Shown here: in pieces, positions 1 through 42,285 of the stretch | How the letters are laid out: every line of letters begins with the position of its first letter | Numbering within the stretch: the first letter of the stretch is position 1 | Assembly (NCBI GenBank): GCA_021378535.1 | Contig: JAACJV010000006.1 | Location: 1 to 42,285, forward strand | Length of the DNA: 42,285 nt | From: Ureaplasma sp. Hg1 | Lineage (GTDB): Bacteria; Bacillota_I; Bacilli_A; Mycoplasmatales; Mycoplasmoidaceae | Direction of reading: 5' to 3' | Position numbers and translations under genes: made by a program | Notes under the pieces: model-generated | What the model saw: the letters and a program-made list of their open reading frames with translations, nothing else | Database searches by the model: none | What the model was told of the DNA's origin: nothing

Positions 1-312
1 ATGCTTTTTGATATCGAGGGTCAAGACATCCTTTTGGTTGAAGATATTGTCGATACTGCTAGAACAATTAAACAGGTAATCGAAATGTTACGCAAACGTA
101 ATCCTAAAAGTATTAAGTTATTAACACTCCTTGATAAAAAAGAAGGACGTAGGGTTGAATTAGAAGCGGATTTTGCTTGCTTTAATATCCCATTAGTCTT
201 TATTGTTGGATTTGGACTTGACTACCAAGAAATTATGCGTAATTTTCCATACATTGGAATTTTAAAAGAAGAGGTCTACTTAAAACCCGATAAAAAGGAT
301 AACGATAAATAA
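1..312 (+). CDS. hpt: Hypoxanthine phosphoribosyltransferase, C-terminal part (5' end outside window)
   Basis: This is the last 103 residues of a purine-salvage phosphoribosyltransferase, which joins hypoxanthine or guanine to PRPP to give IMP or GMP in the cytoplasm. The PRPP-binding loop is visible as LLVEDIVDTARTI near the start of the window. It is followed by the family's C-terminal block with FIVGFGLDYQEIMRNFPYIG. The first codon of the window is ATG but falls inside the conserved domain, so it is almost certainly internal and about 80 residues are missing upstream. The loop normally reads VEDI(I/V)DTG; here the Gly is Ala. The stop lies 1 nt before the ftsH start, so the two genes are probably co-transcribed, an hpt-ftsH pairing common in Firmicutes and mollicutes. 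Confidence 0.9.
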   Translation: MLFDIEGQDILLVEDIVDTARTIKQVIEMLRKRNPKSIKLLTLLDKKEGRRVELEADFACFNIPLVFIVGFGLDYQEIMRNFPYIGILKEEVYLKPDKKDNDK

Positions 313-313
313 T

Positions 314-2614
314 ATGAATTTTATAAAAAAATGAGCATTTAACAAGTTCGCTGCTAACGATGCAACAACAGTTGATAAAGCGCCACCTACAACCGGTGAC
401 GACTTATTACAACCAAAATCAGATAAGGAAAAAAAGACTAATAACGTTGGTACTAAACCTAGTAATGATTTACGTTCTGATGAAAGTAAGGAAATATCAA
501 AAAAGAAAGTTAAGAAATTAATAACTATTTTTGTAATTTTAGCTGTTATTGGAGCAATCCTTGGGGTTATTATATATTATGCTACTTTACCATCATCAAA
601 GCATATTAGTGTTGATCGTATAGCTCTAGAAGACAACGCAAACGGCACAGCAATAGATATATATGATGGAAAAGACAAATATGTAATTAATACAGGCGAT
701 CAATCTAAGGCTTATTGACAAGTGTCTGGAATTGGAAATAAAATTAATGTAGTTGCTAATACTGAAAATAGTAGTGGAGATATTAGTTTTGATATGACAG
801 TTATATTGGCTGCAACAAATAATGGCCCGTCAAGTAGATACATTATTGGTAGTAGTGAAATAGATTCTTTCTATGATACGGCAAGTAAAACTACAACATA
901 TAGCTTTGTTAACGTTGCTCATAAAAACGATGTTCAACTTCAGGACTTTATAAGTTGAAGTAATAGAGTTTACAATAATGTTTTAACGCCAGCTGCACCG
1001 TTTGATTGATTTAGTTTAATTGCTTTATTATTCCCAATCCTATTGATTATTTTAATGGTTGTCATGTGAAGAAAAATGTACAAATCACAATCTGGTCAAG
1101 GAGCTGATTCAGTCTTTGGAATGGGTAAATCACAAGCTAAAATGGCTAAATCAAATGTTAAGTTTAGCGATGTTGCAGGAATCCAAGAAGAAAAAGAAGA
1201 ATTAATTGAAATTGTTGATTATCTAAAACAACCAGAAAAATATACTATTATGGGAGCAAGAACTCCTAAAGGTGTTCTTCTATATGGCCCACCAGGAACT
1301 GGTAAGACATTACTAGCTCGAGCAGTGGCAGGTGAAGCTGGCGTACCGTTCTTCCAAATATCAGGTTCAGCATTTGAAGATATGTTAGTTGGGGTTGGAG
1401 CTAAGCGAGTAAGAGATTTATTTCAAAAAGCACGAAAAGCATCACCAGCAATTATCTTTATTGATGAAATCGATTCAGTAGCATCTAAACGTGGTAAGAA
1501 CGATATAATGGGCGGCGGAGGCGGCGTCCAAGATCAAACCATTAATCAATTGTTGGCAGAAATGGATGGGTTTAATACCTCAACCGGAATTGTTGTAATG
1601 GCAGCTACTAACCGTCTTGACGTGTTAGATGAAGCAGTTTTACGACCAGGACGTTTTGATCGACGAATCCAAGTTACATTACCAGATATTAAAGAACGTT
1701 TAGCAATTTTAGAAATTCATAGTCGAAATAAAAATTTATCATCAAAAGTTAACTTAGGCGATATTTCAAGAAGAACACCAGGATTTAGTGGAGCGCAATT
1801 AGAAAACGTTTTAAATGAAGCAACCCTATTAGCTGTCCGACGTGATAGCACATCAATAAGTATGGGTGACATCGATGAAGCGATTGACCGTGTTATTGCA
1901 GGTCCTGCAAAACATAGTCGAGTAATAACTCCAGAAGAGAAAAAACAAATTGCATACCATGAAGCAGGACATGCTTTAGTTGGTTTACATACCAAAGGCG
2001 CAGACGTTGTTCAAAAGATTACGATTATCCCTCGGGGACAAGCCGCTGGTTATACATTACAAACTCCTGAAAAACAAGAATTACAAATTCAAAAGAAATC
2101 AGATTTATTAGGAATGGTTCGAGCTGCATTAGGTGGACGTGGATCAGAGGAAATGGTTTATGGACCAGACGCAGTTTCAACTGGCGCTAGTAACGACCTT
2201 TTCAAAGTAACAAACATTGTTCGTGCGATGGTTATGCAACTTGGTATGAGTCCATTAGGTATGACTCAGTTCGTACCGAGTGAAGGATCAATAAATCCTT
2301 ATTCGCAAAAATTATATTCTGAAGAAACTGCATTAGCAATTGATAAAGAAATTGATTTAATCATTGCAACTGAATATAAAAAGGCAATGACGATTCTAAA
2401 AGGCAATCGTAAAGAATTAGATTTGATTGTTGAAACATTATTGTTACTTGAAACAATTGTTAAACCACAAATTGATTACATTCACAAAAACTTAAAGTTA
2501 CCTGAAGAAGCAATTGAAGCTAAAGAACAAATTATTGCTGATAAAAAAGCAGCAGCAGAAGCAGATAAAAATGATGCAGAAGCAAGTAATTCAACTATAG
2601 CGAATCCTTCTTAA
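314..2614 (+). CDS. ftsH: ATP-dependent membrane zinc metalloprotease FtsH
   Basis: A 766-residue membrane-anchored AAA+ protease that extracts and degrades membrane and misfolded proteins. Order of parts: a polar cytosolic head of about 65 residues, TM1 at about 67-90, an extracytoplasmic segment, TM2 at about 233-252, then the AAA domain with Walker A GPPGTGKT at about 325-332 and Walker B IIFIDEID. The peptidase domain carries the zinc motif HEAGH at about 549-553 and the block [17 protein letters not shown] codons at residue 7, just before the extracytoplasmic domain and around TM2 read as Trp and give one continuous frame. The ATG at 314 is chosen because it gives the cytosolic head and TM1 and sits directly after hpt. 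The acidic, alanine-rich C-tail is ordinary for mollicute FtsH. A terminator follows. Confidence 0.96.
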
Positions 2615-2630
2615 TATTTAAATACAAGAT

Positions 2631-2661
2631 AAAAGTTTTAATCAAACGATTAAGACTTTTT
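2631..2661 (+). terminator. Intrinsic terminator after ftsH
   Basis: Arms 2631-2643 and 2648-2660 form a 13-bp stem with one G-U pair around an AAAC loop. The 3' arm ends in a short T run. It separates hpt-ftsH from the rhodanese-serS group. Confidence 0.8.
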
Positions 2662-2730
2662 ATTACCTATTTTCATCAATCATAGTAGAATATAAATATA
2701 TTTAATACAAACATAAGGAGTATTTATCAT

Positions 2731-3033
2731 ATGGACATAAGAAACATAGACATCAAATCAGCTATTAGAGTTAACGATAAAAAACACATTTTAATTGACG
2801 TAAGAAAAATTGAAGATTTTAAAATAGCAACAATTCCTAATGCTATAAACATCCCTGTTGGCGAAATGTTAATTGAAATTAATAGATTAGATAAAGCAAA
2901 AAAATATTACCTTTTTTGTAATTCTGGACACAAGTCGCAAATTGCTACAAACATTTTAGAAAAAAATGGATTTGAAGCATACAACATTGTTGGTGGCTAT
3001 AGTGCATATCTTGAATATCAAAAAACTAAATAG
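2731..3033 (+). CDS. Single-domain rhodanese-like protein
   Basis: A 100-residue rhodanese-fold protein. Visible features are LIDVRKIEDF (the DxR motif at about 23-25), IPNAINIPVGE, the active-site loop FCNSGHKSQ with the candidate sulfur-carrying Cys at residue 63, and GFEAYNIVGGY near the end. Stand-alone rhodaneses carry persulfide sulfur for tRNA thiolation, iron-sulfur repair or detoxification; nothing here picks one. The start is supported by AAGGAG about 10 nt upstream. serS follows after 9 nt, so they are likely co-transcribed. The nearby mnmE (wobble uridine modification) makes a role in tRNA sulfur transfer conceivable, but this is inference. Confidence 0.88.
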   Translation: MDIRNIDIKSAIRVNDKKHILIDVRKIEDFKIATIPNAINIPVGEMLIEINRLDKAKKYYLFCNSGHKSQIATNILEKNGFEAYNIVGGYSAYLEYQKTK

Positions 3034-3042
3034 GGGAATGAC

Positions 3043-4320
<1,278 letters not shown>

Positions 4321-4326
4321 AATTAT

Positions 4327-4986
4327 ATGAAGGGTTATTTTATTAGCTTCGAGGGGCCAGACGGTTGTGGAAAATCAACCATTATAAAAGCATTGATTAT
4401 TAAATTACAAAAGAAATTTAATAATTTTAATATTGTTGCTACAAGAGAACCAGGCGGTAACAATAATGTGATTGCTGAGGATATTAGAAATATTGTTCTA
4501 AACAAAATGGATTATAAGATTGTTCCTCGTGCTGAAGCATTATTATTTGCAGCAAGTCGCGCCCAGCATGTGGATGACTTTATTTTGCCGCATCTAGATA
4601 AAGGAGATATCGTCCTTTGTGATCGTTTTATTGATTCATCACTAATCTATCAAGGAATTGGTCGTGGTCTTGGATTTGCTAAAGTTTTAGCAATAAATGA
4701 ATTTGCAGCTAAAAAAATATTTCCAGACCTTACTATTCTTTTGTTAGTGAAACCTGAAATTGGGTTGAAACGAATTCAAGATAATAAGTTACGTGAAACC
4801 AATCGTTTAGATGAAGACGAACTTCAATTCCATCAAAAAAATTATCAAGGTTATTTAACATTAATTAAAACTTATCCAGAAAGGATAGTTGAAGTCAATG
4901 CTAATGTTAAATTTGAAGAAGTACTAGAACAAACATATCAAATTATAGTTAAAAAATTAAACGAATGGTCAAACGCTCATGAATAA
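4327..4986 (+). CDS. tmk: Thymidylate kinase
   Basis: A 219-residue dTMP kinase that makes dTDP for DNA synthesis. The P-loop is FEGPDGCGKST at about 8-18. ATREPGG gives the substrate loop, PRAEALLFAASRAQH the TMP-binding block and LCDRFIDSSLIYQG the DR(Y/F) motif. The start lies 6 nt after serS. Its last 8 nt overlap the next gene, and the tmk-holB pairing is the usual one in Firmicutes, although the yaaQ/yaaR genes often found between them are missing. Confidence 0.96.
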   Translation: MKGYFISFEGPDGCGKSTIIKALIIKLQKKFNNFNIVATREPGGNNNVIAEDIRNIVLNKMDYKIVPRAEALLFAASRAQHVDDFILPHLDKGDIVLCDRFIDSSLIYQGIGRGLGFAKVLAINEFAAKKIFPDLTILLLVKPEIGLKRIQDNKLRETNRLDEDELQFHQKNYQGYLTLIKTYPERIVEVNANVKFEEVLEQTYQIIVKKLNEWSNAHE

Positions 4987-5797
4987 TATAATAAGTAATT
5001 TCAAAAACAAAAATAATTTTCCGCACTCTCTATTATTAATAGAAACAAAAATAAGCAATACAAAGAAATTTATTGACGATTATTTAAAAGCTTTGTTATG
5101 TGATAATAATCCAGCTTGTGAAAAGTGCCAGTGATGTAAAAAAATTAATAACCATAATTATTATGATCTTATTATCTGTGATGGATCATACAGTATGATT
5201 AAGAAGGAATCAATATTAAGCCTTCAAAATCGTTTTAACCGCCCTGCTTTAGAGCAAAAGGGAATTAAAGTGTATCTTATTAAAAAAGTTGAAAACACTT
5301 CTAAGCAAGCGGTTAATTCATTATTAAAGTTTTTAGAAGAACCACCACCAAATACTTACGCCATATTAACAACTAAAAACGAGGGAGCAATTGTAAGCAC
5401 GATTATAAGCAGATGCCAAAAATTACGACTTCCATCAGATAATGAGGCGTTCGATAAGCTAATGCATGAACACAAGGTTCCATCATCAAAAAGTGATATT
5501 TTAAAACAACTATTCTATAACATTGATAATATTGTTCCATTTATCGAAAGCGGCTTAATGGATACAATTAGTAAATTGGGAAACGAAATGATTAGTGCAG
5601 GAAACGATATTCAACTACTGAAATCATGTTTAAATAATTTTAAAAAATTATCTTATGTTGAAATTGAGCAATTACTTCATTGGATTATTTGTTTGTTAGA
5701 TCATCAAGACTCTCAACAATTTCTTGAATTAGCTGAAAACACTAAACATAATCCTAATAAAATTATGTTATTTAATCAAATTATGCAAACTATCTAA
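4979..5797 (+). CDS. holB: DNA polymerase III subunit delta prime
   Basis: A 272-residue clamp-loader subunit. The ATG at 4979 overlaps the tmk stop. A TGA-encoded Trp lies inside a four-cysteine zinc cluster (Cys 41, 47, 50, 53; the last three in ACEKCQWC). The AAA+ core is recognisable from the sensor-1 region KVENTSKQAVNSLLKFLEEP and from TYAILTTKNEGAIVSTIISR with an SRC-type arginine finger (ISRCQKLRLP). No intact Walker A is visible near the N-terminus, as is typical of delta prime. The C-terminal helical collar part is divergent. Together with tmk and the downstream mnmE it forms a tight housekeeping run. Confidence 0.92.
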
Positions 5798-5816
5798 ATT
5801 TAAAGGGGGTATCATT

Positions 5817-7151
5817 ATGGAAACTATTGTCGCGTTAGCTACAAGCCCAATGAATTGCGCTATTCACATTATTAGGGTTTCAGGCTTTGACACCTATGAT
5901 ATTTTCAATGCTGTTGTTAATAAACCAATATCAAAAGAAGGATATAAGATTAGTCGACGGAAAATTTTTGATGATAAACAAGTTATAGATGACGTGTTAA
6001 TAAGTAAATTTGTAGCTCCAAAATCCTATACAGGTGAAGATTTAATTGAAATTAATTGTCACGGAGGAGTTGTTGTAGCTAATCAAATTATTAAACTATT
6101 AATTAAGCATGGAGCAGTTTTAGCCATGCCTGGAGAATTTAGTAAAAGAAGCTATTTGAATAATAAAATTAATTTGAATCAAGTAGAAGCAATTGATAAT
6201 TTGATTCATGCTAAAAATGAACTAGCAACAAAAGGCGCAATCACGGGCGTAATTGGTAAAATTACCCATGATTTAGACGAACTACATGACCAATTGTTTA
6301 ATATCATAGCAGCCATTGAAATTAACATTGATTATCCTGAATATGATGATATCCCAACAATGGATGTAAAACAAATTAAGCAATCAATTCTAGAGTTGAT
6401 TAAGAAAACTACTAAAATGGTTGATCAGTCAAAAATATTTCAACCCATTAACAATGGAATTAAGCTAGCTATTGTAGGTAAACCGAACGTTGGTAAGTCT
6501 TCTTTACTAAATGCTCTAATCAGGCAAGAAAAGGCAATTGTTAGTAATATTGCTGGAACAACTCGAGATGTGGTTGAAGCATCAATAAATATTAATAACA
6601 TAACTCTGCAAATTCTTGATACAGCAGGTTTAAGAGAAGGCAAAGATGAAATCGAGACAATGGGAATAGCTAAAACACGAGATGTTATTAAAAAAGCAGA
6701 TATGGTGCTATATTTACTAGATGGTTCCACCAAGTTAGATAGTTTAGATAAAGCCAACATTGAGTTAATTGGAAAGCAACATTACTTAATTGTTGTCAAT
6801 AAAAGCGATTTGTTAGATAAAGCACATAAAAAAAATAACAAATTCGTTTATATAAGTGCTAAAAAAAATCAAATTAATACTTTGATTAAGGCAATTGAAA
6901 AACAATTTCTAGTACAGGAATTCAATAAAGTTGATTTTCATGTATTACAATCAGTACGACAAATTGGTCTAATGCAGAATGTTGTTACTCTTCTAGAATC
7001 TAGTCTCGATGATTTAAATAATAATATTCCAGTTGATATGATGGTTAGCAAATTAGAAATAGCGAATTTAAAGATTAATGATATTCTAGGTGTTAGTGGC
7101 AACTATGATATTCTAGATGAATTGTTTAGTAAATTTTGTTTAGGGAAGTAA
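5817..7151 (+). CDS. mnmE: tRNA modification GTPase MnmE
   Basis: A 444-residue GTPase which, with MnmG, installs the carboxymethylaminomethyl group on wobble U34 of certain tRNAs. The N-terminal folate-binding domain includes TGEDLIEINCHGG and MPGEFSKRSYLNNKINLNQVEAI. The G domain has P-loop VGKPNVGKSSLLNAL (about residue 220), IAGTTRD (G2), LDTAGLR (G3) and VVNKSDL (G4). The protein ends in the diagnostic FCLGK, whose Cys is needed for catalysis. AAAGGGGG lies 7-8 nt before the ATG. mnmG is not in this window. Confidence 0.96.
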   Translation: METIVALATSPMNCAIHIIRVSGFDTYDIFNAVVNKPISKEGYKISRRKIFDDKQVIDDVLISKFVAPKSYTGEDLIEINCHGGVVVANQIIKLLIKHGAVLAMPGEFSKRSYLNNKINLNQVEAIDNLIHAKNELATKGAITGVIGKITHDLDELHDQLFNIIAAIEINIDYPEYDDIPTMDVKQIKQSILELIKKTTKMVDQSKIFQPINNGIKLAIVGKPNVGKSSLLNALIRQEKAIVSNIAGTTRDVVEASININNITLQILDTAGLREGKDEIETMGIAKTRDVIKKADMVLYLLDGSTKLDSLDKANIELIGKQHYLIVVNKSDLLDKAHKKNNKFVYISAKKNQINTLIKAIEKQFLVQEFNKVDFHVLQSVRQIGLMQNVVTLLESSLDDLNNNIPVDMMVSKLEIANLKINDILGVSGNYDILDELFSKFCLGK

Positions 7152-7155
7152 TAAA

Positions 7156-7965
7156 ATGAAATATAAAATTATTGATACACATAGTCACATTAATTGCGAA
7201 CCATTGTTAGGAGAAGCGGATGCTATTATTAAACATTGTTTAGTTGAGTCTATTTGTTTGAATGTAGTCGGAACAAACTATGAAAATAGTGTAATTGCAG
7301 TTGAACAAGCAAAAAAATATCCTAATGTTTTCGCAATTGTTGGGTTACATCCATGCGATGTTAATGAAGAAAGTCAAATAACTATTGATAAATTAGATCA
7401 ACTAATAAAAGAAAATATTAATTATATTGTAGCGATTGGAGAAATTGGTTTAGATTATCATTATCAACCAATGCCAAGTAAGGAATTACAAAAAAAATAT
7501 TTTTTGGCACAAATTAAATTAGCTGAAAAATATAACTTACCAATCGAATGCCATATTCGAGATGCGCATGATGATGCTGTAGAGCTATTAAAAGTACATA
7601 GTCCCAAATGTAAAGGTGTTATCCATTGTTTTGAAGATGAACCGAAATATGTTCCAATCTATTTAGAACTTGGTTATTATATTAGTGTTTCAGGTATTGT
7701 GACCTTTAAAAAAGCCGCTCGCTTAAACGAGGCTTTAGCTTTAATTAAACCAGATAAATTACTAACAGAAACCGATGGTCCATGGTTAGCACCTGTGCCC
7801 CATCGTGGCAAAACTAATTACCCATATTATGTGCAACATGTGAATAGTTATATTGCTAATAAATTAATGATTGATTTAGATGAATTAGAAAATCAATTAA
7901 TGTTAAATGCAAACGTTGTCTTTGGTTATAACCAAAAAATAAATAATATTAACTCCAAAAAATAA
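7156..7965 (+). CDS. tatD: TatD-family metal-dependent DNase
   Basis: A 269-residue TIM-barrel nuclease of the TatD/YcfH family. Metal ligands are visible in DTHSHIN, AIGEIGLDYH, ECHIRDAHDD, VIHCFEDE and TETDGPWLAP. These enzymes are 3'-5' exonucleases on DNA and RNA, linked to repair or nucleotide turnover; the cellular role in mollicutes is not settled. It starts 4 nt after mnmE, so it is probably translated from the same mRNA. It uses canonical TGG in the PWLAP motif although TGA is the commoner Trp codon in the window. Confidence 0.94.
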   Translation: MKYKIIDTHSHINCEPLLGEADAIIKHCLVESICLNVVGTNYENSVIAVEQAKKYPNVFAIVGLHPCDVNEESQITIDKLDQLIKENINYIVAIGEIGLDYHYQPMPSKELQKKYFLAQIKLAEKYNLPIECHIRDAHDDAVELLKVHSPKCKGVIHCFEDEPKYVPIYLELGYYISVSGIVTFKKAARLNEALALIKPDKLLTETDGPWLAPVPHRGKTNYPYYVQHVNSYIANKLMIDLDELENQLMLNANVVFGYNQKINNINSKK

Positions 7966-8019
7966 CTCTTTTATTGAGTAACTTATATTTATAAATCGTT
8001 GAATTATAGGTGAAATTTA

Positions 8020-11000
8020 ATGATTTTTTTTACAATTTTATTTTTTTCAAATATAATTATCAATATGTTAAATTTAATTAAAGAAATCTTACGATCATTA
8101 AAAAGGAATGTTTTAGCTGTTGTTAGCTTAATTTTACTAGTCTTTATGGCATCGTTTTTATTTACCAATATTAATGATACTACTGGTAATTTAAATCGTT
8201 CTTATAACAGTCTAGTTAGTGATGGGAATCTTCACGATCTTACTGTGGACGAAATGATGCCTGAAGGTGATCTTAATTTTAGTCATTATTATACTAGTGT
8301 TTCGGGGAATTTGTCTGAAACCACAACATATGAAAAAGTTAAAAATGATTTTTATAGTCCGTGATTTAAAATTTCCAAAAATGAAATACCTAAACTAACA
8401 TACGAAATTAAAGATGATCAAACTATTGAATTAGGTTCGAGTGATACCAATCCTAAAACTGGTCATATGCAAGTAACAATAGAATATAGTAAAGATGGAT
8501 TTTCTTCTAGTCCATTAACGATTGATTTGCAAGATTTAGGTTCACTGAATCCAGAATATAATTGAATTATCAATACTATGAACGCTGGTGACGGTGTTAA
8601 AGTTATGGGTTCATATGGTATTGATATGGATATTTATTTAGATCAAAGCTATTTGACTCCATATGATTTTTCTCAAAAAGGAAATTGAGTAAATCATACA
8701 AAAAAAGACGGAACATTGCAATATGATAAATTTGAAAACACTGTAAATCATTATAGTACTAAAATAGCGGACTTAACTCATACAAACGTATGAAGCGATG
8801 TTAATGATTGAAATTATGTTTCAACCGCAGGGAAATATCAAACATTCTATATGCAAAACTATGATAACAACAAATACAAACCTATGTTTGAAAAATCATA
8901 TAATAAGTATGTTAATGTAACGCAATTTACTTCATCTCAAAAGACTACTGAATCTGCTTTAAAGAAGGATATAGATACTTCGTTTGATGAACTTGCAAAC
9001 GAAATGGATGATGTTGTAGGCAAAAATAATTGGAAACGATATGAGGCGTTAGATATGACCACTTCAGATAGTGGAAACTTATATAAAATGATTAAAACAT
9101 CAAATCAAGATACAGTTGATAAAATTAAACTTTATTCAGGTACTAAATTAGATAATCCTACTAATGTAAGTTTATATACAAAAACCTTACAAAATGTTAT
9201 TAGCGATCCAAAATCTTATAAGAATCCTTCAAATATTGTAAACAAAAAAGAAATATCCGATACTTTCCTTTTCTTTTCTAAAGCTTCAAATCAAACATCA
9301 AAAGCTTCTACTTACACTAGTGCCTTTAAAAGATTAACAAATTTTAATGATCCCACTTGATCACAAGACATAGACACTATAACTACTGGGGCCTTAATCG
9401 AAAATAAAAATTATAAAGCAATAGTAACGTATAATGCAATGGATAATATAATGATGTCTGATTATTCATCTTTTAGTACAATTTTATCACCAGGTTTTGC
9501 AAAATCAAATAATAAAATTCCACTTAAACATAGTGTATGAGAAAGCCATCAAAATGATAATCAAGATGATTTCGATAATTGAATTTCAAATTTATCCAAA
9601 AATAGTCCAGAAAGTGTTGTTAACGTTGGTGGGTCAAAATATGTTGTCTTAGGAACAGGTTTAACACCTGATTTTATGTACCCTATTTTTAATGCACAAT
9701 ACTTAATGCCAGATGTAAAAACCCAAGCGTTGTTATATGTAAATGATAATGGATTTAATAATATTCATGATGCGCAACGTTCTGCTAGCACTGAACAATA
9801 TATTGTAGCTAAAACTAAATCAGGAGTTTCATTGCAAAGCACGTTAGATCAAATTAATGATTGAAGTGCCGTTCATATGAATTGACCGAGTAATATTGAT
9901 GCAGCGCATGGCGCTAAAGATATGACCAATAAATTAAATGTTTCGGCTGGAAGAGTTTCCTTTTTAGGATCTTTATTAAATGGTATTGATATTGTTTCGA
10001 CATTTCTAATTTCATTTGTAATTATTTTGTCTATTATTGTGGGATCAATTATTATTAGAAAATTTATTACTACAAATCGAATTAGTATTGCAATTATGAA
10101 GGCGAACGGTTATCGAAGCCGCGACATTACAAAAGCTTTAATGATTATTCCTGTCTTAATAACTGTGTTGGGTGGAATTCCAGGATACTTTATTGGTAAT
10201 TTAGCTCAATCAGGAACTATTTTATTATTTGGAGATTTTTGAACCGTACCAACAGATGTTATATCCTTTTCATGGGTAGCTTTTCTCGTAGTACTAATTG
10301 CACCTTGAATTATTTTTAGTGTAATTATTCTTGCTACAACTTTTTATTCGTTACGTGGAACTATTAGTGAATTAATGAAGGAGGGTAGTGAAGTTAAACC
10401 AAATATGCTAAGTAATGCAGCTAAGAAATCTGTTAACAAGCTTGGTGTAATGACTAAGTTAAGAACATCGGTAGCATTTCATTCGACGTGGAAATTATCC
10501 CTCTTAATGGTTATGACTGCTGCTGCAATCTCTAGCATTACCTTTAGTGTTTCAACACAAGCACAATTTAGCAATAGTCGTGATAAATCTTTTCAAGGTA
10601 AAAATTATGAATTTATGATGAATTTATATAGTCCTACCATTGAAGGTGGCCAATATATTGGAATGCCATTTGAAGATTTTGGTAAATCAGTTAATGGTGT
10701 ACCAAATACTAATGAATATTCTGTAGCTTCTCCCGATCAATCATGAGATTATTTGAATATATCATCAACATCAAAAGGGAACTTTAGAGAAAAGCCTAGT
10801 TTTATAGGGAAATATAATCCTACTACATTAGGTGCATACAATAGTTTAAGCTTTCCTTCAGAAACTGATTTGGGCAATATGAAAGTAGATCCTGAAATGC
10901 TAAAATATAAAGTTCAATCAAAAACGGCTTATGACCATGATTTAGGATTAGCTTTCCTTAATATCACTTCTAACCCGTGGCAAATTGCTGTTGCAATGAT

Positions 11001-12513
11001 GCCAAACAGTCAAAAGCAGATAGCGCAACAATCTTTTAATGATTTTATGGAGTATGTTTATAATAGTAATTTAGATTTGAAAAAATACATTACTAATGAT
11101 GGTACAACAAAAACACCCGAATGAAAATTTAAAGATGCTGATAAAAAACATAAAATAAACCAAACTACTTTTTTATCAGAAGATTTTGTAGGTGACGTAA
11201 TTAAAGCTTATAAGGATACTAAATGCAATACCACTGATTTTAAAATAGGTTATGATATTGTTCCGATTGAAAAAACCGATGAAACATATACCTATTTACA
11301 AGGCAGTGTTAACAATATTAATGGAAGTAAAAATTCAAAGGGATCAACAGTAACTGTAAATGGTATAAAAACCAACGATGATAAAGACCCGTCGAAAATT
11401 AAATTATATGATACTAATAACAATTATTTAAATGATGAATTAAATCAAACTTTAGGAAATAAGGTTTATCCGATTATTCCAAATGCTTTCGCAGCTCAAA
11501 ACTACAATTTGCATATAGGTGACAAAATAACTATTAACGCCGACAACAATGCTTATCGTAATCAAACCAACGCTGATATGGTAAAGAAATTCAATAATCA
11601 CAAGACTGCAACATTTAAAGTTATTGACATTACATCAACTTACTATGACAACGAATTTTATGCTAATCAAGATGACATAAATACAGCACTTGGTTATGTT
11701 ACCGATGCGACTAATAATTTTGAAAACAGAAATATTTATAACTCGATTGGGCAAGTTCCATTTAATGGAATTATTACACCCGAGAATCCTAAAAATAGCG
11801 TTCCTTATACTTTATATAATGGTCTTTCGTTGTATTCTCCATCAGGATTGTATCCGGCCACAGATAAATGAAATGAAAGTTTAGCTACAACAATGTTTGC
11901 TGGAGGGAAATCAACTGCAAATAATTCTACAGCTGTTATGGATTATATTAGCAAGGTTACTGGAATACCTTTAAAAGGAAATTCAGTACCATTAAAAGCA
12001 ACAAATTTATACAAATCAATTATTAAAATATATGGGAGCTCACCATTGGTAACAACGGTTTCAAATGTTAATAATAAGGCAATCACATTAAATACCTTTA
12101 ACCAATTAACGGATGCCACTCAGAAAATTTCATCCATCGTAATTGGTGTTATTGTTCCCATTTCCTTTTTAATGGTATTACTAATTGCATCAATGTTAAT
12201 TAGTGATGCAAGAAGATTAGTTGCAATGTTGAAGTCTTTAGGCTTTAGTGATCGTGAAGCCGCATCCACTTTCTTAGCAATTGACTTACCAATATTTGTT
12301 TTAGGATTATTAATTTCCTTACCATTTATCTATGTAATAAGTTTAATATTTAGTACAGTCGTATTTAATTTTGCTAATATATTATTAAGTGGTACAATAT
12401 CATGGTTAGGATATGGTTTAGCAGCTCTAGCGATGCTTGTTATCTTCTATATTACCTATCTATTTAGTAAATTATCAATCAAAAACATGAACTTAGTTCA
12501 AGAATTAAAATAA
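8020..12513 (+). CDS. Giant FtsX-like ABC transporter permease
   Basis: One frame of 1497 residues, continuous when TGA is read as Trp. An N-terminal TM (about 25-47, with VLAVVSLILLVFMASFLF) is followed by about 600 polar residues that must lie outside the cell. A four-helix FtsX-type block comes next (about 655-790) with the coupling sequence IAIMKANGYRSRDITKAL. A further TM at about 826-845 (SLLMVMTAAAISSITF) opens a second half. That half has about 520 extracytoplasmic residues and a C-terminal FtsX block (about 1371-1490) with VAMLKSLGFSDREAAS. This is a duplicated MacB/LolE-like layout; such permeases act on lipids, lipoproteins or peptides in the membrane rather than moving small solutes. 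The substrate cannot be told. AGGTGA precedes the ATG at 8020; ATG 8065 is an alternative start. The ATPase follows after 11 nt. Confidence 0.88.
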
Positions 12514-12524
12514 GGAGTATTATC

Positions 12525-14432
12525 ATGACTAAAGTAAATAAAGAAAATTTATCAAACAAAGTAGAATCTGAAACTAAAGTTGTTGAGTTAAAACCCATCA
12601 ACAAAGATAACTCTACGATTATTCAATCAAAAGAAATAGATTCTATTAATAAATCAACTAGTGATAAAAGTGAAAAAATAAAAGAATTTCATGAGACTAC
12701 AACTAATATTAACAACAAGTTATTATCACAGATTACTGAAAATAAAAACAACTATAATAAACTATGTAGTGAAGCTAAAACTAAAGGCGATGAATTAAAA
12801 ACATTAGAAGAAAAATTAGTAAAAATTACTAATACATCTCCAGTGGATAAAAATAATTTAACCGATGAAGAACACGCGGAACAAGATAAAAAAGTTATGT
12901 TAAAAGCTGAATATGATCAAGTAAAAACAGAACTTAAATTATTAAATAGTACACATAAAAAAGCAACTAATGACCAAGTTAAAATTACTAAAATTATTAA
13001 GGAATTAAATGTTGCTCTTAATTGTAAGGAAGATGGAGCAATTAATAGTGATGATGAATTACTAGCTCAACTTATAAAAAATGAAAATAAATATAATGAA
13101 TTATGTTGTGAAACTAAAAACAAAGCTAAAGAATTAGAAAAAGCAGAGAACGATTTATCAATGATTACAAGTTCATCTCCGAATGATAAAAATAATTTAA
13201 CTGAAGTTGAAAAAGCTGAACAAGCTAAAATACAAGCGTTAAAAGCTAAACTCGATAAGGTAAAAGTCGAATTTAAGGGATTAGATAATTCACAGAAAAA
13301 TGCCTCTAAAGAACAAATTAAAATTGCTAAAATTGTTAATGAACTAAATAAACTTTTTGGATGTCAAGAAGATGAAATTACTGATAACAATGCCGAACTA
13401 AAAGAACGCGATATGGAAAGTGAAGATAGATATAACAACTTGCGGCGTGAAACAAAAGATAAAGCCGATCGATTAAGTGAGCTTGAAATAAAATTATCGG
13501 AAAATATTAAAAAAACTCCGAAGGATAAAAATAATTTAACTGAAGTTGAAAAAGCTGAACAAGCTAAAATGGCAGCACTTAAAGTGGAGCGGGATAAAGC
13601 AAAAGCAGAATTTAAAACACTTAATCATGAACAAAAGAAGGCTACTAAAGAACGTGTAAAAGTTGTTAAGAAATTAAATGCAGCACACCAAGGCCCCAAG
13701 GATGTGGAAATGCACGAAGACAATGTGATTGAATTAAGAAACGTTGTTAAATATTATTCAAATGGATATCTAGTTAATAAGATTATTAAAGGGATAGATT
13801 TAAATATTACTAAGGGTGAATTTATCGTTATCTTAGGACCTTCAGGCTCAGGTAAAACTACCTTAATGAATATCATTAGTGGTTTAGATCGAGCAAGTGA
13901 AGGACAAACTAATGTGTGTGGTAAAAACTTGATTAATTTAACCAATAATGAACTAACAAGATTTAGACGTGAACACGTTGGATATATCTTTCAACAATAT
14001 GGCTTATTACCTAATTTAACAGTTAAAGAAAATGTTGAAATCGGTAGTTACTTACAAAAAGATAAATCTAAAAAATTAGATGTTACTGAAATTTTAGAAT
14101 CTGTCGACATGATTGAACATATTAATAAATTCCCACATGAATTATCTGGGGGGCAACAACAACGTGTTTCGATTGCTCGAGCCTTTGCTAAAAACCCTAC
14201 TATTTTATTTGGAGATGAACCAACTGGGGCAATTGATGAAGAAATGTCAAAAATGGTATTAGAACAATTTGTAGAGATTAATAGAAAGTTTAAAACAACA
14301 GTTGTTATGGTAACCCATAATCCAATCTTTGCTGATTTAGGAACTTGCGTAATAAAAGTTAAAGATGGTCAAATTAATGAATTAATTAGAGATCAAAAAC
14401 CGAAACTAGTACGTGAGTTAAACTGACAATAA
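12525..14432 (+). CDS. ABC transporter ATPase with N-terminal coiled-coil repeats
   Basis: A 635-residue ATPase, about 400 residues longer than LolD/MacB-type ATPases. The C-terminal ABC domain (from about 400) has Walker A GPSGSGKTTL at about 438, Q-loop YIFQQYGLLP, signature [14 protein letters not shown], Walker B ILFGDEPTGAID and switch VTHNP. It is cytoplasmic and must power the permease encoded just upstream. The first about 395 residues are charged, rich in Lys/Glu/Asn and predicted coiled coil. They contain three tandem repeats (see the repeat feature). No membrane segment is visible. The last codons read Trp(TGA)-Gln-stop, so the gene ends at 14432, not at the TGA. AAGGAG is 8 nt before the start. 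Confidence 0.92.
12720..13709 (+). repeat. Three in-frame tandem repeats of 339 nt (113 residues)
   Basis: Units begin at 12720 (LLSQITENKN), 13059 (LLAQLIKNEN) and 13398 (LKERDMESED). Both intervals are exactly 339 nt. Each unit holds an N(K)Y-N-x-L-C/R-x-E-(A/T)-K block, then a PxDKNNLT(D/E)(E/V)E core and an LK(A/V)-x(4)-K-(V/A)-x-x-E(L/F) helix. The third unit is a little shorter at its end. Units 2 and 3 share a nearly perfect stretch at DNA level around 13186-13230 and 13525-13569 (KNNLTEVEKAEQAK), which suggests recent duplication or gene conversion. Confidence 0.9.
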
Positions 14433-14440
14433 AATAATTA

Positions 14441-14470
14441 TTTCACTAATTTGTTAGTGAAATTTTTATT
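14441..14470 (+). terminator. Intrinsic terminator after the ABC ATPase
   Basis: TTTCACTAA (14441-14449) pairs perfectly with TTAGTGAAA (14454-14462) around a 4-nt loop, followed by TTTTTATT. It ends the long rhodanese-to-ABC transporter unit. Confidence 0.88.
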
Positions 14471-14476
14471 ACAATA

Positions 14477-14519
14477 TTATTTATTAATTTAATAAAAATT
14501 TCATTAAATTAATAAATAA
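14477..14519. repeat. 17-bp perfect AT-only inverted repeat upstream of secA
   Basis: Arm 14477-14493 and arm 14503-14519 are exact reverse complements, all A and T, around a 9-nt loop. It sits between the upstream terminator and the secA start. No T run of terminator type follows. It may be an operator, a cruciform or chance in AT-rich DNA. Confidence 0.7.
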
Positions 14520-14542
14520 ACAATTTTTGATAAAAAATATAT

Positions 14543-14569
14543 TATAATTTATGAGTTACTATTTATAAT
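14543..14569 (+). promoter_or_regulatory. Candidate -10 elements for secA
   Basis: TATAAT occurs twice, at 14543-14548 and 14564-14569, in the only gap before secA. No convincing -35 box lies 16-18 nt upstream of either, so which one is used is unknown. Confidence 0.35.
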
Positions 14570-14604
14570 AGTATCTAATTTGTTTTATTAGAAGGGTGAT
14601 AAAT

Positions 14605-17433
14605 TTGAAATTATTACATCGTATAAGTCCGAGAAACCGTATTTTGGACCACGCTAGTTCGATTGCTGATGAAGTAATCGCATTAGAAGAAACTTATGGC
14701 AAACTGACCGATCAGGAATTAAGAGATAAAACTGATGATTTTATTACGCGTTTAGATAACAATGCAACGTTAGATGATATTATCGCTGAAGCTTTTGCAA
14801 ACGCTCGAGAAATAATTTATCGTACCTTTAAACAAAGAGCTTTCCGAGTTCAATTAATTGGAGCGGCAGTAGCACATTTTGGTGACTTTGCTGAAATGAT
14901 GACAGGGGAGGGTAAGACCTTAACCTTGTTGTTAGTGTCTTACTTAGATAGTTTACTTAAAAAAGGGGTTCACATTGTTACTGTTAATGAATATTTAGTA
15001 CAACGTGATGCTGAATATTCAGCTAAAGCATTAAATCGTCTAGGCGTCTCAGTTGGTTATATTACTAGCGCCATGAGTAATAGTGAAAAGCAAAACATGT
15101 ATAACTGTGATATTACATATGCTCCAAACTCTGAAATTGGATTTGACTATTTACGAGATAATATGGCGCGTAATATTCATGATAAAGTACAACGTGGACT
15201 TCACTTTGCAATTGTTGATGAAGGTGATTCAATTTTAATTGATGAAGCAAGAACACCACTAATTATTAGCGGACAACCTAAAAATGATGTTTCATTATAT
15301 ATGAAGGTTGATCGTTTTATTGCAAAGCTAGATGAAGATGATTACTTAGTTGATCCTGAAAGTAATAGCATTACATTAAGCGATTATGGAGTTGATAAAG
15401 CACAGGAATACTTTGAAGTAAAAAATATTTATGATATTGAAAATTCTGATATCGTACATAAAATGGTTAATGCTTTAAGAGCGCATTATGTTTTTGAAAA
15501 TGGTAAAGAATATATTGTTAAACAAGATAAAAATGGTCAGGATATAATCGCTTTAGTTGACCAATTTACTGGTCGTGTTTTAGAAGGACGAAGTTATAAT
15601 GCTGGTTTGCAACAAGCAATTCAAGTTAAAGAAAGAGTAAAAATTGATCCTGAAAATATTACAGTAGCAACAATTACTTATCAATCATTATTTCGTCAAT
15701 ACAATAAATTATCTGCTGTATCTGGGACTGCATTAACTGAAAGTGAAGAATTCATGAGCATCTACAACATGGTTGTCGTTCCAATTCCAACTAACCGTCC
15801 GTTAATTCGTCTAGATCATCCTGATTATATTTTTGGTGAAAAGAAAACCAAATGGAAATATGTAATTGCTGATATTATTAGACGTCATAAGACAGGCCAA
15901 CCAATATTAGTTGGGACAGCATCGGTTGACGATTCTGAAATTTTACACCAGTTGTTACTTAAAGTTAAAGTACCACACGAAGTTTTGAATGCAAAAAATC
16001 ATGCTAGAGAAGCTGAAATTATTGGTAAAGCTGGTGAATTAGATTCAATTACTATTGCGACTAATATGGCAGGTCGTGGAACTGATATAAAATTAGGTAA
16101 AGGTGTAATTGAAGCTGGAGGTTTATTTGTTTTAGGAACCGAACGTCATGAATCAAGAAGAATTGATAATCAATTACGAGGACGTTCTGGACGGCAAGGA
16201 GACATTGGTGAATCACGTTTCTTTATTAGTTTACAAGATAGTTTATTTAAACGATTTGCAACTGATAAATTTGATAAAGCACAATCAAAATTAGGCGATG
16301 ATTATATTGATGTACGGTTCTTTGGAAGATTGCTAAATAATACACAAAAAAAAGTTGAAGGTATTAACTTTGATGTACGTAAAAATTTAATTGATTATGA
16401 TCATGTTTTAAGTAGCCAACGAGAATTAATTTATAAACAACGGGATCAAATTTTAAAAGCAAAAAACCTTGTACCATTAGTTAAAAATATGGCAAAACAT
16501 GTCATTACTGATGTTGTAGATTTATTCCGTGATAAGGAAAACTCTGATATTGTTAACATTGATAAACTAGTAGAAAGTTTAAATGAAAAAATATTTATGG
16601 AGCAACTTGCTACAACTTCAACACTAGATCGACATAAACCCGAACAGATTAAAATTACTTTAACGAAATTAATGGAAGATTGAATTGAAGCAAAAGCTGA
16701 AGAATTAACAATCCAAGTAATTAATCCAATGCTACGCGATATTCTAATTCGTAACATTGATGAATCATGAACCCAGCATTTAGATAATGTAATGAAATTA
16801 CGTGAAGGTGTAAATTTACGAGCGTATGAACAAAAATCACCATTAAATATTTATGTTAACGATGCTGATCGCATGTTTAATAATTTAAAAAATAATACCG
16901 CTCATAAAACAATTGTAATTTTTGGACGAATGAACAATATGCAACAACAAACAAGACGTAATCCACAAGGTGGAGAAGAAGTTCAAATTATTAATGGTAA
17001 TCAAAATGCACCATCATTTAAAGTATCAACATCTGTTGATAAAGCACCGACCATCACGAACGATAATGTCACATCTGATACTAAAATCAATATTGCATTA
17101 CTTAATCATTTACCTATGCCTAAAATATCGTTGTTGGATCATCATATTGAAAATAAACCTTTACTACCAAAAAGTCAAAAAAGTGCTAATTCACCAGTTA
17201 AAGTTCCGACAAAAAAAGCTGCACCTACAAAAAAACTTGATGTGCTTAATAAGATAAATGTAGAATCTAATCCAGTTAAAAAAGATTCTATTAAAAAAAC
17301 TCCAGTTAAAAAAGTTGCTGCAAAAAAACCAACTGTTGTAAAAAAGACGGCAACTAAAAAAACTCCAGTTAAAAAAGTTACTGTAAAAAAACCAACTGCT
17401 GCAAAACAAAATGTAACTAAAGAACCTAAATAA
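14605..17433 (+). CDS. secA: Preprotein translocase ATPase SecA
   Basis: A 942-residue motor that pushes unfolded proteins through SecYEG. Visible are MTGEGKTLTLLL (Walker A, about residue 100), the HIVTVNEYLVQRD block, DEGDSILIDEARTPLIISG (Walker B), TNMAGRGTDIKLG and QLRGRSGRQGD. The helical domain after 16683 continues through TGA-coded Trp (ESWTQHLDNVMKLREGVNLR). After about residue 775 a non-conserved tail of about 165 residues ends in lysine-rich repeats; the usual C-terminal Cys/His zinc finger is absent. I choose TTG at 14605 because GAAGGG lies 8 nt upstream; GTG at 14596 overlaps that ribosome-binding site. SRP RNA lies convergently downstream. Confidence 0.95.
17290..17415 (+). repeat. 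Two 63-nt direct repeats in the SecA tail
   Basis: Units 17290-17352 and 17353-17415 are 21 codons each and share KKTPVKKV followed by KKPT. The composition (K, P, A, T, V) resembles histone-H1-like or AlgP-like nucleic-acid-binding tails. Confidence 0.85.
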
Positions 17434-17445
17434 TATAATAATTAA

Positions 17446-17501
17446 AAAACAACCATTTCCATTATCCTCGCATTTAAGGATAATTATTTAATGGTTGTTT
17501 T
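17446..17501. terminator. Bidirectional terminator between secA and SRP RNA
   Basis: AAAACAACCAT (17446-17456) pairs with ATGGTTGTTTT (17491-17501). Inside it ATTATCCT pairs with AGGATAAT (17461-17484). T runs follow on both strands, so it can stop secA on the + strand and the SRP RNA gene on the - strand. Confidence 0.85.
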
Positions 17502-17506
17502 GTATT

Positions 17507-17590
17507 TGTAAATAGTGCCACCACACATAAAAAGCATATGCTTAGTGCTGCTCCATTTCTGACCTGACACGATTCGCTACCAAATATTGT
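17507..17590 (-). ncRNA. ffs: Signal recognition particle RNA (4.5S-like, short type)
   Basis: On the - strand the stretch at 17570-17542 reads GTGTCAGGTCAGAAATGGAG followed by CAGCAC. This is the conserved SRP domain IV hairpin: the GUCAGGUC arm, an apical loop and the GGAGCAGCAC arm with the paired internal loops that bind Ffh. The flanks 17586-17581 (TATTTG) and 17508-17503 (CAAATA) can pair to close the molecule, giving roughly 85 nt, the size of short mollicute SRP RNAs. A -10-like TATAAT on the - strand at 17608-17603 would start transcription near 17595. The exact ends are estimates. The RNA targets nascent membrane proteins to the translocon, and it lies tail to tail with secA. A small - strand reading frame across this region is not a gene. 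Confidence 0.87.
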
Positions 17591-17656
17591 GATGACATAA
17601 TTATTATATATAAAAAAACTATATATTATTAAAAAACTACAATTATTTTTTGTATG

Positions 17657-17662
17657 TATAAT
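17657..17662 (+). promoter_or_regulatory. Candidate -10 box for prs
   Basis: TATAAT, about 63 nt before the prs start, in the gap between the divergent SRP RNA and prs. No clear -35 partner. Confidence 0.35.
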
Positions 17663-17725
17663 AATTATAGTATTATGAGTAAACAAAATGTAGTTTTAAT
17701 ATATTAACTATTGAAGGGATAAATT

Positions 17726-18730
17726 ATGAAAGACAATTATATTATTTTTGGATTAAGTGCAGGAAAACACATTGCAAAGGAAATCGCACGTATTAAAAAC
17801 GTGGATTTAGGGAAAATTAATATTTCTAAATTTGCTGATGGTGAAATTTTAGTTAGTTCAGCAGAATCAATAAGAGGTTTAGATGTTGTTTTAGTTCAAC
17901 CAACGTGTTCACCAGTTAATGATAATCTTATGGAATTACTAATTGCAATCGATGCAATGCGTCGTGCTTCAGCAGCAAGCATTAATGTAGTTATTCCATA
18001 TTATGGTTATGCAAGACAAGATCGTAAATCTAAAGGACGCGAACCAGTGACAAGTCGTTTAGTAGCTGATTTATTACAAACAGCCGGTGCCACAAGAGTT
18101 ATCACTATGGACATTCATAGTGATCAGACACAAGGTTTTTTTAAAATACCATTTGATTCATTTCGTGCCACATGAGTTTTATTAGAAGCGATTTTAGAAA
18201 AACACGTATTAGATGACTTGACAGTTGTTTCGCCCGATTATGGTGGCGTTAAACGAGCTCGTACAATGGCAAAGCATTTAAATGCTCCATTAGCAATAGT
18301 GGATAAAAGAAGACCACGACCTAACGAAGTTGAAGTAAGTAATATTTTAGGTGATGTCAATGGGCGCGAGTGTCTTTTGATTGACGATATGATTGACACT
18401 GGTGGAACTATTTTAGCTGCAGCTAACTTATTAAAAAGAAAAGGTGCAAAATCAGTAACCATTATGGCAACGCATGCTTTATTTAATGGTAACGCTATTG
18501 CCAACATTACAAAAGCAATTGAAGATGGAGTCCTTCATGATATTTTTGTTACTGACACTATTCAACAAAAGTATAACCCAAATATTAATGTTGTTAGTGT
18601 GGCACCATTCTTTGCAGATAGCATTGATATTTATACTAAAAATCGTGGTTCAATTAGTAAACTATATGCAAAATATTCAGAACGAACCTTATTAAAGAAT
18701 AAAGAATATGGCAAGAAAAAAAACAATTAG
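17726..18730 (+). CDS. prs: Ribose-phosphate pyrophosphokinase (PRPP synthetase)
   Basis: A 334-residue enzyme that makes PRPP from ribose 5-phosphate and ATP. Visible are [10 protein letters not shown], the flexible-loop region [20 protein letters not shown], the [12 protein letters not shown] block (usually HxxQ(I/V)QGFF) and the PRPP loop [12 protein letters not shown]. One TGA-coded Trp (FRATWVLLEA at about 18173) joins the two halves. GAAGGG lies 9 nt before the ATG. PRPP feeds hpt and pyrE in this window. Its 3' end overlaps rnmV by 23 nt. The C-terminal lysine-rich end is slightly longer than usual. Confidence 0.96.
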
Positions 18731-19238
18731 CGAAATAGTAGTTGTTGAAGGTAAGACTGATAGTGTTAAACTTCAACAACTATTTAATGTAGATACCATT
18801 ATCACCAATGGTTCAGCTATTAACCACGAAACAATTAGCTTGATTAAACAATTAGCAATAGGCCGCGGTGTGATACTTTTTCTTGATCCAGACGGACCAG
18901 GTGAAAAAATTCGAAAAACTATTATTAGTGCTGTCGGGGAAACCAAACAATGTTTTTTAAAGAAATCAGATATGATTAAAAGTAAACATAAAATTGGTGT
19001 TGCTGAAGCTAAGGATGAAGCTATTATAAAAGCTTTTGATAATGTTGTTACTTTTAAAAACGATATAGCAATAACACTTTCATGGGAAGATTATTTAAGA
19101 TTAGATTTAAACACGCGAGTTAAACGGACTCTTCTAACGAAACAATTACATATTAGTGAATGTAATCACAAACAATTATTTAAACGCTTAAATATGTTGT
19201 CGTTAGATTATGCATCAATTAAGAAACTGGTATTATAA
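18708..19238 (+). CDS. rnmV: Ribonuclease M5 (5S rRNA maturation)
   Basis: A 176-residue Toprim nuclease that trims precursor 5S rRNA. The Toprim motifs are VVVEGKTDSVKL (catalytic Glu) and ILFLDPDGPGEKIR (DxD). The block KHKIGVAEAKDEAIIKAF is typical of the family. It overlaps the end of prs by 23 nt and abuts rsmI (TAAATG). In many Firmicutes rnmV pairs with rsmA/ksgA; here the partner is a different 16S rRNA methyltransferase, rsmI. Confidence 0.92.
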   Translation: MARKKTISEIVVVEGKTDSVKLQQLFNVDTIITNGSAINHETISLIKQLAIGRGVILFLDPDGPGEKIRKTIISAVGETKQCFLKKSDMIKSKHKIGVAEAKDEAIIKAFDNVVTFKNDIAITLSWEDYLRLDLNTRVKRTLLTKQLHISECNHKQLFKRLNMLSLDYASIKKLVL

Positions 19239-20084
19239 ATGAAATTATACGAACATCAAATTATTTTACAAGTGGTAGCGACACCAATTGGAAATTTGCA
19301 GGAAATTAATCAACGCGCTAAAGATGCTTTGATTCAAGCAGAAGTTATTTTATGTGAAGACACTCGAACAACAGGTAAATTATTAAAATTACTTGAAATT
19401 AAATATCAAGCAAAATTAGTTAGTTATCACAAGTTTAATGAAACTAAAAAATTAGACACCATTATTGATTTAATCAAACACAACAAAACAGTGTTAGTGA
19501 GTGATGCTGGTTATCCAACTATCAGCGACCCTGGTTACTTATTAATTAAAGCATGTTATGAAGATGATATTGGAGTTGAGGTTATCAATGGCCCATCAGC
19601 TATGATGCATGCCATAGTGGCTAGTGGAATCGAAATGAAGGCATTTATGTTTGTTGGATTTCTTGATCACCTTAAAACCAAGCGTATCAAGGAATTAAAA
19701 AAATATCAAAACATTACAATGCCGTTAGTGCTTTATGAAGCTGTACATCGTATTAATGATACTTTAAATGACATTAAAGCAACTTATGGTAATCGCTTTG
19801 TTGTTGTAGCACGCGAGTTAACAAAACAAAATGAAACTATTTATCGTGGTTACTTAGATAATTATGAAGAAATCACTACTAAGGGTGAATTCGTTGTAAT
19901 AATAGCGCCGCAAATTAAAGCGCCTGTTAATTTAAAGATTCAAGCAGCGCTTGATGAGGTGACAACATTAATGGGTTATAATATGCGTTGCAAGGATGCT
20001 TGTAAATATGTTGGCCATCGTTTTAGTTATGATCCTAAACTTCTTTATGAAGTAATTAACAAAGGGACTGATCAAGATAATTAA
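19239..20084 (+). CDS. rsmI: 16S rRNA (cytidine-1402-2'-O)-methyltransferase
   Basis: A 281-residue tetrapyrrole-methylase-fold enzyme that methylates the ribose of C1402 in 16S rRNA. Signatures are VVATPIGNLQEINQRA, ILCEDTRTTGKLL, SDAGYPTISDPGYLL and INGPSAMMHAIVASGI (SAM site). The start ATG directly follows the rnmV stop. No strong terminator follows; the pyr promoter lies 30 nt downstream, so some read-through into the pyr leader is possible. Confidence 0.95.
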   Translation: MKLYEHQIILQVVATPIGNLQEINQRAKDALIQAEVILCEDTRTTGKLLKLLEIKYQAKLVSYHKFNETKKLDTIIDLIKHNKTVLVSDAGYPTISDPGYLLIKACYEDDIGVEVINGPSAMMHAIVASGIEMKAFMFVGFLDHLKTKRIKELKKYQNITMPLVLYEAVHRINDTLNDIKATYGNRFVVVARELTKQNETIYRGYLDNYEEITTKGEFVVIIAPQIKAPVNLKIQAALDEVTTLMGYNMRCKDACKYVGHRFSYDPKLLYEVINKGTDQDN

Positions 20085-20113
20085 TTTTTTAATCCAAGAT
20101 TTATAATAATTTA

Positions 20114-20142
20114 TTGCGTTATTTATTTTTATAATGTATTAT
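20114..20142 (+). promoter_or_regulatory. Probable pyr operon promoter
   Basis: -35 TTGCGT (20114-20119), 17-nt spacer, -10 TATTAT (20137-20142). Transcription would start near 20149, in AAAACCCC, about 20 nt before the leader ATG. Confidence 0.6.
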
Positions 20143-20167
20143 TAATAAAACCCCAAAGGAGATTATT

Positions 20168-20260
20168 ATGGTTTGTAAGCAAACTTATAACCCCAGTACT
20201 TTAGACAAAGTAAGAGTAGTTAACTTTGTTGGTGTTTTTGATTTTTATTATTTAGGTTAA
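20168..20260 (+). CDS. pyr operon leader peptide (30 aa)
   Basis: A short open frame, MVCKQTYNPSTLDKVRV then VNFVGVFDFYYLG, with a strong AAAGGAG 6 nt upstream, the same signal and spacing as pyrB. Its final 13 codons are U-rich in the mRNA (Val, Phe, Tyr, Leu). The TAA stop at 20258-20260 lies inside the 5' arm of the following terminator, so a ribosome at the end of the leader would block that hairpin. This is the logic of the enterobacterial pyrBI attenuator (PyrL), where slow transcription at low UTP keeps the ribosome close to RNA polymerase. I do not recognise the peptide itself; it is likely to be regulatory rather than functional. No PyrR-type RNA site was seen. Confidence 0.75.
   Translation: MVCKQTYNPSTLDKVRVVNFVGVFDFYYLG
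20197..20229 (+). promoter_or_regulatory. Two mutually exclusive hairpins inside the pyr leader
   Basis: TACTTT/AAAGTA (20197-20202 with 20207-20212, loop AGAC) competes with ACAAAGT/ACTTTGT (20205-20211 with 20223-20229). They share the AAAGT segment, as in classic attenuators with alternative pairings. Either could act as a transcription-pause hairpin before the U-rich stretch. Confidence 0.5.
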
Positions 20261-20284
20261 ACATTCGTGTTTAACCTTTTTTTT
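20254..20284 (+). terminator. pyr attenuator terminator with UUCG loop
   Basis: AGGTTAAACA (20254-20263) pairs perfectly with TGTTTAACCT (20268-20277) across a TTCG tetraloop, followed by eight Ts. It stands 19 nt before pyrB, between the leader peptide and the operon, and overlaps the leader stop codon. Confidence 0.9.
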
Positions 20285-20302
20285 ATTGCAAAGGAGTTTA
20301 AT

Positions 20303-21244
20303 ATGCAACAATTTAACAAGAATATCGTTAGTATTAATGATATGACTAAAGATGATATTATTTATCTTTTAGATTTAGCAGCGCGTTTAGCTAAATTACC
20401 CAATAAGCACACGTTATTAAGTGATAAAGTAATTAGTAGTTTATTTTTTGAACCTTCAACTAGAACTAGGATGTCATTTGCTTCAGCAGCAAATAAACTA
20501 GGAGCTCGAGTAATAGGTTTTGATAACCCTGACGGTAGTAGTTTAAAAAAAGGCGAATCAATGATTGACACCATTAAAATGGCTGAAGCTTATAGCGATT
20601 TAATTGTAATGCGGCACAATCTTGATGGCGCAGCCCGACTTGCTGCTGAAAATGTTAGCTGTGCTTTTTTAAATGCTGGTGATGGAACAAACCAACATCC
20701 AAGTCAAACACTACTTGATTTATACACTATTAAAAACGAATTAGGTCGCCTTGAAAATATTGAGATCGCTTTTGTTGGCGATTTAAAATATGGCCGCACC
20801 GTTCATTCTTTAACTGCAGCGTTGAAACTGTTTAATGCAAAAATTCATTTTGTGGCACCTGATAACCTTCAAATTCAAGATTCAATTTTAAGGGAATTAG
20901 ATGATGTTAATATAAAATATGAAAAAAGTGATAGCTTAGAAGCTGTTATAAATAAGGTTGATGTTATTTACATGACAAGAATCCAACGTGAAAGATTCGT
21001 TGATGGAGATGATTATCAAAAAGTAAAAGGATGTTATATTTTAACAAAGGATTTATTATTGAGTCAAAAACCAAAACAACATATGATCATTATGCATCCC
21101 TTACCACGAGTAGGTGAAATTAGTACTGATGTTGATAAATTACCTTATGCTAAGTATTTTCAACAAGCAGCTAATGGGGTGCCGGTCCGACAAGCTATGA
21201 TTATGGCAACGCTAAATTTAACCAAACGAATCGGAGATAAATAA
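20303..21244 (+). CDS. pyrB: Aspartate carbamoyltransferase catalytic subunit
   Basis: A 313-residue enzyme joining carbamoyl phosphate and aspartate, the first committed step to UMP. Carbamoyl-phosphate contacts are seen in EPSTRTRMSFASAANKLGA, the loop GSSLKKGESMIDTIK and HPLPR near the C-terminus. DGTNQHPSQTLLDLYT is the other diagnostic block. The ATG at 20303 has AAAGGAG 6 nt upstream; an in-frame start at 20267 lies inside the attenuator and is rejected. The stop overlaps the pyrI start (TAATG). The length and the presence of pyrI place it with the class that forms catalytic-regulatory dodecamers. Expression probably depends on read-through of the leader terminator. Confidence 0.97.
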   Translation: MQQFNKNIVSINDMTKDDIIYLLDLAARLAKLPNKHTLLSDKVISSLFFEPSTRTRMSFASAANKLGARVIGFDNPDGSSLKKGESMIDTIKMAEAYSDLIVMRHNLDGAARLAAENVSCAFLNAGDGTNQHPSQTLLDLYTIKNELGRLENIEIAFVGDLKYGRTVHSLTAALKLFNAKIHFVAPDNLQIQDSILRELDDVNIKYEKSDSLEAVINKVDVIYMTRIQRERFVDGDDYQKVKGCYILTKDLLLSQKPKQHMIIMHPLPRVGEISTDVDKLPYAKYFQQAANGVPVRQAMIMATLNLTKRIGDK

Positions 21245-21702
21245 TGAGTTTAAAAGTAACGACAATTAAGGATGGGGTTGTAATCGATCATATCCCTAGC
21301 GATGATGTCTTTAAGGTGTTTAATATCCTTCATTTACAAGAGCAAAAATATCCTCTAACAATGGCAATGAACCTTCGTTCAAAGGCAATGAATCATAAAG
21401 CGATAATTAAAATTGAATCTAAGCACCTTTCTAAAACAGAATTAATGAAGATAACTTTAATTGCGCCTAGTGCGACAGTTAATTTAATTGTAAATGAAAA
21501 GGTAGTGGAAAAATTACATTTAATTATTCCTCATAATATTATTGATGCTTTATTATGTGATAATAGTAAATGTATTAGTAACCACGAAAAACGTATAAGT
21601 ACTAATTTCAGTATTAATACCCACAATAAGAATCACTACGCTAGATGTTTCTATTGCGAAAAAGAATATTTATTAAAGGAATTATCATTAAATGAAAATT
21701 AA
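21244..21702 (+). CDS. pyrI: Aspartate carbamoyltransferase regulatory subunit
   Basis: A 152-residue allosteric partner of PyrB. The N-terminal nucleotide-binding domain includes VVIDHIPSDDVFKV and MAMNLRSKAMNHKAIIKIE. APSATVNLI is also typical. The zinc domain has all four cysteines: CDNSKC (C-x4-C) and CFYCEKEY (C-x2-C). Retained zinc and nucleotide motifs suggest a working subunit able to sense CTP, UTP or ATP. It overlaps pyrB by 1 nt and pyrK by 11 nt. PyrI is known from enterobacteria, clostridia and archaea; I do not recall it as a usual mollicute gene, which hints at transfer or retention from a clostridium-like ancestor. Confidence 0.95.
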   Translation: MSLKVTTIKDGVVIDHIPSDDVFKVFNILHLQEQKYPLTMAMNLRSKAMNHKAIIKIESKHLSKTELMKITLIAPSATVNLIVNEKVVEKLHLIIPHNIIDALLCDNSKCISNHEKRISTNFSINTHNKNHYARCFYCEKEYLLKELSLNEN

Positions 21703-22465
21703 AAAATACTATGGTGAAGCTATGGTTCTGGAAAATCAAGAAATTGCTCCTAACTATTTCTTGATGAAATTGCAGTTAGATTGTGATCATCATGTTTTAC
21801 CTGGCCAATTTTATATGATTTATAGTAATGACCATACAAAATTATTAGGTCGCCCTTTAAGCGTTTATGATTATCAATCTAAAAAGCGAATTGTGAGTTT
21901 TTACTACGAAGTAGTAGGTAATGGAACAAAAGATATTGCACAATACCGCATCGGTTCATTAATTAAGTTATTAGGACCGTTAGGCAATGGGTTTAAACCA
22001 CCACTTGATCGTAACATATTGATGATTGGTGGTGGCATTGGAATAGCTCCATTTTATTATTATTACCAAGAATTTCAAGCACAAAATAGAATAATGTCAA
22101 TTTTTGGTGGTAGAGATAAAAATGCCTTAAAAATAAGTGAAAAGTTTAACTTTGCCACTATGCTATATAGTGACGATGGTAGTGTTGGCACACACGGTTT
22201 AGTAACAAAGGATTTAGTTACAACAATTAAGAACAAAAAAATTGATTTAGTTTTAGGATGTGGCAACATGATGATGCTCCAAGCTGTAATGAGAATTTGT
22301 AATGAATTAGAAATTGATTGTTTCATATCAGCAGAAAATCGTTTTGCTTGTGGTGTTGGAGCTTGTGATTGCTGTTCAATTAAAGGTAAAGACAAAATGC
22401 TGCGTGTTTGTAAAAGAGGACCAATATTTAATATGAAGGATTTGATAATAGAAAATGAAAAATAA
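21692..22465 (+). CDS. pyrK: Dihydroorotate dehydrogenase electron-transfer subunit
   Basis: A 257-residue FAD and [2Fe-2S] protein passing electrons from dihydroorotate to NAD. FAD site: LGRPLSVYDY. NAD-binding glycines: MIGGGIGIAPFYYY. The C-terminal cluster motif FACGVGACDCCSIKGKDK then VCKRGPIF supplies four cluster cysteines plus one extra Cys. It works as a heterotetramer with the class 1B PyrD encoded next, which it overlaps by 11 nt. Confidence 0.95.
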   Translation: MKIKKYYGEAMVLENQEIAPNYFLMKLQLDCDHHVLPGQFYMIYSNDHTKLLGRPLSVYDYQSKKRIVSFYYEVVGNGTKDIAQYRIGSLIKLLGPLGNGFKPPLDRNILMIGGGIGIAPFYYYYQEFQAQNRIMSIFGGRDKNALKISEKFNFATMLYSDDGSVGTHGLVTKDLVTTIKNKKIDLVLGCGNMMMLQAVMRICNELEIDCFISAENRFACGVGACDCCSIKGKDKMLRVCKRGPIFNMKDLIIENEK

Positions 22466-23420
22466 TTTAGTAACAAAATTTAAAAAAATATCTCTATCAA
22501 CACCTTTACTTAATGCAGCAGGATGTTTTGGTGATTGTTTTAAATATGAAGATATTTTTGATCCTAATGATTTGGGAGCAATTATCACCAAAGGTATTAC
22601 ATTTAATGCAAGAAATGGGAATAACGGCATTAGAGTTGCCGAGACTAATAGTGGGATGATTAATTCAGTTGGTTTAGAAAACGAAGGGATTGATAAATTT
22701 ATAAACACCTCCCTTGAAAAAATGAGTAACAAACTTACTTCACCGATTATTATCAATATTAGTGGAAGCAAACTAGAAGATTATGTTGCATGTGTTCAAA
22801 AGGTTGATAAATGCACTTCAATTGCTGCAATTGAATTAAATATTTCATGCCCTAATGTAAAAGAAGGTGGAATGGCCTTTGGTGCTGATTTTAAATCAGC
22901 AGCAACCATTACTGCAGCAGTTAGAGCTGCAACAACAAAACCATTGATTGTTAAATTAACACCCAATGTGACGGATATTGTAAAGATTGCTTTAGCGGTG
23001 GAAGAAGCTGGTGCTGACGCTATTAGTTTAATTAATACAGTTTTAGCAATGAAAATAGATATTAAAAAACAAAAACCTATGTTAGGTAATATTACAGGTG
23101 GCTTAAGTGGTCCTGCAATTAAACCGATTGCCATTAGAATGATTTATCAAGCAAGTCAGAAAATTAGCATTCCGATTTTTGGAATTGGTGGATGTAGTAA
23201 CCTTGAAGATGTTATTGAGTTCATGATGGCTGGAGCTTCTTTTGTTCAAATCGGTACTGCTTTATTTAATAATCCGAATGTTATTTTAGAAATTACATCA
23301 GGGTTAATAAGTTATTGTAATGAACATAATATTAATAATATAAATGAATTAGTAGGATTAGCTCATAATGATAATGGTATAGGATATCGCGAAAGGATGA
23401 AACAACATGAGTCTAAGTAA
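22455..23420 (+). CDS. pyrD: Dihydroorotate dehydrogenase, NAD-linked class 1B catalytic subunit
   Basis: A 321-residue FMN TIM-barrel protein oxidising dihydroorotate to orotate in the cytoplasm. Seen are NAAGCFGD, the active-site block IELNISCPNVKEGGMAFG with the catalytic Cys of class 1B, PLIVKLTPNVTDI (Lys for FMN) and GGLSGPAIKPIA. The final phosphate-binding part is GIGGCSNLEDVIEFMMAGAS. Class 1B requires PyrK, present next door. It overlaps pyrK (11 nt) and pyrF (14 nt). Confidence 0.96.
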   Translation: MKNNLVTKFKKISLSTPLLNAAGCFGDCFKYEDIFDPNDLGAIITKGITFNARNGNNGIRVAETNSGMINSVGLENEGIDKFINTSLEKMSNKLTSPIIINISGSKLEDYVACVQKVDKCTSIAAIELNISCPNVKEGGMAFGADFKSAATITAAVRAATTKPLIVKLTPNVTDIVKIALAVEEAGADAISLINTVLAMKIDIKKQKPMLGNITGGLSGPAIKPIAIRMIYQASQKISIPIFGIGGCSNLEDVIEFMMAGASFVQIGTALFNNPNVILEITSGLISYCNEHNINNINELVGLAHNDNGIGYRERMKQHESK

Positions 23421-24111
23421 AATTATAGTAGCGTTAGATTATGATAATGAAATTGATGCACTTAAACTTGTTGATCTTTTAGATAAAAGGATTGAAATTT
23501 ATAAAGTAGGTTTAGAGTTGTTTTTAAATAGCGGTGGAAAAATTATTGATGCTCTACATCAGCGAGACAAAAAAATATTTTTAGACCTTAAGTTTCACGA
23601 TATTCCAAACACAGTCTTGCAAGCATGTTCATTTGCATTCAAACAGGAAGTAGCTTTTGTTGACGTACATATCGCTGGTGGTATGAAGATGATGCAACAA
23701 ATAGTTTGTTTAAGAGACAAACTAAAAAGTAAAACAAAGATAATAGGCATTACAATTTTAACTAGTTTTGATGAAAAAAGTATTCAGGATGTTTTTAATA
23801 ATAATTTATCAATTTTAGAAAATACTGAGAAATTGGCACAATTAGCTTATCAATCAAAAATTGATGGTGTGGTTTGTTCAGCTTTCGAGGCTACTAATAT
23901 TAAGAATATCACTAGTTCTAAATTTATCACTATATGTCCTGGAATTCGGTTGAAAAACAATCAATGTAATGACCAAATACGAATAATGTCACCATTACAG
24001 GCATTGCAACATAAAGCTGATTATCTTGTAATTGGTCGACCGATTAATAAAGCACAAAATCCATTAGATGTACTTGATCAAATTGAACACGAGATTAATT
24101 ATGAAAATTAA
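23407..24111 (+). CDS. pyrF: Orotidine 5'-phosphate decarboxylase
   Basis: A 234-residue TIM-barrel enzyme for the last step, OMP to UMP. The catalytic motif DLKFHDIPNTV (Asp-Lys-Asp) is intact. IVALDYDNEIDAL at the N-terminus, FVDVHIAGG and ICPGIRL near the C-terminus and YLVIGRPINKAQNP (phosphate site) confirm the short bacterial type. It overlaps pyrD and pyrC, so the cluster is translationally coupled. Confidence 0.96.
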   Translation: MSLSKIIVALDYDNEIDALKLVDLLDKRIEIYKVGLELFLNSGGKIIDALHQRDKKIFLDLKFHDIPNTVLQACSFAFKQEVAFVDVHIAGGMKMMQQIVCLRDKLKSKTKIIGITILTSFDEKSIQDVFNNNLSILENTEKLAQLAYQSKIDGVVCSAFEATNIKNITSSKFITICPGIRLKNNQCNDQIRIMSPLQALQHKADYLVIGRPINKAQNPLDVLDQIEHEINYEN

Positions 24112-25321
24112 ATTAATAAATGGGTTAGATATTAATATGCAACCAATCAATATTTTAATTGAGGATACTAAAATCATGGTTGTTTCAAGCGAATTAATAT
24201 TACTTAAAACTGATAAAACAATTGACTTGGATAATAATCTAATAATGCCTGGAATCATTGACTGTCACACGCATATGCGAGATCGTCTTCTATGCTATAA
24301 AGAGGATTATGCTACTGGTTCACAAGCTTGTGCGCATGGGGGAATTACCACATTCATCGATATGCCCAACACTAAACCTTACACAATTACAAATGATGAA
24401 TTAACTCTTAAAAAATTTGTAGCAAAAGCTTTATCAATAGTAAATTATGGATTTTACTTTGGCTCAACCGATGATGCTAAACTTGATGAAATCAAACGAG
24501 CATCAAAAAAAACACTAGCAACTAAAATTTTTATGAATGATTCAACAGGTAAAATGAAAATTACTGATACCAAACGCTTGCAAGGAATTATTGACAATTC
24601 CCAGCGTATCTTATTTCATGCATCTGGAGATGTGATAGATTTAATTTTTAAGTGTGATATTAGCAAAGAGAAACTTTTATACTTTTGTCACGTTGCTAAC
24701 CAAGCTGATTTTGTGAAAATTACGAATTATAAAAAGCAAGGTTATAACATCATAATGGAAGTGACACCACACCATTTATTACTGAATGACACGATGATGG
24801 ATAATCAAATTAATGAAAAATTATTGCAAGTCAAACCTCCCTTAGCTTCAACTAAGGATAATGAATTCTTAATTGAAATGTTAAACAAGGGATTTCTTGA
24901 CCTAGTTGGAACTGACCATGCCCCGCATTTACTAAAGGAGAAAGAAACCCAAATTACTTACGGGTTTCCTGGCGTTGAAACATCACTAATTTTGATGCTA
25001 GAATTAGTTTATCAAAAAAAATTAACTTTAAAGATGATTCAAACTTTAATGGCAGAACATCCAGCTGAAATTTTTAAATTAAATTCTAAGGGTAAGATTG
25101 CAAAGGATTATGATGCAGATTTAGTTGTGGTAGATTTACACCGCCCACAAATTATCAAAGGACTTAATAACTATAGCAAGGCTAAATGAACACCCTTTGA
25201 GGGAATGCAAGTTCATAGTACCGTTCTCCAAACTTATGTTAGAGGTCAATTAGTATTTGATGTAGATAAGGGAATTATTAAAAATAGTAAAAAAGCTAGT
25301 AAGGAAATTAATTATGAATAA
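24101..25321 (+). CDS. pyrC: Dihydroorotase
   Basis: A 406-residue amidohydrolase cyclising carbamoyl aspartate to dihydroorotate. Metal ligands: DCHTHMRD (HxH), the two later His regions LFHASGDV and LYFCHVAN, and VGTDHAPH. The segment ATKIFMNDSTGKM resembles the KLFxGSSTGNM type rather than the enterobacterial one. ATG 24101 is chosen because it overlaps the pyrF stop as the other pyr genes do; an upstream in-frame ATG at 24068 lies deep in pyrF. A TGA-coded Trp at 25187 extends the protein 44 residues past the apparent stop, ending in an overlap with pyrE. Confidence 0.93.
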
Positions 25322-25937
25322 AAAAGAAATTATCGCCAAACATTTGTTAGAAACTTACGCAGTACAACTAAATGTTAGCAAACCGTTCACTTTTGTATCA
25401 GGGATTAAATCACCGATTTATTGTGACAACCGAATTTTAATTGGAAATACAATTGCTCGGGAAGCAATTGTTCAACAAATGATTGATATGATTGATGCTA
25501 ATGACTTTGATGTGATTGTTGGTACAGCTACTGCAGGGATTCCTTGGGCTAGCTTTATTGCACAACGACTTAACAAACCTATGAGTTATGTTAGAAGTAA
25601 ACCTAAATCATATGGAGCTAGCAAACAAATCGAGGGAGCAGCTGTCAATAAGCAAAGAGTAATTTTAATTGAAGATTTGATTTCAACTGGAAATTCATCT
25701 TTAAATGCCATCAAAGTGTTACAAACAGCTGGAGCTATAGTACATAATGTTTATGCCATTTTTACTTACAATTTTAAAATCGCATTAGAAAATTTTAAAG
25801 AAGCTGATATTATTCTTCACAATTTATCAGATTTTGAAGCACTAATTAGTGTGGCTAGTAAAGAAAAATATTTATCTAATGAGGACGCTAAAGAGGCGTT
25901 ACTTTGAAATAAAGATCCTAAAAAATGGGGTTTATAA
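25314..25937 (+). CDS. pyrE: Orotate phosphoribosyltransferase
   Basis: A 207-residue enzyme adding PRPP to orotate to give OMP. FVSGIKSPIYCDNR is the orotate-binding start, YVRSKPKSYG the mobile loop and VILIEDLISTGNSS the PRPP motif. TGA at 25905 reads as Trp, and the protein ends NKDPKKWGL, typical of Firmicute PyrE. It overlaps pyrC by 8 nt and closes the operon before a terminator. Confidence 0.96.
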
Positions 25938-25996
25938 AATACTTTATTATCAATAAAAAGATATAAATTAAAAAATAATAAAAATTAAATTATATT

Positions 25997-26037
25997 ATTA
26001 CGAATTGAACGAGCTTCAATATTCGTAATATTTTTTT
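25997..26037 (+). terminator. Intrinsic terminator of the pyr operon
   Basis: ATTACGAA (25997-26004) plus TTGAA pairs with TTCAA plus TTCGTAAT (26015-26029), with a 2-nt bulge and a CGAGC loop, then seven Ts. Confidence 0.88.
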
Positions 26038-26049
26038 AAATATGAATGC

Positions 26050-26080
26050 TTGACGTTAATTATTATTATAGAAATATATT
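26050..26080 (+). promoter_or_regulatory. Candidate promoter for the MBL-fold gene
   Basis: TTGACG (26050-26055) and TATATT (26075-26080) with a 19-nt spacer, about 56 nt before the start codon. The spacing is long, so this is tentative. Confidence 0.35.
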
Positions 26081-26135
26081 AAGTTATTTTGTCCTATCAA
26101 GATATAAATATCTAATGTAAAAGGTAATTTAAATT

Positions 26136-27419
26136 ATGAAGAAATCAAACAAAATAATAATTAGTTTAATATCAATTATCCTCCTTGTTAGTACAGTTGG
26201 AATTGTTACATATTATTCTATTAATTCTAAAAATAGTACCGTTCATACATCAAGTAATGTTTTAACCACAACACTGTCTGTGACTGATAATTCAAAATTA
26301 TCGATTAAAGATATTGATGTAGGTAGTGCAGATGGTGAACTAATATCATTTGACCCTGATACTACTAATCAAGAAATTCATTCTTATGACATCTTAATCG
26401 ATGGAGGTAACTATAAGTCAGAAAGTAATAAAGCAAAAGAAATATACTCATTTAATTACGATGATAAATTAAAAAATGTATTAGATAAAGATGTTAAAGA
26501 CCATCAAATTGAAACAATTATTGCAACTCATACGCATGCTGATCATATTGGTCAAATAAAGCAAACAATTGATGACTTCGCTTTTAATTTAACAGCAAAT
26601 AATGATAATGTTAATCCTTATTTGAAAACTACGCAAATCTTTATGAATAAGAATGATCAACCTAAAAAACCATCTCTTACATATACTGAACTTATAAGTG
26701 AAATTGAGGCATTTGGACTAGTTATTTATGATAGTGTCCCTCTAGCTAGTAACAATTACCATATTATTGATTTCGTAAACGGTACAATTCCATGGGGTTT
26801 TTTAAGTATATTAGCACCATCAAATACTGAAGATTATAGAAACGATGATCCCAATGGGAATAGTATTAATAATTTATTAATTTATGGTGATATTAGTGAT
26901 TCACATAATCAAAATAGTCAATTTACAATGCTATTTACAGGAGATAGTGAAGGCAAGCAAACAAATAACAAGGATAATACGCAACAAAACGATATTGATC
27001 AATTAAAAAAATATCAGCCTAATGTTATTAATCATTTAGATATTTTAAAAGCTCCACATCATGGAAGCGTTACGAATGATAGTAATAATATAAACTGATT
27101 AGAAACTTTGAATCCCCACTATATTATTGTGAGTGAAAATAATAATAAATTATTTAATGGGACACCTACCTTTACAAAAGGTTCTTACAACCATTTCAGT
27201 AGAGCTTTAGAGAGTAATGGAAATACTTTAAACAATTTATTAGTAACTCAAAACATAGGTGATGTACTTATTACAATCGAGGGTTTATCAACTATTTTTA
27301 ATGAAGCAAATTTAACTTTTATCAACCGCAATCAACAATATCAAAATGCTTATTTAACAATAAATAAATATTCTACTAACCAATTAAATTCTAAAGATTT
27401 TGCTGGATTAAGGATTTAA
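26136..27419 (+). CDS. Membrane-anchored metallo-beta-lactamase-fold hydrolase (ComEC-type domain)
   Basis: A 427-residue protein. An N-terminal hydrophobic anchor (about 7-28) without a lipobox Cys is followed by an MBL domain outside the cell: DIDVGSADGE near residue 60, THTHADHIGQ (HxHxDH) near 131, FTGDSEG near 266 and KAPHHGS near 305. The D-x-G-x-x-D/E and APHHGS pattern is that of the nuclease domain of ComEC and of stand-alone relatives. A role in extracellular DNA or nucleotide breakdown for salvage is plausible but not shown, and no other competence gene is visible here. TGA at 27096 reads as Trp. It lies between terminated units and seems to be transcribed alone. Confidence 0.85.
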
Positions 27420-27784
27420 TAAATTGATTAAATAAAAATAAATTTTATATGAGAAGCTAATGCATAACTAGTAAATATATATGATTAATAATAATAAAAT
27501 AATCGGAGCAGTCTCTTCGTTAATAGATTTTGGATACCTGAATAGTATTATTTTTTGATTTTACGCTATGAAATATAATTGCGTTGCATTAGACAACTAT
27601 TATTTTTTTTCATCTAAATTATAATTAAAGAATGTAAATTAATATTTTTATATTTTTTCTATATAAAATAATAGTATAGGGGATTGAGATTCAATATAAA
27701 ATTGTACGTACTAGATCATGTAATACTATGATTGATACATTGAATTAATAAGCTATTCGTTATCAAAATTAAGGAGGCACTAAT
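27420..27784. other. 365-nt gap with no recognisable gene
   Basis: AT-rich stretch between the MBL-fold gene and the LRR gene. No tRNA, riboswitch or clear terminator was seen. A 47-codon frame from 27481 lacks a ribosome-binding site. GTACGTAC near 27706 is a short palindrome. The promoter of the LRR gene must lie here, but no convincing -35/-10 pair could be chosen. Confidence 0.6.
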
Positions 27785-28366
27785 ATGGAAACAAAAAAAG
27801 ACACTATTAACCTCTCAAAAAGCAAAAATGAAGAGTTTGTAAGATTTAGCATTAACAATAATAACTATCAAATAAACTCCCTTGATCCTGATCAAATAGA
27901 GATTGATATTAACCAAACAATTAAAGAATTCCCGTATAAAAATAATGATAAAATAATAACTAAAATTCAATGTAATACTATTAATAAAATTGACTTATCA
28001 AATTGTAATCTTTATAAAGTACCAGAGCAAGTATTTGAAATAGAAGCTGATAAAATATTTGTATTGAAGTTGAGTCACAATCAATTACATGCTATCCCAT
28101 TAGATATTAGTCGATTTACAAATCTGACAGACTTTGATATCTCATATAATAATTTATCCTATATCCCAAATGAAATTAAGAATTGCGTTAGTTTAAGAAA
28201 TGTAAGATTAGATCATAATAAATTAAACGAGTTAACTAGAGCGATTAAACACTTACCAATTCAAGTTCTCACTTTGGCTAATAATAATATTAAAATAATA
28301 CCTTTGTGATTATATTATGCACAATTTCGCGGGCGAATTAGAGTAGATATGTTTATCAAAGCATAA
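27785..28366 (+). CDS. Small leucine-rich-repeat protein
   Basis: A 193-residue protein with no signal peptide. From about residue 65 it holds four or five LRR units of about 23 residues: IDLSNCNLYKVPEQVF, LKLSHNQLHAIPLDIS, FDISYNNLSYIPNEI, VRLDHNKLNEL, LTLANNNIKIIP. The consensus LxxLxLSxNxLxxIPxxI is of the bacterial/plant-like type. The end runs past a TGA (Trp) to 28366. A very strong AAGGAGG precedes the start. LRR proteins bind other proteins; the partner is unknown, and lack of a secretion signal suggests a cytoplasmic role unless exported by another route. Confidence 0.85.
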
Positions 28367-28388
28367 TTATATAAAAATTAATTAAATG

Positions 28389-28412
28389 TTAAACATGCTT
28401 ATGTTTACTTTT
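28389..28412 (+). terminator. Weak hairpin after the LRR gene
   Basis: AAACAT and ATGTTT flank a GCTT loop and are followed by ACTTTTATT. The stem is short and the T tract interrupted, so it may be only a partial terminator. A candidate -10 for metG, TATAAT, lies at 28493-28498. Confidence 0.4.
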
Positions 28413-28492
28413 ATTGATGTGATGTTTCATTTTTTTGTTAAATAATAGTAGTAAGTATTCACCATTTTAAATAAATAATTATGTTAATTTAG

Positions 28493-30078
<1,586 letters not shown>

Positions 30079-30079
<1 letters not shown>

Positions 30080-30768
30080 TGAATCCTAAAATATTATTAA
30101 TTGATCAAGGCTCACGTAGTCTTAAAGCATTAAAATTAGAGCTTGTTGAAGCAGGTTTTATTTTAGAGTCGGAAAGTGATCAAACTAAATGTTTAAAATT
30201 AATTAGAAATGGTCATTACAATATCATTATGATTGAACACACACAAAGCGGTGAGGAAACATACAACTTTATTAGAGATATTAGGAAATACTCTGATATT
30301 GTTCATATCATCATATATTCAAGTAATATAGACAACAAAGTCGAGCAAGCTATACATTCTTATAAAGCAGGAGCTGATGATTTTATTATGAAACCATTAG
30401 AGCCAAAAATTCTAAAAGCTAAGATTCAATCTATTATGAATAAATATGATATTTTTAATAGTAAGAACTTTAATAATATTGTTAATTTTGGCGATATTAT
30501 TGTTGATCGAGATTCCAATACTGTCTACCTCAATCATAAAATTATTGATACCACTAGAATGGAGTATAAGGTTTTACGGGTCTTGATGCGTTCAGGTAAT
30601 AAGATAATTACTAAATTAAGCATTCTAGAAGAAGTATGACATCATTCAAATATTAATTCTAAAAGTTTAGAAGTAGTTATATCAAGTTTGAAGCAAAAAC
30701 TAGGTAATGACTACATTTTAACAATTAGAGGTAAAGGTTATATGCTAGTTAGTGATATAGATAATTAA
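30079..30768 (+). CDS. PhoB/OmpR-family response regulator with altered receiver
   Basis: A 229-residue DNA-binding regulator. The receiver domain (1-120) has I-D9-Q10 where two acids are usual, Glu53 in IIMIEHTQSG exactly where the phospho-accepting Asp stands, Ser in IIIYSS and the conserved Lys in DDFIMKPLEP. The C-terminal winged helix (about 128-226) is complete, with TRMEYKVLRVLMRSG, SKSLEVVISSLKQKLG and TIRGKGYMLV. Glu for Asp often mimics the phosphorylated state or marks kinase-independent regulators. No histidine kinase is visible in the window. Position directly before Pho-box-like repeats and pstS makes it the likely phosphate-regulon activator, by inference. It is co-translated with metG. 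Confidence 0.9.
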
Positions 30769-30806
30769 ACATGATTTAAAATTATCAAAAGGTGAGAAAT
30801 TAATAG

Positions 30807-30844
30807 TTAATTTAAAATTAACAAAGGTTAAGATAATTTTTACT
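30807..30844 (+). promoter_or_regulatory. Pho-box-like direct repeats upstream of pstS
   Basis: Four half sites: TTAATT (30807), TTAACA (30818), TTAAGA (30828), TTTACT (30839), at start-to-start spacing 11, 10 and 11 bp. The Bacillus PhoP site is direct repeats of TT(A/T/C)ACA with 5-bp gaps, also 11 bp apart. The site lies 40 bp upstream of the -10 box. Confidence 0.65.
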
Positions 30845-30880
30845 TTATAAGTTAAATATGTCAATTTATAAAATAATGAG

Positions 30881-30889
30881 TGCTATACT
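30881..30889 (+). promoter_or_regulatory. Extended -10 promoter of the pst operon
   Basis: TGCTATACT fits TGnTATAAT with one mismatch. The sequence 17 nt upstream (TCAATT) is a poor -35, as expected for an activator-dependent promoter. Confidence 0.6.
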
Positions 30890-30912
30890 AATTACATAAT
30901 CGGAGGGATGTT

Positions 30913-32148
30913 ATGAAACGCTTTAGGTTTGTCAAACTTAATATGAAAAAAATAAGTTATGGCGTTGGTTCATTAGGAATCATAGCTATTCTTATTGGCA
31001 CGTCTGTTGATTGATCTAACACGAGTATGATTTTTGCTATCGGATCATCATCCGTTTATCCTCTAATGGTTGAAATGTCAGACGCATATAAGGATGCGGA
31101 TGTGACTGTTTCATCCGGTGGTTCGAGCACTGGCGTTGAAAAAATTAAAAATAATTTAACTAATTTAGGTAACGCAAGTCGTTCGCCTAACATTGATGAA
31201 GCCGGCGAACCTAGTCATCCTGTTACAGGATGGAATGATAATAAACTTAAAACCGTCACTATTGGGTGAGATGGGATTGCCGTTGTTTATAAACCAGCTA
31301 ATAAAAATGACCAATTAATTATTAATAATGACAATATCGACGAAATTTATAGAGCATTTGCTGGTACTAAGAAAATCTCAATGAGAGATTTATATGTTCC
31401 TAGTATGGCGAAAACGGCGCCAAATTGAAAGTCTAATGAGCAAGAATCAATTATCCCTTTTGCTAGAACCGGCGGGGCCATGGTTTCGGGAACAGCTGAA
31501 GCTTTTCTTAAAAGCAGTGGATTAGATACTTCTAATTTGGACGCTAAAACAAAAAGTATATTAAGTGGAACCGATAACTACGGAGCTTATGTTAAACAAG
31601 TTCCAGAAGCTAATACTCAAGCTTGGGGCCAATTTGATGCAGCTGGCGATGATGGTTCAATGATTTATTTATCTGCTGGTTTTGTTAAAAATAATTATCA
31701 CGATATAACTAAAGCCGGGTATAGTATAGCGATGTATCAAGGACAAGATAAAAAAGATAAACCTACACTTCCATTCGACCCAGTCACAAATGAAATGTAT
31801 GTTGCGAATGACAAGCCTGATCATAGCTACGATTGGTTTCGTCCGTTTAATACAATTTTAAGTATGAACTCAAAACAAGATGTAAAAGATTTTGTATCTT
31901 GAATGATAGACTATAAATTTGATAAAACAACTAAAGAACCAAAAAATATTCAGGCCCACATAATGGATAAAATGGGTGTTGTCCCATTGAGTGATTTGCA
32001 AAAAGAATCTATGTACGGTGTTAAAAATAGCAACAAACATTGTTTTTGAGTTTGTGATTATGATTTAATTAACCAAGATCCTAATAGAATTGCTGTAAAA
32101 CACTTATATGGTGCATATAATAAGCCTGCTTTGAGTGAGGTTAAATAA
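30913..32148 (+). CDS. pstS: Phosphate-binding protein PstS, membrane-anchored
   Basis: A 411-residue phosphate-binding protein delivering Pi to PstCA. After a basic start, a hydrophobic segment (about 17-34, YGVGSLGIIAILIGTSV) has no lipobox Cys, so it probably serves as an uncleaved anchor instead of a lipoprotein signal. Binding loops: FAIGSSSVYPL, SSGGSSTGVEKIKNN, NASRSP and FARTGGAMVSGT, which supply the Ser, Thr and Arg contacts to phosphate. Several TGA-coded Trp residues. GGAGGG lies just upstream. It is larger than Bacillus PstS (about 300 residues). Confidence 0.9.
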
Positions 32149-32150
32149 CC

Positions 32151-34346
32151 ATGGTCAGCAAGCAACAAGAAATTATTGGAAGTAAAATTAAAAGCGATAA
32201 TATTTGACGTTATATTTCAATGAGTATGTCGTGATTATTCGCAATTATTTTTCTTTGTTTGATTGGTTTTATTATTGCTTCAGCCGTTCCAGGTTTTAAA
32301 GCCTATGGAATTAATAATATTTTATTTTCATTAAAGTTTAATTTAAACTCAAAAGATAATGTTCAAGCATCTGTGTGATTACCTTTAGCTATGACACTTC
32401 TGGTTAGTTTTGGGGCAATTATAATTGCCGCTCCTATTGGTGTTAAAACAGCGACATTTATTAAGTTTAGAATAAGTAAAAAATACCGCCGTAAGGTACG
32501 TATTGTTGTTGAAACATTAGCTGGTATACCTTCAGTTGTTTTTGGTTTATTTGCTTCTGTTTCGTTAGGTTGGGTAATTCAAAATGTTTTCCATCTAAAT
32601 AGTCAATACAATGTTTTTACCGCTTTTGTAATGCTGGCATTTATGATATTGCCGACAATCGTTAGTTTGACGCTTAATACATATGAAGGAATTAGTGAAA
32701 ATCTTTTATCTAATCCCATTGCTTTAGGTAATTCTCGGACAAGATCCATATATAAGGTTTATAAAAAACAAGCTAAGTCAGGAATTGTAGTGGCAATTAT
32801 TATTGCAACCGGCCGGGCAATTGGAGAAACAATGGCAATTTCTATGATTCTAGGAAGTCAGGGTTATGATAGTGTTATTAATAGCGGTTTCTTAAATGTA
32901 TTACAATCAGGTTTAATGCCTTTAGGAGCTGTTATTGCAAACAACATGTTTAGTGAAAACGGAGGCGCAGCACAACGAGGTGTGTTATACGCTTTTGGAA
33001 TATTACTATTTGTTATTATTATGATTTTAAATGGTGTTGTAGCATACACTACTAAAGCTAAGAAAAAGTCAAAGTATAAATGATGAAATAACATTGAATT
33101 ATTTCTCTCTTACGCCATTACATTTATACCATATCATCTCGGGGTGCTCTTTGAAAGTGTGACATATCGTTCTCCGATTAAAGTGAACGGTGACGATATT
33201 AGTAACGTTTCAATATACGTTTCCACTAGAATTCAAAAAAACAAATTTAGAAATATCTATAGTTACTATAAATGATTTTGAGAAATAGTGAGTATTACTA
33301 TTACGTTAGGTTTTCTAATTTGGATTATATTAGATATTGTCGGAATGGGAGGATATGCTATTGCAAATGGTAATACCACAATCTTCGAATACAGCAAGGA
33401 TACAACTGGACAGGCAACCATTAATACTATTTTAATAATTCTGGTGGCGCTTGTAATTGGATTGCCAATTGCTTTGTTGGCTGCTATTTATTTAAATGAA
33501 TACTCAAAGGAAAATAAAGTTAAAAAAACTATTCTATTTTTCATCGATTCATTAGGAGCAACCCCATCAATTTTGTTTGGGATGTTTGGATTAGCTTTTT
33601 TTATTGAAACATTAGGTTTATCATCAGGTGGGTCGCAGGGTAAATCGTTAATTGCTGGGGCCTTCACAATTTTATTAGTTATTCTTCCATCTTTTATCCG
33701 TTCGATTCAACAAGCGTTAGTGACCGTTCCGATGGAAGCGCGACATAATTCATATGGACTAGGCGCTAGTAAATGAGAAACGATCCGCAAAATTGTTTTA
33801 CCTAATGCTTCTAGAGGAATTATAACTGCTATTATTTTGAGCATTGGTCGTATTCTTGCAGAAACAGCACCACTTTATTTAACGGCAGGTTTAAGTTCTT
33901 CTGCCCATATTGCATTAAATAATCCAGGGCAAACCTTAACCACTAGAATATATGCGCAACTAACATCACCCGTCTTAAGTGATGGAACAAATATTATGTA
34001 TGAGGCTGCTTTAGTAACTATCATTTTTGTTTTCGTTATAATAATTGTAGGGCATGCTATTCTGCCACTGTATTATGAAATGAAACAAGAATTTAAAACC
34101 CGTTGGCTTTTATATCAGAATGCTAATAAATATAAAAGACAATTTGATTTTACTTTGTATGAAAACCAAATCATTAACGATAAATTATATTTAACTTTTG
34201 ATCAAGCAAAATTCTTAAAACTTAACCCTAAAAAACAAAAAGTGTTAAAATATCATAGTCATTACGGATTTACTTTTAAATTAATCAAAATCCGTTACAT
34301 TACAGATAAAGACATGAAAAATATGAAAAAGAAATATAGTCATTAG
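32151..34346 (+). CDS. pstCA: Fused phosphate permease PstC-PstA
   Basis: A single 731-residue frame holding both membrane subunits. The PstC half (about 1-310) has six hydrophobic segments and the coupling region IALGNSRTRSIYKV then GRAIGETMAI. A polar linker of about 70 residues follows, read through several TGA codons near 33083 and 33280. The PstA half then has its own set of helices, ATPSILFGMFG and the coupling region GLGASKWETIRKIVLPNASR then GRILAETAPLYL. The C-terminal about 80 residues are basic and cytoplasmic. No TAA or TAG occurs between the halves and no second start is needed. Fusion is common in mollicute Pst systems, as I recall. It begins 2 nt after pstS. Confidence 0.92.
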
Positions 34347-34359
34347 AAGGGAGCCTACA

Positions 34360-35538
34360 ATGATTGAAGATAAATTAGTAAATAATATAGATGATGTCGA
34401 AGATGGTAACGATATTGAATTACCTAGTTTTAATGAGCCCCAAACAGGTGAAGCTGCCCATCCATTGTCAATGCACGAATTGCAAAACAAAGCAGTAGAT
34501 CTACATATTAAAAATCGCAATTATAAAATTGGTGTTAAAGTACCCAAGATCAAATCCAAGCATGCAATTAATCCGACTAAGGTAATTGATATTACCAACC
34601 GTAACGATAAGAGTGATGCTAATAGAATAAGGGTTATTAATAAGAAAATTAATACGCTTTCTATTATTAAACGAAAACTTTATATTTTACGTCTTACCGA
34701 TGAAGATAAAAAAATAATGCACAATCATAATATAAAACGTAAAGAAGTTATTGAAGCTAAAAAACCACATTTTGATAAACAACATATTTTTGAAATTGAA
34801 AATTTCAGTTTGTGATATTTGAATGGGAAAAAACAAGCCTTATCAGATCTTAATACATCCATTCAAAAGCAACAGGTAACTGCGTTTATAGGCCCAAGTG
34901 GATGTGGTAAATCAACTTTTTTAAGAATGTTAAATAGGATGAATGATTTAATTCCAAATGTTATTACTGAAGGTGATATTTGATTTAAAGGCATCCATTT
35001 AAGTTCCAAGAAATTAAGTACATTAGAACTACGCACGAGAGTTGGTTTAGTATTTCAAAAGGCTACACCATTTGAAATGAGTATTTATGAAAATGTGGCT
35101 TATGGTCCTAAATCACATGGTATTAAGGATAAGAAGGCACTAGATGCAATTGTTGAAAAAGCTCTAATTGATGCTGCATTGTGAGATGAAGTCAATGACG
35201 ACCTAGATCGAATGGGCACTGATTTAAGTGGGGGTCAACAACAGCGATTATGCATTGCTAGAACAATCGCACTAGAACCTGAAGTTATTCTAATGGATGA
35301 ACCAACGTCAGCACTTGATCCGATTGCTACTAATAAAATTGAAAGATTGATTAAGAAATTATGTGAAAAATATACAATTGTAATTGTAACCCACTCAATG
35401 GCTCAAGCACAACGGATTAGCGATCACACCATCTTCTTCTATGAAGGACGTATTATTGAAGAAGGGCCAACCAAGCAAATATTTACAAGACCACAAAAAA
35501 AACGTACCAGAGATTACATCTCAGGTAGAATAGGATAG
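34360..35538 (+). CDS. pstB: Phosphate ABC transporter ATPase PstB with N-terminal extension
   Basis: A 392-residue ATPase; PstB is normally about 250-270. The ABC domain starts near residue 145 ([20 protein letters not shown]) with Walker [20 protein letters not shown] at about 180, Q-loop [20 protein letters not shown], signature [16 protein letters not shown] and Walker [14 protein letters not shown]. The PstB-specific NRMNDL and SIYENVAYG blocks make the subfamily certain. The first about 140 residues are acidic, then basic, without membrane segments or recognised domain. AAGGGAG lies 6 nt upstream of the ATG, so this start is well supported. Confidence 0.94.
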
Positions 35539-35547
35539 GAATAAATT

Positions 35548-36192
35548 ATGGCAACAAATTATAGTATGTTAAAGGAATCAGAAGCAGAGTTGATGAAAAA
35601 TTTCAATAATTATTTTAAATCATCAATTGATATTTTTGATAAACTTTATAAGGGAACAATGACTAATAAAAAAATTAGTGATACCTTAATGAACGAAATT
35701 CATGAGTTAGAAAAAGGTAGTGATATTCGATATACAGATTTAAAGGCAGATTGTATTTGAATTATTCAAAAGGATCAACCAAGTGCAAGTCACCTTCGTT
35801 TTATCGTTGCTATTATTACTAGTTTAAAAGATATCGAAAGAATGTTTGACCACGCTTATAGTATGGCTAAATTCATCATCAAATATAAAGCTGATCGAAA
35901 AATTGTAAATTTCATTAAACCGCTTTGTCTAAAATCATTAGAATGTAAAAACGAAATTTATAAATTATTCACAACACGTAACGCTGGCGAAGCACGATCA
36001 GAGGTTGAAAAAATTCAAATGAAATTTTATCGTGAGTATAAGAAAAGCATTATAGATGCAATCACTTTAATCAAAAGTAATTCTACAAGTGAAAATGATT
36101 CAAGTGGACTAATTATAGTTTTAAAAAATATTGAAAGAGACATTGATCATTGTGATAATGTTGTAAGTAATTTTAGTTACATTAACCGTTAG
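35548..36192 (+). CDS. phoU: Phosphate transport regulator PhoU
   Basis: A 214-residue all-helical protein with two PhoU repeats. LEKGSDIRYTDLKADCIWIIQKDQP and then LRFIVAIITSLKDIERMFDHAYSMAKF match the first repeat's E/DxxxD and R-x-x-D/H metal region in spirit; IVLKNIERDIDHCDNVV is the second. PhoU links the Pst transporter to the Pho signalling kinase and curbs uptake. Here it could act on the transporter or on the atypical regulator. The gene is last in the operon, 9 nt after pstB, before a terminator. Confidence 0.9.
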
Positions 36193-36194
36193 TT

Positions 36195-36244
36195 AAAATA
36201 ATCAAAATAGAATGATAAATAAATCTTCCATTTTGGTTATTTTT
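36195..36244 (+). terminator. Intrinsic terminator of the pst-phoU operon
   Basis: Arms 36195-36212 and 36226-36243 form an 18-position stem with one mismatch and one G-U pair, ending in TTATTTTT. Confidence 0.82.
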
Positions 36245-36402
36245 AATATTTTACTTGAATCATAAAAATAACACTTGTATATCACAATGTTAGTTAATAA
36301 TTATCTATTTTTTTATTATGTTTAAACAAACGAAAAACAAGTTTTTTAGTTTTTATAATTTTATAATAAGGTATTGAAGTAATCTTGTTATAAGGAGTAA
36401 TT

Positions 36403-36708
36403 ATGAAGCACACACGAGCATATAAATTAGCGGATAGTTCCAAATTAAATATTACAGATAACCAAAAAGCGGCTCTACTTAAAATCAAATCTCTTGTTAA
36501 AAAATTAAATAGCCATGACTCTCTAGATGGTGAAATTAATTATGATCTATATTTATTGGTTTTAAATGAATTAGTTGAACAAGCGGGTTACGACATTGCT
36601 TATGCGGGGCCGCGTAATGCAATTCCAAACGATGTAGAAGATTGTGAAATCATTATTGATCCTTACCGTAGTGATGATAAATGTTTTCTTCAAAAGGCTA
36701 AAAACTAA
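36403..36708 (+). CDS. Hypothetical protein, 101 aa
   Basis: Not recognised. Soluble, mixed helix: a basic N-terminal half (NQKAALLKIKSLVKKL), a central helix (YDLYLLVLNELVEQAGYDI) and an acidic end with DVEDCEIIIDPYRSDDK. No membrane segment or signal. AAGGAG lies 6 nt before the ATG, and a terminator directly follows, so it is a one-gene unit. Codon use resembles its neighbours. Confidence 0.75.
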   Translation: MKHTRAYKLADSSKLNITDNQKAALLKIKSLVKKLNSHDSLDGEINYDLYLLVLNELVEQAGYDIAYAGPRNAIPNDVEDCEIIIDPYRSDDKCFLQKAKN

Positions 36709-36725
36709 AAAAGAATCTTGTGTTC

Positions 36726-36748
36726 AAAGCACGCGGATGCTTTTTTTT
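36726..36748 (+). terminator. Intrinsic terminator
   Basis: AAAGCA (36726-36731), loop CGCGGA, TGCTTT (36738-36743), then a run of Ts to 36748. Confidence 0.8.
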
Positions 36749-36819
36749 ACATCTTACAATAATTCATATTATTATCCATACTATTTAACTTATCGTTTAT
36801 AATTGATAGGAGGTGAATT

Positions 36820-37590
36820 ATGAAAGAAGGGTATCAAATCAAATTAAGTCTTACTCCTTATGTAAAGCCTAATGCTTTTTCCTTTAAAGCGAAATTAACT
36901 AAATTTTATTTAGAGGAAGAAGTCGTGACAAGACCAAGTCGTAATGGTATCAGCATAGGTTCAAACGGGAACATGCGATTTTATCATATGATAGCTTCAA
37001 GTACTACCAAAATTCATCAACGGCATGAAATAATGTTTGATGAGGGGAAAATCCGTTGTGATACTAATAATGCTGTAAATAAGTTATTTAATTTACTTAA
37101 AGTCAGAGGTTTTATTGATTTGTTTTTTGAATTTTTTGACGAACTTAACAATGAAACAATTATTCATGGTTTAAATTTAATTACACCAGATTGACTAAAA
37201 TTAATAAATGAGTTTCAAGGTGAATATCTCCAAACAAAATTTTTAAAGAATAAAATTATGAAAATTCAAAAAAAGATAAGTGAGGAGCATGAACTAATCG
37301 AAGATTTAACATCAGATTCAGAAAATTCAGAAATGAAGATTTTGGAATTACATCAACATCATAGTTCGTGATCAAAACACAGATTATTAAAATTACAAAC
37401 AAACCAACAAAATAATCAATTGGAATTAGACAATAACAAATCACAATATGAAGCAAATAAAAAAGAATATGTTAATCTTAAAAGTGAAATAGAAGAATTA
37501 GCTAATAATATTTTGAAATTAAAGACAAAAATTGAACAAGATGAATACGCTAATTTATTGCTTAGTTCAGCAGATCAAAAAAGGGGATAA
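36820..37590 (+). CDS. Hypothetical protein with C-terminal coiled coil, 256 aa
   Basis: Not recognised. The first about 125 residues look like a mixed alpha/beta domain (for example AFSFKAKLTKFYLEEEVVT, then SNGNMRFYHMIASSTTKI). Residues about 145-245 are a long charged helix, with LKSEIEELANNILKLKTKI a clear heptad stretch. No signal or membrane segment. Two TGA codons read as Trp. AGGAGG lies 6 nt upstream. The next gene starts 2 nt after the stop, so they form a two-gene operon closed by a strong terminator. Confidence 0.78.
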
Positions 37591-37592
37591 CA

Positions 37593-38762
37593 ATGAATGT
37601 TAAAACATATATAAGTAAGCCATGCAGCTTAAACTGGCGCCAAACAGTTAACGAGCGCTTTAATAAAATGAAAACCGATTTACACTATGATTATCCAAAT
37701 TGATTCCAAGAAAAAAAGTTAGATCCATGCGAACACGCTCCTTTTGTTGGTAATTTGATATTTCATTTAATTCGAATTTATCAGGATGCTTCTTTATTGA
37801 CCACAAATGATTGAATAGGTTTGGCATACAAAGCTGCTGAAGAATCAATTACAAAAAATATGGGAGCTTCAGTAGATAGCATAACTTTTCCACCGATTAG
37901 CGAAATTGAAACAATTATTGAAAACTCTAATGTAATAGATCATATCAATGATTTTGGTTTAGTTCATAATGAAGCTAAGTGAATTACTGATGGAAAAATT
38001 AAAATCGTTTTAAACAAAGCACCAATTATTGATGAAGCAAAATATGACATCATTATCGGTAATACAATTTATCTAATCAACAATAGTTCAACTTTAACTT
38101 TTAAAAAGAATTATCTTTATGAACTATTAATTGATTATTTCTTGTTAGTTAAGAATAAACATCCACAAGCATCCGAAATTAAGTACGTCGGAGTTTATAA
38201 CCCTTTCTTTAACCAGGAATTTCGGATTGATATAGTTAAACTATATGGCGATGAAAACCGTTTAAAACTTGCTTTAAACACTTTCTACGATGAACTTTTC
38301 ATTCCCGCTGATATGGATCGTGATAGTTATCTTGAAGAATTAGCTAAACCAATTGCTAAAACTAATGAAGAAGGTTTGCAGGATAACCTTGATGGGTTTT
38401 TAATATTAGCAACTAAACTAGCTAAAGCGCAACCGCCTTTACAAGAAACCATCTTTGAAGAATTGAAAGTTTTAAAACGCGAAATCAATCAAAACATTAG
38501 TCGTATTTTAACTATTAAGAAAATTCGTATTAAGCAAATGGATGTTGGTGTTAGTTTATATAAAACCAGAATCGATCATGAAATTTATTTATTAAACAAA
38601 GAAGCTGGTACAACTTTATGTATGAATAATATTATAAGTCATATCGAAGTAATGAAACAAGGAATAATAAAAGATCAACCAATTACTGAAATTGTTCAAT
38701 TAAAACATGAATTATTTTATTATTTTAAAAAAATGCGAACCTTCCGTAATAAAGTAAAATAG
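37593..38762 (+). CDS. Hypothetical protein, 389 aa; possible inactive PD-(D/E)XK-like core
   Basis: Not firmly recognised. Around residues 150-215, KYDIIIGNTIYLINNSST is followed by YLYELLIDYFLLVKNKHP and EIKYVGVYNPFFNQEFRIDI. This resembles the pattern of small PD-(D/E)XK nuclease-like proteins, where a GDxD...DxK strand pair is followed by a QLLxYYLL helix and an IFNPRLN strand. In this protein the DxK is replaced by Asn-Asn, so catalysis would be lost. The C-terminal about 150 residues are helical and basic. Three or more TGA codons read as Trp. AAGGGG precedes the start. It is coupled to the coiled-coil gene upstream and probably acts with it. Confidence 0.75.
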
Positions 38763-38768
38763 TTTATA

Positions 38769-38816
38769 AAAACCATCTCAACTAACAATTAATGTTGTTA
38801 GTTGAGATGGTTTTTT
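38769..38816. terminator. Bidirectional terminator with a perfect 20-bp stem
   Basis: 38769-38788 and 38795-38814 are exact reverse complements around a TTAATG loop. T runs flank both ends, serving the + strand operon before it and the - strand gene after it. Confidence 0.93.
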
Positions 38817-38822
38817 ATTTTA

Positions 38823-39797
38823 TTATTTAAATGTTACATTTTGATAATAACAACTATTAACAAGTGCTAAATCAGCTCCTAGAAATTTACTATTTCAACC
38901 GCTATCAGCATTATGGTATTGATCATAATATGTGTTGTTACTTAGATATATACCATGTCTTTCTTGTTTATAACCTAAAGCAATTGGAGTACCATTTTCC
39001 TTAGAAGTTAATTTATGATAAGTTTCGTAATTACAACCAAAGTCAATATCAAAAAACATTAAATCTTGTTTCAAATCAATTGCTAAATGATTGATTATAT
39101 AATGATAGTTTGATCTAGTAACACCACCGTGTAAAGTTGAATCAGTTCAAGATAGAGCATCTAAATAAAATGAATGTTGAAAATCTTGTAATAAATAATC
39201 CGTGTAATTATTTAAACTAGCTAATGCTTCTGAATGATTCATAGTTTGTTTTAAAAGTGGTTTAACTGCTTTTGTCACGGTTTCTTTTTTAGTGGTAACA
39301 GGATGATTTTCACTTACAATTACGATCGGTTTTCTAAACCCATCGAATTGAAGATTAACTTGTTTAGTATATTTATTATTGTAATAAATTTCTGTATTAA
39401 ATTTAACATTGATTTTAATAGTACCAGCATCTAGATTAACATCCTTGGTAATAGTTGGTAATCCATTAGCCTTTATATAAGAATCATCAATGCTTAATCA
39501 ATTCATAATATATTGATCATCAAAAGTTGCATCATTAGCTAGCTTTTGATGATCTTGTTCACTTGGGCTTTTGATATTAAAAACACTAGATTCTAATGTT
39601 TGTTTCGTGCTAGTACCATATACAACACCTAAAGAACTAGCAGTTACAATGGTGGCAACACTAGCAAAAGAAATTAAACCTATTATTAGTTGTTTTTTTG
39701 TTATGTGTTTAATTAGATTAGAGGTGGAATTATTACCTTTATTATTACTTAAATTATTCTTATTATTTGTTTTAGTATAGCTTGATTGTTTTTTCAT
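38823..39797 (-). CDS. Membrane-anchored surface protein, hypothetical, 324 aa
   Basis: One of only two protein genes on the - strand. The frame runs through two or more TGA (Trp) codons to TAA at 38823. Residues 1-34 are polar and rich in Asn, Ser and Lys. One TM segment (about 35-60, LIIGLISFASVATIVTASSL) without lipobox Cys is followed by about 260 residues outside the cell, with many Asn, Tyr and Thr. It ends DLALVNSCYYQNVTFK. No family is recognised. It has its own strong promoter and shares a terminator. Single-copy anchored proteins like this in mollicutes are often surface antigens or enzymes; nothing here decides. Confidence 0.82.
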
Positions 39798-39833
39798 CTT
39801 AGTAACCGACCCCTCTTTCTAAAAAGTTAAATC

Positions 39834-39862
39834 ATTATATACCGGTAACAATTATAAGTCAA
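39834..39862 (-). promoter_or_regulatory. Promoter of the - strand surface-protein gene
   Basis: On the - strand TTGACT (39862-39857), exactly 17 nt, then a perfect TATAAT (39839-39834). Transcription would start near 39827, about 30 nt before the ATG. This is the best consensus promoter in the window. Confidence 0.8.
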
Positions 39863-40099
39863 TTAATTGGATGCTATATTAATGATAATTCCTTAAATAA
39901 TTGGGTTAATTAGACTTGAATTTAACAATAAATAATTTAATAATAATAAAAATTAAGTCAGGTTTTATCAATCAAATGTCATGAAAATCAAATATTTAAG
40001 TATTTTTTTCTCTATATTACTATAGTAATATCAATAATATATACATTATAAAAATTTAATTTTATTATGCTAAAATATAATTGTGGATAGGAGATCAAG

Positions 40100-40450
40100 A
40101 TGCAATATGATAATCATACTGACATGCTTGATATGGTTGAAACAAGAAAATTAGAAGTAAGTCAAGTAAACGTATTTGACTACCAAACTAATCTTCATGG
40201 TGCCTATCAAACCACCCAACAATCACAAGAAAGCAAGCAAGAAAAAAGTAATGTTAATTGATATCTACTTTTATTCTTATGTTTGTTATTCGGATTGTTT
40301 GGTGTGCATCGTTTTTATTTAAAAAAACGAGACACAGCGCAATGGCAATTAGCAACGCTTGGCGGATTAGGAGTTTGATGACTTTTAGATTTGTTGAGTA
40401 TTGTAAGTGGCATTATGGTGGACAATAATGGAAAATGCATTCAACCATAA
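40100..40450 (+). CDS. TM2-domain membrane protein, 116 aa
   Basis: The frame needs TGA as Trp at three sites. About 55 polar residues (Gln/Ser-rich, TTQQSQESKQEKS) precede a TM2 domain: WYLLLFLCLLFGLFGVHRFY, then TAQWQLATLGGLGVWWLLDLLSI. The G-x-x-G-x-H-R-F-Y turn between the two helices and the following W-x-x-D are the family signature. TM2 proteins are small two-helix membrane proteins of unknown biochemical role. AGGAGA lies 5-6 nt upstream and TATAAT at 40076-40081 is a likely -10 box. Monocistronic with its own terminator. Confidence 0.88.
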
Positions 40451-40495
40451 AAAGAATAAATGTCAAATCCAACTAATCAATTGGTTAGGGTTGAG

Positions 40496-40556
40496 AATAA
40501 ATAGCAAGTCTAAACCTAAATGAGTTAATCTTTAGTAAAAGGACTTGCTATTTATT
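40496..40556 (+). terminator. Long-stem terminator after the TM2 gene
   Basis: AATAAATAGCAAGTC (40496-40510) pairs perfectly with its complement at 40542-40556; the 31-nt loop can itself fold (CTAAA/TTTAG). A smaller hairpin precedes it around 40467-40494. Confidence 0.75.
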
Positions 40557-40643
40557 TTGTAATTTTTCTATTTTACTATCCTTTAATCAAATATTAAAAT
40601 GATTTGAAGTTTATAATTAAGTTAAGTAAGTGGGGACAATTAT

Positions 40644-40898
40644 ATGGATAAGACACAAACAGCATATGCTCAAGAATTAATAAAAACACTTGAAGCTGTT
40701 AGTAAAATAAATGCAGTTAATGATCCTGTGACATATCAAAAATATCAGGTTTTAATTAAACAACTTTTAAAGCAATCAGGTTTAGAAATTTCTGCAAGTA
40801 AAAATTGACAAGAGATGCCAGCTAAATATTTTAACCATATTGAAATTATTCATATTGAACCAGATGGCTCAAAAACTTTTAAACGACTTAAGAGTTAG
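40644..40898 (+). CDS. Hypothetical small protein, 84 aa
   Basis: Not recognised. Starts MDKTQTAYAQELIKTLEAVS; mostly helical and soluble, with one TGA-coded Trp (SKNWQEMPAKYF) and a basic end (KTFKRLKS). TGGGGA lies 6-8 nt upstream and a terminator 24 nt downstream, which support a real one-gene unit. Confidence 0.68.
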
Positions 40899-40921
40899 GT
40901 TACATAACAAAATTTATTTCT

Positions 40922-40946
40922 TCTTAGCGAATTGCTAAGATTTTTT
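40922..40946 (+). terminator. Intrinsic terminator
   Basis: TCTTAGC (40922-40928), loop GAATT, GCTAAGA (40934-40940), then six Ts. Confidence 0.88.
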
Positions 40947-40998
40947 ATTAGCTTTTCACTATCTTGTAATATAATAAAACCAACTATAGGGGGTTTTA

Positions 40999-41352
40999 AT
41001 GACACCAATAATCTTTGGCCAAAAAATTGATAAATATCTTTTAGACCACCAAATTATTTTAAATAAACACCCTAAATTAAACTAGACCAGTAAATTATTA
41101 TTAGATAAAAAGAATCTTTTTGATAACAAAAAATTTAGTGATGCCTTACAGCAAATTCATTTTAATGATTACTTTAGATATCATCAGGAAAACATATATT
41201 TTTCAAAAAATAGTAAATTAATTAAGTATGTATCAATTATTATTGCATAAATTTAAATTGCTATTTTTTATTTATCGTTACTTATAGTTAGATGTTGAGT
41301 ACGAATTATTAAGAGTAATATTAAAAAAAAGGATGACTTCCTATATAATTAA
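40999..41352 (+). pseudogene. Decayed gene for a small membrane protein (three in-frame stops)
   Basis: AGGGGG 5-6 nt before an ATG at 40999 opens a frame MTPIIFGQKIDKYLLDHQII that meets TAG at 41083, TAA at 41248 and TAA at 41254, yet stays coding-like throughout. After the TAG it reads KLLLDKKNLFDNKKFSDALQ and so on. The two TAA stops sit inside what would be a single hydrophobic helix (YVSIIIA, stop, I, stop, IAIFYLSLLIV) followed by basic residues and a final TAA at 41350-41352. One nonsense change of a Trp codon plus two later changes would explain it. The family is not recognised; an intact copy may exist elsewhere. Confidence 0.7.
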
Positions 41353-41375
41353 ACCAAGTATCTAAGGAGTAAATT

Positions 41376-41972
41376 ATGCATAATCCAGCCAATATTAAAA
41401 ATTTCGGTGAAATCAAACGCGCGGACGGTGACTACAATTCAATCATGGATCAAATCAACCGCAACTATAGTATGACAAAGTTTAAATATTATAATAACAT
41501 GAATGTTGATGAAGCTTGAGAAATTTTAGTTGATGAATTAAAACAGTTTTATAAATTTAGAAAAGATTTAGAAGAAGGTAATGAATTCGGGGTACGTTAC
41601 CCTGGGATTACCTTGAAGTTCAAAGTTGAAGAATTAAATTTAAAAAAACACTTTGTTACCTTTACTTGAAAAAATGAACAAGATTTTTATTGGACAACTT
41701 TTCAAATTAAACAATCAAATATTTTTAAAAAGAAAATTGCCTTTCGCTACACTGAAAGTATTTTAAGAGAATTAACAATTTGAGGGATGACATCATCAAT
41801 TGGGTTATATTACTATAAAAAAGCCTATCACAAAACATTTAAATGATGACGCAAAAACCTAACTAACGCTTTCTTAAATCACAATCAAAAGCCGGTTAAA
41901 TATCCAAAAATTATCAATGGCAATAAATACCTTGAAACAAGCACTAAAAAAACTAGCAGTCTAATCCGCTAG
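41376..41972 (+). CDS. Hypothetical protein, 198 aa
   Basis: Not recognised with certainty. The frame uses about five TGA codons as Trp. Starts MHNPANIKNFGEIKRADGDY. The middle (VRYPGITLKFKVEELNLKKHFVT, in pieces) suggests beta strands. An aromatic patch (SIGLYYYKKAYHKTFKWW) is followed by a basic end. No signal or clear membrane helix. AAGGAG lies 7 nt upstream. Its last codons overlap the terminator hairpin. Confidence 0.78.
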
Positions 41973-41977
41973 TTTTT
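41948..41977. terminator. Bidirectional terminator overlapping a coding end
   Basis: AAAAACTAGC (41948-41957) pairs with GCTAGTTTTT (41968-41977), flanked by A and T runs. The TAG stop of the + gene lies in the 3' arm, and the - strand gene stops at 41979. Confidence 0.85.
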
Positions 41978-41978
41978 T

Positions 41979-42251
41979 TTAGGCTAAAGGGACAACTAAG
42001 AGAATAATTCCGATAATAAATAAAAGGGCGCCAATCAGGAACGATACTTTTAAAGTAACATCGAATCAATGCATGTTTTTATTAAGCACAATACGTGATG
42101 CATTCCGCGCCAATCAAATAGCGCATGGCACTAAAAAAGAAATTGCAATTAATACAATAGCGGCAATTATCATTGGGTTGTCCATCGGTGGAACATCTGT
42201 TGAAATGTCATCTCCTAATAAAAAAGTTAAATGCATAATACTTGTAACCAC
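41979..42251 (-). CDS. Small two-helix membrane protein
   Basis: On the - strand a frame of up to 90 residues, containing MHLTFLLGDDIST, then two hydrophobic helices (MIIAAIVLIAISFLVPCAIW and VSFLIGALLFIIGIILLVV) joined by a basic loop LARNASRIVLNKN. TGA is used twice as Trp. The start is uncertain: GTG at 42251 is 11 nt after GGGGG, while ATG at 42236 is too far from it. An in-frame TAA just upstream shows that the 5' end is inside the window. The family is not recognised. Confidence 0.7.
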
Positions 42252-42285
42252 AATAATTTTATCCCCCGAAATTGAATATTAATAT

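Follow-up and report, generated by a model that had tools for sequence, protein, structure and literature searches.

How does a mollicute control pyrimidine synthesis when the regulator expected of its phylum is missing? Enterobacteria are known to attenuate pyrimidine genes by coupling, Bacillota are described as PyrR users, and here, in a genome in which we detect neither PyrR nor its RNA site, the pyr operon lies directly behind a terminator hairpin that encloses the stop codon of a short reading frame. We propose that the operon, pyrBIKDFCE, is controlled in place of PyrR by a translation-coupled transcription attenuator of the PyrL type, a reading that we consider likely from the layout of the locus, its conservation in a sister species and the recurrence of the same arrangement in other lineages.

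The stretch of DNA that we analysed, hereafter the window, is 42,285 nucleotides long and is contig 39 of a metagenome assembly of Ureaplasma sp. Hg1, which comprises 1.16 Mb and is 85% complete; the genome is reduced, and not minimal as a preliminary description had it. The organism reads TGA as tryptophan, as prs, pyrC and pyrE are intact under translation table 4 only, and the leader frame itself contains no TGA. The operon has the order pyrB-I-K-D-F-C-E and runs from 20303 to 25937 on the forward strand, with every gene matched by curated models:

20303 to 21244, forward strand: pyrB, aspartate carbamoyltransferase catalytic subunit (TIGR00670, 362 bits, over cut-off)
21244 to 21702, forward strand: pyrI, aspartate carbamoyltransferase regulatory subunit (TIGR00240, E 1.2e-42, 145.3 bits, slightly below the cut-off of 148.55; PF01948 above its cut-off)
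21692 to 22465, forward strand: pyrK, dihydroorotate dehydrogenase electron transfer subunit (NF000798, E 4.5e-56, 190 bits, below the cut-off of 219)
22455 to 23420, forward strand: pyrD, dihydroorotate dehydrogenase (NF005574, 397 bits)
23407 to 24111, forward strand: pyrF, orotidine-5'-phosphate decarboxylase (NF001273, 268 bits)
24098 to 25321, forward strand: pyrC, dihydroorotase (TIGR00857, 280 bits; one TGA read as Trp; start at 24068 or 24098)
25314 to 25937, forward strand: pyrE, orotate phosphoribosyltransferase (TIGR00336, 124 bits; one TGA read as Trp)

The upstream unit, rsmI, ends at 20084, and about 170 nt separate its stop codon from the hairpin. Further upstream the window also carries a gene for the bacterial small SRP RNA (RF00169; 17510-17600, reverse strand), and the sister species also has one ahead of its operon (L042:3190-3280). 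Between rsmI and pyrB lie the following features:

20114 to 20142, forward strand: candidate promoter, TTGCGT (20114-20119), a 17-nt spacer and TATTAT (20137-20142), identified from the sequence and from conservation in the sister
20155 to 20161, forward strand: leader ribosome-binding site AAAGGAG, 6 nt 5' of the ATG (the sister has TAGGAGG at that place)
20168 to 20260, forward strand: leader frame, with ATG at 20168, 30 sense codons MVCKQTYNPSTLDKVRVVNFVGVFDFYYLG and TAA at 20258-20260
20234 to 20253, forward strand: U-rich final codons GTTTTTGATTTTTATTATTT, 15 T in 20 (75%), the proposed site at which polymerase slows when UTP is low
20254 to 20277, forward strand: terminator hairpin, ten perfect pairs (three of them G-C) and a UUCG loop, -9.9 kcal/mol
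20277 to 20284, forward strand: terminator T-run of eight T, the first of which is paired in the stem
20290 to 20296, forward strand: pyrB ribosome-binding site AAAGGAG, with the pyrB ATG at 20303

Thus the preliminary description of a 30-codon frame with a ribosome-binding site, a U-rich end and a stop codon within a 10-bp UUCG terminator in front of pyrB holds base by base. The leader TAA lies in the 5' arm, at position +5 of the 24 in the hairpin, and the UUCG loop is closed by an A-U rather than a C-G pair. This hairpin is the sole strong terminator-like site on the forward strand between 16000 and 27500. The other two frames of the leader contain four and three TAA or TAG stops, and the 45 nt 5' of the hairpin are 56% T, a level matched by 0.8% of forward-strand 45-mers in the window. 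The promoter claimed for this site fared less evenly: a promoter-like TTGCGT-17-TATTAT is present and is kept in the sister (TTGCAT-17-TATTAT at the same place, with TATTAT and its surroundings retained), but a consensus scan of this AT-rich region gave 72 matches against 71.3 in shuffles, so that it is conservation, and not resemblance to a consensus, that argues for the candidate promoter. Transcription from it would start near 20149-20150, about 18 nt 5' of the leader ATG.

Could the hairpin simply be the terminator of the rsmI unit, with a reading frame that overlaps it by chance and with pyrB served by read-through or by a promoter of its own further downstream? The end of rsmI at 20084 and the ease with which promoters are found in AT-rich DNA would allow this, and pyrB loci of Erysipelotrichaceae-like genomes do have ordinary upstream terminators. 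Those terminators, however, lie 50-113 nt before pyrB, which leaves room for a promoter, whereas only 25 nt separate the window's hairpin from the pyrB ATG, a stretch that the T-run and the ribosome-binding site of pyrB fill. As there is no room for a promoter in this interval, pyr transcripts must pass the terminator at 20254-20284, and read-through is, judged by this layout, obligatory for pyrB transcription. The roughly 170 nt between rsmI and the hairpin contain the conserved promoter-like site and the ribosome-binding site. When the leader was shuffled with the hairpin fixed and dinucleotides kept, a frame of at least 25 codons preceded by a ribosome-binding site and ending in the hairpin arose in 0 of 2000 shuffles. 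A plain terminator with a chance frame is therefore very improbable.

Comparison with the sister species, Ureaplasma sp. Hg2 (JAACJW; also a metagenome assembly, 79% complete, with a pyrB 88% identical), which was the sole other species of the genus compared, indicates which properties of the leader are maintained; this particular leader is known from these two genomes. The sister leader has the same 30 codons, stop position and hairpin, with neither indels nor in-frame stops. In its codons 1-21, 18 of the 63 bases are substituted (29%; 71% identical) with zero indels, whereas gaps are needed to align the non-coding DNA just 5' of the leader between the two species. The remainder, codon 22 through the hairpin, is the same in 46 of its 47 bases, even though third positions of pyrB differ by 44% between the species. 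The substitutions fall almost evenly over the three codon positions (7, 6 and 6) and are non-synonymous in 11 of the 13 changed codons, which suggests that the frame is protected and the peptide sequence is not, although both species end the leader with the same nine residues, GVFDFYYLG. What is kept, as far as the two sequences tell, is the open frame, the U-rich end and the stop within the hairpin, which fits a coupled attenuator and not a peptide with a function of its own.

The nearest relatives of the window's pyrB suggest where this arrangement came from. A tree built from 39 PyrB proteins groups the window and sister sequences with that of Ilyobacter polytropus (Fusobacteriota) at 98/96 support, apart from the PyrBI proteins of two other mollicutes, G105 and G200. 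The Ilyobacter gene, 61% identical to the window's, lies on plasmid pILYOP01 in the order pyrB-I-K-D-F-C, and is preceded by a 56-codon frame that starts from a ribosome-binding site; the TAA of this frame falls within the loop of an 18-bp terminator that is 27 nt 5' of pyrB. The product is deposited as a hypothetical protein, WP_013388910.1 (L071:2780-2950), and is very probably a leader peptide of the pyr genes that ends within the terminator. The Ilyobacter and window leaders have no peptide similarity. As the closest pyrB found beyond the genus is preceded by a leader of the same build, the genus probably acquired operon and leader together from a Fusobacteriota-like source, which is likelier than local invention; the donor is provisional, as one fusobacterial genome was compared. 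In G105 and G200, which belong to the same family and carry a related PyrBI operon, neither terminator nor leader precedes pyrB, and no leader was found before PyrI-type pyrB in ten Erysipelotrichaceae-like and other Bacilli genomes. Because G105 and G200 lack PyrR as well, a PyrBI operon can evidently exist with neither. G200 does have, at the place of the leader a few dozen nucleotides 5' of pyrB (L068), a short inverted repeat, GAGTAG-TTAG-CTACTC, with no T-run, which could be an operator or an RNA site. A search of viral contigs for fusobacterial pyrB gave no match.

A second set of leaders occurs in six genomes to which we give, from their family, genome size and genetic code, the inferred label Spiroplasma-like (G061, G082, G085, G112, G132 and G177; pyrB loci L107-L112). 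Their pyrB is of the second mollicute class and forms a clade of its own with 100/100 support. At all six loci a leader of 39-53 codons has its stop inside a terminator hairpin, with a ribosome-binding site of the AAGGTGA or GGGGG type and pyrimidine-rich last codons; such a frame arose in 5-12 of 2000 shuffles per locus, and at four loci a promoter-like region (TTTACA and TATTAT or TAATAT) and the ribosome-binding site are conserved. These leaders, which stand before a different pyrB, are independent of the window's set. The preliminary description had left open whether the window's switch was convergent or inherited; acquisition with the operon is the likelier course for the window, and the Spiroplasma-like leaders form a separate set.

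Five of the six Spiroplasma-like genomes carry, in addition, a leader of 31-43 codons that starts from a ribosome-binding site and ends in a terminator ahead of an NCS2 gene resembling uracil permease (L139 in G085, L140 in G177, L141 in G061, L143 in G082 and L144 in G132). Shuffles yielded such a frame in 0-9 of 2000 cases, and the G082 and G177 leaders differ by an in-frame deletion of 3 nt. In Bacillus, PyrR classically acts on the pyr operon and on uracil permease, the permease gene being a target in B. subtilis, so that the set of genes behind these leaders points to pyrimidine sensing. No leader precedes the uracil permease gene of the window genome, and its pyr leader has no peptide similarity to a Spiroplasma-like uracil-permease leader. 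The stretch TTTTTGAT, encoding the peptide (V/L)FD(F/I), is common to 20234-20253 of the window and the uracil-permease leaders L140, L141 and L143; in unrelated leaders such as these it may reflect chance or a common pause signal. Spiroplasma-like genomes and the two genomes of the window's genus have purine riboswitch aptamers (RF00167) ahead of the second NCS2 permease gene (L145:1271-1370, L146:1241-1336, L149:1267-1367 and L150:1239-1334), which suggests that purine uptake is governed by a riboswitch and the pyr genes apparently by coupling.

PyrR and the leaders exclude each other among the genomes examined. In the window genome and the sister, no protein matched PyrR above the cut-off of 138 bits; the best scored 29.6 bits and is the 3' fragment of a hypoxanthine phosphoribosyltransferase gene (hpt) cut by the contig end; in the sister the orthologue is intact and matches HGPRTase with 196 bits. 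This fragment, at 1-312 of the window, could mislead automatic PyrR annotation. The phosphoribosyltransferases of the genome are best classified as hpt (two), apt, prs, pyrE and upp, to which come purF, assigned by inspection, and one weak uracil-phosphoribosyltransferase-like protein. The PyrR RNA site (RF00515) was found in none of this genome, the sister and G105, with Bacillus subtilis as a positive control. As neither genome of the genus is complete, the absence of PyrR is strong and not absolute. Across the order, PyrR exceeds the cut-off in 7 of 198 genomes (G018, G084, G088, G100, G106, G156 and G171), with its gene always immediately 5' of pyrB, and in none of the six leader-bearing Spiroplasma-like genomes. 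Of the mollicutes with pyrB that we examined, eight possess a leader and seven PyrR, and none possesses both; G105, G180, G186, G200 and genus g7 have neither. The earlier proposal of a leader-peptide attenuator in place of PyrR is therefore well supported: neither pyrR nor a matching site was found, frame, stop and hairpin all survive alignment with the related leader, and read-through appears obligatory.

A terminator before pyrB is nonetheless the classic layout of PyrR control in Bacillota, and the window leader folds somewhat better than its shuffles (z -1.62), as might be expected if an RNA-binding protein or a ligand-binding RNA operated the terminator and the short frame were incidental. 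Such an attenuator is quite improbable. Beyond the missing PyrR and PyrR site, the window leader has no Rfam match, the two sister leaders differ in the fold of their initial 60 nt, and a frame started from a ribosome-binding site ends inside the hairpin in all nine pyrB leaders examined. Pairing of upstream RNA with the terminator arm is at the shuffle level in these nine (window z = +1.0) and equally in E. coli pyrL, which makes ten leaders in all. That no competing antiterminator exceeds chance argues against control of the riboswitch or trp type, and the window likewise lacks the antiterminator hairpin, competing for the terminator arm, that marks amino-acid leaders of the trp and his type. 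A stem near 20220, 5' of the U-rich stretch, occurs in both sister leaders in shifted register, and we do not claim it as a conserved pause hairpin.

We therefore favor a coupled attenuator that would operate as follows. Transcription would start before the leader ATG and would have to cross the terminator to reach pyrB, while a ribosome would initiate on the leader frame. When UTP is scarce, RNA polymerase would slow in the U-rich last codons and the ribosome would catch up; at the stop codon it would cover the 5' arm and loop as the polymerase crosses the T-run, so that no terminator could form and pyrB would be read. When UTP is plentiful, the polymerase would run ahead of the ribosome, and the hairpin would fold and terminate transcription. 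Leader translation, polymerase-ribosome coupling, pausing and UTP as the signal are all predicted elements of this scheme, and several precedents bear on them. In E. coli, moving a stop codon to 5 bp before a terminator lowers termination from about 90% to below 10% (PMC4824070), and prevention of the terminator requires tight coupling across pyrL (PMC5021804). In Mycoplasma pneumoniae, polymerase and ribosome are coupled in an expressome bridged by a C-terminal extension of NusA (PMC8116511), which makes coupling in mollicutes plausible. The NusA C-terminal tail is 109-128 residues long in all leader-bearing genomes measured; we rejected it as a marker of coupling, as it does not discriminate, long tails occurring also in the PyrR genomes G018, G084, G106 and G156.

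A coupled attenuator need not respond to UTP: shortage of charged tRNA at the Phe/Tyr-rich end of the leader, arrest by the nascent peptide, or a general readout of coupling or translation speed could each set the position of the ribosome. The identity of GVFDFYYLG in the two sisters, and the preservation of a frame and not just an RNA, would suit such a signal. The same stretch, however, is nearly identical in DNA, third positions included, which fits a constraint on DNA or RNA; leaders across lineages have U-richness and stop placement in common and no codon run or peptide; no alternative hairpin is present for a stalled ribosome to release; and in every lineage the genes controlled serve pyrimidine metabolism, counting uracil transport. 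We thus regard a signal other than UTP as unlikely. Beyond the window, we lean modestly towards the view that PyrR-less mollicutes run their pyrimidine regulon (the pyr operon, and uracil permease in Spiroplasma-like genomes) by coupling alone, through non-homologous leaders that stop within a terminator, that take the place of PyrR and that had at least two origins or acquisitions, one with a Fusobacteriota-like PyrBI operon and one in the Spiroplasma-like lineage.

These leaders bear on a wider question, since transcription and translation are largely uncoupled in Bacillus subtilis (PMC8116511, PMC7858274), and a 2010 statement held that leader-peptide systems were unknown beyond Proteobacteria and Actinobacteria, except for those of the ermC type and the histidine leaders of that paper (PMC2965389). 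Leaders for which coupling is the only plausible logic, in several wall-less relatives of Bacillus, would tie this mode of control to the M. pneumoniae expressome, and the pyr leaders would offer a natural, testable readout of polymerase-ribosome coupling in Mollicutes. Moreover, the mutual exclusion of leader and PyrR would be a clear case of one regulatory logic replacing another on a single pathway.

Of the systems already known, PyrR attenuation in Bacillota, including some mollicutes, resembles the window in placing the same genes under terminator-based control, but needs PyrR and its RNA site, neither of which was found in the window genome. Attenuation of E. coli pyrE through rph (orfE) is alike in that the end of translation near a terminator sets UTP-responsive read-through, although rph is a full gene upstream of pyrE and the window has a 30-codon leader. 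The closest parallel is E. coli pyrL/pyrBI (NC_000913, L083). Both loci have a short frame, started from a ribosome-binding site, before pyrB, with pyrimidine-rich codons just before an intrinsic terminator that lies 25-30 nt from pyrB, and both lack an antiterminator RNA and PyrR. The window's U-rich stretch and terminator lie between the candidate promoter and pyrB, and a ribosome on its frame would, by position, be able to cover the terminator. The geometry differs, as had been noted from the outset: the 44-codon pyrL frame stops 44 nt after the first base of the hairpin, well beyond it, whereas the window's frame does not run past the terminator and ends in its 5' arm. Downstream of pyrL lies pyrBI alone, whereas the window has the whole pyr pathway, in a distant phylum that reads TGA as tryptophan. 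The window leader has no BLASTP alignment with PyrL at E <= 100, and this, together with the stop inside the hairpin, suggests that the leader works like PyrL attenuation and is not homologous to it.
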